From positions 496,001 to 560,000 of the forward strand of contig JADPYG010000001.1 of the NCBI GenBank assembly GCA_017654735.1: DNA of 64,000 bases. Reading direction: 5' to 3'. The notes beneath the pieces are model-generated. The model saw only the letters and a list, made by a program, of their open reading frames with translations. It made no database searches and was not told where the DNA came from. Made by a program: the position numbers and the translations under genes. This document shows positions 1 to 64,000 of the stretch, piece after piece. The stretch is from Vishniacozyma victoriae. Its lineage: Eukaryota; Basidiomycota; Tremellomycetes; Tremellales; Bulleribasidiaceae. Within the stretch, counting starts at the first letter, position 1. The number at the start of each line of letters is the position of its first letter.

Positions 1-139
1 TATTGGAGCTGGGGGAGCTACTATGTTGTATTTCGGGTTTGTGTGGGGTAGATGGGAATTGGGGTTGTTGACCGAGGTTACCGAGGAGATGGAGTTGGAA
101 CTAAGGGTCTCGGAAATGGAGGAGAATGGAGAGCAGTAG
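1..139 (+). CDS. 3' end of an unidentified gene (partial)
   Basis: An open frame runs from the left edge to a TAG at 137-139 and encodes about 45 residues. It contains a short hydrophobic stretch (MLYFGFVWG) followed by an acidic, Glu-rich C-terminus. The frame has no start in the window, so it can only be the terminal exon of a gene coming in from the left. I do not recognise the protein. It is short enough to be open by chance, so confidence is modest. Confidence 0.4.
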   Translation, partial: IGAGGATMLYFGFVWGRWELGLLTEVTEEMELELRVSEMEENGEQ

Positions 140-479
140 TCGAGTGTTGTGTTTATGGTCTTATAATACTATCTACGGACTTATCAGCATGTACACGTCT
201 ATAAGCTATAATCAACGCCGGCGAAACTTGGCCGTTGATACGGTAGACCTCTGGCGTGGCTGAGGAAGCCAAGCCAGGATGACCCACGTACTGTGCCTAG
301 AGTGGAGGTCGATCCGGTCAACTTTCAGCTATTTGATGATTGATTCCTCTTCAACACTCCTCATACATTCGACAACACAGCCCTGACCTGGTTGAGAGTC
401 GTCTTTTCAAGGCCCAAGCAGTGTCAAGTCAGACCGTTACAACTCGGAAGAGCATCACCCTCAGCGGACATCACCCACA
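140..479. promoter_or_regulatory. Intergenic region upstream of RAD3
   Basis: No supported gene. It should hold the 3' end of the incoming gene and the promoter and 5' UTR of RAD3. The segment just before the RAD3 start is C/A-rich (tcacccacaatg), typical of a yeast-like leader. I see no TATA box or repeat. Confidence 0.5.
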
Positions 480-3400
480 ATGAAGTTCATGATTGATGAC
501 CTACCGGTCTTGTTTCCTTATGACCGGTAAGCTGCTTTCTCCCACGTAGAGCATAGCTGACAAATAGGATCTATCCAGGTTTGTTCGCCAAGGAAGCCCA
601 TTTCAGAGCTGATCAGCAGAGCAATTCTCATACATGTCGGATCTCAAGCAGACTTTGGATGCGGGGGTATGTCCACCGTCCCCGACTGACGGGGAGCTGA
701 TGGCAGGGTCATTGTGTACTAGAGATGCCCTCAGGTACCGGAAAGACTGTATCCCTACTCAGTCTCATCGTATCCTACATGCAGGTACGTCTCTCTACAT
801 CAGCGCGGTATACAACTAGAGACATGGGAGATGCTGACATCAGTTTTATCCGACAAAACGTAAACTCATATACTGCTCTCGAACAGTTCCCGAGATTGAG
901 AAAGCCCTAGCGGAATTGAAGAGATTGATGGAATATAGAACAGAGATGGGGGCTGAAGATACGGATTTTAGAGGACTTGGATTGACTTCAAGGAGGAACT
1001 TGTGCCTACACCCCGAGGTCCGTCTCCTCTTTGATCACCCTTGGAAAAGAATGCTGATGGTTAGGTCAGTAAAGAAAAGAAAGGAAAGGTAGTGGATTCG
1101 AGGTGTAGGGATCTAACATCCGCATTCGCTTGTGAGAAGGGAAGGGCGGATCCTGGTAGTGTCCCACTATGTAGTTTTCACGAGGTCAGTTCTCTTCTCT
1201 TTGTCGAGACAGAACTGATGTCAGGAACTGAATAATTATGAACCTGGAAACTTGATTCCAGCGGGGGTATATACATTAGACGACGTCAAGAAATATGGAC
1301 AAGAAAAAGGAGTTTGCCCATATTTCACAATTCGACGAATGGTCAGTCCCCTTCGAGAACAATAAGAAGAAATACTGATAGTAGATGCCATATGTCGATA
1401 TCATTATTTTCTCGTTCCATTACCTCCTCGATCCAAAAGTAGCAGAGAACGTTTCGGCGGAACTGTCAAAGGAGAGTATCATCGTTTTCGATGAAGCGCA
1501 TAATATAGGTTAGTCCTTCCTTACTCTGGCAAGTGGCCGCTGAAAGTCAGATAACGTCTGTATTGAATCACTTTCAATTGATTTGACGAGACCTATGTTG
1601 GAATCAGCAGCTCGGAGTGTCAACAAGATCGGTGATCGTGTTGAAGAGTAAGCTCTCTCGTGAATCCTAACACCGAGGGAAGAGCTGAAGATCAGGATCA
1701 AGAATACAGATGCAAAGAAGTTACAGGATGAATATGAGAAATTAGTCTCGGGACTGGCGCAAGCGAATGACACACGCGAAGACGAGGATATGATGGCTTC
1801 TCCTGGTACGCCTTTCGTTCGAACCGGATGATGGAGCTGACAGAAAGTATTGTCGAAAGATATGTTGGATGAGGCGATTCCTGGGAATATCAGAAAAGCG
1901 GAACATTTCATCGCTTTCTTGAAACGTTTCATCGAGTACCTCAAGGTAAGTCATCATTGAGGGGATTGATACTGATGTCAGACACGAATGAGGGTATTGC
2001 ACGTTGTTGCCGAGACGCCCCAGTCATTCTTGGCTCACCTGAAGGAAATTACATTTATCGAGAAAAGACCGCTCAAGTAGGTGCCGAGAATGTTGAGGGG
2101 TCTGGGTGCTCATGGTAGATTCGCTGCTGAGCGATTGACATCACTGGTCCGTACACTCGAATTGACGAATATCGACGAGCACTACGCATTACAAAAAGTC
2201 GCTTCGTTCGGTACTCTAATTGCGACTTATGAAAAGGGGTTTCTCCTGATTTTGGAACCATATGAGACTGAGCATGCTACTGTTCCTAATCCAATCTTTC
2301 ATACAGTGTACGTCTCCGATCATTCACTCCACCAGGTCAGGCTGATATATAGATGTTTGGACCCCTCATTAGCAATCGCCCCCGTCTTCGAACGATTTTC
2401 CTCTGTCGTCATTACATCAGGTACAATCTCGCCTTTGGACATGTACGCCAAAATCCTACAATTCCAACCTGTCCTTGTCCATTCCTATCCAATGACACTT
2501 CAACGAAATGCTTTCTTCCCCATGGTCATCACCCGTGGATCGGATCAAGTTCCAATATCAAGTCGATTCGAGGTTCGAAATGATCCTGCCGTAGTGAGGA
2601 ACTTCGGAAGTATCTTGATTGATATGGCTAAAACTGTTCCTGATGGGGTCGTCGCTTTCTTTCCGAGTTATCTTTATATGGAGTCGATCGTTTCTGCTTG
2701 GTATGATATGGTGAGTTTACTTCCTTTTGTAGGTGATAAAATTGATTGTTAGGGTATTCTAAGTGAAGTCTGGAAACACAAGTTGCTGTTCGTTGAGACT
2801 CCTGATGCGATGGAGACTAGTGTCGCATTGAAGAACTTCAGAGAGGTAAGTCCATGCTCCTCTAGGGGACAACACCTGACGGATAGGCATGTAACAACGG
2901 TCGAGGAGCAGTAATGCTTTCGGTAGCTCGTGGAAAGGTATCAGAAGGAATCGATTTCGACCAGTGAGTCCCGTGCCAACAACTAAATGGCGACAGCTGA
3001 CCAGTAGCAACTACGGCAGAGCGGTCATCATGTTTGGTATCCCTTACCAATACACCGAGAGTCGTATCCTGAAAGCCCGACTCGAGTTCCTGCGCGATAA
3101 TCACAGAATCAAAGAAAATGATTACCTCACTTTCGACGCTATGCGACATGCTGCACAATGTGTAGGACGTGTTTTACGTGGTAAAACAGATTGGGGGCTC
3201 ATGATCTTTGCCGATAAGGTATGTCAGTTCAAAAGGGGTAGGAGCTGACGAGAAGCGATTCGCGCTTCAGAACAAGAGGGACAAGTTACCAAAATGGATT
3301 AATCAATATATTACTGAAGCCCATTCGAATCTGTCAACGGACATGGGTACGAATTTAGCCAAGAAATTCATTAGGCAGATCTCACAACCGTTTGATCATA

Positions 3401-3642
3401 CCCAGACTGGAATTTCATTGTGGACAGTGGAGGATATCGAGGCGAAACAGCGTAAAGACGCTGAAGAGAATGAAAGGGCGATGAGAGAGGCTGGTGATGC
3501 TGGGATTGAGCTTCCGGCTATGGCGCCTGTGTATGAGGAGACGGAGGATGTTGATATGGATTTCGGGGGTGGGATTGGGGATGAGGAATTGGCTTTGTTA
3601 GATGTTCCGGATTTGGCGGCTCCTGACCGTCCGGATGTATAG
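480..3642 (+). CDS. RAD3: RAD3/XPD DNA helicase, TFIIH subunit
   Basis: ATP-dependent 5'-3' DNA helicase of TFIIH, acting in nucleotide excision repair and RNA polymerase II transcription in the nucleus. The start is fixed by the family N-terminus [16 protein letters not shown]. Walker A (PSGTGKT) lies at about 725-748. The four iron-sulfur cysteines are visible in order: [27 protein letters not shown] and KGVCPYF, at about 1000-1325. The DEAH box is at 1490-1501 (VFDEAHNI). Motif VI ([14 protein letters not shown]) is at about 3155-3195. The coding region is split by many short introns with CTGAC/CTGAT branch points. The C-terminus is acidic and ends ...[11 protein letters not shown]. All hallmark motifs are intact, so a working enzyme is expected. 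The neighbour downstream (NDUFA6) is convergent. Confidence 0.97.
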
Positions 3643-3802
3643 GCTGTCAGACCATAGGATAGACGAGTGGATGACTTTGGCCGAGTGGTCAGCTGTAGAG
3701 TAGTTGTATCATCACCTGTATAATAGGATGATCCAGGATGATCCCGATGGTAATCATGCATACATATCCGTCCTCCCTTGTCCTACAACTCCACATATCA
3801 AC

Positions 3803-4293
3803 CTAGAAAGAAGCGACCTGCTTGGGGTCATCCCGCCCGGCATAGAACTTTTCCAGGAATGTCTGAGGTGCTGGTGGGTCTTCGTAGCTCTTGAACCAAT
3901 GTAGGAGATGGGGCTAATTGTCAATCTCCCTTCAACCCTCGTCCGAAGAGACACAGCGACGTACCTCCTGCTTCCAACAATTCATTGTCTCCTGGTACTC
4001 CTGCTGATTCTTATGTAGCAACATGTCAATTATTGGTAGATCCGTAATATCCCTGTTCTTCTCAAAGTCCCGCCTGATCTTTAATCTAATCATTGATGGA
4101 GCGATGTTGAGTGCATAAAGCGATACAATCTCTGGTGCCTGTTCTGGTTAGTTGTGTGGTGAAGAGGTTCACAGGGGAGTGGACATACGGAACGGTACCA
4201 TGCTCTGTAGGCGTTTATTGATCTACTGCGTGCTTGTTCGATTGATGTGGATGATGTAGTGAGTTTTGCTAGACGGGATGGGATTGTTGTCAT
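3803..4293 (-). CDS. NDUFA6: Complex I LYR-motif subunit NDUFA6 (B14)
   Basis: Accessory subunit of mitochondrial NADH:ubiquinone oxidoreductase, located in the matrix arm and of the LYR family that binds acyl carrier protein. Three exons: MTTIPSRLAKL...INAYRAWYRS (4293-4189); then APEIVSLYALNIAPSMIR to ETMNCWKQE; then PHLLHWFKSYEDPPAPQTFL to the stop at 3803. The LYR-like element is AYRAWYR. The QETMNCWKQ segment matches the ETMN(F/C)W signature known from fungal and animal B14 proteins. The product is about 129 residues, the usual size. The start at 4293 was chosen over an upstream in-frame Met because it gives a mitochondrial-type N-terminus of normal length. It shares a divergent promoter with the gene starting at 4511. 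Confidence 0.88.
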
Positions 4294-4510
4294 TTTGTTG
4301 GAGTGTGATAGAGTATCGTATGTGTATGTATAGCTCACCTATAGATCTAGTGATGGTTGATCCATACCCGCGGGTATAAAAGTGCCACACTCCCTGTCGA
4401 GTGATATAACTCCGATGTAGCAGAAGGTGTTGTTTGCGCGCCTTGCCCTTATCCAAGCCTATCCTCCCTTATCCTTATCGTTATCAACCGCGACACAACC
4501 ACACACACCA
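4294..4510. promoter_or_regulatory. Divergent promoter, NDUFA6 / hypothetical gene
   Basis: A 217-base gap between two divergent starts. It contains a TATA-like ggtataaaag at 4373-4382, oriented toward the plus-strand gene. No other element was recognised. Confidence 0.5.
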
Positions 4511-6841
4511 ATGGATCAACAAAATCATCACTCTTTCGTCGACTTGGATAATCACGATTCACAAACAGATGCAGAAGCTTTAGAAGCTATTAGAGTGGCC
4601 ATTGGTCAATCTGCAGACTTTCATGATCAACCTCTATCCGATGTTTTAAATAATCATGATCATGATGAACAGGAACATGATCAAGGGGTTTTGGAACATG
4701 AAGCTAGTGGTTCGATAGTACCCGGCCCGAGCTCGGAGGGGAATACTGCTCAGCTCGAGAGATGTGTCAATGAATTGTTGGAAGCTAGTCAGGCTGCATT
4801 ATGGGAAATCGAGACGGCGAATGCTCCTGTCTCTGGCGAAACTTGGTTACGAATCCAAGGACATGGGAAGAAGCAGATACGATTGATCAAGAATGTACTT
4901 GATCTGGTGAAGCAGCAATCACAACCTCAACAATGTAAGTCCCCAATCACAATCGGATTGATAGAAGTCGACTGACTCTTAAGCATTCATCGACCCGTCT
5001 CTGTCTGGCTATCATGTTTCCAAATCCGATTATGACGCTTTGAAAGCGAAGTATGATGCACTTTACGCAGGCGGCGATACTGGAGGAAGTCGAAAGATCA
5101 GGAAGCGAGTCCGCCCGTCCACGTCCCAAGCGGATTTGAGGGCCGATAGTGAAATGGAACGAGACGCCAGTGCTACGCCCGTTGACGAGAAATCTAGAAA
5201 GAAGAGGAGTATGAAATTAGAGGTAAGTTCAGCCCATTGTAACACCGCTGTATAGCTAATCAGCAGCACCTCATACATCAACAAGCAAATATGCGACTGG
5301 GCATCGAGTATAATGTATCAAAATTCGAATCAAAAGGAAGTCGAGAATTGCCCGACCCCGAATCAACACCTCCAAGTGTCGCAGAATCAGCCAACCAAGT
5401 CCCAGAGTTCAGACCTGATTTCACTGCCGATGCAAAGGCTCTAACGGTCCGACCATTCTTGAAGCAGGTCGCCGATGACGTTATTGAAGAGTGGGAGGCG
5501 GGCGTCTCTCAGGGAGAACCCAAGGTGACGCATGAAAAGATCAGAGAGGCAGTCGAAGTCTACTGGGTTCGACTTCAAGTGAGTTACACAGACTTGTCCA
5601 GTGGTCTGAGCTGATGATGCCAGAAACGATGGAATGAACAATGTATTCGAGCTGTGGGCGGTGTACACAAGGATGAGCTGGTCAGGCGAAAGCAAAACCA
5701 GTACCGTCGTCAACAATCGGTATGTCTACTTTTAGCTCTCATGTCCAATCTGACACCACAGCTCGTGGCAAGACGTCTGGCCGCATTCGACCAATCGCCC
5801 CTCAATGCCTGCAAACTTCGATCATTATACCGCACACTTCTTACCCTCGACTTTGCGGCAAAGACCGTCGAGAGGCCCTGTGAGAATCGTAGATATACCG
5901 ACGCAGAATGGCACGCATATCGAAAATCACAATACGGCACTCAGGCAGATTCTGCGCACGAGGTCTTGGATCAGTTCTGGCTCTCGTCAACCGTAAGTCC
6001 GTCCTGCTCTATATGAATTGATAGCTGATGGTAGGCGCGATCAATCTTGTGTCTACTAGATGTTTCCGCGACCGATCAGAGTATTCGTTTGAAGCGAAAG
6101 GGGAAACCTAAAGGACCGGCACCTGGTTTTCATCTTCCTCCCGACATGTGGGACCACTCGGTCTTGCCCACTCTCCGTCCGAAAGATTCCGAGGGACTAC
6201 CGATCCCTGGCGCCCAAGGCCTTTTCTTGTTCCGCTTCCAAGTCGATGAGAAAGTCGCTGCTGAGAATGCAATGTGGGCCGAAGGATTGTACGATAACCC
6301 CCCTATCCCAGAGGGCGACGCCTTACTACCATCCCTCCAGGAAGTCATGGCTGGTAACCTTTTCCAACATCTCCGACCCATCGTCAAGCTCGTGCGCGAT
6401 TTCCATCACCCTCGACATCTCTCTCCGCAAGAGGTGGATGCTATAAACGCTCAACCGGTAGAAGAGATCGTACCTACAATCCAACCTATCAACGACGCTT
6501 TCGCAGCTGCCATGCCACTACAGGAAATCGACCTAGATATCTCCCTCGATACCTTAGTAAACATGACAGATAATCAATACATGGTCTCGGGATCTTTAGA
6601 TAGTCAACTCGCAAATCTCGAAGCTTCAAATTCAGGAGTAGGGGTAGGGACACCTAGTAAACCCATTTTAGGGACTAGTGTTCATGCGAGAAAGATGGGA
6701 AAGCGGAGTTCGTTACTTCCGCCTGGAGGAGCTGCTATGCCTGTTCCTAAGCGGTTCAAGGCGGATCCAGAGACGATGGGGTTGCATAGTCAGCCAGAGA
6801 ATGAGCTGGGAGAGGATGCTGGGTTCCTCGAGGAGCTGTAG
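4511..6841 (+). CDS. Conserved-looking hypothetical protein, probably nuclear
   Basis: I do not recognise the family. Six exons encode about 700 residues. The start MDQQNHHSFVDLDNHDSQ opens an Asp/His-rich acidic N-terminus. Basic clusters that could be nuclear localisation signals follow: RKIRKRVRP and SRKKRSMK near residues 190-230, and VPKRFKAD near the C-terminus. The middle part (KPFLKQVADDVIEEW-like helix, then RWNEQCIRAVGGVHKDELVR) is helical and charged, and the C-terminus is acidic (GEDAGFLEEL). No transmembrane segment or signal peptide is visible. Splice junctions are regular; for example KLE joins HLIHQQ across 5223-5265. A chromatin or transcription role is only a guess from composition. 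Confidence 0.8.
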
Positions 6842-7229
6842 GATTGTAGTGTAAATTGGACATTGGACAATTAGATTTCGCGTGGAGATATAGATGTGAG
6901 GTGTGGTGGCTCGAGACTATTCGTATGTACCATATATATCGCACTCATTGGCTCCACTTGAGGATTGTGCTCGTAATTTCGTAGACACGAGCAGGATAAT
7001 GAGAACCTTTCAGGAAGTGGAATCTCCTAGAACTTTGTGTAGCTGATAAACCGGCGAGGATGCCGAGTCTCGATGGAGCGAGCTCCAAGCGTAGTGGCTT
7101 GGGGCACGATCCTTTCATTCGGATTCCTCATTTTCGTATAAGTAACAAGAAAGCTGACAAGTGGAGGATGTTCTTAAACTCTTGGCCTAAACCAATATTT
7201 CATCGTATCAATCAAGTACCATCGACACC
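6842..7229. other. Intergenic region
   Basis: Between two plus-strand genes. A 66-codon open stretch at 7060-7260 resembles no protein and overlaps the next start in another frame, so it was not annotated. The region holds the 3' UTR of the first gene and the likely leader of the second. Confidence 0.4.
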
Positions 7230-8045
7230 ATGTCCCTCGCGAGAGTCAAGTGTTGGGTAAGCAATGATGGCTTCTGGGCTCAGAACGCCCCCCGGAGGGA
7301 CTCTGAACTCACTGCTCGCGAACATGCGATGAAATACGGCGACTGGGCGGGATCTTACCAATCTGAAATTCAACAACCCCCGGTCCCCAGCGCTGAACCA
7401 GGCGGGCTTCCGGCGACAACCCTCGACCAGGACGAACGAGTGGATTCTCACCCACCTTCGAGGGACTGTTCGTATGGTCCATCACTCGTCAAAACCATTG
7501 GGGAGTTCGAGAACCGGGTCATCAAGTACGCCCGAGCTGGACACACATACACCGGGCCGGTGCCTTCACTCAAGCTCCGATACCCGCCCGACCGAACGAA
7601 GAAAAGCTGTTATACTTCCTCTGGCCCGCGACACTCCCGTCCTCGTCATCATTGCCTCACTATCCAAGTAAGCAAAGAGCTTCACTTGCCAGACGGCAGC
7701 ACCCGCCCAATCACAGATCGTGATTTGATCGATGTAGCCGGGGCTATAGCTCATACGCAACCTTGGCCAGGCGGCCATTTCAACCCGGCTGGTTTAAAGA
7801 CTTTGGAGGCGAGGATGATGGCTACTTTGGACCACAATTATCTGCACTGCGATAAGCAACCGGACTATACTTTCACTCGCGATACCGATCCTCGGACCGG
7901 CAGAAGTGTGGTGATCGCAACCAAGAATGTCCCCGACCGTCGCGGCGATACGTACTCGGTCAGACTGGGCATTTTCCAAGAGTCCAGTCTTCCCTCGGCC
8001 CCGCAGACTTCGAGCCGTGCACCTTTTTCGTCACAACGTAAGTAA
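7230..8045 (+). CDS. Hypothetical protein, uncertain 3' end
   Basis: A 271-codon open frame with Tremellales-like codon choice, strongest in the second half (GAIAHTQPWPGGHFNPAG to the end). No known domain was recognised. The start MSLARVKCW follows a C/A-rich leader (ccatcgacaccatg). The stop at 8043-8045 overlaps a perfect donor (GTAAGT at 8039), and another GTAAGT follows at 8128. The real gene may therefore continue through one or two more exons to about 8290, although simple joining did not give a convincing long frame. The unusually Pro/Arg-rich middle may conceal a wrong frame or an unspliced intron. It could also be a decayed gene. Confidence that some coding exon exists is moderate; the model itself is weak. 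Confidence 0.4.
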   Translation: MSLARVKCWVSNDGFWAQNAPRRDSELTAREHAMKYGDWAGSYQSEIQQPPVPSAEPGGLPATTLDQDERVDSHPPSRDCSYGPSLVKTIGEFENRVIKYARAGHTYTGPVPSLKLRYPPDRTKKSCYTSSGPRHSRPRHHCLTIQVSKELHLPDGSTRPITDRDLIDVAGAIAHTQPWPGGHFNPAGLKTLEARMMATLDHNYLHCDKQPDYTFTRDTDPRTGRSVVIATKNVPDRRGDTYSVRLGIFQESSLPSAPQTSSRAPFSSQRK

Positions 8046-8915
8046 TATGCTCCTATGGCGGTATCTACCGCTCACTTGTACCAGGATGAGACCGGACAAC
8101 TGTTCGCTCCTCTGCGGTCGGAATTATGTAAGTAACAATGTATAAGTACCATATACTCTTGTCCATCGGACACGTGCTACCGCTCGGACACCTGACAATC
8201 TCATCTGCTGCACAGTCAATAAGCAGTTCATCAACAGATATAAGCGACGTGGTCAGTCATCAGACGCCGCAAGATGATGCAAGAGCTCGGTGTGAATGAT
8301 TCTAGATTGCTCGGCGTCGCTGGCTTTTGTTCTCTGACAAACACTCGATATCTGAGCGGGACCGTGTGGAGCTAAAAGGCTGCAGGTTGGCTGACAAGTG
8401 ACAAATTGAACGGACTTCTAGGCGCCGCTGATGCATTTTGATATTTGTATTCCGTAACATGGCTATAGTGTTTGTATCCGCCGCGGTGCCTGAAGGTAGG
8501 GAGAATATTACACGTGAGAGCAGAGGGATAGAACAAGGACCGGCGAGAGAAGGGGGCGCCGGGAGTATGAACTCGTAAGCGGGTTGACTCACAGGGCAGT
8601 CTCAGTGTTTATCAAAAGGTTCCAATTCGAGTATATCCTGCTTCCGGCCTCCGATACGCCATTCTTGCTTGGCGTGATCAGTAATTATGGTACGGGCGCC
8701 GTTGATATGGATAGATGGCCTTCGGTCAGTGAGTGGTGATACGTCTACTTTTTTAATCGACACTATATAACAACGGTAGTGGATCGTTTCAGCGCTCTCA
8801 TCATCTCCGAGACAACGACAACCCATCGACTTCAGCAATCGATACCTAATCAGGAGGCGAATCACCAGCAAAGCCACTAGTTGATCTTCACTCTCAGAGC
8901 ATCTATCTGTTCAAG
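8046..8915. other. Intergenic region upstream of ABC transporter
   Basis: About 870 bases with only scattered short open frames on the minus strand (8302-8592, 8602-8877) that resemble nothing. Two donor-like GTAAGT sites near 8039 and 8128 may belong to the preceding gene. The last few hundred bases should hold the ABC transporter promoter, and a tatataaca element at 8764-8772 could act as a TATA box. Confidence 0.4.
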
Positions 8916-11900
8916 ATGTCTCTAGTCGGCAACTTCACACAGAACTACGACCGATCCTCCCAACAAGGTGGATCGAGTCTTCGACGAGCTCACTCCAATG
9001 TCTCCTATCATCAGGATGACACGGTCCAATCTTCGGGCCAAGGGAAATCCCACCTACCCACCATCGAACAGGGGAGCACTCAGACCTACCCTCCTACCGA
9101 TGGCTCCGAAAACGATCAGAGCTCAACACCTATGTCAATGACCGAAACTCTCCACTCTCGATCGCAGCACATCACCTCGCTTGCCCGAAACATGTCCAGA
9201 AGGTCCGAGCAGGGCAATCTCTTTGAGTACGAAGAGGGTTCAGATCTCGACCCTTTCTCAGACAAGTTTGATGCGCCAAAGTGGACAAGGCAGATGGCAG
9301 CTATGAGGGAGGAAGGAGCGCCAGGACGACAGGCTGGTCTGGCTTACAAGAACATGTCGGTTCACGGTTTCGGTTCCGATGCCGGTGAGTTCAGTCTACA
9401 TCACAGCGAGTGGTGCTGATCAGCAGATTACCAAAAGACAGTCTCCAACATGCCTCTGTCGCTGGCAGGAGCAATCCGAGACAAGATCTCGGGCAGGAAG
9501 AGGAAGGTCCAAATCTTGAACGGCATCGACGGTGTCCTAGACGCTGGAGAGATGCTAGTCGTCCTAGGTCCTCCAGGATCGTGAGTCTACACTAGTTCTC
9601 TTTCAGACTTTGCTGACGCCCTCAGTGGTTGTTCCACAATGTTGAAGACTATCGCAGGAGAGATGAACGGAATCTACCTCGAGGAAGAATCCGAGCTCAA
9701 CTACCGAGGTATCACCCCCAAGCAGATGTTGTCCCAATTCAGAGGAGAGGCTATTTACACTGCCGAAAACGATGTCCATTTTCCCAAGCTCACCGTCGGT
9801 GACACCCTCTCGTAAGTTGCAAGGACAATATGCAGGATGAAGCTGATGTACTAGCTTTGCTGCAGAGGCACGAGCCCCCCGAAACCCTCCTGCTGGATTG
9901 ACCAAGCCTCAATTCGCCCAACACTTGAGGAACGTCATCATGTCGGTTTTTGGTATCTCTCACACCGTCAACTCTATTGTCGGTAACGACTTTGTTCGAG
10001 GTGTCTCTGGTGGAGAGTGAGTCACCAACTGGCGGTATTTTGAACAACATACTGATGATCAGGCGAAAGCGTGTCACTATCGCCGAAGCTGCACTCTCTG
10101 GTGCACCTTTGCAATGCTGGGACAACTCCACTCGAGGTCTCGATTCCGCCAATGCCATCGAATTCGTCAAGAACTTGAAGATGGGAGCAGAATACATGGG
10201 GACCACGTCTGTCGTTGCCATTTACCAAGCACCCGGATCAGCCTACGACCTCTTCGACAAAGTCGCAGTTCTATACGAAGGAGAACAGATCTACTTTGGA
10301 AAGACCACCGATGCCAAGCAGTACTTCCTCGACATGGGCTTCTTCTGTCCCGATCAGCAAACTACTCCGGATTTCCTCACTTCCCTCACTTCTGCCAGTG
10401 AGCGAACTCCTCGAGAAGGATTCGAGGGCAAGGTCCCCACTACCCCACAGGAGTTTGCTTCGGCTTGGAGGAAGAGTAACGAGTACCAGAGGTTGATGCA
10501 GGACATTGAAGATTTCAACAATCAGCACCCAGTCCAGGGTCAGCGATACGATGACTTCTTGGCCAGTAGGCGAGCCCAGCAGTCGAAGCACATGTAAGTA
10601 CCTCATGTGAAAAACAAGGACGATTGCTAATCCTCAGCTCGGACAAGTCCCCATACACCCTCTCTTATGGTCAACAAATCAAGCTCTGTCTCAAACGAGG
10701 ATTCTGGCGACTCAAGGCCGATCCTAGTTTGACATTCTTCCAACTCTTCGGTAACTCTGCAATGGCCCTTATTCTCGGTTCGGTCTTCTACAATATGCCC
10801 GAAACAACCGATTCATTCCGATCTCGAGGAGCTACTCTTTTCTTTGCTGTTCTGCTCAACGCCTTTGGTGCCGCTCTCGAAATCTTGACACTGTACGCTC
10901 AGCGAAACATTGTCGAGAAACATGTTCAATACGCTTTGTAAGTCTCGCCCTTTACCCGTTGGGTCCGGCTGATGTTTCAGCTACCACTCGTCTGCCGAGG
11001 CTTTTGCTTCTATGCTTACCGATCTGCCTTACAAGATCATCAACTCTATCTTCTTCAACTTGATCATCTACTTCCTGCCCAACCTCAGGAGAGAGCCTGG
11101 TAAGTCGACTTTCCTTGTCTCACAGTGACACAGACTGACGACCAGGACCATTCTTCTTCTTCTACCTGATTAGTTTCTTCTCTACGCTCATGATGTCGAT
11201 GTTCTTCCGAACCGTCGCTGCTACCTCCCGAACCCTAGTCCAAGCATTGACTCCTGCCGCAGTCATCATTCTCGGTCTAGTCATGTACACTGGTTTCGCC
11301 ATTCCAACCACCTACATGTTGGGCTGGTCTCGATGGATCAACTACATCAACCCTATCGCATACGCTTTCGAGGCATTGATGATCAACGAGTTCAACAACC
11401 GAGAATTTGCTTGTTCGGCCTTTGTCCCCCAAGGCCCACAGTATGCCAACGTACCTGCCGATTCTCGAATCTGTTCCACTCTCGGAGCTACACCTGGATC
11501 CAACGTCGTCCAGGGTGCCGCCTACATCATCCAGTCATACGAGTACTATCCTTCTCACCGATGGAGGAATTTCGGTATTCTCGTCGCTTTCACCGTCTTT
11601 TTCCTCTGCACCTACCTGATCGCTACCGGTTTGTCACATCTCAATTCTCTTACTCTACAGAAGCTGACAGTCTAGAAAAGATCTCTGCTCAAAAGTCCAA
11701 GGGCGAAGTCCTCGTATTCCAGCGAGGTCGAATCCCCAAGGCTCTCAAGAACAAGAAGAACGCCGACGCCGAGTCTGGCGGAGACCACGGTACCGTCAAT
11801 GCCGAGAACGTCAAACAAGGCGAAGGTGGAAAAGTCAACGATAGCATCATCCAACGACAGACTGCCATCTTCTCTTGGAAAGATGTTGTCTATGACATCA

Positions 11901-14023
11901 AGATCAAGAAGGAGACTAGGCGGATCTTGGACCACGTCGATGGATGGGTCAAGCCCGGTACTTTGACTGCTCTCATGGTATGTCCCCTTCTACCTGTCAC
12001 AACGATGATTGCTGACAATCTAGGGTGTTTCTGGTGCTGGTAAAACCACTTTACTCGATGTCCTCGCTACCCGTGTCACCATGGGTGTTGTCACTGGTGA
12101 AATGCTTGTTGATGGCCGACAGCGAGATGTCTCTTTCCAGAGGAAGACCGGATACGTTCAACAACAGGATCTACATTTGGAAACTTCGACCGTCAGGGAG
12201 GCCCTTCGATTCTCGGCTATTCTTCGTCAATCCAAGAAAATCCCCATGAAGGAGAAGTTGGAATACGTCGAGGAAGTCTTGAAGCTCTTGGAGATGGACT
12301 CTTATGCCGATGCCGTCGTCGGGGTTCCCGGAGAAGGTTTGAACGTTGAACAGCGAAAACGACTTACTATCGGTGTCGAGCTTGTCGCCAAGCCCGCCTT
12401 ATTGCTTTTCCTCGATGAGCCTACCTCCGGATTGGACTCTCAGACTTCATGGAACATTCTTCAACTACTTCGAAAGTTGACTGAACACGGTCAGGCTATT
12501 CTATGTACCATCCACCAACCTTCTGCTATGCTTTTCGAACAATTCGATCGACTTCTCTTCCTCGCCAAGGGAGGTAAGACGGTCTACTTCGGTGAAGTCG
12601 GTGCTGGGTCCCAAAAACTGATCGATTACTTTGTCAAGACTGGCGCACCACCTTGTCCCAAAGGCGAGAACCCCGCTGAATGGATGTTGTCTGCTATCGG
12701 AGCTGCCCCTGGATCTCATACCGACGTCGATTGGCATCAAGCATGGATGGACAGTAAGGAACGTGTTGCCGTCAGGCAGGAACTCCAAAATCTCAAGGAT
12801 CAGGGATTGAAGAAGTCCGACGGCCAGGAAGAAGAAAAGAAGGATAAATCCGCCTACACCGAGTTTGCCGCTCCTTTCGGTGTCCAGTTTGTTACCGTCT
12901 TTATTCGAGTCAGTCAACAACTTTGGCGAACACCCAGTTATATCTACTCGAAAATGTTACTGTCGATCATTGTCGGTCTCTTTGTTGGATTCTCATTCTT
13001 CAAAGCGGACACCTCCCAACAAGGTCTAGCCAATCAACTCTTCTCCGTCTTCTTGGTATGTCCCGTCTCCGCTCCTTCTTGGAATATGGCTGACATCTAG
13101 CTCTTCACCATGTTCGGTCAATTGGTTCAGCAGATCATGCCTCAATTCGTCACCCAGCGATCCCTGTACGAAGTTCGAGAACGACCCGCCAAAGTTTACT
13201 CTTGGAAAGTATTCATCCTATCCTACATCCTCATTGAAATACTCTGGTCGGTCCTTGTCGGTACAATCCTCTTCTTCTGTTGGTACTACCCCATCGGATA
13301 CTACAGGAACGCCATCCCCACCGATACCGTTCACGTCCGAGGTGCCCTCATGTGGTTGTATGTTATGATGTTTATGATCTTCACTGCTACTTTCGCCGTG
13401 ATGGCTGTAGCTGGTCAGGATACCGCCGAGAACGCTGGTAATTTGGCCAATTTGGCTTTCTCCTTGTCCTTGATTTTCTGCGGGTAAGTCGTTTCGTACT
13501 TCTAGTACATGTCACAGAGCTGACTTATAGTGTCTTGCAACCTGCCGAGAAGCTACCTGGATTCTGGATCTTCATGTACCGAGTCTCGCCCTTCACATAC
13601 TTTGTTGAAGGAATGCTCGGTGTGGCAGTAGCCGATACGCTAGTTGAATGTTCACCCATCGAGTACCTCACATTCGAACCAGCAAATGGAGAGAGCTGCC
13701 AAACGTACATGGCCCCTTACATCGCTACCGCAGGAGGTTACTTGAGGGACACGGCGGCTACTTCAAACTGTGAATTCTGTTCCCTAAGGGACACCAACAC
13801 ATTCTTGAACAGTTTCGGTCTCAATTACGGAAACAGATGGAGAGATTTCGGTATCCTCTGGGCATACTGTATTTTCAACATTGCGGCAGCCGTTTTCTTC
13901 TACTGGGTCTTTAGGGTTCCAAAGAACAGTGGAAAGGAGAAACCTACCGAGGATGGAACTCCTGAGCCAGAGAAGAGGATCGAGGGTGGAGCGGAGAAGC
14001 CGGAGCAGGAGAAGAGGCATTAG
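8916..14023 (+). CDS. PDR-type full-size ABC transporter (ABCG family)
   Basis: Plasma-membrane drug or lipid efflux pump with the fungal PDR layout (NBD-TMD)x2, about 1,520 residues in some 12 exons. NBD1 has the family's atypical Walker A with Cys for Lys ([12 protein letters not shown]), a good signature (VSGGERKRV) and Walker [13 protein letters not shown]2 has a canonical Walker A ([12 protein letters not shown]) and [10 protein letters not shown], but a degenerate signature (LNVEQRKRL). This asymmetric pair of ATP sites is normal for the family. Membrane segments follow each NBD. The extracellular loop before the last helix is Cys-rich (SCQTY...SNCEFCS). The C-terminus is a charged tail rich in Glu/Lys. 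The family includes azole exporters such as Pdr5, Cdr1 and Afr1. I cannot assign the exact subfamily or substrate without a tree. Confidence 0.95.
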
Positions 14024-14343
14024 GTAGGAGTCTAGTCCAGTGAGATGAAGTAGTGTACGATAGGTTGGAGTTAGATTTAGATTAGTCGGATCGTGTTTCG
14101 CAATACCTACCCTAATTAGCATATGTCTGTATGTATCAGTCTCAAACAAAACTAGCAGGCAGCCAAGTTGCCAAATCTGACTGTCTGTTAGCTTTCGGGC
14201 ACTGCACTGCTGCACTTCCTGTAGTCAATCCCAGCGAACATGATGATCAAGCTTCAAGCGACCTGGCGAGACATAGAATACACGTATGCATGCGCCGACA
14301 GGAACTCTACTAGCTTACACACCCCTCATCTGTCAGGTACAAT
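14024..14343. other. Convergent 3' intergenic region
   Basis: Lies between the ABC transporter stop and the ISW1 stop. It holds the two 3' UTRs. No gene or repeat was seen. Confidence 0.5.
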
Positions 14344-17300
14344 CTACGCCTTCTTCTTCTTATCTACTCAATCAGCGCCGATCACTCAGTGTTAGTGGGG
14401 ACTCACGAGACTTGGCAGGTGCACCTGGCGTGGTATCTCTAGAATTCGTCCCATTCTTTAGATCGTCAATTGGACGTTTCTGCAATTAGCACTCATTCTG
14501 TGCAAGAATAATGTGAGGGACAAAACTTACCTTGCCAGCAGCTGGTTTACCCTTCTTTTCCTCCTCTGGTTCTTTATCTTTCATGATCAACAGTAATAAT
14601 GTCGCTCCACGTCTTCTCAATTCCTCTGGTGTCCTCGATTTGAAGAACCAATCGAATCTACAAATCAGCATCTTGCTCTTCCATGTATACAGTTGGCTTA
14701 CCTGAAAAGAGGCCATTCTCCAATATCCCTCTTTATCAATTCATAACAATCATCCCGATCAATCCCATGATGATGCATCCTCACAATCAAGAATCGGTCC
14801 TCGTCCTCTGTATATGATTTACCCTTATTTTGGCCATATTGGAATTTAAGTTCTTGCATCGGATACTTGACCGAGCGGACTTTTCGATGTAGGGCATCAA
14901 TTCTCGAGCCTTGTTCTCGGAGTTTGGCTTCTCCAGCGGTAATTCGATCCATCAATCTATCGGCATCTATCATCAGTACTCATCATCAACCAGAGTAGGG
15001 AGTGAACTCACCCTTGAGATCCTTGTATCGCGCAAAGAAGACTTTGGCGTACTCGCGTACATTCTCCTCGTCGTGGTCCGGAATCTCAGCTGCAACCTTG
15101 TCCAGTGCATCTCGTCCATATCGCTCGAGTCCCTTGATGAAAGCGAGGAAGTGGAGTCGTTTCCACGATAAGAACCCTTCGCCTGAAAGAGCATCTTTCT
15201 CAGCGACCTCCTCTTCGGTCAGAGGTACAGCTTATCATCAGCGTGGCTTGAGGCATAGACTGAGAGACATACCATTGTTGATTCGTTCTTGCTCCTCAAT
15301 GACCTCAGCCTCGGCCTCTTCGGCTGTCTGACCCTCCTCTGGCTCCGCAGCAGGTACAATGTAATTTTGAGCTTTCTATTTCATTAGCTGCCACTTTCTG
15401 ATGAATATATCGGCTTACACGATGAGCATCGTATTCCCTGTTCTGCAGCTCAACAAGCCTGGCGGGGTAGAATTGGAAATCGTTGATATGGACCTGCTTG
15501 GGCGGTCTGGGTACTTTTGGCTTATCGGATTTTGTAGCTGGACCTCCAACCCTCATATTATCTCGGTAATATTGATCAATCGAGTAATTTCCTTTACGTT
15601 CACGCTTAGCAGGTTCGATCCAAAGCATAGTCTTCTTGTGCTATTCATCAGCCCCTGCCCACAATTGAAGTGAGATGGACTGACCTTTCCGGAGAACTCC
15701 TCTCCTTCCCACGTTTGGACCATACTCTCCGACTTGAAATTGTTGAGTGCGTCGAGATCAAGGCCGGCGTACTTCGAGTTGATTTCGGCCGTCTTTTCCT
15801 CTCCACGCTTGATGATCTCATCGATATCGTCGTCGATCAACATACTAATTCATCAGCTCAGATAGATTTAGGATCGTTGGCACAAACCTCTGAGAATTGT
15901 TGATAATCTTCTCAGCACCGTGCTGGATCATCTCAAGGAGGTCATCCTTGTTCTGACCAACTAATCATCAGCGTCTTTTCAAGCCCAATACAGGGTAGAT
16001 TACCTTTCTGAGCCTGTTGAGCACGACCCTCCTGAATGACCATCTGATCGAGCTTCAGTTTCTGAGTAGCCCTATCCAAAATCCTCTCCTCAACGGCATC
16101 CTGGGTAATGAACCTAAACACATAGACCTGCTTGGTCTGACCAATTCGATGAGCTCGGTCCATAGCTTGAAGATCGGCCTGGGGATTCCAATCACTATCG
16201 AACAGAACGACGACGTCGGCTGTGACCAAATTGATACCAAGACCACCAGCTCGGGTGGTGAGTAGGAAAACAAACTTCTCACTATCGGGGGCATTGTAGT
16301 CGTCGATAGCGGCAATTCGGGCTTCGTGGTCGGTTCCACCATCAATTCGGCAGTACTCTGATACTGTCAGCGCTGATCACTCATTAAGAGAAAGACTCAC
16401 GGTGGCCTCGGAATTGACAGTAGTCCTCTAGGATATCCAATACTCGACTCATCTGAGAGAAAATCAAGACTCGCGATCCTTTTGCTTTCATGGACTTGAG
16501 GAGTTTATCGAGAATGACCATTTTACCTGCATTGTCGATAAGGTGTTCGTCAGTTGTGAAAGGTGGTCCAGGTTCCTGCAGGTCAGCTCTGTGTGACTAA
16601 TGGTCTGATATCGAAGCTTACAGCTCCATCAAAGACTACGCAAATCAGCTTTAGCACATTAGAGGGCAAGGAAGCTTACGATATGGGTGGTTACAGCATT
16701 TTCGAAGTTGCATAACGATATTGAGCAATCTCGTCTTTCCCTCCTTCTTACCAGAAGCACCTGTTCATCAGCCACGCATTGCTGTCAAGAGACGCGGACG
16801 CACCATTGACAGCATCAATATCCTTTTCCAACAACATCCTGTACCATTTCCTCTGCATCTCTGTCATTCCGACGTAGAGATTGATCTCTTTCTTTGGAAG
16901 TAGCGAGTGCTCGACATCTGCTTTCACTCGACGAAGGAGGAAAGGTCTTAAGACTTTATGTAGTTGCTTGACGACGGCGTCTGGGTCGGTTGCATCCCGA
17001 TTCGAGAACCAGGCGTCGAAGTCCTCACTACAGTGTAAGCTCGAATATGACCACGGAATTGGGAAGCTTACCTGGACGAGAAGACATCGGGTAGGATGAA
17101 ATTGAGAAGAGCCCACAACTCTTGCAAGTTGTTTTGGAGGGGTGTACCAGTAATCAACAGCCTTCCTCGACTGACGAAGGTCCTAATGATCTGGGAGAGT
17201 AACGAATCGACATTCTTGATTCGATGAGCTTCATCGATGATGATGTACTCCCAACTGAATTTCCGTAGAGTCGATTTCTCTCGCATACACATTTCGTACG

Positions 17301-18695
17301 ATGTGATGAGGATATCGAATTTCTGCGCGAGGATGACGTCGGTAACGATGCTTGCCTTTGAAGTCAGAAACTGCTTTTCAAGTGGTAGACTTGACTCACT
17401 CGGTCCTCCTTGGTTCCCTGGAGTACTGTAGTCCTGAATCCTGGAACCCACTTTTCGACCTCTCTAGCCCAATTGTTCAACGTCGACTTGGGGACCACAA
17501 TCAGATGAGGTCCAGCCGTACCCTGGTGGAACTTGAGGTATCCCAAGAAAGAGATTGTCTGGAGTGTTTTACCCAAACCCTGTCATGTCAGCACACCGCC
17601 AGTCTGCTTTCAAGGTGACTCACCATCTCATCGGCGAGAATACCGTTGATACCATTATGATGTAACGAAATCATCCAGTTCAGACCCTGGACTTGGTAAT
17701 CCCTCATCTTTCCGCCTTTGACGACTACCTGTCAGATTATGCCTTACGATGGTGAGCCAGACATACAAGGGGCACTTTCTTCAAAGACGTATGGCTCCTC
17801 CTCATCCTCCTTGCTCTCATTCAATAACTCCTCATCCTCCTCCTTTTCGGATTTGCGGTGTCGGTTGTCGCTGCTCATCAGCGTTTATACATTACCCATA
17901 GACAGGAATAACTTACTTGGCTTTCTTCTTATTCTTCCCTGCAGCCTGCTTGCCGAGCTGTTCATCCAACATAGCAGCAAATTGGGGTTCACGTTGACGC
18001 TACGTATTAGTCCATCATCCACCCCGAGTGAAAGAGAGACGTACCTTGAGATCGATAAAGTGCTGGAACAATTCAGTCTGTCCAAGGAGGTATGTAAACC
18101 TCTTCATTGAATCGGCGAGCTATCATCAGTCTAGTTCCTTTTCTGACTCATGCTAGAAATAGTCACAAACCTTCTTCTGCTCAACTGCACTTCTTTTGCT
18201 GGAGATATTCGTGATATGTGCACGTCTCTCATCGTTCGCAGCTTTCCTAGCATTTACCTGATCCGCACGTCTTTTTGCCGATGGAGTGATTTTCTATCTA
18301 TCAGCTTACTCTCGTTACAGGTACAGAAGAGCTGACCGATCCACCTGCGATTGCATCTTCATCGAATTCCTCATCTTCATCTACCAACTCGTCCTCGCCG
18401 TCTGATTCCATCAGTGATTGGGGAGCTGTATTGATATGATGCTCGTCTGGAGCAGCTACCGATGGCTATGAGGTCAGCCACCATTCTTCTCTAGATCACT
18501 AGGTATATCTGAGAAGCCTGACGTACCGCTCGAGAGACTGAGATATCACGAGATTCGGGGACGTAATCCGACAATGTATCATCATCGTTAGGATTTCGGT
18601 TGGCATTAGCCGCTGCCAACAGTGGGTTCTGAACATTAGCAGGATTCCTCACGCGGAATCCTACCCTTATCATTAAAGGAGATTCACGTACCATG
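14344..18695 (-). CDS. ISW1: ISWI chromatin-remodelling ATPase
   Basis: SNF2-family nucleosome-spacing ATPase acting in the nucleus, about 1,080 residues in roughly 20 exons. Visible in order: an acidic N-terminus ([17 protein letters not shown]); the ATPase lobe with [28 protein letters not shown] (about 17220-17240) and [19 protein letters not shown]; the second lobe with [17 protein letters not shown] (about 16120-16170); then HAND ([16 protein letters not shown], about 15550-15600) and SANT/SLIDE ([35 protein letters not shown]). The C-terminus is Lys-rich and ends HKKKKA. The best start is an ATG-only exon at 18695-18693, followed by an intron of about 55 bases ending GCTAATGTTCAG and then [17 protein letters not shown]. 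Reading through that intron stays open but gives an unlikely N-terminus. TAF4 starts divergently 208 bases away. Confidence 0.96.
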
Positions 18696-18903
18696 TTGCC
18701 GGGTATATATAGGGGAGTAGTATGTATCGACAAATGACTAGTCAAGAGAGGACATCACATGAAAACACCTCCAAGACGCGACTAAGGTATGTCTCACGCC
18801 TAACAACGACGACAAGATAGGCACATGAGATACCCCGCATACGCTCAACTCAACCATGTCTACTCTATACCTCTCATACTATTCTTGAGACACTTTATTA
18901 GCC
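18696..18903. promoter_or_regulatory. Divergent promoter ISW1/TAF4
   Basis: A 208-base gap between the divergent starts of a chromatin remodeller and a TFIID subunit. It contains a tatatatagg element at 18706-18715 near the ISW1 start. Co-regulation is possible but not shown. Confidence 0.5.
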
Positions 18904-20368
18904 ATGGCTAGTAATCAGCCTCAGTTCGGCTCAACTCAAGGAGCTGGACCTAGCGATTCATCTTCGTTCTCGACTCCTTCCGCGCAGCGCACCATGAATT
19001 CGTCCGGCAGTGGGCCCGCAATTCCAGCACGAGCGACATCCCCTTCCAAACAACCTGAAGCGAAACCGGCAAACGTGGTCAAGAATGACAGGCCTATCGA
19101 TATACGGGTAAGCCAATTGTACCAATTTCTGGTAGAAGAAGCTGATGAGATAGGCAGAGGAAGAAGCTGCACGACGTTTCAATGTAGGACGCGTTACGGG
19201 GAATAATCGATATGGAGCTGGATCGAGAGGCAAGAGGACTGATCTGTTTGGTCCGGAGCTCAAAATGAAGTTGGAACGAATGGGTATGTCCATTGTGCAT
19301 TTGTCACTCGGCAACACTGACAATGTAGCAAAAGACCACCAAGTCACATTCGACGATGAATCCCTAGCTTACCTATCCATGGCCGCTGAATCCCGTCTAC
19401 GCGAGATCCTAACATCATCAATATCAGCCCAACAACATCGAACCACTACGTCATATCTACATCCACCACCTACCGCGAGTGCTAGTGGAAGTGGGAGTGG
19501 AAGTAAGAAGGAAAAGGCAATGTGGGCGGTTTCAGTCAATTCCGACCCAAACGCATTACTTGAAGTCTTGAATAAACAAGCAAAAGACGCCGAGCGGGAT
19601 TTCAGGACTTCTCGAATGACTCGTCTTGCTCGAGAACATGAAATTGAGAGGATAAGAGAGAGGCAGGGTGGAGGTGAATCGGTGCAGGAATCGAATAATA
19701 AAACATCACCTGATGAGGAAACGATACCAGTCTCCGCAAACGCTTCCGCTGGCGCTACATCACCTGATCGTCCGAACTCTCCACTACCTAAAGCGGACGT
19801 CAATGCTACTCCCACGTTTGGCGGCGTGTCTGCAAAAAAGACAAATAGGAATAAGAAAACACCTACTTTCTCGCCCGACGTTCAGATCAAAATGTCGAAT
19901 GCGACTGCTATGCGGAGTACGGGGATGGGCAAGAAATACAGCTGGATGAACAATGCACCCAATATCAGTAGTCCATTGAGCGGGCGGAAGAAGGGGAAGA
20001 AGGGCGCACAAGAGGAAGACACAGAGGAAGGTGGTGAACTAGGAGAAGGGGATGGGGAGGGTAGTAAAAAGAGAAAGAAGAGCGGCCTATCAAACGAAGT
20101 AGGAGAAGAAAGTGGGAAAAGGCAAAAGAAACGTCGTATGCCGACATTACCGAGTAGGAGGATGGTGCCGGTTACTACGCCCGGACCACCTGGATTAGGG
20201 GGTAATGAAAAGATGGTCTCGGACGACAGGTGTTTGACAGTTGCCGATTTCGTTTTCGCGCTGGAAAGGGAAGGGGGAAAAGGGATGGGGACGGGTGATG
20301 AGGTTGTTAGAAAGGCTATGGCTAGGCCAGGTGGTCCGTGGGGGGTGGCGCAGGCTAGGCTGCCGTAA
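18904..20368 (+). CDS. TAF4: TFIID subunit TAF4
   Basis: Histone-fold subunit of the general transcription factor TFIID. Three exons. Exon 1 encodes a Ser/Pro/Ala-rich N-terminus and ends at PIDIR. Exon 2 continues AEEEAARRFNVGRVTG to LKMKLERM. Exon 3 continues AKDHQVTFDDESLAYLSMA, the TAF4 histone-fold and CCTD segment with ESRLREILTSSISAQQHR. A charged helix follows (REHEIERIRER), then a long basic and acidic low-complexity region. The family's C-terminal box is DDRCLTVADFVFALEREG. The total is about 435 residues, short for TAF4 but normal for fungi. The stop is at 20366-20368. TAF4 pairs with TAF12 in TFIID. All expected segments are present. Confidence 0.9.
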
Positions 20369-20624
20369 ACTGGTCGAGAGGTGAAGCTCCGAGGGCAGTG
20401 CAAGGGGTACATGCGTTGACAGAAGACAACTTGAAGTGACAGCCAAAATAGTAGTCATGCACTTCGCGTTGTATACAGGCATCTGTCTCAAGCGAGGCCA
20501 TTGTAGCATTCAAAAGCTCAGGCAATCAAAGTACCACGAAGATCACAAATTCAATGATGAGATGCATCACAACCAGTCCAAACCAACATAATCTAATCTA
20601 CTAACAACTAACTCCCCACTATGT

Positions 20625-21399
20625 CTAGGCATAGAGCAACCTCCAAGCTAGATAAGCTCCAATCAAAGCAACAGGAATAAGGTAAGTCAAGTTCCTATCA
20701 TGTCAGCCCTTTTACCATATCCATAGAACCTGATATCCCATAAGGGTTAGGTACGTACGATGAAGAAGAAGGTGCTGCTGAAGTTGCTACTCCGATAGAT
20801 TTCTTTGATTTCTTCTCGGTTGCCTAGGTATCAGTGATCTTTCTTGACAAGAGATCACTCTTCAGTCGCCGGCCGGGCGATAATTGCAGCGTGGTAGAAG
20901 GACAGTGACTTACCGCTCCCTGGAAATCACCTAGGTACATTTTCGGTAACATATCCCTTGCTTCATCTGAATGTCCAACATCGTCGAAAGCCTCTGTTCC
21001 ATCTCGTCCTGTTTGTCAGTCTAGCCCAGTCACTTTCGCAACTCTCATCCTGACTACTCTCATTCCGATTCTATGGGATCACATTGTTTGCTCTAATATC
21101 ATGTAGCAGCAGTACGATCCGCCCCACCCGGAGCTTTGCTTTGGGCCGTGGGGTAGACGATGGAGGACATAACGTACCAGCTTCCTCAACTAGAACCTCA
21201 TCTCCACCAGGATGCTAACCTCATCAGTCCAGATCCACACGCTCTACTTCCAATAATTACATACCTCGTCCATAAACTTGGTAACATCGTATACTTTTCC
21301 ATTAATCAACAACCACAAATCATCCCTCGTGTTATGTGCTTTCAAAGTTTCAAGGGTGTATGGGTGAGGTGCTTCGGTTGATGTTGATGCGTCTGCCAT
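20625..21399 (-). CDS. CYB5: Cytochrome b5
   Basis: Tail-anchored haem protein of the ER that donates electrons to desaturases, hydroxylases and P450s. Five exons give about 133 residues: MADASTSTEAPHPYTLETLK, then LINGKVYDVTKFMDE, HPGGDEVLVEEAG, RDGTEAFDDVGHSDEARDML and a linker ending in Ser residues. The haem-ligand histidines are in HPGG (about residue 46) and VGHSDEA (about residue 70). The C-terminal anchor is NLTYLIPVALIGAYLAWRLL followed by YA. Each junction was checked; for example DE joins HPGGDE across an intron ending GATGAGGTTAG. The protein is complete and typical. The gene is convergent with TAF4 and lies upstream of the RPL8 3' end. Confidence 0.93.
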
Positions 21400-21719
21400 C
21401 TTTTCTGTGTATCGATATATAAGTGATGAAGTAGATTGAATGTGGTGTATATGTATGGATCGAACGAGATTATCGATTTCTGAGTGATGGTTGAATCTGA
21501 CGCGTGGCGGTCAAAGCGTAATCTTTTCATTGGTGGGGCAAATATCATTACGCAGTCACCGACCAAGTGAGTGGATCTCTCATGCATCAGACAACAATGG
21601 CTGCGCAGGAAAGAGGCAAGGAAGACGGTAGTGCAATAATGTGCTCATATCATACATGCCAGATTGATCCGACAGACCTATCACTACGCACAAAACCCAA
21701 GCAACTATCAACCACCAAC

Positions 21720-23172
21720 TTAAAGAGTAAGGTCGACCTTCTTGGCATCTTGACCAAGAGCCTTTGCCCTCTTCTTCAACTTGTGGATACTGTTCTATTA
21801 GCTCTTCGTTCATGTACCAGGCGAAACAGACATACGACTTGTTGCCTCGGATACCACCACCCCAGTGTCGTCGCATCTCCTCGGACTTCTCGAGGTAGTT
21901 TGCCTTGGAGGCGGAAATGAGGTTGGCGAGAGCCTGGGAGTCCTCGGATCGGACATCAGTGATGGCGACAGCGGCGGAGGTCTTCTTGCCTGCACTGTCA
22001 GCGCAATCTCACTACCCAAGTAAAGGGAGACATACCGGTAACTAGACCGAGCCTGGACTTTCCCTTGACGATAACGTAAGGAACACCCATCTTCCTGCAG
22101 AGAGCGGGCAAGAAGACGACGAGCTCAATAGGCTCAACATCATCGGCAATGACGACGAACTTGGCCTTCTTGGACTCCACCAAAGCGACAACGTGGTTCA
22201 AACCGTACTTGGCGTAAACGGGCTTCTTGGAGTCGGAAGTGGTAGCCTTGTCTCCCTTCTTCTCTCGGGACTCGGCCTCGGACAAGAGACGAGCCTTCTT
22301 CTCCTGCTTGGATTCGGGCTTGTACTTGTTGAGGAGCTGGAAGAGCTGAGTAGCAGTGTTCTTGTCGAGGGTCTGACCGAACTGAGCGATTGCTGGGGGG
22401 ACCTTTAGTCGCTTGTTGAGGATGACCTTTTGTCGCTGGAGTCGGACATACTCGGGCCACTTGACGAATCGGGTCAAGTCCTGCTTGGGGGGGAGATCAC
22501 CACCTGGTTGTTAGTCTGGTACAGGGATGAGGGTATGGGAGGGGGTACATACCGATACCGAAGGTCTTGGACTTCTTCTCGAAAAGGGGGTTCTGGGGGG
22601 TCTTTGCGACCTTCTTGGTGCCGTCTGATTGTCAGTACACAGCTCAACATGAACTAGGTAGAGCGACGTACAAGGGGCGGATGCGGGCTTCGATTTTCCT
22701 TTTGCGGCCTTGGGCTGCAGGTCATTGAGTTAGCGATGATTCCATCTTTTGAAAAGACTGGAATGGCATCACGCTCTAACCCAATGATATCAATCATACC
22801 ACTTATCTGGAATCACCCAAGGATAAGATGATAGAAAGAATCAAAGGGCGCAGCTTGATCGGGAGTATCCACCTGTTCCCATAGGTTTCTTTTGGATTGA
22901 CTCCTATTGAATTCATCGTCTTCCATCCATCCTATCTCACTTGCGTGTGATAGGGACGACAGCAAGACTCGTTCAATACTTGATTCTTTTAGATCATTAC
23001 TTGAGTCGAGGTAGAATGATGAAGAGAGTAAAGTGGTTCATCGATAAAGATTCACCAACATCTACTCCATGATTCCTTATTCCTCTTCCCTGGTGATAGA
23101 TCCAATAATCTACCAGCGATCTAGGCTCGAATGCGGCGTGATGCCATCTAAGTAGCGACGATGGCTCACCAT
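21720..23172 (-). CDS. RPL8: 60S ribosomal protein eL8 (L7a)
   Basis: Large-subunit ribosomal protein. The first exon is only the ATG (23172-23170), followed by an intron of about 440 bases (GTGAGC to CTGCAG). It continues [19 protein letters not shown], then NPLLFEKK-type sequence, [68 protein letters not shown] and KKVDLTL-stop. These are diagnostic eL8 segments. No in-frame Met precedes PKAAKG in its own exon, which makes the ATG-only exon the natural start. It shares a 284-base divergent promoter with RPL38. I looked for box C/D snoRNA motifs in the long first intron and found no convincing C/D pair. Confidence 0.94.
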
Positions 23173-23456
23173 TTTGTTGATTGTCGTTGTCGTTAGTAAG
23201 TGTAGTAAAGAGAGGAGTGGATCGATGGAAAGGGAAGGGAAGGGAGCAACTGGGAACGGAATGTAAAATTGCTTAACGCCGAATTTCGTATAGAACAAAG
23301 AGTGCCACACTTCGGAGATATGTTTTGGGTGAGAATACAGACTTGAACGGAGTTTCGATTTCCCTAGATTTGATTCCGTGTCTTGTTGCTGCATCGTTTT
23401 AGAGGCTAAGTGTATAGGAGAGCTTTCTTTATCCGTCAAGTGGTACTATAGACAAA
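23173..23456. promoter_or_regulatory. Bidirectional ribosomal protein promoter (RPL8/RPL38)
   Basis: A 284-base region between two divergent ribosomal protein starts. It includes a purine-rich tract (gggaagggaagggag, about 23230-23246) on the plus strand. Equal expression of the two proteins from a shared region is a reasonable inference. Confidence 0.65.
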
Positions 23457-24252
23457 ATGGTGAGTCAAATTAAGCTAAGAGGGGTCGATGGTAGCACAGC
23501 ACAGCAGGCAGTACAGACCAGAGCAGGACATGGATACTATGGAGGAAAAGGAGATGGATATGGTATAGGAAGGACAGATGTTGCGATTGAGCGACACCAT
23601 GTCGAGAGAGGATATGAGAGGATATGTACGAATTAGATGGGGATGGAGCGATATTGGGCGACACAAAGGCTCGGACCCCTGCGGAGGTGGGACTGTGTCG
23701 TACTCTGCCGTGCTGTGCTGCTGTCTACCCGCTCGCTCTACAAATCATAGGAATGAACTAACCCCCAGCCCAAGCAAATCCACGACATCAAAAAGTTCCT
23801 CGAGATCGCGCGAAGAAAGGACGCAACCTGTATGTCGACTATTCAAGGAGATATTGGACTATGCTGATCTAGTTTCTTCCCTCACATCTCCCACATGCGC
23901 CCTACTCTCATTATATATGTCCATCACCAATTGCTTCAACACCTAAACGCCTTTTACCAACACTTCATCCAACAGCCGCACGAATCAAGAAGACCACCCT
24001 CAAGGCCAAGCCCCACTCGACCACCTCCTCCAAGTCCAAGGCTTCTTCCAAAAACACCACCGTCACTAAATTCAAGATCCGATGTTCCCGATACCTATAC
24101 ACTTTGTTGGTTAACGATGCCGAGAAGGCCGAGAAGCTCAAGCAGTCCCTTCCCCCAGGTGAGTCTCCATTCACGATGGAAGTGAAGAGAGCTAATGATC
24201 AGGACTCAAGGTTGAGGAGATCGCCGTCAAGGGAGCATCCAAGAAGAAGTAA
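23457..24252 (+). CDS. RPL38: 60S ribosomal protein eL38
   Basis: Large-subunit ribosomal protein of 98 residues. The first exon is only the ATG (23457-23459), followed by GTGAGTC and an intron of about 310 bases ending GAACTAACCCCCAG. Exon 2 is [19 protein letters not shown], exon 3 holds [20 protein letters not shown] and LKQSLPP, and exon 4 is [15 protein letters not shown]. These match the eL38 core. The protein is longer than the usual 70-80 residues because of a Ser/Lys/Thr-rich insert ([19 protein letters not shown]) between the N-terminal helix and KFKIRCSRY, plus a short C-terminal extension. The splice sites around the insert look normal and I see no unspliced intron in it. Confidence 0.93.
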
Positions 24253-24510
24253 TCTATTCTACTAGTCCGTAGTTTAGGTCTCTTGGGTTCTGTCATGGAG
24301 GGGATGCATCTGTATATCATGCGATGAAGATGTGCTTTGGACGTGGTCCGAGTGTCTACTGATCCAGCATGCCGTCAAGTCTTCGGATTGCAAGTGTGAA
24401 TTGGATCTTAGATCTCGGGCTTCCGGTGAGATCTATGCGGATCTCCGTTTGCGTGTATCTACTATAAGTTCTCCAACGTGTTTCTGCCATCAACTCGTCT
24501 CTCATTCTCC

Positions 24511-25459
24511 ATGGCTACAATGTCGTCGTTCACCGAGACCATGTTGCAGCGCTACGTCAGTCTTCACACCGTCTAGTAGCAACAAAGCTCGGCTGATGGC
24601 CAGGAAGCCGACTTCAAGAAAGCGACGCAGCACCCTTTTCTGGTTCAAGCAGGCAAAGGGACTCTAGAGAAGGACATCCTCACGAAATGGTGTAGACAAG
24701 ATTACTTGTACGCTTTCGTAGGGTATATCAAGGTAAGTCCATCTGCCCTGGTACTACCTAATGGGAAGGAAGGCTAAAAGGCAGTACGCATCCCTCCTAC
24801 TCTCTCGTCTACCTCTCCCTTCCTCTCCGCCCACTACACCCAAGGAAAAGGCACTATATTCCGCCATAGAACTCTTGACCTTCTCACTATCGAACGTCAA
24901 GCGAGAAACGGACTTCTTTGTCCAGACCGCACAAGCACACGGACTTGATATTCGACCCGATGGGTTAATGCCGATTATTGATGAGTCAAATGGATTGGGG
25001 GAGTATGAAGAGATTACCAGGGCTTATTGTGATTTCTTATGGGGTACTGGAGCTGGAGGGAGTGTGGAGGAGGGTTTGGTATTGTTATGGGGTATGGAGA
25101 AGGTATGTCCTCCTTCCACATTAACTTGAATCAAAGAGCAAAGAGCTGATGATCAGGCATACTTTGAAGCTTGGTCTTTTGCCAAATCACATACCTCACC
25201 TATTCCAAACCCGACAGAAACTCAGAAAGCGTTAGAGAAGTTTATTGATAATTGGACATGTGACGAATTTGTTGGGTTTGTAGATCATTGTAAGGAGGTG
25301 GTTGATGGGTTGGAGTTGGAATCAGATCCGGAAATGTCAAAGAGGTGTGAGCAGGTGAGTAGACTTCATTATAAGAAAAGATATCAGCTTACGGTGTAGG
25401 TGTTTAGACGGGTCTTGTATCTAGAACAGAGATTCTGGCCAGAGGTCGAAGAGCAGTAA
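24511..25459 (+). CDS. TENA/THI-4 family protein
   Basis: Haem-oxygenase-like fold of the TENA/THI-4 (thiaminase II related) family. Exon 1 is MATMSSFTETMLQRY. The next exon reads EADFKKATQHPFLVQAGKGT and then WCRQDYLYAFVGYIK, which carries the family's HPF(L) and QDYLYA segments. It continues YASLLLSRLPLP, a helical middle with ERETDFF-like residues (VKRETDFFVQTAQ), EKAYFEAWSFAKSH and a C-terminal helix RVLYLEQRFWPEVEEQ-stop. Whether it hydrolyses thiamine breakdown products is uncertain, since fungal standalone members are poorly characterised. The first donor is the less common GTCAGT. The downstream neighbour is convergent. Confidence 0.82.
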
Positions 25460-25799
25460 GCGGGACCATCAGTCATTAGGGGAAAGAGTAGTGAAGGGGT
25501 GCATCAGTCTGTAAGACTGAATCGCGGTCACTTTGTTGGATATCGTGCGTTTAGGATATGAAATGAATAAATGCATTGCATGCGTACGACAGCGACCCGT
25601 ATGAAGTATATGTAGAGCATAGATGTAGGGTAATTATGGGGGTTGGTCGAACAGAGCGAAACGGAATAGGAATAGGACAAGAACAACGAGCGGGTATTAC
25701 AGTCATGTACAGGGGAGTGGGATCGAATTGTGTTGGGACGAGATCCAACTGATGTCCGTAGCGGGGTGCGATCATCACAGCGACGACAAGATGAAAGAC
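25460..25799. other. Convergent 3' intergenic region
   Basis: Between the TENA-like stop and the Spo12-like stop. No gene was seen. A short minus-strand open stretch at 25551-25778 has no resemblance to a protein. Confidence 0.45.
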
Positions 25800-26300
25800 T
25801 TAGAAGTCGACCTTTGATTTGTCGGAAGAGTTGTTTCCGCTCGAAGCGAGTTTACTAAGTTGGCTCGAGATTCCAGCTGGCTTTCCCCTGTATGTTAGCT
25901 AGATCCCAGTACAACCATGTTCACTCCCATAGGACATGTATAGGTGATGAAGAGAAAGAGGACTCACTTGGCGAAATGACGTTGCTTGGAGCTAGACAAT
26001 TTAGCAGAACAAGGCGAAAGGACATTATCAGTAGGTGAAACGATCGATCTGTTGGTAAGAATATTTCTCAACTTGATTTTCTCAAATGTGGTAAAGACAC
26101 AAAGGAAGACATACCCCATGTTTCCCTGTTTACCACCTAGCAGACCCTTTTTCTGGAGGAAAGAAGGGGGTTGGGGTTGAGTCGAGACATTGTTGGCGTT
26201 GTTTACCGCTGAGACATTAGGTTTTTCATATTTCTTTCTGGAGGGTTTACTTACCAGTAGAGTTCTGGAGAGGGGCAGTGGGTTGAGATTGGTTGGACAT
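25800..26300 (-). CDS. SPO12: Spo12-family protein (copy 1)
   Basis: Small protein of about 102 residues in five exons, starting MSNQSQPTAPLQNST. It carries the Spo12 family core SPTDNVLSPCSAKLSSSKQ followed by RHFAKGKP, then a Ser-rich C-terminus ending DKSKVDF. In budding yeast, Spo12 is a nucleolar component of the FEAR pathway that helps release Cdc14 at mitotic exit and acts in meiosis. The two Ser-Pro sites inside the core are known Cdk-type sites in the family. The N-terminus is Gln/Pro-rich with no domain. A second Spo12-family gene lies at 44556-45090. Assignment rests on the short core motif, which is highly specific, and on the small size. Confidence 0.85.
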
Positions 26301-26530
26301 TGTTGATGTATGTATGTAAATTATATGAGTGAGGGTGATTGATGTATAGAGTATAGATGTTGTTTTCACAAAGAGGGCAGGGTCCGGAATAGGGGAAGAA
26401 AATCAGGCGCGGCCTATGTCAGCAGCCGGGGGGACCGAATAAAGCATCAGATAATTACGAGTATGACGACTGTCAACTGGAATGACTTTATGATGAACGT
26501 AGACTATGCGTACATGACAAACCAGCAATA

Positions 26531-28172
26531 ATGTCACAATCATCGACGATACCGGCCACACCACCTCATTCAGGATGGACATTCACACAAGGCCTACTCC
26601 TGGGTCAAGCATCATTCGTGGTCCTCTGTCTGATCTTCATTCGTTATGTCGTATTCCAACCAGCGGAAGACGTAGATCAAGAGGAATGGCAAAGAAGGAG
26701 GGATGAGAGGAGGAAGGTACGTCCTATCATACATACGGTGACATGGCTGAAGGGATAGAAAGTCTTGTTGTCGACGAATGTCGTCCCACCGCCTGTGCCG
26801 AGTCAGATTCTGGGCAAGACGGGGTACGAAATGGCGACCCACCCAGCAGAGTCGACGGACTGGTTGAACGTCCTAGGTGCTCAGGTCAGCTCGCATCACA
26901 CGTACGTAGACATAAGCTGATCGATAGATATTGCAGGGGTACAGGAACGATATGTTATCGAATGGAGGTGAGGAGGGGGCTAGGCAAAAGATTGAAAAGT
27001 GGTTGAATCCCGATGGCGGCTTGAGCTGGATCGTGAGTCACGCAGGCTTCATGAGTATGGATGGAAGGTGACAGAAAGGACCCTATACAAGTCACAGCAC
27101 TATCCCTGGGCTCGGCTTACCCACTCTTATCAAATGCTAGAATAAGACCGTCAGACGGTCAAGGTCATATCGTAAGCTGCCACGAACTGGTCCAGTCCAC
27201 ACCTAGCTGATCAGTCAGCGAGCAGAGATCGATATCGATTACCTCGATACCACTTCCCTCTCCCTTTCTACATCTCTACTCATCAATTTCCCCCGACCGA
27301 GATTCGCCGTTCTACCCGTCTCGCTAGGTGTTCAACTAGCTTCTATCGGCGGGACTGTAAGCTGCCCGCTTACTCTCGATACGGTAGCTGACGAGTAGAT
27401 GAGCGTCCAGATTCACGACCCCGTTGAAGAGCGTCAACAACTCCATGTCTGCTTGTTGCCCGATTTCCACCTGAATCTCAAGACTACCACCCTCCTAGGA
27501 AGTCGCGCGAAACTCCAAGGTGAATAATCATACTCGACTGAGCTGATTGTAGATATCCCCAAACTTGAACAACTCATCATGACCCGTCTCCGAAGTATCA
27601 TTCAAGATCGACTAGTCCACCCAAATCACCTCACTCTCACCCTACCCCGCCTCCAGACAACTCAACAAGGCGTACCGATCGTCAACGACCTAGGGCAGCG
27701 CGCTGTCGAAGCTGTTCGCGAAGGGATTTCAAAAGCAGCTGCTGATCTCATTAACCTTGGTCCTGGACCCGATTCCCTACCAGCAGGAAGCGTCGATTCA
27801 ACCCAGCAAGAGTCACATTTACCTTCCCCACCAGCTTCACCGCCACTCGGTCGGAAACGTATACCTATGCCAGCTGGGTTCCCGGGATATTCAAATGGTT
27901 CAATGGATTCTCCCGGCTTGACTCCAACACCAGGCGACTCTCGCCGCCAAATTCAAAGACCACAAATGAGCGCTCAATCCTCCGCTCTGAGGATACCAGG
28001 TGGATTACCACCAACAGGAAGGACGTCTTCGGCAGCACCTAGTTCAAGCCGTGGACTTGCTTCTGGCCAAGAGTCGAGTAACAACAATAGTCAATTTAGA
28101 TTTAGAGGTCAATTTGCTTCACAACCTCCTACCCCTGGTGGATTGGGGGCACTTAATTCTCGCGCATCATAG
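26531..28172 (+). CDS. MMM1: MMM1, ERMES complex subunit
   Basis: ER-membrane subunit of the ER-mitochondria encounter structure; its SMP domain transfers phospholipids. The N-terminus is lumenal and is followed by the single transmembrane segment in GWTFTQGLLLGQASFVVLCL and IFIRYVVF, a family hallmark. The SMP domain includes HPAESTDWLNVLGAQ, ALSLGSAYPLLSNARIRPS, EIDIDYLDTTSLSLS and SIGGTMSVQIHDP. The C-terminal half is Pro/Ser/Gln-rich low complexity, longer than in ascomycetes. About eight exons give about 430 residues. The start is 26531 (MSQSSTIPATPP). Complete. Confidence 0.95.
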
Positions 28173-28480
28173 TCTCCAAATACATTATTATAATATTGCA
28201 TAGGTCTCATGCATCTTTCCCATCATCATGCCGAGTTGTAGACTACGTCGGCTTTGTTGACCCGTCGGCCGAGTTCGGTCAAATCCGACCGATCAAGAAG
28301 AGTGGTCTATTGATGGCTTTATTTCTGTCTCTCTTTAGCCCATACCTCATACTTTGCTTACTTGTATACTCTGTGAATAGATATAGATGCCCGAGGTCGT
28401 TATGTGTATATCACCGAGCTGTCTATAATACTCATGTTACTACAACATCGTACATCGACCGGAAAATACGACACTCGACA
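28173..28480. other. Intergenic region MMM1 to MFS transporter
   Basis: About 308 bases in the same orientation as both neighbours. It holds the MMM1 3' UTR and the transporter promoter. An open stretch in frame with the transporter runs upstream from 28481, but the ATG at 28481 gives the normal cytosolic N-terminus. No other gene was seen. Confidence 0.45.
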
Positions 28481-30551
28481 ATGGTCGACGATCCCCCACG
28501 CAGGGGCACTACTGGTCCAATCGCTTACCCCGCCGCTGGCGATACAAGTCCAGACGTAATGAGCGGGACAGTGATCGACGATACACAAACCGAATCGAGG
28601 CCGAGCACCGGTACGACAGCTGTCCATAATGCCGAGACTCGATCGAATCAGTCGCATAGTGAACAAGATCATCAATCCAGTGACCGGGGGAGAGATGAGG
28701 AGGGATTGAGGTTCCCGCCTGCGTCACGAACTATGACTTCCACTGGGAAACCGTATTCGTATTTCTCAAGTGGGATGAAGTGGTTCATCGTTACTCTTGC
28801 TGGTATAGCTGCTGTCTTTTCTCCAATCAGGTATGTCTATCCCACTATTCATTTTTGGCCATGGCCCATAGGCAGAACGCTGATGTCAGTTCAAATATCT
28901 TCGTGCCCGCCATCCCGACTCTCGCTCGCGAGTTTAATCGAGGAGAAGAACAGATCTCTCTGGCAATAACCGTCTACCTAATATTCCAAGCTGTAACACC
29001 CTCATTCTTCGGCGCTCTAAGCGACACCTACGGCCGTCGACCAGTCTACATCTCCACGTTAACACTCTACCTAGGCGCCAACGTCGGTCTGGCATTATGT
29101 CCAACATCGGCATATTGGCTCTTACTAGTCTTACGAGCCGTGCAAGCTACCGGCGGATCAGCTGTTATTTCAATTGGATCTGGGACGATTTCAGATATAG
29201 CTGAACCAGGCGAGAGGGGGAAGTTCATGGCACTCTTTCAGGGGAGTTCAATGTTTGGTCCTGCCTTCGGGCCTTTGCTTGGAGGAGTGTTTGCTCAGAC
29301 TTTGGGATGGAGATCAATATTTTGGTTCTTGGCTATCGCTACTGGTGTGATACTTATTCCACTTATCTTGTAAGTACGATCTTTACAAAGTGGGGTTTAG
29401 TCTGACAGATAGTCTGATGCCAGAAACATTAAGGTCGATAGTGGGAGATGGATCAATACCGCCTCCACCACTCAACATGAGTCCTCCGATGTTATGGCGC
29501 CATCGAAAGGTCAAGCATGAATTAGCGAAAACAGGGGAGGAAGGCGAACATATCGATAGACCACCTCGGAAAAAGGTACGTTCTATCTAATGGAGTACAG
29601 AAGGTGCTGATGGGTAGTATCAACCGCTATCATCATTTCTGATCTTACTCACTAAACCGGAGATTACACTTGCTTTCATCTTTACTTCTCTACTATATAT
29701 GGAGTTTTACTGTGTCGTGTGAGTCTACTCATCTGTTCTGTTCGTAGCAAATCGCTGATTCCAGAACGGTATTCTCAACAGTCTTAAAGGACAAATACAA
29801 CTTAACAGAACTTCAAATTGGTCTTTGCTATTTGTTCGCCCTCCCCCAACCTCTTCAAATTCCAAGCTGACAAACCAGACCATCGGGATTCGGATCTATT
29901 CTATCAAGTTACCTCAACGGTCTTCAGGTAGATTACTTATATCGAAAAGAAGTAGCAAGAGCTGGAGGAGATCATAAGAAAGTAGGAGAGGAATTCAGGT
30001 TGGAACGAACGAGATTAAGGTGTTTATATCCTTTCGCCCTGTAAGCTAGACCGCTCATGTTCTCGACTCAGCTGATGATCAGATGCTTCTTGATAGGGGC
30101 AACATCTTTAGGGTGGACCTTACAGGCTCGTGCGCCACTTGCTGCTGTACTTGTTATGGGATTCTTTGTGGGTTTGGGGACCGGGACGAATAATACAGGT
30201 AAGTCCTCCGAACCCGTTCAAGGACGATAGCTAATCACCAGCAACGCTATACGGCCAAGACTTGACTCCAGGTAAAGGCGGAGCTGTATCAGCGTCTGTA
30301 GGTCCATTTCTCCAGATCAAATACCCTAGTTGACGAAGCAGTTGAACCTGGTCAGATGCCTGTTTGGAGCAGTAGGCACATCAGTCATTCAAATCATGTA
30401 CTCCTCAGCGCTAGGTGCCGGTTGGACATTCGTCTTACTTACTGGGATCTGTATCATCTCGTTCCCATTCACGATCATGGTAGTACTGCGACATGGCAGG
30501 CAATGGCGGGAGAAGAGGGTCGAAAAGAGGAAAGAGAAGGGGAAGAAGTAG
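28481..30551 (+). CDS. MFS drug:H+ antiporter (DHA1-like)
   Basis: Twelve-helix plasma-membrane transporter of the major facilitator superfamily. A long hydrophilic, Thr/Ser/Asp-rich N-terminus (MVDDPPRRGTTGPIAY) precedes TM1 (GMKWFIVTLAGIAAVFSPI). Then come NIFVPAIPTLAREFNRGEEQ, the loop 2-3 motif GALSDTYGRRPVY and the antiporter motif C with GPAFGPLLGG in TM5. The central loop begins PETLRSIVGDGS. The junction before it uses an acceptor after CTGACAGATAG, giving ...IFLMPETLR. The second half has LYGQDLTPGKGGAVSASLNL and a very basic tail (KRVEKRKEKGKK). Fungal DHA1 members export drugs, polyamines or organic acids. The substrate is not predictable here. Confidence 0.9.
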
Positions 30552-30706
30552 AACATTGTATCTCTTTACATAGATATTGCTGTTGTACATATATCTAAAC
30601 ACCTTTTTGTAGCTATAGTATGTATTTCCCGTCTTGCCCTTCTTTCCCCTTGATCCTCACGTATTACTACCTCGGACAAACCTTGCCCAGATTTCGGATT
30701 GGGACC

Positions 30707-32226
30707 CTACGATGAGGGTAACGGTCTCCCAGCAGGGGTGGCAAACGGCCTATCTCTCACACTGGGCGTGTAATCCGACATAGAGAAGCTCTGGGGTTCC
30801 ATTTCGACTTCCAATCCCGGCTCCGGCTCCGGGTCGACCGTCTACAAGTTAGGATCGTCCGGATGAGAAGTGAGGAGCTTACTACGACCTGTCCATCAGT
30901 TTCCTGGTATTTCGATGAAATGGAGAAACTCACAAGAGCTTCTGTAGACATGAAGTTCCAAGCTTTTCGATCGTGTCGTAATGTGAATCGGTAATTGAGT
31001 ACAGCTGAAAGTCAGTTGATTTCCCCTGGACGGCATTTGGTCTGAGACGACACACCCATAAGCATGACTGCAGGGATCTTGCCTTGACAAGTGCTACCGA
31101 TCAACTCAGACTCTTTCACCTGGCAAGACTTACATGTACAGGAATGCCATGAGGGTATGAGTATCAACACTGTATTGGATCGACATAGTGATTGCAGCCA
31201 AGGTGGGCAGCATCTGAGTCTCTACCGTATAGCTATTCATTAGATGTGCACACTGTCACAGGGAAAATAGCTCACATGATGATTCGCTTGATCAACGCAT
31301 CGGTGCGAGTCCATCCGCCCTGGCATTTCCTCAGACCGATGGCAATGGCCACAGTCAAGAGGGTATCCACTATGATCATCGAGTAGAGCTATTCATTAAT
31401 TAGTAACCGTAAGAAGTAGGCAACGTACGTGAACGTATGTGTAAGGTTTGATAAGCTGGCGATCAGCAGCTTCATTGTAGCAGGCAGCATGACTTACGAT
31501 AAAGACATCAAGATCGAGACGAGTATAGACCATAGCATGTCGAGCGATGATGGATCCGGTATCTATAATTCTATCCCGTCAGCCGTGTTCATTTATCGTC
31601 CACCGTGAAAAGGCTTACATGAATGGTATCACTACCCATAAAATCCATTTCCTGTTGCCATTGAGGCTGTAGGCCCGATCAAGATTGAACATCTGGCAGG
31701 CGACAATTACACCTTGATCCAGGATAATAAGCCACGAAACCCCTTCTTAATCAGCGCGACGAGATGAGGAACAGGGATGAGGGGACGTACAGTCTTTCTC
31801 GATGAAATGGGAGAATTGACCATAGTGAACCACAAAAAGCTGATAGAACCAGATCATACAAAGTGCGCTAGCAGCTATAGAAATAATCGTGACCCAGTAC
31901 TGATCAGGTCAGCAGAAGTCTCCTCATGTTTATTGGTGTAGAAGGACTGACTACGATGTACTTGATAAAGCGCCTTTCTTCCCGAGACCAAGCGGCCCAA
32001 TGCCAGGTTTGTGACATAAGGACACCAAGCATAAATAGATTGAGTACATAGCTGTCCATCAGCTTTGAGATCAAGAGAGCCGATGAGCTTACCCCATTAT
32101 GTATGGTCCTAAGCTATTCCCAAGATTTGCGACGAACGGTCCCCGGATCGCAGCCTCTTTCAAGATCGCGAGTTGGTCCGGTGTCGGTGTAGGCATATCC
32201 CCCCCAGGAGAATGTTGAAAGACCAT
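30707..32226 (-). CDS. Seven-helix membrane protein, array member A (DUF6534-like)
   Basis: About 350 residues in about ten exons. The short outer N-terminus is MVFQHSPGGDMPTPTPDQ, then the array signature KEAAIRGPF and GPYIMG. Helices: YVLNLFMLGVLMSQTWHWAAW; YWVTIISIAASALCMIWFYQ; VSWLIILDQGVIVACQMFNL; and further on SMIIVDTLLTVAIAIGLRK, the loop HTDALIKRII, helix 6 and CQGKIPAVMLMAVLNYR. Layout and the final LNYR resemble basidiomycete DUF6534 proteins. The tail is QSFSMSDYTPSVRDRPF then ATPAGRPLPSS. The start at 32226 was preferred over 32292 because the N-terminal length then matches the other members. Function unknown. Confidence 0.82.
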
Positions 32227-32883
32227 TTGTCTGAGCGGAATTTGCGTGTTGAGGGACAGTGAAGGCGATGGAATGATTGTTGGCGGTCTCATATTAGGGA
32301 GTGAGCGAGCCGTATCTTCGAATCTACCTTAACAACCACCCGAAGGGCCCAATTGTAGCTTCCGACGTCGATCCTCCAAGATATCGCATGGTGGGGACCA
32401 GGGACAGGCACACATGCCTGCTTCGAAATCAGGATGCAAGGAGAAGCGGCATCAAGCAGATCGGGGCGGGAAGTTTAATCTTGGGATTTGACAAGTACGT
32501 GTTTGATCATAAAGTGAAGCAAAGGAGGTCGTGGTCGTTGTCGTTTTCGCAATCGGACTGACATTTGAGGGCGGCTCCGAAGGGCGTTCCTTTGACGGGA
32601 GATGAGATTGACTTATGAGAGTCCAATCGACAAGGGGCGGGTTTATGCGCACCATGGCTTCTTGAGGCACCGGCCATCCCGGCCATTCCCCACCAGGTTT
32701 AGGTTTCATAGGTCGTTAAGTGCAGTGTATCCATCACTCGAGCTTAGGACAGAGCACCTGTGTTGTGCGTTCTAGATGGTGTGGAAAATACCGGTATAGA
32801 CAAGTCATTCATAACCTTATCTCCCAAACTTGCAAAATCTATAATCATACGACTCGTGGCGCCACCACCCAGCTTCATCTAGT
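32227..32883. promoter_or_regulatory. Intergenic region between array genes A and B
   Basis: About 657 bases with no supported gene. It contains ggggaccagggaca (about 32393-32406), also found upstream of member B, and GGCACCGGCCATCCC (32667-32681), found identically upstream of member D. This is the likely promoter of member A plus the 3' UTR of member B. Confidence 0.5.
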
Positions 32884-34419
32884 CTACATAGCAGTCGATT
32901 GTTGACCAACATAAACGAAAGGCCTCTCATTCACGCTCGGGGTATAGTTTCCCATGGCGAAACTTTGGTCTTGAGAGGTCTAGAGATCAGCTAATGATTG
33001 ATGAGGTATTTGGCGACTCACGATATCGTTCTTGGAATCCTGTTCTGGATGATGGACCTGCTTGTCAGTCGCTAATCTGATCTGGGTATAGAGTGCTGAC
33101 GAGAGCATCTGTCGACATGAAGTTTGATGCCTTGGTTCTTTGAAGGGTGAAACGATAGTTGAGCACAGCTTGCTATCAGTCTTGCTTTTCTGGAACAGGT
33201 TAGGCATTCTGAGCAGACTCACCCATGAGCATGACTGCTGGGATCTTTCCTTGGCAGGTGCTGTCATTTAGCTCCAGAATATCAGCGAGACAGACATGGA
33301 CTTACATGTACAAGAAAGCCATTTGGGTGAAATTGTCGACACTGTACTGGATTGACATGACAATAGCGGCGAGAGTCGGGAAAAGTTGAGTCTCAACAGT
33401 GTAGCTATCCATTAGCGACGATTTCAGCGCATTGAGAAGAGCGTACACGATGATACGCTTGATCAAGATATCGGTATGACTCCAGCCTGTCTTGGACTTC
33501 CTGAGTCCAACGGCGATCGCGACAGTCAAGCTAGTATCGACTACGATCATGGAGTAGAACTGATCCGTCAGCTGATGAACAACGAGCGAAAAGGTGATGA
33601 CCGTACGTGAGTGTAGGTATAAGGTCTGATAAGCTGTTAGGTCAGCGTCGGCTACTTTCAGGTGGTATGACTGACCATAGTAACGTTGGCGTTCGGATGA
33701 GTGAATACTACCACCTGTCGAGCGATAACACAAGCAGTGTCACCGAGTCTGCGTTGATCGTAAGCCTTGGACAATATTCCGTCTCCCAGCAGCGGCAGAC
33801 TTACACGAATGGAATGATAGCTATCAAGACCCACTTGCTCTTCCCGTTCAACCTGTAGGCTCTTTCGAGATTGAAGATCTGACAAGCGATGATGGCGGAC
33901 TCATCCAACACAGGGAGCCACGAGAACCCTGGATATCAGTCACACATCAGAAAGTTCATCGGGGGGATGCACTTACACTCATTATTTACGAACTGGGAGA
34001 ATGTACCGTAGTGGATGATGAATAGCTGATAGAACCAGATCACAAGGAGGATACTGTTGGCCAGGGAGAAAACTGAGACCCAATACTAGACCGTCACTTT
34101 AGAGGAAGTCAGATCAAGGACAGACTCACGACTATAACGCGGATGAAGGTTCTTTCTTTCTTTGTCCACGCAGCCCAGTACCAGACTTGCGACATGAGGA
34201 TACCGAGCATGATAAGATTGATGACATAACTGATCATCAGCTTAGGCTACGCCACCTTCCTCAAGGTACAGGTACTCACCCCATTACATATGGGCCTATA
34301 CTGTCACCAAGGTTCGTGATGAACTCATTTCTTATTCCAGCTTCTTTATACATGGCGATTTTCTCAGGCGAGAGTCCATTTGGACCTCCAGCTCCGGCAG
34401 GTGGCCCGTGTACGTCCAT
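32884..34419 (-). CDS. Seven-helix membrane protein, array member B (DUF6534-like)
   Basis: Paralogue of the neighbouring minus-strand genes. N-terminus MDVHGPPAGAGGPNGLSPEK, then KEAGIRNEFITNLGDSIGPY. The TM5-6 region reads VVDTSLTVAIAVGLRKSKTG then HTDILIKRIIVY; helices 6-7 have YTVETQLFPTLAAIVMSIQY and CQGKIPAVMLMAVLNYR. The loop HPNANVTMV before TM5 recurs in member C. The tail is DQSFAMGNYTPSVNERPF then VYVGQQSTAM-stop, nearly the same as member A, so A and B are a recent pair. Stop at 32884-32886. The start at 34419 aligns with the other members; an upstream in-frame Met at 34503 would add a hydrophobic stretch and is less likely. Confidence 0.85.
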
Positions 34420-35391
34420 TGGAGGTTTCAGTTGATGGGTGAGTGATAAACGCAGAGAGAATAGTGAGAAAAGGATGGGCGACCTATTGTTTATCACAAT
34501 CACTTACCCGATCGTAGTGGATCATCTCATTCAACCCAGTCAAAGGGTCCGATCGAAGCTTGTGCGAGGAGTACAGACAATCCAAATATATACCGGACAT
34601 CGCAGGTGGGCGGGGACCAGGGACACATGTCCGCTTGGCAAACAAAGTCCAATGGCAGAGGGGGTCCGTGCGAGGGAGGAAAGGACCGAGAATTGACCGT
34701 TTCAAATGAAAAGGACAGGGAATGGAACGATGTCGTAATGCGCTTCGCAGACTGCGGATCTGGCGCTGGCTGGAGACATATGACCCTGTCGCATACTTAT
34801 CGACAAAAGGCGAAAGATCTCCTTTGGGTTCCTTATCCCTTCCTTTAGTCGGAGCCGAAGAGTGAAGGCGCCTTAAACGTCTTCTTATGGTTCAGATTGT
34901 GTCCTTTTATCGACTGCCAAGGGGTACCTTTAAGCCACAAGCGGACAGAGGTGGCTTTGCGTCTTGTGTGCGCGGAGACAAGGCACCGGTAATCGCAGCT
35001 ATAGTTCTTAGACTGCTGTCCGTGTGTGGATTCTGGATGCGGCTGAGCACAAACGCCGAGCCGCTGTATCTTATTCGATTAGGATTTACGACATATCTCA
35101 AGACGTACGTTGTACGGACCACGAAGTGGTGAATCAGACGCAGAGGCTACTCTGAGAGTGCGCTACGGTGCCGCCCAGCGAGCTTGCCTTGACCCTTACA
35201 CCACGTGTTGCAGCACTCTTCATCCGGTTACAGTCCATCTCAATTCGGTACCATGACTATTTCATATCGCTAGTAGAATTTACAGTCACTACTCTTTGCA
35301 GTCTCAATACTTACATCCTAACGACAATTACGAGCATCCGACATCGTCCCTCATTACGAAGCCTCAGGACTGCCCATAGCCAAACTAGCGG
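34420..35391. other. Intergenic region between array genes B and C
   Basis: About 970 bases. It includes ggggaccagggaca at 34612-34625, shared with the region upstream of member A. A plus-strand open stretch at 34887-35132 shows no resemblance to a protein or to the array family, and I see no remnant exon of the array. The part near 34420-34860 is likely the promoter of member B. Confidence 0.45.
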
Positions 35392-36951
35392 CTATTTTCC
35401 AAGAGTGGCCACAGGCAATTGCCAATCGTGATTGTCGGCATTGTCGTGACTGGTGGCATGGTAGTCTACCATAGGGATACTCTGAGTCTCGGAAATCTAT
35501 CTGTCAGGTCACGATGAGCAAGAGATTATAGTCTCTTACCACGTCGTTTTTGGATCCCAGTCCTGAACGTGAAACCTGTGTGTCAGCGTATCTTCGACAA
35601 TCGAGCACCTGGAATCGACTCACGAGAGCTTCGGTAGACATGAACTTCGACAACTTTGTCTCTCGCTGAAGGGCAAATCGGTAGTTGAGCACCGCTGATC
35701 ATCAATTCAGATAGCTCGCGACTCCGCTTGTTTTGGGACTATTGGATGGGACATACCCATAAGCATGACCGCTGGTATCTTTCCTTGACAGATACTGGGA
35801 GTCAGCCTTCAGACCAGGATCGAATTGCGCTTAATTCACATGTATAAGAAAGCCATGGTCGTATACCTGTCGACAGTAAACTGGATCGACATGGTGATGG
35901 CAGCCAATGTGGGCAATAGCTGGGTCTGAATCGTGTAGCTGACCATCAGCTACAGTAAACCCCCAATACGAGGTGGAGATCACGCACTTTATGATGCGCT
36001 TGATCAACGCATCCGTATGGCTCCACCCAGTCTTGGACTTCCTCAGCCCAATGCCAATCGCGATTGTCAACGATGCGTCGATGACTATCATCGTGTAGAA
36101 CTGCTAATCAGCGTGTGGCACGTTTGACAATGTTGAGACGTACATGGATATAAGTGTAAGGCCTAATAAGCTGACAATCAGCACTTTTCATCGCCGCTAC
36201 AGGTGGAACGACTTGCCGAAGGGATGTTGGCATTGGGGTGGGTGTATGTCACGACCTGTCGAGCGATTACGCATCCACAATCTCCAAGGCTATCCTCGGT
36301 CAGCTGCTGACTTAGCCAAGAGCGGCACGAACTCACATAAAAGGCATAACAGCGATGAGAATCCACTTGTTTTGCCCATTTAGCCTGTAAGCTCTGTCGA
36401 GGTTGAAGCCCTGACACGCGATGATGACACATTCGTCCAAGACTGGAAGCCATGAGAACCCTGATATTCAGTGACTTGGCCATCGACTAGTCATGGAATG
36501 TAGACGTACAGTTGCTGTCGAAGAATGGAGAGAACGTACCATATCCGACGACCAGAATATGGTAAAACCAGATCATACACAGTATGCCGGATGCCAGGGA
36601 GAAGAAGGATACCCAGTACTGAAGGTTTAGTAGAATCCGAAGTGATGTTTGGAGACAACTCACCACGATGATGCGGATCAATGGCTTTTCCCTTTTGGTC
36701 CAAGCTGCCCAATGCCACACTTGCGAAATCAAAATACCAAGCATGACTAGATTGATGACATATCTTGCCGTAAGCTTACAAGTCACGGATGTGGACAAAA
36801 TCACTCACCCCATCACATACGGTCCTATAGCATATCCCGGATTGGACGTGAATTGCTTACGGATCCCAGCTTCCTTGAGTAATGCGATCTGTTCAGGGGA
36901 TGGCGCGTGACCACCAGCTCCTGGTCCATGTTGTGCAGTACTTGCGTTCAT
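35392..36951 (-). CDS. Seven-helix membrane protein, array member C (DUF6534-like)
   Basis: Start MNASTAQHGPGAGGHAPSPE, then LKEAGIRKQF and AIGPYVMG. Helices include the NLVMLGILISQVWHWAAW segment, YWVSFFSLASGILCMIWFYH, and the TM5 segment VIDASLTIAIGIGLRKSKTG, followed by HTDALIKRII and YTIQTQLLPTLAAITMSIQF. MSTEAL closes the segment after LNYR. The tail is spliced as VSRSGLGSKNDV + ISETQSIPMVDYHATSH, then NHDWQLPVATLGK-stop at 35392-35394. The tail frame was chosen because it restores the array motif (S-I-x-M ... DWQLP) shared with member D; the other frame would read IDFRDSE. Function unknown. Confidence 0.82.
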
Positions 36952-37811
36952 CGAGTAGACTGGGTATAAGTGATAAAGTCAAGGTAAGGCGGAGAAGTGG
37001 GGGTAGATCTCGACTGATCAGGTTCTTATATCCACCCTTCTCAGGGATCCAAGCGAAGCTTTCAGAATTGCTACGCCGTGAGGCCGCAGACCCCATCTTC
37101 GAAGGTGGCGTATTCGCAACAAGGTCCCGATCACAGGCGGAAAGGGGTGAGGATGACAAAGGGCGAAGATTGACTGTCTTCAAAGCAAGACAAGAAAAGC
37201 AAATCAAGGCACGAATAAGAATCCACACAGATGATCCTGCCCAATCTGGTGGATGAAGGGTAGAGGAATGCGCTTTGGCTTCTTAAGTGTCGGGTTCGGT
37301 GTACCTAAAGGCTGCCGAAATGTCTATTCTGGGAGTGAGCCGTCGATCGCGATGCTCCACATTCTGCTAACAATCAATCCCCGAAAAGAGGCTCAACGTC
37401 CTAGGGTCCCGGTCATCCCGGTCATCCGGCCCCTTTCGAGATGTCGACGGCAAGAAATTCCAACGACGGCCGGGAGGTGTGTATGTTTGTCGGTAGTCTC
37501 CGCAAGTATGGGATCGTTTGGCTGGGGTCTTGAAGGTCCAACCTTTGTGCCAGTATCGCAAAGAGTTTACGGAGGATGGACACCAGACGACAAGAGTCTC
37601 GCAACCTCACCCGCTTATTCGGTCCCACCACCAAGTCACGTTCCTCTGAACAGTACGTCAGCATGAAGTCGCACTGCAGAGTTGTAGAGGACTGTATCTT
37701 TGCATAATTTGTCAATCTACCTGCCACCGCCATAACCCATAACATGACCCTCGTGCTCGACTAGTATACCTTTGGGACCGATGACACACCATTGAACCAC
37801 ATTCGATCCCT
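36952..37811. promoter_or_regulatory. Intergenic region between array genes C and D
   Basis: About 860 bases. It contains ccccgaaaagaggc at 37379-37392 and a tandem cccggtcatcccggtcatcc at about 37409-37433, related to elements upstream of A and D. No supported gene; open stretches on both strands at 37253-37745 have no family resemblance. Confidence 0.5.
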
Positions 37812-39364
37812 TCATACAGCCGTAGGCTGCCTACCGACAGATGTCAGAGGTAGCTGCCAATCGCTGTTCGTAGCGTTGTACTCTCCCATGGCAATACTGT
37901 GACTTTCGGATTCCTGTTCTATCAGCTGGGACTGCTTGCGAGATGGTCGACAATACTTACATTATCAGTCTTCGAGTCTTGACCTTTTCGTCGGACCTGA
38001 TTTATCAGTTTCCTTTCATATCAGGATATTCTGTTCACTGACCAGAGCCTCGGTAGACATGTGATTTGCGACTTTGGATCGCTGGAGGGATAGTCGGTAG
38101 TTGAGTACCGCTGAAGGTGAGCTCTACATTTCCGTGAACGTATGCGGGTGGACATACCCATGAGCATAACAGCTGGGATCTTGCCCTGACAAATACTACC
38201 AATCAGCCGAGCTCTCTACGACGGCCTACGGGCTCACATGTACATAAACGCCATGAAAGTAGAGTTGTTGATACTGTATTGGATCGACATGGTGATAGCC
38301 GCTAGGGTAGGGAGTAATTGTGTTTCGACGGTATAGCTGTCCATCAGCCTCCGCATCGCTCGGTAAGAAGTCTCAAGACAAGGAAGAAAGCAAACGCACA
38401 TGATGATCCGCTTGATCAAATAATCGGTGTGGCTCCAACCGGTCTTGGATTTCCATAGCCCAAAGGCGATACCAATGGTCAAGATGGCGTCAATGACCAC
38501 GGTACAGTAGAACTGGCGATTAGCTGCTGTACGGTTTAAGGATCGAAGGACGTACGTAGGTGTACATGTAAGGTCGGATGACCTACAGATCAGCATTTCC
38601 CAACTCGACAAATGGACAGCTTACGATAGCAGCATTGAAATCGGTAGATCCGGCTGCGACTTTCCTTGCTATAATCATACCCCATGATCCGAGCCTGTAG
38701 GTCTTAGTCAGCCACGATAGATATGGAGATAAGGAAACTCACATGAAAGGGATAGTAACTGCTAAGAGCAACTTGCTGTTCCCATTGAGCCTGTATGCCC
38801 TATCGAGATTGCATATCTGACAAGAGGCAATTGCGACCTGATCCATGATAGGTAACCAGGAGAACCCTGATCATCAGCGTCGCGTCCCAATCAGATGTCC
38901 AGAGGTTGGAAGTGATGAGATCCAAAGACGTACAGGTGTTATCCACAAATTGAGCGAATTTGCCGTAATGAACCACAAACAATTGGTAGAACCAGATCAT
39001 GCAGAACATAGTCGAGGCGAACGAGAAGAAAGTCACCAACCACTTTATCATCAACATTGCATCATGATAAGACGGAGGATGCTTACCACAACGACCCTAA
39101 TGAGAGGCTTCTCCTTCTTGGTCCAGGACGCCCAGTGCCATACCTGCGACAGGAGAATGCCGAGCATCATCAAGTTGAAGACATAGCTAATCGTCAGCTA
39201 CTGTATCGGAATGAGAAATATAGGACATACCCCATAACATAAGGACCGAGACCACCGCTGATATCCGCGATGAATAGTTTTCGAATCCCAGCTTCTTTGA
39301 ACATGGCGATTTGTTCAGGACTGGGTCTGGCGCCAGCACCAGCTCCGGAAGGTGGACCGCTCAT
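37812..39364 (-). CDS. Seven-helix membrane protein, array member D (DUF6534-like)
   Basis: Start MSGPPSGAGAGARPSPEQIA, then KEAGIRKLFIADISGGLGPY. Helices: NLMMLGILLSQVWHWASW; WLVTFFSFASTMFCMIWFYQ; DQVAIASCQICNLDRAYRLN; VVIDAILTIGIAFGLWKSKT; LIKRIIM; YTVETQLLPTLAAITMSIQY; CQGKIPAVMLMAVLNYRLSL. After MSTEAL come VRRKGQDSKTDN and the tail ESHSIAMGEYNATNSDWQLP then LTSVGRQPTAV-stop. It groups with member C by its tail. All helices and conserved loops are intact. Upstream carries ccccgaaaaggggg at 39622-39635, about 260 bases before the start. Function unknown; alternatives are a receptor-like or transporter-like role. Confidence 0.85.
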
Positions 39365-39978
39365 TGTATTGGATAAAGCAGGTAGGTAAAGTTCCAAGTC
39401 GAGGATCAAAGAGTTGAGGAGTGTATTGAGGTAAGGGGAGGTCGCGATAGACAAGCCTCTTATACTTAGTCGGTGACTTTCAAAATGATACCGAGACCAA
39501 GACTCGTTCAATCGAAGACCAGGTATTCGGCGTGAGAAACAAAACATCTGAGATACAGACAATCCGACACTCGCACAGACCACGGACAGACAGATGTACC
39601 CCTTCTGCCGAATCGATTGATCCCCGAAAAGGGGGTCATCTTGGTTGAAAGGCCTTTTGTTTTGATAATTTGCGTCCGGTGCGAATTCGATATTCCCGGG
39701 TTCGAAATGAAAGATTGATCTCCGCTGAAGGGATTGATGAGAAGGTGGCGTTATTGTAGTGTATGCCAAGTCACGGAGAAGTTGAATTAGGTTAAGTGAG
39801 TATGAGCACGTCCTGTCAGCACCAAAATTGGGAATTCCGTGGGGAGAAGAGTGGCTTGAATTGAGTGTGTGTGTCCAAAGGCACCGGCCATCCCATACAA
39901 ACCAAACTCCTAGCACCACACATACATGCCAAGATGTCGACCAAAACAAGCAGACAGGCTTTCTGTCATCCAGGCGAG
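39365..39978. promoter_or_regulatory. Intergenic region between array genes D and E
   Basis: About 614 bases. It contains ccccgaaaaggggg (39622-39635) and GGCACCGGCCATCCC (39880-39894), the latter identical to 32667-32681. An open minus-strand frame continues upstream of the D start to 39949 without looking like protein; it is 5' UTR and promoter. Confidence 0.5.
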
Positions 39979-41393
39979 TTACATCGCAGCCAACTTTCCG
40001 TCAATCGTAGTCCACTGTCCGTCGTTTTCCGAAGCAGCTTTGTATCTTCCGAATGGTTGTTCCTGCAACGGAATATCGTTCAACTGATCATACTGTCTAT
40101 CAGCTTTCCTGACCTCGATACCTCAAACCATTTAGCTTACAGGAAGTTTGGAGGCGGTATCATTGAAAGACTCCACGTTGACAAGACCCGCACTTGATGA
40201 TAGGACATGGGTTGTAGGACTCTCTTTTTGCAATTCGAATCGGAAGTTCAGGACAGCTAATTGTCAGCTCATATCCTGCAACCACGGCATATAAACAAGG
40301 CTTACCCATGAACATGACCGCCGGAATCTTCGAGTTAGTGATCCTACTTTGTCAGCTACCGTCCACCCGGACCAACTTGACACGTACATGTAAAGGAACA
40401 CCATGGTCGTCTTGCTATTGGTCGCGAATTGTACGGCAGTAGCGGTCGCGGCAATTGCTGCGGGAAGTTGACTCTTGATCGTGAATCTGTTCATCAGTCC
40501 ATGCTCAGGTAGATCAAGCTAAGCTTGACTCACACCAAAACCCGAGCCAGGAGATTATCGGTATCCTTCCAACCAGTCTTCGCTTTCCAAAGTCCATAAG
40601 CAATACTGAGGGTCAAAAGGACATCGGTGACTACATTGGTGGCTAGCTGAGCGATCAGCGATATACATTGACATGTTGTCGACTTACACAGGCTTGCGGA
40701 GGGGGCTGGATTAGTTGGGTGACGTTGAATTCGGGATTCTTCTGGATTGAGGTTGCGATCTTGCGAGCCATGATGAGACCGGCAGTAGCTAGCCTATATC
40801 GTTAGTGATTCTCTCGAGCGGTGCCTTGTGGAGAAGACACTCACATGAATGGCGTAATGAGGATGAGCACGATAACTTTCCGCCCGTTGAGCCGATACGA
40901 TCGCTCCAAATTGAAAACCTGACAAGCAAAGACAACCGTCTCGTCAATGAGAGGGAGCCATGAAAAGACTGTCATCAGCAAGCTGCAGTAGCAGTGCAGT
41001 ATAAGGGGGACCTACCGGAACTATCGGTGAATTGGATGAATGTGCCGTAATGGGCGACAAAGAGGTTCCATTCCCAGACGATGACGAAAATGCTGGAAAC
41101 GACAGAACCAAAGAGAACCCAGTACTGCTCATAAGCCCTCTGTAATGACTGAAGATAGGTGACAAAGACGTACGACGATGACACTGATGAATGGTCTTTC
41201 CTTGATGGTCCATGAACGCCAATGCCATACTTGGGCAAACAACACGCCTAAAAGAACCATATTGAAGACGTAGCTGCTTATCAGCTTTCTTGTACAGCAT
41301 AGGGAAGACTCACCCCATGATAAATGGACCAAGACCGGCACCGATATCTTTCACGTATCTTGACCTGATAGCTGCTTCAGTAGGACCGGGCAT
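39979..41393 (-). CDS. Seven-helix membrane protein, array member E (divergent)
   Basis: Shorter N-terminus MPGPTEAAIRSRYVKDIGAG, then GPFIMG. Helices: NMVLLGVLFAQVWHWRSW; WVLFGSVVSSIFVIVWEWNL; PLIDETVVFACQVFNLERSY; VIVLILITPFM; TNVVTDVLLTLSIAYGLWKA; a loop KTGWKDTDNLLARVL; IKSQLPAAIAATATAVQF; and SKIPAVMFMAVLNFRFEL. It lacks the CQGK before the last helix (NSK instead) and has a different tail: DIPLQEQPFGRYKAASENDG then QWTTIDGKLAAM-stop at 39979-39981. It shares the TDxL loop and D-I-P tail with member F, so E and F are the older branch. Upstream acccgaaaagagtgg lies at 41534-41548. Confidence 0.8.
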
Positions 41394-42080
41394 TTTGAAT
41401 ACGACAGTCGACGATTGTCGGAAGGGAAGAGGATGAAGCGAGAGTGAGTGTGATGAGAGATGAGATCAACAGTCGATAGGTACATACATATATAATCTCC
41501 ATCGTGAGTGCTCGATGATATTTCTAACATCGAACCCGAAAAGAGTGGCGGCTTGAGGTTGAGCTCGGATCTTGGATGATTAGATCGAGGCACCATCTTC
41601 GGAGGCGTTGTACCATGCTCCTCGTTAGAGGGCGAGAGTAGAGGGCAAGCTCCTTTCAGGCGTCTTCTAGGAACGATTGACGGGGTTTGGTAAATGTAAT
41701 CGAAGATCCCTAGTTCGGTATGGAGATGTTTAGAAGCGCCACTGTGTGCAATCTACTGCAATCTACTGCCATTAGCGTTAATTCTATCAAGAAAGGTATC
41801 CTTTGAGTATGACGAACCCCAATATTCGGGCGCTGCGCTCAGGGGTCGATCCATAAGTCGGAGAAGTCCAAACAGGCTTTCGGGGAGGCTTAATAGGTGT
41901 CCAAGAATAGCTTCAATGAATATTGTGTCGTGTCCGGATCGATCGGGTCCACCAAATGAAAAGGGGTCGTTATTTACGTCAATAGCTTCCAGCTCCGTTC
42001 AGATTGTCACGAGATGAATTGCTTGTGCATGCCTGAATCGGCGGACGTACTCAATCAATTGCCCCGATTATATCCCTACA
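41394..42080. other. Intergenic region between array genes E and F
   Basis: About 687 bases. A cccgaaaagag element is at 41535-41545, about 140 bases before the E start. A direct repeat caatctactgc occurs twice at about 41748-41770. No gene was seen. Confidence 0.45.
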
Positions 42081-43612
42081 TTACACTCGATTACTGAATC
42101 CCTCTTTACCCAGAATCGGCACTTGGGGTTGCCAATCCGTCCGATTATTCGTGGTATTCTTCTCGGTATTGAATCGAGTGATCATGGGAATATCATCCTG
42201 GTCCGCTCGCTGTCTTGTTAGGTATCATTCTTCGCATGGAGAGGGGGACTTACGAATCCTAATTGAGTGGTGGAGTCTTGACCGCCATTCCACTTATCCT
42301 AGTTGTCAGCTATGCTCAGAAGTGGTAAGGGAGGCAGCTCACCTCGGTCGTACTCAATTGATGCATACTCTGATCGCGTCTCAAGGAGAAACGGTAGTTC
42401 AGGACAGCTGAAATGTTAAGCTCAGCCTCAATCGAGAAGGAAATAGCTTACCCATAAAAGTGACAGCTGGGATCTTAGGATGACACAGCCTACTCATCAG
42501 CGCAGCACTTGTATGAATTGATGAGGACCTACATGAAGAAGAAATTGATGAATGAGTTGTAGCTAGTAGCATACTGAATCAACATCCCCAATGCCATGAT
42601 AGTAGGCATAAGTTGAGCTTCGCAACTGAAACTGTGACAGGTCAGCTCTCAACCCGTTACAGTTGAGGACAGACGAGCTTACATGATGATACGCTTGATC
42701 ATTGCGTCGGTGTCTTTCCATCCAGTCTTTGATCTCCAGAGACCGTACGCGATCATGCCGGTGAGGATGACATCGGCAAGCAAGATAGTGGAGAACTGAT
42801 TGTCAGCTGTGGTCACCGGTAGATGAGAATTACATACGTATGTGTAAAGGTATGGACGCATCATCTATCCTGTCAGCTGATTTCTAATTGGCAAAGACGA
42901 CTGCTTACCTTGGCGGCATCGCTATCGAAGATGATCTTCGTTTTGTCCACCTTGGTCCCGATCACAGCACCGGTAGCGACTAGCCTCATTCATTAGCGTC
43001 ACACATCGATCGTCAAGCTGACTCACATAGGCGGTAGAGCGATGGCAGGTACCCACCAACTCCTATTGAGCAGTCTAAAAGCTCTTTCCAGACTGAATAT
43101 CTGACAAGCGAGCAGAACAGCCTGGTCAACGATCGGCAGCCACTTGAACCCTGCTTATCAGCCACGCTTACACAGTCAAAGGAGGAACATACAGGAATTG
43201 TCGACGAATTGAGAGAATTGACCATAGTTGTCGACGAAGAGGTGCATAATCCAGTTGAAAATGAATATACTTATCCCTGTCGAGAAGGCCAAGACCCAGT
43301 ACTGCCTTGTCAATTACCTGCAATCGTGTAGTATCAAAGGCACTTACGACTAGAACACGTATGAAATTACGTTCTTTCGTTGACCATGTATACCAATGCC
43401 ATACTTGCGACAGCAGTACTCCTAGAAGTCCTAGATCGAAGGCATATCTGTCATCAGTAAGGCGCAAAAGTGCGGAGATAGACTGGCCCTAATATGAATG
43501 GCCCGAATCCCATTCCTAGATCGGAGACGAACGTTGTTCTGACCCCTGCTTCTTTCATTGCTGCGATCTGTTCGGCGCTGGGTGCTCCGACGCCCGCTGG
43601 TGGGCCACTCAT
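42081..43612 (-). CDS. Seven-helix membrane protein, array member F
   Basis: Start MSGPPAGVGAPSAEQIAAMK, then EAGVRTTFVSDLGMGFGPFI. Helices: DLGLLGVLLSQVWHWYTWST; a second helix with a lower conserved FNWIMHLFVDNYG; PIVDQAVLLACQIFSLERAF; VSARLQDDRDQ-type loops around TM4; SAILLADVILTGMIAYGLWR, followed by KTGWKDTDAMIKRIIM; and the last helix KIPAVTFMAVLNYRFSL. The tail is DKWNGGQDSTTQ, then RADQDDIPMITRFNTEKNTT and DWQPQVPILGKEGF-stop at 42081-42083. It keeps the S/D-I-P-M and DWQ elements of C and D. Loop and helix boundaries in the middle are approximate. Function unknown. Confidence 0.8.
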
Positions 43613-44555
43613 CCTGACGAGTAGCTTACTGTGTGAGAAGGGGGCGGTGTGATAGCGATGAATGGGATTGTGCGGCAATTACTGAGATGCGATAAGTAAC
43701 TTATTTGGGGGATAATGCTGATTGTGAGCGTATACGAATTTGAGTAGTGTATGACTGATAGTGAATATGAGCATGGGATCGACTTTCATAGCTATATGTA
43801 CCTTCATCGCCCCTTCACTAGTCCGGCCTCTTTCCTTTGTTTCACAACGTTCGTCAGCTTTATCTCGGGGCCTAACCTAAATTCTATCGGATCATTGGAA
43901 GCCATAAAAGGACGGTACCCATACGAAAATGACAGGTTACGCTCTCTGTGCCTAAATGCCTCCGATAAAACAGGGAACAATTTTCCCCTTTCACTACCAG
44001 CGGAAAAACGACGATCAGTGGATGAAGGGTGATTGATTGAGGAAAGGGATATCCTTCACTTCTTTAGTCGGGAGCTTTGCCTTGACTCTCGGTAGCTTTA
44101 TGAAATTATTAGCGCTTACGGGTTACTCGGCGCTAGGGTGAAAAGGAGTATTTCGTTTGTCTTTGTGTCCTTTGGTTTGTGTGTGGAATAGGGATTGAAG
44201 GATGATGTGTTTCGTGTGCTTGGCAACTGGGAAGTGGGAAGACATAGGCGCGTCATGTCAGCTGGAATAGCCTACACGCCTATGACTCAGGGTCCCGGGA
44301 AAGAAATCAGTCGCGTTGAACGATGGAAGAGGTATATCATTTTATGATTCACCTTCCATTCCCTGCATTCCTCATATCTCATATAACTTATTACGCCAAC
44401 AATTACTCAGCCACCAGCTTCGTCAGCGATAACACGTTCAATCGTCACCATCTACAATCAACTTGCCACCCAAGACAATCACCACCTTCCATTATAATCG
44501 TCAAAACGAGGATACTAAAACTTCAACCCCCTTTGATCATATCACTACACTCGTA
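43613..44555. other. Intergenic region between array gene F and second Spo12-like gene
   Basis: About 940 bases between divergent starts. Open stretches at 43751-44032 and 44323-44556 have no resemblance to known proteins. The last 90 bases before 44556 are A/C-rich leader. No repeat or transposon remnant was seen. Confidence 0.45.
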
Positions 44556-45090
44556 ATGTCCAACACATCTACACCCGCCAAAGCTGGCCCTGCCTCGCCT
44601 ACCATCACACCCCTACATGATCCTGCTCATCAGGCAAAGGTCATCAAGCCAGCTCCTTTGGGTACATCAAATCGTGAGTCACTCAACCCTCTTTGCCCAT
44701 CATTGTTTTTCACACGTAATTGGAAATGTCTAATCCAAGCAGAGAACGCTTATATTGTACCAGGACAGGATACTACCGGAGCCGCTGGACTAGGTGTGAA
44801 GGCTCTACTAGCCAAAAAGATGGCTAAAGCAAAGTAAGCTAGAGAAATCGTGTGAGACAACGGGAACAAGCTGACAGAACAGCAAACCCACGATCTCACC
44901 AACTGATCAACTTCAATCTCCTTGTACCGCAAAGCTCAGCTCTGCCAAACAAAAGCATTTCGCACCGTGAGTCTATCGACAACTCCCACGTGCTTGAGCT
45001 GACGGATGTAGGAACAAATCAATCAAGCCTGCATCGTTGTCCCAATCGTTTGTGGCTATGCGAGATAGTGCCAGCAAGGACAGCAGCTAG
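44556..45090 (+). CDS. Spo12-family protein (copy 2)
   Basis: Small protein of about 125 residues in four exons, starting MSNTSTPAKAGPASPTITPL. Exon 2 is ENAYIVPGQDTTGAAGLG-like and ends KKMAKAK. Exon 3 carries the Spo12 core SPTDQLQSPCTAKLSSAKQ followed by KHFA. Exon 4 is NKSIKPASLSQSFVAMRDSA then SKDSS-stop. The core is very close to copy 1 at 25800-26300, including both Ser-Pro sites and the C-A/T-A-K-L-S-S block. Copy 2 has a Thr/Pro-rich N-terminus with a further possible Cdk site (SPTITP). Likely role in mitotic exit or meiosis by family. The two copies lie in opposite orientation on either side of the seven-helix array. Confidence 0.82.
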
Positions 45091-45320
45091 ATACATGTTG
45101 ACGATTCTGGTAAGTTTGTTCTCCTCTGATTCAATGTCAATGCTGATCTGCAGTTCCTTTTCCTTTGACGACCTTCTCTGCCGTTTCCGCTTGTTTACGA
45201 CCCCACATCCCAGCTCGACGCCGATGTCTCTTTCTCCATATCGAATCTTGATTCTCATAACCCGTACATTAATTGTTGGTAAATCGCTATGCATCATATA
45301 CGAATAGCTGCTTCTTTGGC

Positions 45321-45349
45321 TTTCTACTTCTACTTCTACTTCTACTTCC
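45321..45349. repeat. Short TTCTAC microsatellite
   Basis: Four to five tandem copies of the hexamer ttctac (tttctacttctacttctact...) just downstream of the dienelactone hydrolase stop, in its 3' UTR. Probably replication slippage. Confidence 0.8.
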
Positions 45350-45363
45350 AATGCAAATGCCAT

Positions 45364-46362
45364 CTAAAGGTGCTTGTTGAAGAAGTTGACCATGTCCTGG
45401 TAAGCCTCGGTGTACTCCTTCTTTCCCTCCTCGGTCTTGAGCTGTATTATAAGCACCCCGTTGAGAAACGGATAGGACGACTTACGTCACCTCGAGCAGC
45501 GGTCCATCCGTGAGCAGAAGAGGGGTATGGCTTAAGCTCGTTTTTTCCTGGGTTCTTGGCCTCTACAGCCTCGTAGATCTTCTTGATCTGATGTGTAAGC
45601 CACGACCATCAGGGGTGGCTTGATAGACTTACCACATCCATGTCCTCTCCAGAGGAAGGCATCAAGAGGATAGGAGCCTTGATCCTCTCTCCATCAAACT
45701 CCTCGGCAAAGCTATTGATCAGCTGGTGTCGAGCGTGCAGACGACATAGCTCACGAAGGGTGAGGAGTAGCAATAGCATCCAAGGTCTCCCGGGCGTGGT
45801 CGGCAGTTACGGCGACTTTGTATCCCCAACAATATCCAACAGCTCCAACCTTCTTGTACTTCTTCTCCTCCTTGAGTAGCTTCAACCACTCTCCAGCGGG
45901 TTTAGCTTGGGTGTGGACTGCTCCTGGGAATCCGGCAAAGTAGTCATTTCTCTTCTTGTTGCCCCTGATGATTAGCTTTCTATCGAAAGGTACAAGTGTG
46001 ACTCACTCTTCGGAACCGGAGAACATGTCTGCGGTGGCATATTCGCCCTTTAGGAAATCTGGCATGTAAACCCTGGCTCCAGTCGAGGAGAGGAGGTCGG
46101 CACCTGATATCAGCTACAAGTCCATTGTCAGAAAGTTTAACACACCCTGCAAGATCTGAGGACTGAATCCAAAGATATCATAGATAACCACGATGGCCTT
46201 ATCAGAGTCCTCGGGACCAGTGACATAGGTCTTGTATCCGTTGATCTTCTCATAAGATCCCTTGGGCGAATACTCGGCCTCGACGGGTGGGAGTTTACAG
46301 CATGCTCAATCTGTCAGCTTGGGTTCGTGCTAGATTGGAGTGGATTGCTTACCGGACGACAT
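45364..46362 (-). CDS. Dienelactone hydrolase family protein
   Basis: Cytosolic alpha/beta hydrolase of about 250 residues in six exons. Exon 1 is MSSA (partial codon) and continues CCKLPPVEAEYSPKGSYEKI. Family segments: VIYDIFGFSPQILQGADLLS, MPDFLKGEY, the nucleophile elbow VGAVGYCWGYKVAV (Cys as nucleophile) and a C-terminal SSAHGWTAARGD with the catalytic His. The acid residue is expected near SSGEDMDVV. The protein ends MVNFFNKHL-stop at 45364-45366. Fungal members of this group are of unknown substrate; some are hydrolases of cyclic lactones or esters. A CCGAAAAG element lies at 46476-46483, 114 bases upstream of the start. The start uses the short exon ATGTCGTCCG at 46362. Confidence 0.88.
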
Positions 46363-47156
46363 TTTTCGTTGTGTTGTGTTGTTTGTGTAAAGATGCAAAA
46401 TGAGGAGTGGAGTGGAGTAGCCTGTCCTTGTCCTTAATTATCGGAATAGTCTATTCTTGCTCGCTTCATCAAATGCCGAAAAGTGGAGGTTACCTCGGCT
46501 TCGGCCTTGGTGACGTCTTTTAATAAAGGGACGTGCACGTGGTTTACAGTCTGTGCGTGAAGTCGTTTCTCTTCAGGAACAAACGCACACATCAATCTAA
46601 ACTAGAACACACACACATAATAATCAAGAGAAGCGAAGAGGAGGAAAAAACGCCCCAAGCCCCACTGGAACCCTCTTTTATTGTCCGATATGATTACAAC
46701 GCCCACACTCACATGCATCCTTATCATATCTCCAATCCACATCTCGGTCTCAGACCCAAAGGTCCCCCCTGTAACAAGATTGATTGCATGTCCGAAAAGG
46801 AAAAGGAAAGGGATCCGAAATGATAATTGGGGTTCACACATTCCTAATACGGATTTACTCCAATCCCATACAGAGTACTTGGTATGGAAGGCAGGCCTTG
46901 CCAATTCACAATCAGAAGCTTGAAGGATACCTTTCAGAACCAAAGGATTGCCGATCGTGGCTTGAAGGCAGGGGTAAGATTTTGGGATATAACACTTTCA
47001 TCCGAGCGCTGATCTTCATCTTTCTTACTCACTGCCTTTCTACTCCTCACTTCATCTCTTGTTTCGATATCGATATCGCTTTGAAGTCTTTGTATCTCAA
47101 CTCCGACATCGACTTACTTCTAGACTCGTAACCGAGACTTCATCACATACTCCATC
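46363..47156. promoter_or_regulatory. Divergent region, dienelactone hydrolase / seven-helix gene G
   Basis: About 794 bases between divergent starts. CCGAAAAG occurs at 46476-46483 and again in tccgaaaagg at 46791-46800, so one copy sits near each gene. Simple patches include cacacacac (about 46609-46617) and gatatcgatatcgc (about 47066-47079). No gene was recognised. Confidence 0.5.
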
Positions 47157-49038
47157 ATGTCAGCAAGTCCTACCGCAGCCCCCACCGGTCCTCCTCCCGG
47201 CGTTTCGATAGCTCCCGGGGCAACTGGTCCTCCCGCTGGCGTCTCGATCGCTCCAGGAGCTACAGGTCCTCCAGCTGGCGTATCTGCTGCTCCTGGTGCT
47301 ACTGGTCCACCAGCGGGTGCCCCAGCTGGCGCTACAGGTCCTCCCGGAGCAGGAGGTCCGCCTAGTTCTGGTGGTCCCCCCGGTGCTGGAGGGCCTCCTG
47401 GCGGTCCACCTGTTTCACCTCCGATCCAGCTCTCAGCTCTTGAACTATCTACCAAAAGGATCATCGAGATGAACAAGCGTGTCAATATTGGTTCATACCT
47501 TATCGGGTAAGCTCGTTGTGGCTCTCAATTGGATCAAGCTGATAGTAGACTTGGACTCGATATGGTCTTGATGGGTATTCTCATGAATCAGTTCCTATAC
47601 TGGAGATCTTGGGCAAATGAAGAGAAGGTCTGGAGAAAAGCTACAGTCGTATGTCCCCTGGTCATATCATGAGTAAGCTGACGGGTAGTACTGGGTCTGT
47701 CTAGTCGCTTTGGCTTCTACTTGCTTGTACGTACCTCTCATCCTTTGATTGATTTGGCTGACGAGAAGCGGTATCGCTCATCTCTTCCACCTATTCGTCT
47801 GGAACTATGAAAAATTTATCCAGTTCTTACCTATTGACTGTAAGCTTCCTTCACTCCTTGTGCGAATAAGCTGATGAGTAGGGTTCAATTGGTACCCCCT
47901 CTTCGCTATGATGATCACTGTTCCTATCCAAGCGTACTTTGCTAGACGAGCTTGGAGGTTGAACGAGAAATCTTTTATCATTCCCTTGATTATTGCTGTG
48001 TTACTGTAAGCTTCCGCGTTCTGTCGTTCCACCAAGCTGATATACAGTGTTGGAGAGATGGTTGGTTGTATCAACCAGAAGGTATTGGAGACTACTGCCG
48101 AGAACTTCCAGAGGGATTCTATCAATAGGACCAAGGCTTTTGTTCTCCTTCACGTATGTTTTCTCTTCCTCTCTGACTTTTCTCTCCTCCATTTCACGTC
48201 GCCCCCTACACCTCCATAATCCCAGTAGACATCAGGATGAGTAGCAGGCTGATAGACAGTTCGCAACAAACGTCGCCATCCAGCTCGTTCTCTTCTCAAC
48301 CATCGTAGTCGGGCTCTTCCGAAAGCCCAACGGACCTCTAGAAGGATCAGGCAACTTCTTCGTCAAGTTCCTCAAGTAAGCTATTGTTGCCTTGTTCTTA
48401 GGTCAAAGCTAATATGCAGGATGACAAACGAGACCCAGTTCTTCCCCACCGTCGTGTAAGCTCTCCTTGCCTCATGGTAAGAATATAGCTGACATCCAGT
48501 TCGGTCCTCATGCTCATCTGGTACTCTGCCCGACCTACCTCCCATTTCCTAGTGTTCTGGATGATCATCTACCCCAAGATTTCTGCTGTTTGTTTCCTCG
48601 GTTCGTTTCTCCCCCTGTTATTGGGTTCGGCTGATAAAGTAGCTCAGGTAAACTCTCGAATCGCATTAAGGCAAAAGACCACTTCCGAACAATCTACTGG
48701 TCGAAATCAGGTATGTAGCAGCTTACATCCACTGGATAAAAGCTGATAGATAGGACGCGAGTATCGCCATGCCCCGAGGAAAGACTGGTACCGATACGAT
48801 TCAGATCTCTACCGATATCTACGTTTCCGAGGTGAGCTCTTTTGTCCAAAGACGTGAGTAAGCTGACGATCAGACTAAACTTGAGGATGACCCCAAATAC
48901 TCTGTCAATCGGGGACCTGACTACCACGGCTCTTCTTCTTCAGGTGATGATCGAGAGGATGATCTTGGAAAGGAATCTACTTGGAGTCCTACTACTTGGG
49001 ACGACAGGCGAAGGGCTGAACCTGGACGAATGGTCTAA
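47157..49038 (+). CDS. Seven-helix membrane protein G with GPP-repeat N-terminal tail
   Basis: Divergent plus-strand relative of the array. The N-terminal tail of about 80 residues is Gly/Pro/Ala-rich with repeated SIAPGATGPPAGV-type units (MSASPTAAPTGPPPGVSIAP start). Seven helices follow: NIGSYLIG + LGLDMVLMGILMNQFLYW; WVCLVALASTCL; HLFHLFVWNYEKFIQFL; LFAMMITVPIQAYFARRAW; FATNVAIQLVLFSTIVVGLF; MTNETQFFPTVVSVLMLIWY; and FLVFWMIIYPKISAVCFLAQ + VNSRIALRQKTT, where VNSR stands for LNYR of the array. The tail begins DASIAMPRG, like the S-I-A-M of member D, and continues IYVSETKLEDDPKYSVNRG to the stop at 49036-49038. The junction CFLAQVNSR uses the acceptor GATAAAGTAG. Function unknown. Confidence 0.8.
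47184..47415 (+). repeat. GPP-rich repeat in the N-terminus of gene G
   Basis: Within gene G, imperfect repeats of about 13 residues (GATGPPAGVS-type, about 3-4 copies) pass into shorter GPPGAGGPP units. The DNA is G/C-rich and repetitive. The open minus-strand frame here (47120-47485) is its shadow. Confidence 0.8.
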
Positions 49039-49204
49039 GCTCAGGCAAAGTGTCTTGTCTTGTATATGTTGTGCACATATTTCCACTTTCCTTTTGTTGT
49101 CTAGTAGTCTATCAATTGTCGATCATCGATGTGCAGAGCATATAATCAAGCGATGTCAAGGGTATACATATCTCTATGCCTTATGGCTTTTACTCTACTC
49201 TATT

Positions 49205-50678
49205 CTACTCAGTCTTTCCACCAACGACATCCTTTTTGCTGGCTTCATCACCGTTTGCGATCGTACCAGCCATCTTGGCCCTGGTACCGGGCAAGACCAT
49301 GGTAGGGGGCAAGTGGGAAAGGGGAGGTAGAAGGGAAGCAGCGGTAACTCGAGCATTCTGCTGGAGGAGCATACTATTTGTCAGTAGTGTCCAGGTACAC
49401 GGGGTTTGGACTTACTCCATGACGACGAGAGCGGCCATTGTCTCGACGATAGGTACAGCTCGTGGGACGACACAAGGATCGTGTCGACCTTTGGTAGCTA
49501 GAACACCTTCTGATCCGTCGTACTTGGCAGTCTTCTGTTCTTGGGAGATAGTAGCAGGAGGCTTGAATCCGACCCTGCCATTAGCATCGTTTCCACATCT
49601 ATATCAAGACGACTGACCTGAAGTAGATATCCTCTCCGTTGGTGATACCTCCCTGAACACCTCCAGACCAATTGGTAGCAGTCCTCAATTTTCCATCCTT
49701 ACCCTCAACGAAGGGATCGTTGTGGGTGGATCCTGGGAAAGTGGTTCCTCGGAATCCAGATCCGATCTCGAAGCCTTTGGTTGATGGGATGGAGAGCATG
49801 GCGTGGGCAAGGACCGCTTCGAATTTATCGAAACATGGTTCTCCGAGACCTAGGGGGCAGTTTCGGATGACACAGGTTACTGTTCCTCCTAGAGAGTCGT
49901 CTGCTGCCTTGGCCGCCCTGATTGCCTGGTTATCAGCATCGTACTCGCTAGGGATCCTTGTAGAAGAGAGAGGTATTACTCACATCGGTCATCTTCTGAG
50001 AAGTCTCCTTGTGGGGACACCTGGTCAACTCCTGATCAATCTCCTCCCTGGTAACATCCTTGACCAACTTCAACAATTCCTTGCCTACAATATCCTCTCC
50101 ATCATCGAATGGCAATCCGATCTTTCCAACAGTAGTGACAAAAGCAACAATCTCAACACCAAAGCATTGTTTCAAGTATTTCTCAGCAATAGCACCAGCA
50201 GCGACTCGACCAATGGTTTCTCGAGCTGAAGCCCTTCCACCTCCTGAGGAAGCTTTCAAACCGTACTTTGCCAAGTAGGTGTAATCGGCGTGAGATGGTC
50301 GGGGGTAGAAATCAGTCTCGGCGTAGTCGTTAGGTCGGTGGTCTTTGTTGTGGACTAGGAGACCGATTGGTGTACCGAGAGTAACACCGTATTCAGTTCC
50401 AGATTGAATGTGAACAGCGTCGTACTCGGATCGCTACCTATCAGCGAGGGCCTTGTGAGGCTATGGTATACTTACAGCGGTAGTCAAATCACTTTGTCCA
50501 GGTCTTCTCCTGCTCAACTGAACTTGGATATCTTCCTCGGTCAATTCCAATCCCTACCATCAGCTTCGGCTTTCGAAGTATAACTCACAGGAGGGACACC
50601 ATCAATGATACATCCGACTGACTTGCAGTGAGATTCTCCGTAGGTATGTACCCTGTATGCTGATCCAAAACTCGACAT
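49205..50678 (-). CDS. ARO2: Chorismate synthase
   Basis: Converts EPSP to chorismate, the last step of the shikimate pathway; the fungal enzyme is bifunctional with flavin reductase activity. The start [20 protein letters not shown] holds the first signature (GESHxxxVGxxIDGxPPG). The second is [20 protein letters not shown], and the third [36 protein letters not shown] substrate loop is [16 protein letters not shown]. About 410 residues in about 6 exons, ending [15 protein letters not shown] at 49205-49207. All hallmark residues are present. It is divergent with the Gemin2-like gene (start 50821, 142 bases away). Confidence 0.96.
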
Positions 50679-50820
50679 TGTATATGATAAGATGAGAAGA
50701 TCTACCTATGACTCGATTCGACTTTGACTTTTCGGTCGACGGAATCAAAATTTCGGGCGATCATCGTCAGAGTTGACTTATAGGTGTTACGGTACGCCTC
50801 CTACGCGTTATACAATTACT
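50679..50820. promoter_or_regulatory. Short divergent promoter ARO2 / Gemin2-like
   Basis: A 142-base gap. It contains cttttcgg at 50728-50735, which is CCGAAAAG on the minus strand, 50 bases upstream of ARO2. Confidence 0.5.
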
Positions 50821-52238
50821 ATGGCTATCGGTTCAGCGGTTCGATCAGTAAGGTATGAAAGGTCGGTAGAGGATACCTCTATGGATTTGGATCATACTGT
50901 TACGGTCGCCAAGCAACAAGTGATAGCACACGTACAGGACAAGGAGGATGACGCTGGGCATGTCAATGGAGACGAAGACGGATACGATTATCCAGAGGAG
51001 TTAAAGCCAACGAAGAAGACCCGAAACGACGACACACCATTCAACAGGGCTCTACCAGTAGCTGAGCTACCGGACGACTTTGACGGAGAAGCTCTCGATG
51101 GCGCTACATTCCTAGCTCTATCAAAGTAGGTCGTCTCGACACGAATGGCTATGCTGTCAGCTGACGATACAGTCGGGCTAATGCATCTTTACCTGCCTTC
51201 ACTCGGATACCTCTGAATCGCCCCGAACCAACATACGAGGCTCAGCCTGTTGCTTCTTCCAGCCGACATCCGGCTTTACCTGTCGAATCATGGATGACTG
51301 TTTTCCCAGAACATTTCCGCAATTATCGCAATGTAAGCTTTTTGCAGCGTCTACATAACTGGTAGCTGACAAGCAGTACATACGCTCAGAGTGGCCTCCA
51401 TATCCCGAAGTCCCTTATCCGGAGCACCTACCCCCGAGACCGAATGCCCACAGCAGGGGTGAGGTTTGGTTATACATAAACGGTCACAAACGAAAGATGC
51501 TAGTTGTCAACCCTGACTCTAACAAAGTCAAGGGCAAGGAGAGAGCGAGCGCAGATCCGGACCTGGAAGGGGAAGATGCTGAATGGGGTATTGGAGCAGG
51601 TGATCGCAGTGATACGGAGAGTATGCCTGAGGAGATTGATGAGGAGGAAGAAGCTATGAATGGACCAAAGAAGGTGCTTCTCAAGGTCATGGAGGAAGAG
51701 AGCGAGAAGCATCGTACGCATGAACCACTCGTTAGTGTTTTGCAGAAATACGATACGGTACGTGGTCCCTCTTTCATCATCATTATCCTAGACTGACTCA
51801 CAGCACCAACTAGTAAGCATAATCGAACTCATCACGACCTTCATCTCGGAAACGCTCGACCGCCTATCCCCATTCGTTCTCGTCCCATCAACGCCCGAAT
51901 CCAGTATAACACCCTTTCCCCCACTCTACGCACGATGGTTATTCGCCTGCCTCGTCCTCCTCGACGAGAACCTAGATTCACAAGATATGTCTTCCATCCG
52001 TGATCTAGCGAGGTGCACCATGAAGGTCGCGGCATGGCGGTGGATTCAGGCTGTCACTGATAGGGAAGTGGATGCTAGTGAGAAAGCTACCTGGGAATAC
52101 AAGAGAGGTGGGGAGAGGGATAAAGGGGAGAATGGACTGGAAGAGACTCTGGGGAGGTGTTGGCTGGTTGTTCATGCTGTTGTGGCTGGTTGGGGTCAGA
52201 GGGATCTGCTAGAGGATCTAGACAATATGTTCAGGTGA
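50821..52238 (+). CDS. Gemin2/SIP1-like snRNP assembly factor
   Basis: Predicted partner of SMN that holds Sm proteins during spliceosomal snRNP assembly. About 430 residues. The N-terminus is acidic. LPDDFDGEALDGATFLALSN then ANASLPAFTR matches the conserved Gemin2 segment, followed by WMTVFPEHFRNYRNY. The C-terminal helical domain is PLVSVLQKYDT, HQLVSIIELITTFISETLDR, YARWLFACLVLLDENLDSQD, SIRDLARCTMKVAAWRW and AGWGQRDLLEDLDNMFR-stop. This parallels the Gemin2 pattern (GRWLYALL..., IRQLAR..., FDQRDL). A long acidic loop with a Ser/Glu-rich stretch sits in the middle. The start at 50821 was preferred over the upstream in-frame 50773. Assignment is by family pattern, so moderately strong. Confidence 0.82.
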
Positions 52239-53287
52239 TGCCTCGCATGTATACTGGCAAGATGAATGAGAAGTCAGAGAGTCGCAGCTGTCACGGCCGC
52301 GGACAGTCCCGCAGGCCAGTGCGATCGGAATAGGCACACTTACCCTGGCGGGCGATGTGGTAACTTGATGCAATTTGGACATTTCATCTGGTCACGCGCC
52401 CTACTCGACCATCTTTCCGATTCAATGGAGATAAAGCGAGATGAAGGCGTAGAGTGTCGCCCATTTACAGAAACTTCCTTCCGTACACTCCCTGTCGCCC
52501 CTTGCACTAGGCTCTATAGTTGCGCGAATTGTGTCAAAGGAAGCGAAGTAGCCGAACAAGTAGCCGCTTGAGCCTGTGTTTCTCCGAAAAGAAGTACGAG
52601 TATGTTTCATCGATGGGAATTGACCGTACGTATATCTTAGATGCCGACTGGGAAATAGACTAGGCTCTGCGCAGCTCGTCACTGGGATTCCTGATGCTTA
52701 CAATCATCATCATTTTAAAGGACTGCCGGCACTCAGTTAGGATTATACACGGTCTTGTCCGGTTCTGAACCTCACCCTTGGACCCTACATTTTACCCCAC
52801 ACTGATGGTCAGGGTAAAAGATTGACTTCAGGCCTACAAGGTACCTTTCGAGTTAGCCGGTGTTTTCAGAATTACTTCTTTAAGCAATGCTCAGGGTAAA
52901 AAGTAGATCCTCCTTGGCTGCCCCGCTTGATATTACAATTGCTGCTCTTATTCGTTCACACAAGGAGCCAGACTAGATACCTACTCCTATCCAGAGGCTG
53001 GTCACATGCCGCTCAGTCATCCTATTAACCATACCCATATCCACACAGACATCTCCTCACCTTCCACAACAGGTGCACACGACCTACTACACTAGTCATA
53101 CAGTCAACCAGCAGATAAGATAAACTTACGATCATACGACAAGAAACGGGAAGCATGCCCCGGAGTATATACCCATACCCACAACTTTAAACGACATCTA
53201 TTCATCAGATCCAATCTCCAGCCCATCTATTGGGCTCAGGATACATTTGTAATACACCCATTTCAGGACCCATCAACAGTATAGGCT
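52239..53287. promoter_or_regulatory. Intergenic region upstream of PPS1
   Basis: About 1,050 bases. Open stretches at 52266-52571 (plus) and 52422-52682 (minus) have no family resemblance. It contains TCAGGGTAAAA at 52809-52819 and 52891-52901 and an inverted ttttaccc at about 52789-52796. CCGAAAAG occurs near 52583-52590. The last 100 bases before 53288 look like a C/A-rich leader. Confidence 0.45.
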
Positions 53288-56200
53288 ATGGCGTCTGCTG
53301 TACTCTCACTTCCCCCTCCTCCTCGATCACCTCACCACTTCCCACTGTCTCACTCGAATTCACCGTCACCCTCCAGAATGTCTTCACGACCTACGACACC
53401 TCGTCCACCTAACTTAATGACCTTGATGCCCCATCTGTCTCAACCCATTTCGGCACCCCAAACACCAGTCACCCCAACTCATGTGTTGGGCATGGAGCGA
53501 TGTCGATCTTCCGAGCCCGTTCTCGGCAATCCATTCGCGCCGGACAGGGAGCGGAAGCTGGACCTGAGCAGAGGAGGTAGGGGCAGGGATATCAAGGCCA
53601 CTAGTCTACTGTTCAAGACAAGCCCTAGTGCAGATCAGATCCATTCAGCCGAGAAAGGTGAATGGCACCATATCGAGGGAAGTGAGCCGAAAGTGGAGCA
53701 GGATCTGCGGATGGATATTGATGGTGAGGATGATGAAGCTGAAGAGAGCCAGGAGGAGGAACAGCCTACCGTATGGGGTATGCCTAGGTGGGGATGCGAG
53801 AATGAACGAGGTGGTGAAGTCCGTAAAGGTGTCCGGCTAGTCGGCATGGAGGAGGTACATATTTCCATCTTTATTCATTCCAGAAAGCTGACGAGGCCAG
53901 CTTCCCGGTCTGATCTCCCAACATCAACATATCGATACACCCAGCCACGTACTGTTCCCTTGGTTACACGGGATATGTGATGATGGCCAAAAGGGAGTTG
54001 ACATGGCCAGTTTCTTTGGGTAAGCACCCCAACACTGGCTAGGCTGATCAATAGCTATGCCCCTCCATTCCAGCCTCCCCCATACCGAGGCCTATCCATA
54101 CTATACGTCGGGCAACAAATGATCAACAAGCTCGAGGAGAAACCGAAACGGAGATCACCCCTCTCCGACGCGCCTCAGCCTCTCACCAGCAGTGAGCCAT
54201 CCGTGACCGTCGATTATGCCCCTGCTTTCGATCGACCAGAGCCTAGGGAGCGCTCAGATACAATGTCGACTGCCGATTCTTACTATTCCTGTGATACTGG
54301 CAATCCAACTTCCTTATTGGACTGGGCTTTTGGTCCGAATCCTGCCACTCTCAAGAATAAACTCAAGAATAAAAGGGATGGCGATGTCAAGATGCATCCT
54401 ACCGAATCGAAACGTCTTTCTCCCGCTGCTGCCGATGATCAAGAGAGCAAAGGCGCCAAAGATGAGCACAAGACATGGGTACCACTCTTTGGTGGTCCAC
54501 CTGTCTATGCTGATGACGATTCCGAGTCTTTGCCCGAACTCACTTCCGATTCATCCGAATCACTAGACGAAGAGCAAGCGCCAAACTGCATATTATTGAA
54601 TGCTCTCCATGTCCAAGATATCTTCGATCTCCCCGGAACGAGCAGGCATTACATTGGTGAACCCCGATTTCGACCTCCTAGATTACCTGGAGCGATCAAT
54701 TTGAGGAATCTCAATATTCAACAGATCAAGTACCCCTCGATCTCGGATATAATCCTGTATGCCAAGGGTGGGGTTTCCGATGGACTGCTCAAGGTTGCCG
54801 AGATGGTTGCTCAGGCTCAGGAAGACATGTACCAATTCCGCATGGACGATTATTACCGTCACTTCGAAGATGGCTCGGCGGCGGAAGGTGTCGGCCGCCC
54901 AGTCAAATATGGGGTATGGTGCATTGTTGGTGAGGCGTTCTGATTTCTGAGTGGAATCTAAGCTAATGTCCAGAACCTTTTCACAAACTCGAGGCATTCT
55001 GCCCGGAGCTAGTCAATCTCGACTCGAACGGCAATACCACTGAAAGATCGCCGTTGACGGATCTGTTCGAGCGAGAAGCAAGCGAGAGCAGGGCGATGAC
55101 CAGAGGCTCAGAGGTGGTCGAGGGTTTCTGGGTCGGAAACAGTTGTGATATGCCTGGCAAAGAGGGTGGTGTAGGATCCGAAGTCTCGTTCGACCTCTGC
55201 GTTGGATGTGTGGAAGGGCTCGAAATGCCTTCGGCGGCAGTCCTGAACCAAACTTATCGACGTCTCACCGAGCAGGATAAACGCCGCAACACGATCGAGG
55301 AAGAGAAACCTTCGTGGACAGCTTCACCTGCTACGCTTGCTTTACGAAACCTTCTTTCCCCATCGGCTTCTGCTTCTACCCTACCTGAGTTGCCTGCCAA
55401 GCGAGGTGCTTCGCCTCTCGACGAGAACACCCGACAGAGGAAACTCAAGTGTAATGACGACGTTGTTGATGTCATGTGTTCGGGATCAGGTCGACCATTC
55501 AATGGACCCCAAAGAAATCTAAACGTCCTGGCAGAGAAGTTTGTTGAATTGATCTACTTTCTACGCAAGCTCATTGAGGGACGGGATAAAACTGGGATCA
55601 AGCGTAAAGTCCTCGTGCACTGCCAAGATGGGTATACCGAACACTCGATCCTTGTCCTTGGATACATCATGTCCTCCCTCTCTATATCACTACCAGAAGC
55701 ATACTTGCATTTGCAAAATACCGCACAACGATCGTTCTTTTTGTATCCGGCTGATCGACCGTTTCTAAAGAAGATCGACGCCAGACTCGCCGCTGATCGA
55801 AAAACGAAAGCTCTCAAGCTTGTCAATTCGGCCAGCACAACTCCAGCAAGTCCGACTTCGCCAATTGGCAACATCAGTCGATGGAAGTCTTGGACTTTGG
55901 GGCTCAACAAGACGGAGGCTAGGCCAAGTGGAGACGCGGTTAAACAGCAGACTATTGAGGCTGCCAAAGAGCTGTTGGCGCAGGAAGAGAGGGGAGGAAG
56001 TGAGGCGTGCCTCAAGGCAAAAGTCTGGTTCGAAGATAAACGGTTTGACGGGTTCCCTTCCCGGATTCTACCTTTCTTGTACCTTGGTAACCTGTAAGTC
56101 GCTCATATCCAGGCGTCGCTGACATATTAGTGAGCACGCTGGGAATGCAGGCATGCTCGAAGCGCTGGGTATCACTCACGTCGTATCCGTTGGCGAGACC

Positions 56201-56973
56201 TTGATCTCCTGCCCTCGGGATTGTGATCCAATGTACGGCAAGATTGGAGCCAATGCCCTGGTGAACGCCTATCAAGATGGCAAAATTCAAGTGTAATTCA
56301 CCATGCTTTCAACTCTACCACGCAGCTGATTGGTTCAGGCTGGATATTCTCGCTATCAGGGACGATGGGAATGATCCACTTCGACCTACCATTGCGAATG
56401 CTTGCGATTGGATCGAGAAAGCTAGATTGAACGGAGGCAAGGTCTTGGTTCATTGTGTAAGTCACCTTTGGGGGTACCTGGACATAGCTGACAAAGCAGC
56501 GTGTGGGGGTCAGCCGAAGTGCGAGCATTGTTGTGAGTAATGTTCCCATCTAGCAAGATAAGTGCTGACTGCAGATCGCGTACATGATGCAATATCTTCA
56601 CATGAGTCTGATGGATGCCTATCTCGTCACTCGAGCTAGGAGGCTGAATGGTATGTCTGCCCCCCAACTCTTCGAGCTGTTGCTGACAGCCAGTCCTAAT
56701 TCAACCCAATCTCCGCTTCTTCCATGAGCTCTTTGGATGGGAAGTAGAATTAGCCCGTCGAGAGGAGGATGATCGTCAACGTCTATCGGCCCAAATGCGC
56801 GAACAAGGTTTAATCGGTAAAGACGGGGACGTCGAATCGCCAGGTCCGCAAAAACAGAGAGAAATCCTCTATTCATGGCCATCATTCTGCCGGGACTTGG
56901 TATGTCACTTCTACCTTGACTGACGTTGCTGATAGTTTAGTACTGCCTAAACAGGCGTTTCCTGTGTAATTAA
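53288..56973 (+). CDS. PPS1: PPS1-like dual-specificity phosphatase
   Basis: Large fungal protein phosphatase of the PPS1 type, linked in yeast to S-phase control. About 1,050 residues in roughly ten exons. The N-terminal third is Ser/Pro-rich and acidic (MASAVLSLPPPPRSPHHFPL start). The middle domain runs LLNALHVQDIFDLPGTSRHY, LPGAINLRNL and so on to a phosphatase-like site VLVHCQDGYTEHSILVLGYI, where the Cys is kept but Glu replaces the catalytic Arg. The C-terminal domain has RILPFLYLGNL, then HCRVGVSRSASIVIAYMMQY, the complete HCx5R signature, formed by joining exons at 56458/56501 and 56533/56575. PNLRFFHELFGWEVEL follows. The end is spliced to YCLNRRFLCN-stop at 56971-56973, chosen over FSTA-stop because it keeps the conserved SWPSFCRDLYCLNRRF tail. 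Confidence 0.9.
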
Positions 56974-57370
56974 GCCTACATTATCCCATAATAAGTTGTT
57001 CTAGTATCCTTTAGTTTCTGTTTCCAAAGTTGTGAGTTCTCTTAGGAAATGTTGAATAAAGACACGTATATTGTAGTACTCGTACTGTAATGGTCCTTAC
57101 ATTGGTTGTTGCTTCGTTCGATATCAAATTTCTGGCTCGTTTGTCTGTACGTTGTATATATATCACGAAACGGCAATGCAATCAGTAAAACGCATTCGAA
57201 GAGATAAAGGGTGACAAGCAAGTCATTCATCAAGGGCTATGATGAACACTACAGACAAAGGGGTTCTAGTATACAACGTAAGAGTACAGAGGGAATCGGG
57301 AACGAGGACGACACCTTCAAAGATTTGATGCCCTTAGCAGAGTTCAAACAATGTTGCCGGTGTGTGCTCC
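56974..57370. other. Convergent 3' intergenic region
   Basis: About 400 bases between the PPS1 stop and the stop of the secreted precursor gene. It is A/T-richer than its surroundings and holds 3' UTRs. No gene was seen. Confidence 0.45.
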
Positions 57371-59256
57371 TCAGAATAGGCTTCGAGAGTACCTGTGTAC
57401 TCGGCGGCCTGAATCGACGTCAACATCGACCTTAGCATCGACATCGAGTCCGTGGTTGTGGCCGTGACCCAAGCCCTTCTTGTAAAGGGTATTGTGAGTG
57501 TTCTTGCCGATAGTCTAACCATCAGCGAAAGTTCAGGTCCGTCCGCTCAAGTCACTTACGTCAACAGCCCCCTTGACGCCGTTCTGGTTGTTCAAGAGAC
57601 CTCTTCGCTGATAGAATCGGTCTCCTCGGTGAACAGCGTCGACATCAACATCGAGATCGGCCTCAATGTCCAACCTATCATCGCCGTGTCGGTAGTCCCT
57701 CTTGCCGTAGATGATGTGGTCGGCGTTGAGCTCGGCCTCGGCCTCAATCTCAGCCATAAGCTCATCAGGGTCGTAGTAACCTCGCTTGATGGCTAGATCA
57801 TCGACTTCGATATCGGCAACAGCATCTAGAAGCTCGTCTTCGTCGTAGTGTCCGTAGTGGTGTGCGTGGTGGTGCCTGCCGCCGCTGTAACCGTGATCAC
57901 CACCAGTGACGTCTAGAACACCGCCGAGTAGTTTACTCTTTTGGTTTGGACCAGAAGAAAGGACATTGCCGAGGATATCGCCCTGACCGGAACCCAGGAT
58001 ATCTCGCTTGACAACAACATCGGCATCGACATCGAGCTGGTTGTCAGCTGAGGTAACAGGGTGGAAAGAGTAGGACATACAAGTTCACAATCACCGTTCT
58101 TGAAGGCTCCCCATCGACCGAACTTATTGCAAGAGTCACCGTCGGGAGGGCCTAGCAATCGCCTCTTGCCAACGTGAACATCGGCCTGGGCATGAGTATG
58201 GAGACCGGGGAAAAGGTGGAGATGACTTACAACAATGCACAGGAGACCACCGACAACACCCTGTCGTCCGTCCTGCCAGCAAGGAGCACCGTCGGTCAAA
58301 CCGTTCTCTCCTTGATAGTAGTATCCCCAGTAGCCTCGCTTCTGGACGTGAACCTCAGCCTGAGAGTCAGCTCACTTCCATGATCAGATAGATCAACGAC
58401 ATACGGCAAGACATTGGTAGTTGGTCAAGACTCCCTCCCTGCCGTTCTCAACACAGGGGACACCGTCCAAAAAGTAAGGGTCGTCCTTGTAGAATCGCTT
58501 GCCAATGGAAAGATCGGCATCAATATCGATCAAGTTACCACAAGATTGATCGTGGATGTATCCTCGTCGACTGTCAACCCAACAAGGTCGTCCCTCCTCG
58601 TAAAACCTGTTGAACCTCCATGGTCCGGCGTACCCGTGGTCGTATCGGCCAGCATCGACATCGACATCAACGACAGCGCAGAGGAGGTCCTGAAGGAGAC
58701 CTTGTCGACCATTGTGGAAACAAGGGGTACCATTGGCGAAGTACGGATCGTCAAAATTGTGGAATCGCTTGCCAACCTTGATGGAGGCATCGATGTTGAT
58801 CTGATTGTCAGCTCTTTCTATCTTTGTATCTTGAGCTACTCACCAAGTCACCACAGGTATGATCCTTCATCCAGCCTCGTCGGCCATCTACCCAACAAGG
58901 GGTTCGGTCGGCGTAGTAGTTGGTGAACTTTTGAGGACCAGATGGGGACCTCTTGTGTACAGCGACATCAAGATCAACGTCCAGCTAATCGTCAGCCGGG
59001 TCCTGCGTCTTGATTGGAGTGACATACATTTAGACAGATATTGTTCTGCCAGTGACCACGTCGGCCCTGTGACCAGCACGAGGAACCATCATCGTGACCT
59101 CGAGCAGCGAGACCGGCGCCCTGCTTGTCAGCTACTGACCTCTCGAGTGTAGTGATGACTTACTTTAGAAGAATGAGGAACTGGACCAGCCTGAACCTCA
59201 ACCACCGCTAGGGCAGCATATAAAGCAACAAGGGAAGCAGCGTAGATACCGAACAT
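57371..59256 (-). CDS. Secreted modular Cys-rich, Kex2-type multi-peptide precursor
   Basis: Novel-looking secreted protein of 525 residues in eight exons, all joined in phase 0. Exon 1 (59256-59164) is a signal peptide, MFGIYAASLVALYAALAVVE then VQAGPVPHSSK. Seven two-cysteine modules follow, each with C-x3-[GS]-R-x-G-x6-C, 13 residues between the cysteines in every case: CWSQGRRGHWQNNIC, CWVDGRRGWMKDHTC, CFHNGRQGLLQDLLC, CWVDSRRGYIHDQSC, CVENGREGVLTNYQC, CWQDGRQGVVGGLLC, CNKFGRWGAFKNGDC. Most are preceded by an acidic spacer (LDVDLDVAV, INIDASIKV, IDIDADLSI) and Lys-Arg. The Cys-poor C-terminal part has more Lys-Arg sites (VVKR, AIKR, YGKR), a His patch (RHHHAHHYGHY) and acidic D-V-D runs, and ends SRRVHRYSRSLF-like (SGRRVHRYSRSLF). 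No known domain was recognised. A Kex2-processed set of small one-disulfide peptides is inferred. Confidence 0.88.
58081..59120 (-). repeat. Seven tandem Cys modules encoded on exon-sized units
   Basis: Exons at 59120-59028 (module 1), 58984-58844 (module 2), 58800-58405 (modules 3-5 fused), 58359-58231 (module 6) and 58185-58081 (module 7). Every boundary is phase 0, so single exons can duplicate without breaking the frame. Module 4 lacks the Lys-Arg site; module 1 has only AAR before it. Confidence 0.85.
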
Positions 59257-59997
59257 TGTGTTGTATTATGTGGATTTGAAAGTAAAGCGAAGATCAACGA
59301 ATGAATATATGAACCGCTGGGGTCTTTTAAGTTGGTGGTGAAAGAAAGATAGATGAGTGTGAGTGAATGAGGAATAGACAGCATATTTCGTCTGCTTATA
59401 TATGACTGTCCTTGGTAGAATGAATCAATATTGAGCTTGGGGTTGTTTACGTGCCCCGGGGAATCGAGTGGGGTTGTCGCGTCAGTAGGTTAATCTGAAT
59501 ACTAGGTATGTGGGTTATGTCTCGCCTAAAGAGAGGTCAATTGAGACTGATCTCATTCCATGTGTGAGTCTGGATGGTCCCCCGATCCTCCGAGATGTGT
59601 ACATGTTGTCGAACATCATCGGCAGGCAAGAGCGAGGGTAGAGACATCCTGTCTCAGACGCGTCGTGGGGTCATGGCCGCGAAATCGATTGGCACACTTG
59701 CACTCTGGCGTCTCAAGCTCCGAACTAGGGCAGAAATGTATTCTTGGATCGATAGAGTAGCTAGCCGTCGACAGACTAGTGGAAATGACAGTCATGCATG
59801 CACGACGATGTCCGCAGCTTGACCTATGGAGATGAGTACGGGACCAAAATCAATCGCGTCAACCGATCATCCAAAAGTCAAGATTTCATCTCTCCATACC
59901 TCATCTTTTTGGCTAAATCTCGTCACCCACGCTTAGGGCATAGGTCGGATCCATTCTCGAAAGGGAATTCCCTCGCCAATCGATCGGCAGTATCGCC
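59257..59997. promoter_or_regulatory. Divergent region, secreted precursor gene / SEN1
   Basis: About 740 bases between divergent starts. A tatatatgac element at about 59398-59407 lies 140 bases upstream of the precursor gene and could be its TATA region. Short open frames at 59560-59822 do not resemble proteins. Confidence 0.45.
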
Positions 59998-62900
59998 ATG
60001 AACCCCGACCACCCAACTCCCGAGCAGGTAGAGGCAATTCTAATTGGAGCTGTAGCGAAACACCCTACCGATAGCGAGCTGCTCCCAGTTCTCAATTTCC
60101 TACTACCGATAGTGGATGTACCTCTGAGTACTTCTGTGTCTTCATCTTCTTCAAGTTCGACATCCACTGTTCACTTCTACTGTTCAAAATGTCCCTCGGC
60201 GATACATCGAGAATCAGCTACCTACTTGCTGTACTTGTTCGCCTTTCAGCGGGCTGGAACGGCTAGTAGGTTCATACAAGGATTGGAGAAGACTTTGAAC
60301 GGATGTGTGAACTGTGCTCGGTCGTTCGGGGGGATCAAGGGGAAGTTTGGTTCAAAGTGAGTTCTGGCTGCGCCCGGCTCATGAATGCAGAAGCTGACAA
60401 GGTAGGTACCTAGCCTTCCTACCACCTCAGGCGAAGAGTAACTTCTTTCGTGCCTTGGACGACTATCAATGTAAACTCATCCTCGATACCCTCAAATCCC
60501 TTTCCCTCTCCGATGCGGACTCGCCAACGCTGTTCGGTCTGCCATCATCGACAATCCAACTACTCTTCTCTGGACCAAGTCTATTGTCCAATGCCGAGAT
60601 CTCTACCGCCCTAGATAACGCTATCACCATTCACTACTCGTCGGCTCAACCTAATATCACATCCTACGGTCTCAATCCGCTCATGGTTCGCCTTCTCTCG
60701 TCAGCCAGCGCGAAACGTCGGTCATGGGCAATATCGCAGGTTCCAGCCTGTGCCCGCCGTCCGGTCTCGTTTGAGCATTGGTGTGATTCCGGGCTTGGGG
60801 AACAGGTACAAGCTTTGTATACAGGGACTGGGGACGCCAATCAAGAAGAGCGGTTCAAGGGTATGGAGGCGCTCTTGCGTTGTGGAGCGCTCTCTGCCGA
60901 TGCAGTCGAGAAGGGCCTCATTGAAGGCCGACTTCAAGCAGAGGGAGAGGACGGTGGACAGCAAGGCTTTATGGTCATGTTGAGTCATTTGCTTGGTAGT
61001 CCGTCTGAATGTGAGTCCAAGCTCAACGAAGGTCCGTGCTCACAAACAGATTATCAGACTATCCTAAATTGTTTCGCATTACTTCTCTCTACATGTCCTT
61101 CACCAGTCATGTGGACATTCGATACATCCCCCGATCTTCCTCATACCCTCTTTTCTGAAACCAAGGATAACGCTTCGTTCCAAAAAGTCATCATGGAGCA
61201 TTATCAATCATCCTCCCCACCATCACCTCAAGAAAACGCAATTTCAATGTCAAAAGGAAAAGGAAGGGAATGCGACTCGGAGAACCCAATGTCGTGGATC
61301 TCCGACTTTCTTCGATCGCTCGTACCGCTTAAAGGGGAGAGACGAAAGTCGGGCAAAGAAATGGCTCTTCCTCAAGCATTGGCAAAAGCCATGAATTTCT
61401 GCTTTGTCGAGATGCAACACGAGCGTGTCTCCGTCGAAGTCAAGGCGGCTTCGGCGCAATGTGGATTTGACGTAAGTCACGGCATACATGCTTCGTACTG
61501 ATCAACAGGCATTAGCGGATGTCCGCAAGCGTATTTCCGATAGCGGCCAAATCTTGCAGACCGCTTTCTCCTCGACTCTACAGGTTCACGCCAAATATAT
61601 CGCCGCTGTCGCACTCCGCCCAAATGATCGACCCGGTACTGCTTGGGCGTCAGCGAGATTATCCGCCCAAAGGCTGCTGGAACAATGTTTCAACGGCGAT
61701 GGTCGAGATATTGTCGAAAGCATGCTTGGCCTCGCCCATATCGCTTTTTCCGAGAAGAGGAGATTGAAAAGGTCTAGAGGAGGTAGGGAAGCCCCAGCCC
61801 CGCAACCTGTCACAAACCTGCACAAGGCATCTGTACATGGTGAACTCTGGCGTATGGCTTACGACAACGTCGGGACGGCCGATGTCGCTGGAGTCGCCAT
61901 CTTTCTCAAGACAATTTCGACATTCAGTCATGTTGAATTACTGGATAGAAGGAATGCTTGGAGAGGAGGATCACTCAATGCGGTCGTCAAGGAGGAAGAC
62001 TGGATAGCTTCGATTCGAGCAATCAACCATGGACTTCGAAACTCTCGGGAAGGGTTCGCCCATGCCCTTGAATCATTGGCGATGCAACCCGACACGGCGC
62101 TTACTCGGACCCTATGGGATATTGCTGGAGTACCAAAAGCCGCCATCATCCTCTTATTATCGCCAATCGACGAGATACATGATCCGATCATCAGTCTGAT
62201 CCAACAAGCCTTTGACGATACCGACGATCGACTAGACTGCTTCCGGATCCTCCTCCAAAAGTATCCTGATCAGGCAATGGAAGGTCTTCGATTCTTCCTC
62301 CAACACTTCATCCAGACCGCTCAGAAGACGCCCGATTCATGCTCGCTTGCTAAATGGCTAGTGAGGTGTTTCACCGATGTTCTCGATGTCCTCTGTAATC
62401 CCTCTTCATCTGAACCACTTCTACACGCCGAAGCGTTTCTTAACAATGAGGCCGGAGGTGTCAATATGAGCAAACGGGTCGGAGATCTTTGGTCGCTCAT
62501 GACGGAATCTTTGTCGGTCATCTTCGATCGAACAAAAGATTGGGCACCGCTATACGAGAATGAAGTCATGGTCGACTGGATGCGAGATGCTTTGATTTTC
62601 GGTAGAGGCATGACCGAACATATCCGAGTGTTTGAGGCTGCTTTTCTCGGTCAATCAGGATCACGATTTAGTGGGGACGATGTCGATTCACCATTAAAGA
62701 TCACGCATGTTGGGAAAAGGATGGTGGAGAAGCTGGAGAAGGTACTGAAGCATCTCGTATCCTGGCTCAGGCTCACAGAGTAAGTTGTTCCGCGTGTGAG
62801 CCCTGGCAGTAACTGATCTCAGCGTCGAGACGCTTCATCAAACCTTTGAGCTCATCAAGACTATTGTAGGCCGAATCGCCAAGGCCAAACCCGATCTCAC

Positions 62901-64000
62901 CAAGACACCTGAGTTGGAAGCTACATTACAGGACATCGATAAATTCTCGCGTCGCGCCGATACGAATCATCGAACACGTCTTTCGGACGATTACTTATCC
63001 GAGCTGGCGGGTATTCTTGATCCATTCGAATTGGGTCTGGCCGATGATGAGGTCCAATTCCTCAAGGAACAAAAGGCGACCCCGAGCGAGACACCTTCTT
63101 CGTCCCGAGACCGCGAAATCAAAACTCCATCATCTGGCGAGCCAATGCTCATCACCAAGAAGAATGCTTTCGAGGAAATGATGAAGACTGCTGGCAAATC
63201 CAAGACTCCGACCTCATCCCAGACCTCGACAAGCGCAAAACCAGTAAAGAAGGCAGGGGCGTCCTTTAGTAAACCAACAGAAGTAATCGATATCGACGAC
63301 GACGACTTCGATGATTCTTTCTTGGATCAACTATCGGGCGGTGATCTCGACATGATCGAAAAGAAGGCCAAAGTAGCCAGCACGTTGCCCAAGCCTGTCT
63401 TCCCCAGATCCGCCTTTCCAGTACGACATACACCGACCGCCGCAGCTCAAAAACTCAACATCAATGTCGTTCCCCGCAAGCCTATCATCACGAAATCGTC
63501 TGCCCCTTCTTTCAAGTCCAAATTCATGCAAGAAGCGCGAAGGGAGCACAAGATGGGTCTTGCGGAACGCGGACGAGCTCAGATTGGTGGTATCAACCCT
63601 ACACTTCCTCCAAGTTCGAGATTTGGAACAGGTCTGGGTGCACACACTGGAGAACCACGGAAGATCAAGGTGATGGAAAGCGAGTCGAGTGCGACCGATT
63701 CGTCGGACGAGGATAATACAGGAATGAAAGCATTGGCCCAAAGACAAAAGTCTCCAGTCAAGCGAGCGCCGATAGTACCTCCCAAGATCAAAATGATGGG
63801 TTCGGCCATGGACGACGTGCTACGAGTTCGTGAGGAACGAAGGAACGCTCAGCATAGGATCAAACAGCGACTTCGACCCGATATTTCCGATCTTCATCGA
63901 TACGTACTCAGCTGGGATCCGCAGCACGTCGGTCCAACACCTCCGCATCATCCTCAATACGCCGCTCTTACCTCCAAGCTCGGTCCTGTTCCACCCACAT
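59998..64000 (+). CDS. SEN1: SEN1-like RNA/DNA helicase, 5' part (cut by window end)
   Basis: Superfamily 1 helicase that terminates non-coding transcription and resolves R-loops in the nucleus. The window holds only the N-terminal part, about 1,280 residues, and runs off the right edge. The start is MNPDHPTPEQVEAILIGAVA. Early segments CVNCARSFGGIKGKFGSK then YLAFLPPQAKSNFFRALDDY match the SEN1 N-terminal domain. A long helical repeat-like region follows (60455-62780). The linker has acidic and basic low-complexity parts (VIDIDDDDFDDSFLDQL) and then the conserved RLRPDISDLHRYVLSWDPQH that precedes the helicase core. The helicase motifs lie beyond the window. Introns are few and short (about 60359-60410, 61470-61508, 62781-62822). 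The intron at 60359 uses an acceptor at GACAAGGTAG, giving GSKYLAFL. Confidence 0.9.

Follow-up and report, generated by a model that had tools for sequence, protein, structure and literature searches.

A candidate Kex2-processed repeat protein built on an invariant cysteine module

In this study, we describe a gene that most probably encodes an orphan, diversified repeat protein processed by Kex2, a reading to which we give a probability of about 0.6 when the precursor and the processing mechanism are taken as a whole, with the role at the cell surface as its least certain step. Processing of the precursor at Lys-Arg (KR) sites is, on the sequence features, a well-favoured part of this reading. 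If such processing is granted, a surface role like that of Ustilago maydis Rep1 is tentative, suggested by analogy and somewhat short of an even chance. A Kex2-type precursor had been proposed in an initial annotation of the window (the whole stretch of DNA analysed, 64 kb), and this plan is supported by the signal-peptide-like N-terminus, by KR sites that are regularly placed and have an aliphatic P4, by the exon structure and by a Kex2 gene in the genome. The interpretation as a whole was supported for the precursor plan and, within the limits of the searches, for the lack of a known family, whereas the proposed peptide length and the term 'undescribed system' did not hold.

The gene lies on the minus strand (59256-57371), where predicted splicing of 8 exons yields 525 residues, and 57371..59256 is the exact ATG-to-stop span of the gene model (Table 1). 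All seven introns are GT-AG introns of 43-45 bp in phase 0, and six of them carry CTGAC or CTGAT exactly 11 bases upstream of the intron end. Intron 5 has neither CTRAY nor an in-frame stop, and its retention is therefore possible. The gene is real and well formed. Hydropathy sets the N-terminus apart, with a best 15-residue value of 2.1 against a best 19-residue value of 1.09 in the rest of the protein, the two window sizes being different. Long open frames are also present on the opposite strand (57413-57796 and 58384-58926); judged by eye, they were taken as a by-product of Asp/Val-rich codons and not as genes.

Table 1. Features of the module gene, with positions in the 64 kb window
Feature	Position	Strand	Remark
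Coding region	57371..59256	-	from ATG to the stop codon; 525 aa in 8 predicted exons
Exons 1-8	59256-59164, 59120-59028, 58984-58844, 58800-58405, 58359-58231, 58185-58081, 58036-57560, 57514-57371	-	predicted splicing
Predicted signal peptide, residues 1-23	59188..59256	-	hydrophobic core, V-Q-A ahead of presumed cut
Module 1 CWSQGRRGHWQNNIC	59034..59078	-	after signal peptide region, single Arg only ahead
Intron 2	58985..59027	-	2 residues past last Cys of module 1
KR site 1 (VHKR)	58949..58954	-	predicted Kex2 cut
Module 2 CWVDGRRGWMKDHTC	58853..58897	-	motif match in gene model
Intron 3	58801..58843	-	3 residues past last Cys of module 2
KR site 2 (VGKR)	58765..58770	-	predicted Kex2 cut
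Module 3 CFHNGRQGLLQDLLC	58678..58722	-	motif match in gene model
Module 4 CWVDSRRGYIHDQSC	58540..58584	-	motif match; after acidic spacer, without preceding KR
KR site 3 (IGKR)	58495..58500	-	predicted Kex2 cut
Module 5 CVENGREGVLTNYQC	58411..58455	-	motif match in gene model
Intron 4	58360..58404	-	2 residues past last Cys of module 5
KR site 4 (VQKR)	58336..58341	-	predicted Kex2 cut
Module 6 CWQDGRQGVVGGLLC	58237..58281	-	motif match in gene model
Intron 5	58186..58230	-	45 bp; 2 residues past last Cys of module 6
KR site 5 (VGKR)	58162..58167	-	predicted Kex2 cut
Module 7 CNKFGRWGAFKNGDC	58087..58131	-	motif match in gene model
Intron 6	58037..58080	-	2 residues past last Cys of module 7
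KR site 6 (VVKR)	58004..58009	-	closes module half; predicted cut
Cys-free C-terminal part, residues 331-525	57371..58003	-	acidic alternating stretches, KR/RR/KK sites, His-rich stretch
KR site 7 (AIKR)	57782..57787	-	C-terminal half; predicted cut
KR site 8 (YGKR)	57698..57703	-	C-terminal half; predicted cut
Intron 7	57559-57515	-	interrupts Cys-free C-terminal part

The protein contains seven modules, all of the form C-x3-[GS]-R-x-G-x6-C with 13 residues between the cysteines, as had been annotated, and six-frame translation of the 64 kb window gave no match besides these seven. When the 502 residues behind the predicted signal peptide were shuffled, no more than one copy of the motif appeared in any of 100,000 shuffles (mean 0.0006), and even the looser C-x13-C, observed seven times, reached a shuffle maximum of 5 (mean 0.36). 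The protein has no cysteines besides the 14 of the modules, which favours one disulfide per module. Each of the seven modules keeps the same C, R, G and C, encoded by varied synonymous codons (two for R, three for G and two for each C); Gly stands ahead of R in 6/7 modules, and Pro ahead of and an aromatic residue behind the first Cys in 5/7 each. In contrast, nine of the 13 positions between the cysteines hold 4-6 different residues, and the KR-bounded pieces share 33-54% pairwise identity (15 pairs). A fixed C/R/G/C with varying codons and varying other loop positions suggests that these are old copies kept at the protein level. AlphaFold2 run on the seven-module alignment gave a mean pLDDT of 53 and a pTM of 0.24, which is no evidence of a fold.

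Eight KR dipeptides were observed, a count that was reached in 1 of 20,000 shuffles. Five of the seven modules (2, 3, 5, 6 and 7) have a KR ahead of them, one more KR ends the module half and two lie beyond it. The earlier statement that most modules follow an acidic spacer and Lys-Arg thus stands for these five; module 1 instead comes after the region of the signal peptide, and ahead of module 4 there is an acidic spacer without KR. Kex2 favours aliphatic or basic residues at P4. In the module half, P4 of the KR sites is V, V, I, V, V and V (6/6), and the other two sites have A and Y; given the 11.6% share of V and I among the residues of the mature protein, a post hoc test gave a binomial probability of 2.4e-6 for six such P4 residues in six. 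A preference of Kex2 for acidic P1', P2' and P4' residues has also been described (PMC2515848), and an acidic P1' at only 2/8 KR sites counts against the Kex2 case.

These sites also bear on the alternative of a secreted protein that works without processing, such as a wall or matrix component, in which an acidic extended backbone would carry the seven loops closed by disulfides and the KR pairs would be incidental or used only once. Module 4 without KR and a C-terminal part that is long, acidic and without Cys modules are consistent with such a protein. However, KR pairs so far above chance, their position ahead of most modules, V or I at P4 all through the module half, the lack of a Pfam family above the cut-off and, by eye, the lack of a serine/threonine-rich stalk argue against it, and we consider an unprocessed protein quite unlikely.

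Cutting at KR only, with the acidic tail kept on each peptide, would release products of 49, 45, 88, 36, 41 and 36 residues, followed by three Cys-free pieces; six of the nine KR-bounded pieces bear a module, and 15 pieces would result if RR was also cut. The 88-residue product would hold modules 3 and 4, because no KR stands ahead of module 4. As module 4 is without KR and module 1 has a single Arg only, not every module would be freed as one peptide. The proposal of peptides of about 30-35 residues with one disulfide each therefore has to be replaced by 36-49 residues plus one two-module peptide of 88. The last ~195 residues combine KR, RR and KK sites with acidic alternating stretches and are without Cys module; this Cys-free C-terminus was missing from the initial annotation, as were the RR pairs in the loops of modules 1, 2 and 4.

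The acidic spacers have a strand-like amphipathic pattern. Along the ten-residue stretches that run up to P4 at each of the eight KR sites, hydrophobic and polar residues switch at 52 of 72 steps, compared with a mean of 36.2 when each ten-residue stretch was shuffled separately (P 3e-5); at KR sites 4 and 5 these ten residues extend back into the module. With a hydropathy of -0.09 to -0.74, the six pieces that bear a module are on average hydrophilic, which does not favour a surface film of the repellent type. With their tails they carry net charges of +1, -1, -3, -3, -4 and -7, and the loops alone range from +2 to -1.

Charge is relevant to the possibility that the secreted peptides form a cocktail with an antagonistic or host-directed action, either antimicrobial or effector-like, which would be released by the same processing and diversified by selection. 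Old divergent copies with variable loop faces on a fixed C/R/G/C frame would suit this role, as would the charge of the loops alone, with module 1 at +2 once its acidic tail is removed; Antifungal_pept (PF11410) also hits module 7, at a sub-threshold E of 0.57 that is within chance. The tailed pieces, however, range from near neutral to acidic, where typical antimicrobial peptides are cationic, and no antimicrobial Pfam family was found above the cut-off. Such a cocktail is, in our estimate, unlikely.

An addition to the main mechanism would be that Kex2 also cuts the RR pairs that modules 1, 2 and 4 hold in their loops, which would give two-chain disulfide-linked peptides. RR occurs in 3/7 loops, cutting at KR or RR would yield three parallel pieces of 22-23 residues, and cleavage at an RR site has been observed for a Coprinopsis KEP in Pichia pastoris (PMC9769878). 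Against this, only the first R is conserved, the next position being R, R, Q, R, E, Q and W across the modules, P4 of the three RR pairs is Q, D and D, and structural limits on Kex2 cleavage have been reported, with some substrates blocked by their structure (PMC2515848). We regard cleavage of the loops as very unlikely. In the preferred reading, these RR pairs would be spared because of Gln or Asp at P4 and their position in a closed loop.

The genome (11.58 Mb in 17 contigs) holds a full-length Kex2 gene, 918 aa after splicing, which matches the PDB kexin 2id4 with an E of 1.8e-160. P-domain matches were found at one place, on contig C6 with an S8 match beside them; the S8 matches on contig C3 are without a P-domain match. 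The introns of the kex2 gene (35-47 bp) are of the same size class as those of the module gene. Among the best 120 of 6079 matches, the closest Kex2 is that of Naematelia encephala (68% identity, 93% coverage), and the next ones (rows 2-7) are from Kwoniella species at 64-65%. Kex2 similarity alone thus likely places the fungus in the Tremellales, with no near relative among the matches listed. Exons of DPPIV_N and S10 carboxypeptidase type were also found in the genome, from which Ste13- and Kex1-like enzymes are possibly present.

Companion enzymes are also of interest for the alternative of a RiPP precursor whose cores would be further cyclised by UstYa-type (DUF3328) oxidases. Closure of a Cys pair needs no UstYa-type oxidase, which weighs against this alternative. 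The genome gave no match to UstYa PF11807, a weak result since the same search gave no match in control genomes either. A signal peptide and Kex2-type repeats are shared with ustiloxin precursors (PMC7329392), but in the same work the Tremellomycetes are excepted from the classes whose KEP genes gained DUF3328 companions (Umemura, 2020; PMC7329392). Overall, a cyclised RiPP is highly improbable.

The view that the protein belongs to no known family was supported within the limits of the searches. Pfam gave no family above the cut-off, hydrophobins included, and three sub-threshold hits only (PF11419, E 0.041; PF11410, E 0.57; PF02793, E 0.86). No convincing match was obtained in the PDB, where a single chance-level one (E 0.57) lay outside the modules. 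In a search of about 5.8 billion proteins with residues 28-330, 4300 candidates were scored and none reached E<=1e-3; this search relies on shared 5-residue words, so that very distant relatives could escape it. A control search with Kex2, with the best 120 of 6079 matches listed, showed that this database contains many Tremellales proteins. Given no relative among the 4300 candidates and a working Tremellales control, the protein is an orphan at this sensitivity, a claim limited by missing gene calls for such genes and by the 5-residue-word requirement. In its own genome, the full protein found five places (E up to 1) and an 81-residue two-module query four places (E up to 10), all of them the gene itself, in searches that may miss low-complexity and divergent copies. 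No precursor with such a Cys-loop module was found among the listed titles and abstract openings of the open-licence literature; a survey table may contain it as an unnamed entry.

The exon structure follows the modules in part of the gene. Introns 2-6 each lie two or three residues past the last Cys of a module (Table 1), the first four of them separating modules and the fifth following module 7, and introns 1 and 7 are placed elsewhere. Exons 2, 3, 5 and 6 hold one module each, and in exons 3, 5 and 6 the spacer comes first, then KR and then the peptide. This logic fits only part of the gene, as exon 4 holds three modules, with no intron between modules 3 and 4 or 4 and 5 in the gene model, and exon 2 has neither spacer nor KR ahead of module 1. 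Most of the exon plan would be accounted for if a single exon type had been duplicated and exon 4 had lost introns afterwards. The introns separate peptide from spacer, whereas after a Kex2 cut the acidic spacer would remain attached to the peptide ahead of it, and this is not explained by an exon logic of spacer plus peptide.

Considering these results, we propose a plausible model for the maturation of the precursor. The protein, predicted to be secreted, would enter the secretory pathway and close its disulfides in the ER, and Kex2 would then cut after Val/Ile-x-Lys-Arg in the late Golgi. The products would be six different peptides, five with one disulfide loop and one with two, from which a Kex1-like carboxypeptidase may trim the terminal KR. 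The peptides might remain on or close to the cell surface, and diverse loops and amphipathic, strand-like D/V tails could act jointly there in a Rep1-like manner. Repeated duplication of a phase-0 exon with spacer, KR and peptide may have brought the gene itself to its present size. A bolder version of this model, which we hold to be rather unlikely, is a lineage-specific factory of 'one exon, one peptide' in which the D/V strand tails would co-assemble the set on the cell surface and display variable loops on a fixed C/R/G/C frame, as a peptide class without a described relative. The gene makes it testable whether KR with aliphatic P4 is used while RR in a disulfide loop is spared, and also whether loops diversified within a single precursor serve at the surface, in antagonism or in signalling. 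The signalling, antagonistic and loop-cutting alternatives share the KR processing, and the odds of the readings therefore do not sum to one.

In the signalling alternative, the same processing would act on a pheromone- or hormone-like precursor in which the conserved loop alone is the ligand. A KEP of Trichosporon oleaginosus, described as alpha-type pheromone-like, has a two-Cys peptide ending in PCW (PMC6339444), and PCW opens the loop in three of the seven modules (2, 4 and 6). Both proteins thus have a two-Cys repeated peptide, in the case of T. oleaginosus in a basidiomycete yeast; unlike the present protein, that KEP has a 14-residue repeat with Ste13 signatures and 6 rather than 13 residues between the cysteines (PMC6339444). 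The divergent cores of the KR-bounded pieces also contrast with the identical or near-identical motifs in the survey of Le Marquer (2019; PMC6339444). The residues behind the eight KR sites (SPSG, FHNF, FYKD, GYWG, RLLG, DILG, GYYD and DYRH) include one SP and no repeated XA/XP signature of Ste13, so that neither this signature nor the near-identical cores of ascomycete alpha-type pheromones were found. The C-terminus is RSLF and not the CAAX of the farnesylated, a-type pheromones of basidiomycetes. On the C-terminus, the Ste13 signature and the core divergence, an a- or alpha-type pheromone was set aside, and a signalling precursor in general seems to us distinctly unlikely; a joint surface role would be likelier than that of a single pheromone.

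The description of the gene as an 'undescribed secreted peptide system' was too strong, as KEPs have been described (Le Marquer, 2019, PMC6339444; Umemura, 2020, PMC7329392), and one survey lists 7878 of them, 2560 being stand-alone ones without homologs, with an average of only 1.00 per strain in the Tremellomycetes (PMC7329392). Some KEPs of Coprinopsis are processed to peptides (PMC9769878). The present protein resembles KEPs in its signal-peptide-like N-terminus, in related segments of less than 100 aa parted by KR and in the Kex2 of its genome. Le Marquer required at least 4 fragments after KR/RR cutting, at least 3 of them sharing a motif, and a motif of at least 15% of the protein (PMC6339444); here, the modules in six of the nine KR pieces, identified by pattern and alignment, are in keeping with the first two numbers, and 7 x 15 residues are 20% of 525. 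Umemura required three or more repeats, each of 8-100 aa and flanked by Kex2 sites, and a position score above 0.6 (PMC7329392); the module-bearing pieces, at 36-88 residues, agree with this on length only. None of the 15 pairs reached 65% identity at 70% coverage, which is Umemura's grouping threshold, and by this pairwise comparison a strict reading of near-identity would exclude the gene. Unlike the repeats of KEPs, those here are far from identical and have an invariant Cys loop as their frame, and in four of the exons there is a single module. Published filters designed for near-identical repeats may miss the present gene. More generally, a KEP-like precursor with strongly drifted repeats may slip past them, which suggests that KEP surveys could undercount such genes.

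Several repeat proteins of Ustilago maydis provide a further comparison, made here by their published descriptions. Hum3 has seventeen imperfect tandem repeats of 31-36 aa with putative Kex2 motifs and a hydrophobin domain at its end, and Rsp1 has eleven hydrophilic repeats of 18 or 21 aa with putative Kex2 motifs (PMC4617103). Both are like the module protein in their imperfect tandem repeats and putative Kex2 motifs; in contrast, Pfam found no hydrophobin domain like that of Hum3 in the module protein, and the repeats of Rsp1, the nearest in hydrophilic character, are shorter than those here. Rep1 has twelve imperfect, amphipathic repeats of 34-55 aa, from which Kex2 releases one peptide of 228 aa alongside ten of 35-53 aa (PMC4617103; Rep1 also in PMC8528282 and PMC7409079). 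The descriptions compared mention for Rep1 neither a cysteine pair or Cys-loop module nor acidic D/V spacers. A repellent of the Rep1 kind would be expected to consist of amphipathic or surface-active peptides that build amyloid-like fibrils. The alternation of the spacers recalls the amphipathicity of Rep1, yet the module-bearing peptides are, unlike those of Rep1, hydrophilic on average. In layout, by description, the two precursors are alike, with predicted peptides of 36-49 residues, one of 88 and a rest of ~195 residues in the present protein. Rep1 is thus the nearest layout found, and by analogy it forms the basis on which a surface role is proposed for the module peptides.

The fifth intron of the precursor gene is in phase 0, has a length divisible by three, and contains neither an in-frame stop codon nor the CTRAY branch motif; if retained, it would lengthen the stretch from module 6 to module 7 by 15 residues. 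The C-terminal part of the precursor, which has no Cys, holds a His-rich stretch, HHHAHHYGH, that may bind metal; an acidic stretch comes after it. The long open frames antisense to the gene are probably codon by-products.

On the divergent side, the start codons of the precursor gene and its SEN1_N neighbour would be separated by ~740 bases if the latter starts at the ATG at 59998, and the frame holding this ATG had no Pfam match.

Features in and around the precursor gene and elsewhere in the window
Feature	Position	Strand	Observation
Divergent neighbour	59944-62780		Exon-like frames; SEN1_N (Pfam) at 60398-61498 (E 1.1e-23) and 61476-62780 (E 1.3e-71)
Convergent neighbour	54967-56537		In pieces; weak dual-specificity phosphatase matches, under Pfam cut-off
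Intron 5	58186-58230
HHHAHHYGH	57848-57874
Antisense open frame	57413-57796	+	127 aa; opposite Asp/Val-rich spacers
Antisense open frame	58384-58926	+	180 aa; opposite Asp/Val-rich spacers
Open frames	11174-13097		Walker-A-like stretch (15 residues, not shown)

The genome search also returned two adjoining S8 subtilase matches (L002 and L003, G000:C3:127267-128039), with no P-domain match beside them, which perhaps represent one further subtilase gene. Elsewhere in the window, the frames with the Walker-A-like stretch resemble, as judged by eye, an ABCG/PDR-type transporter.
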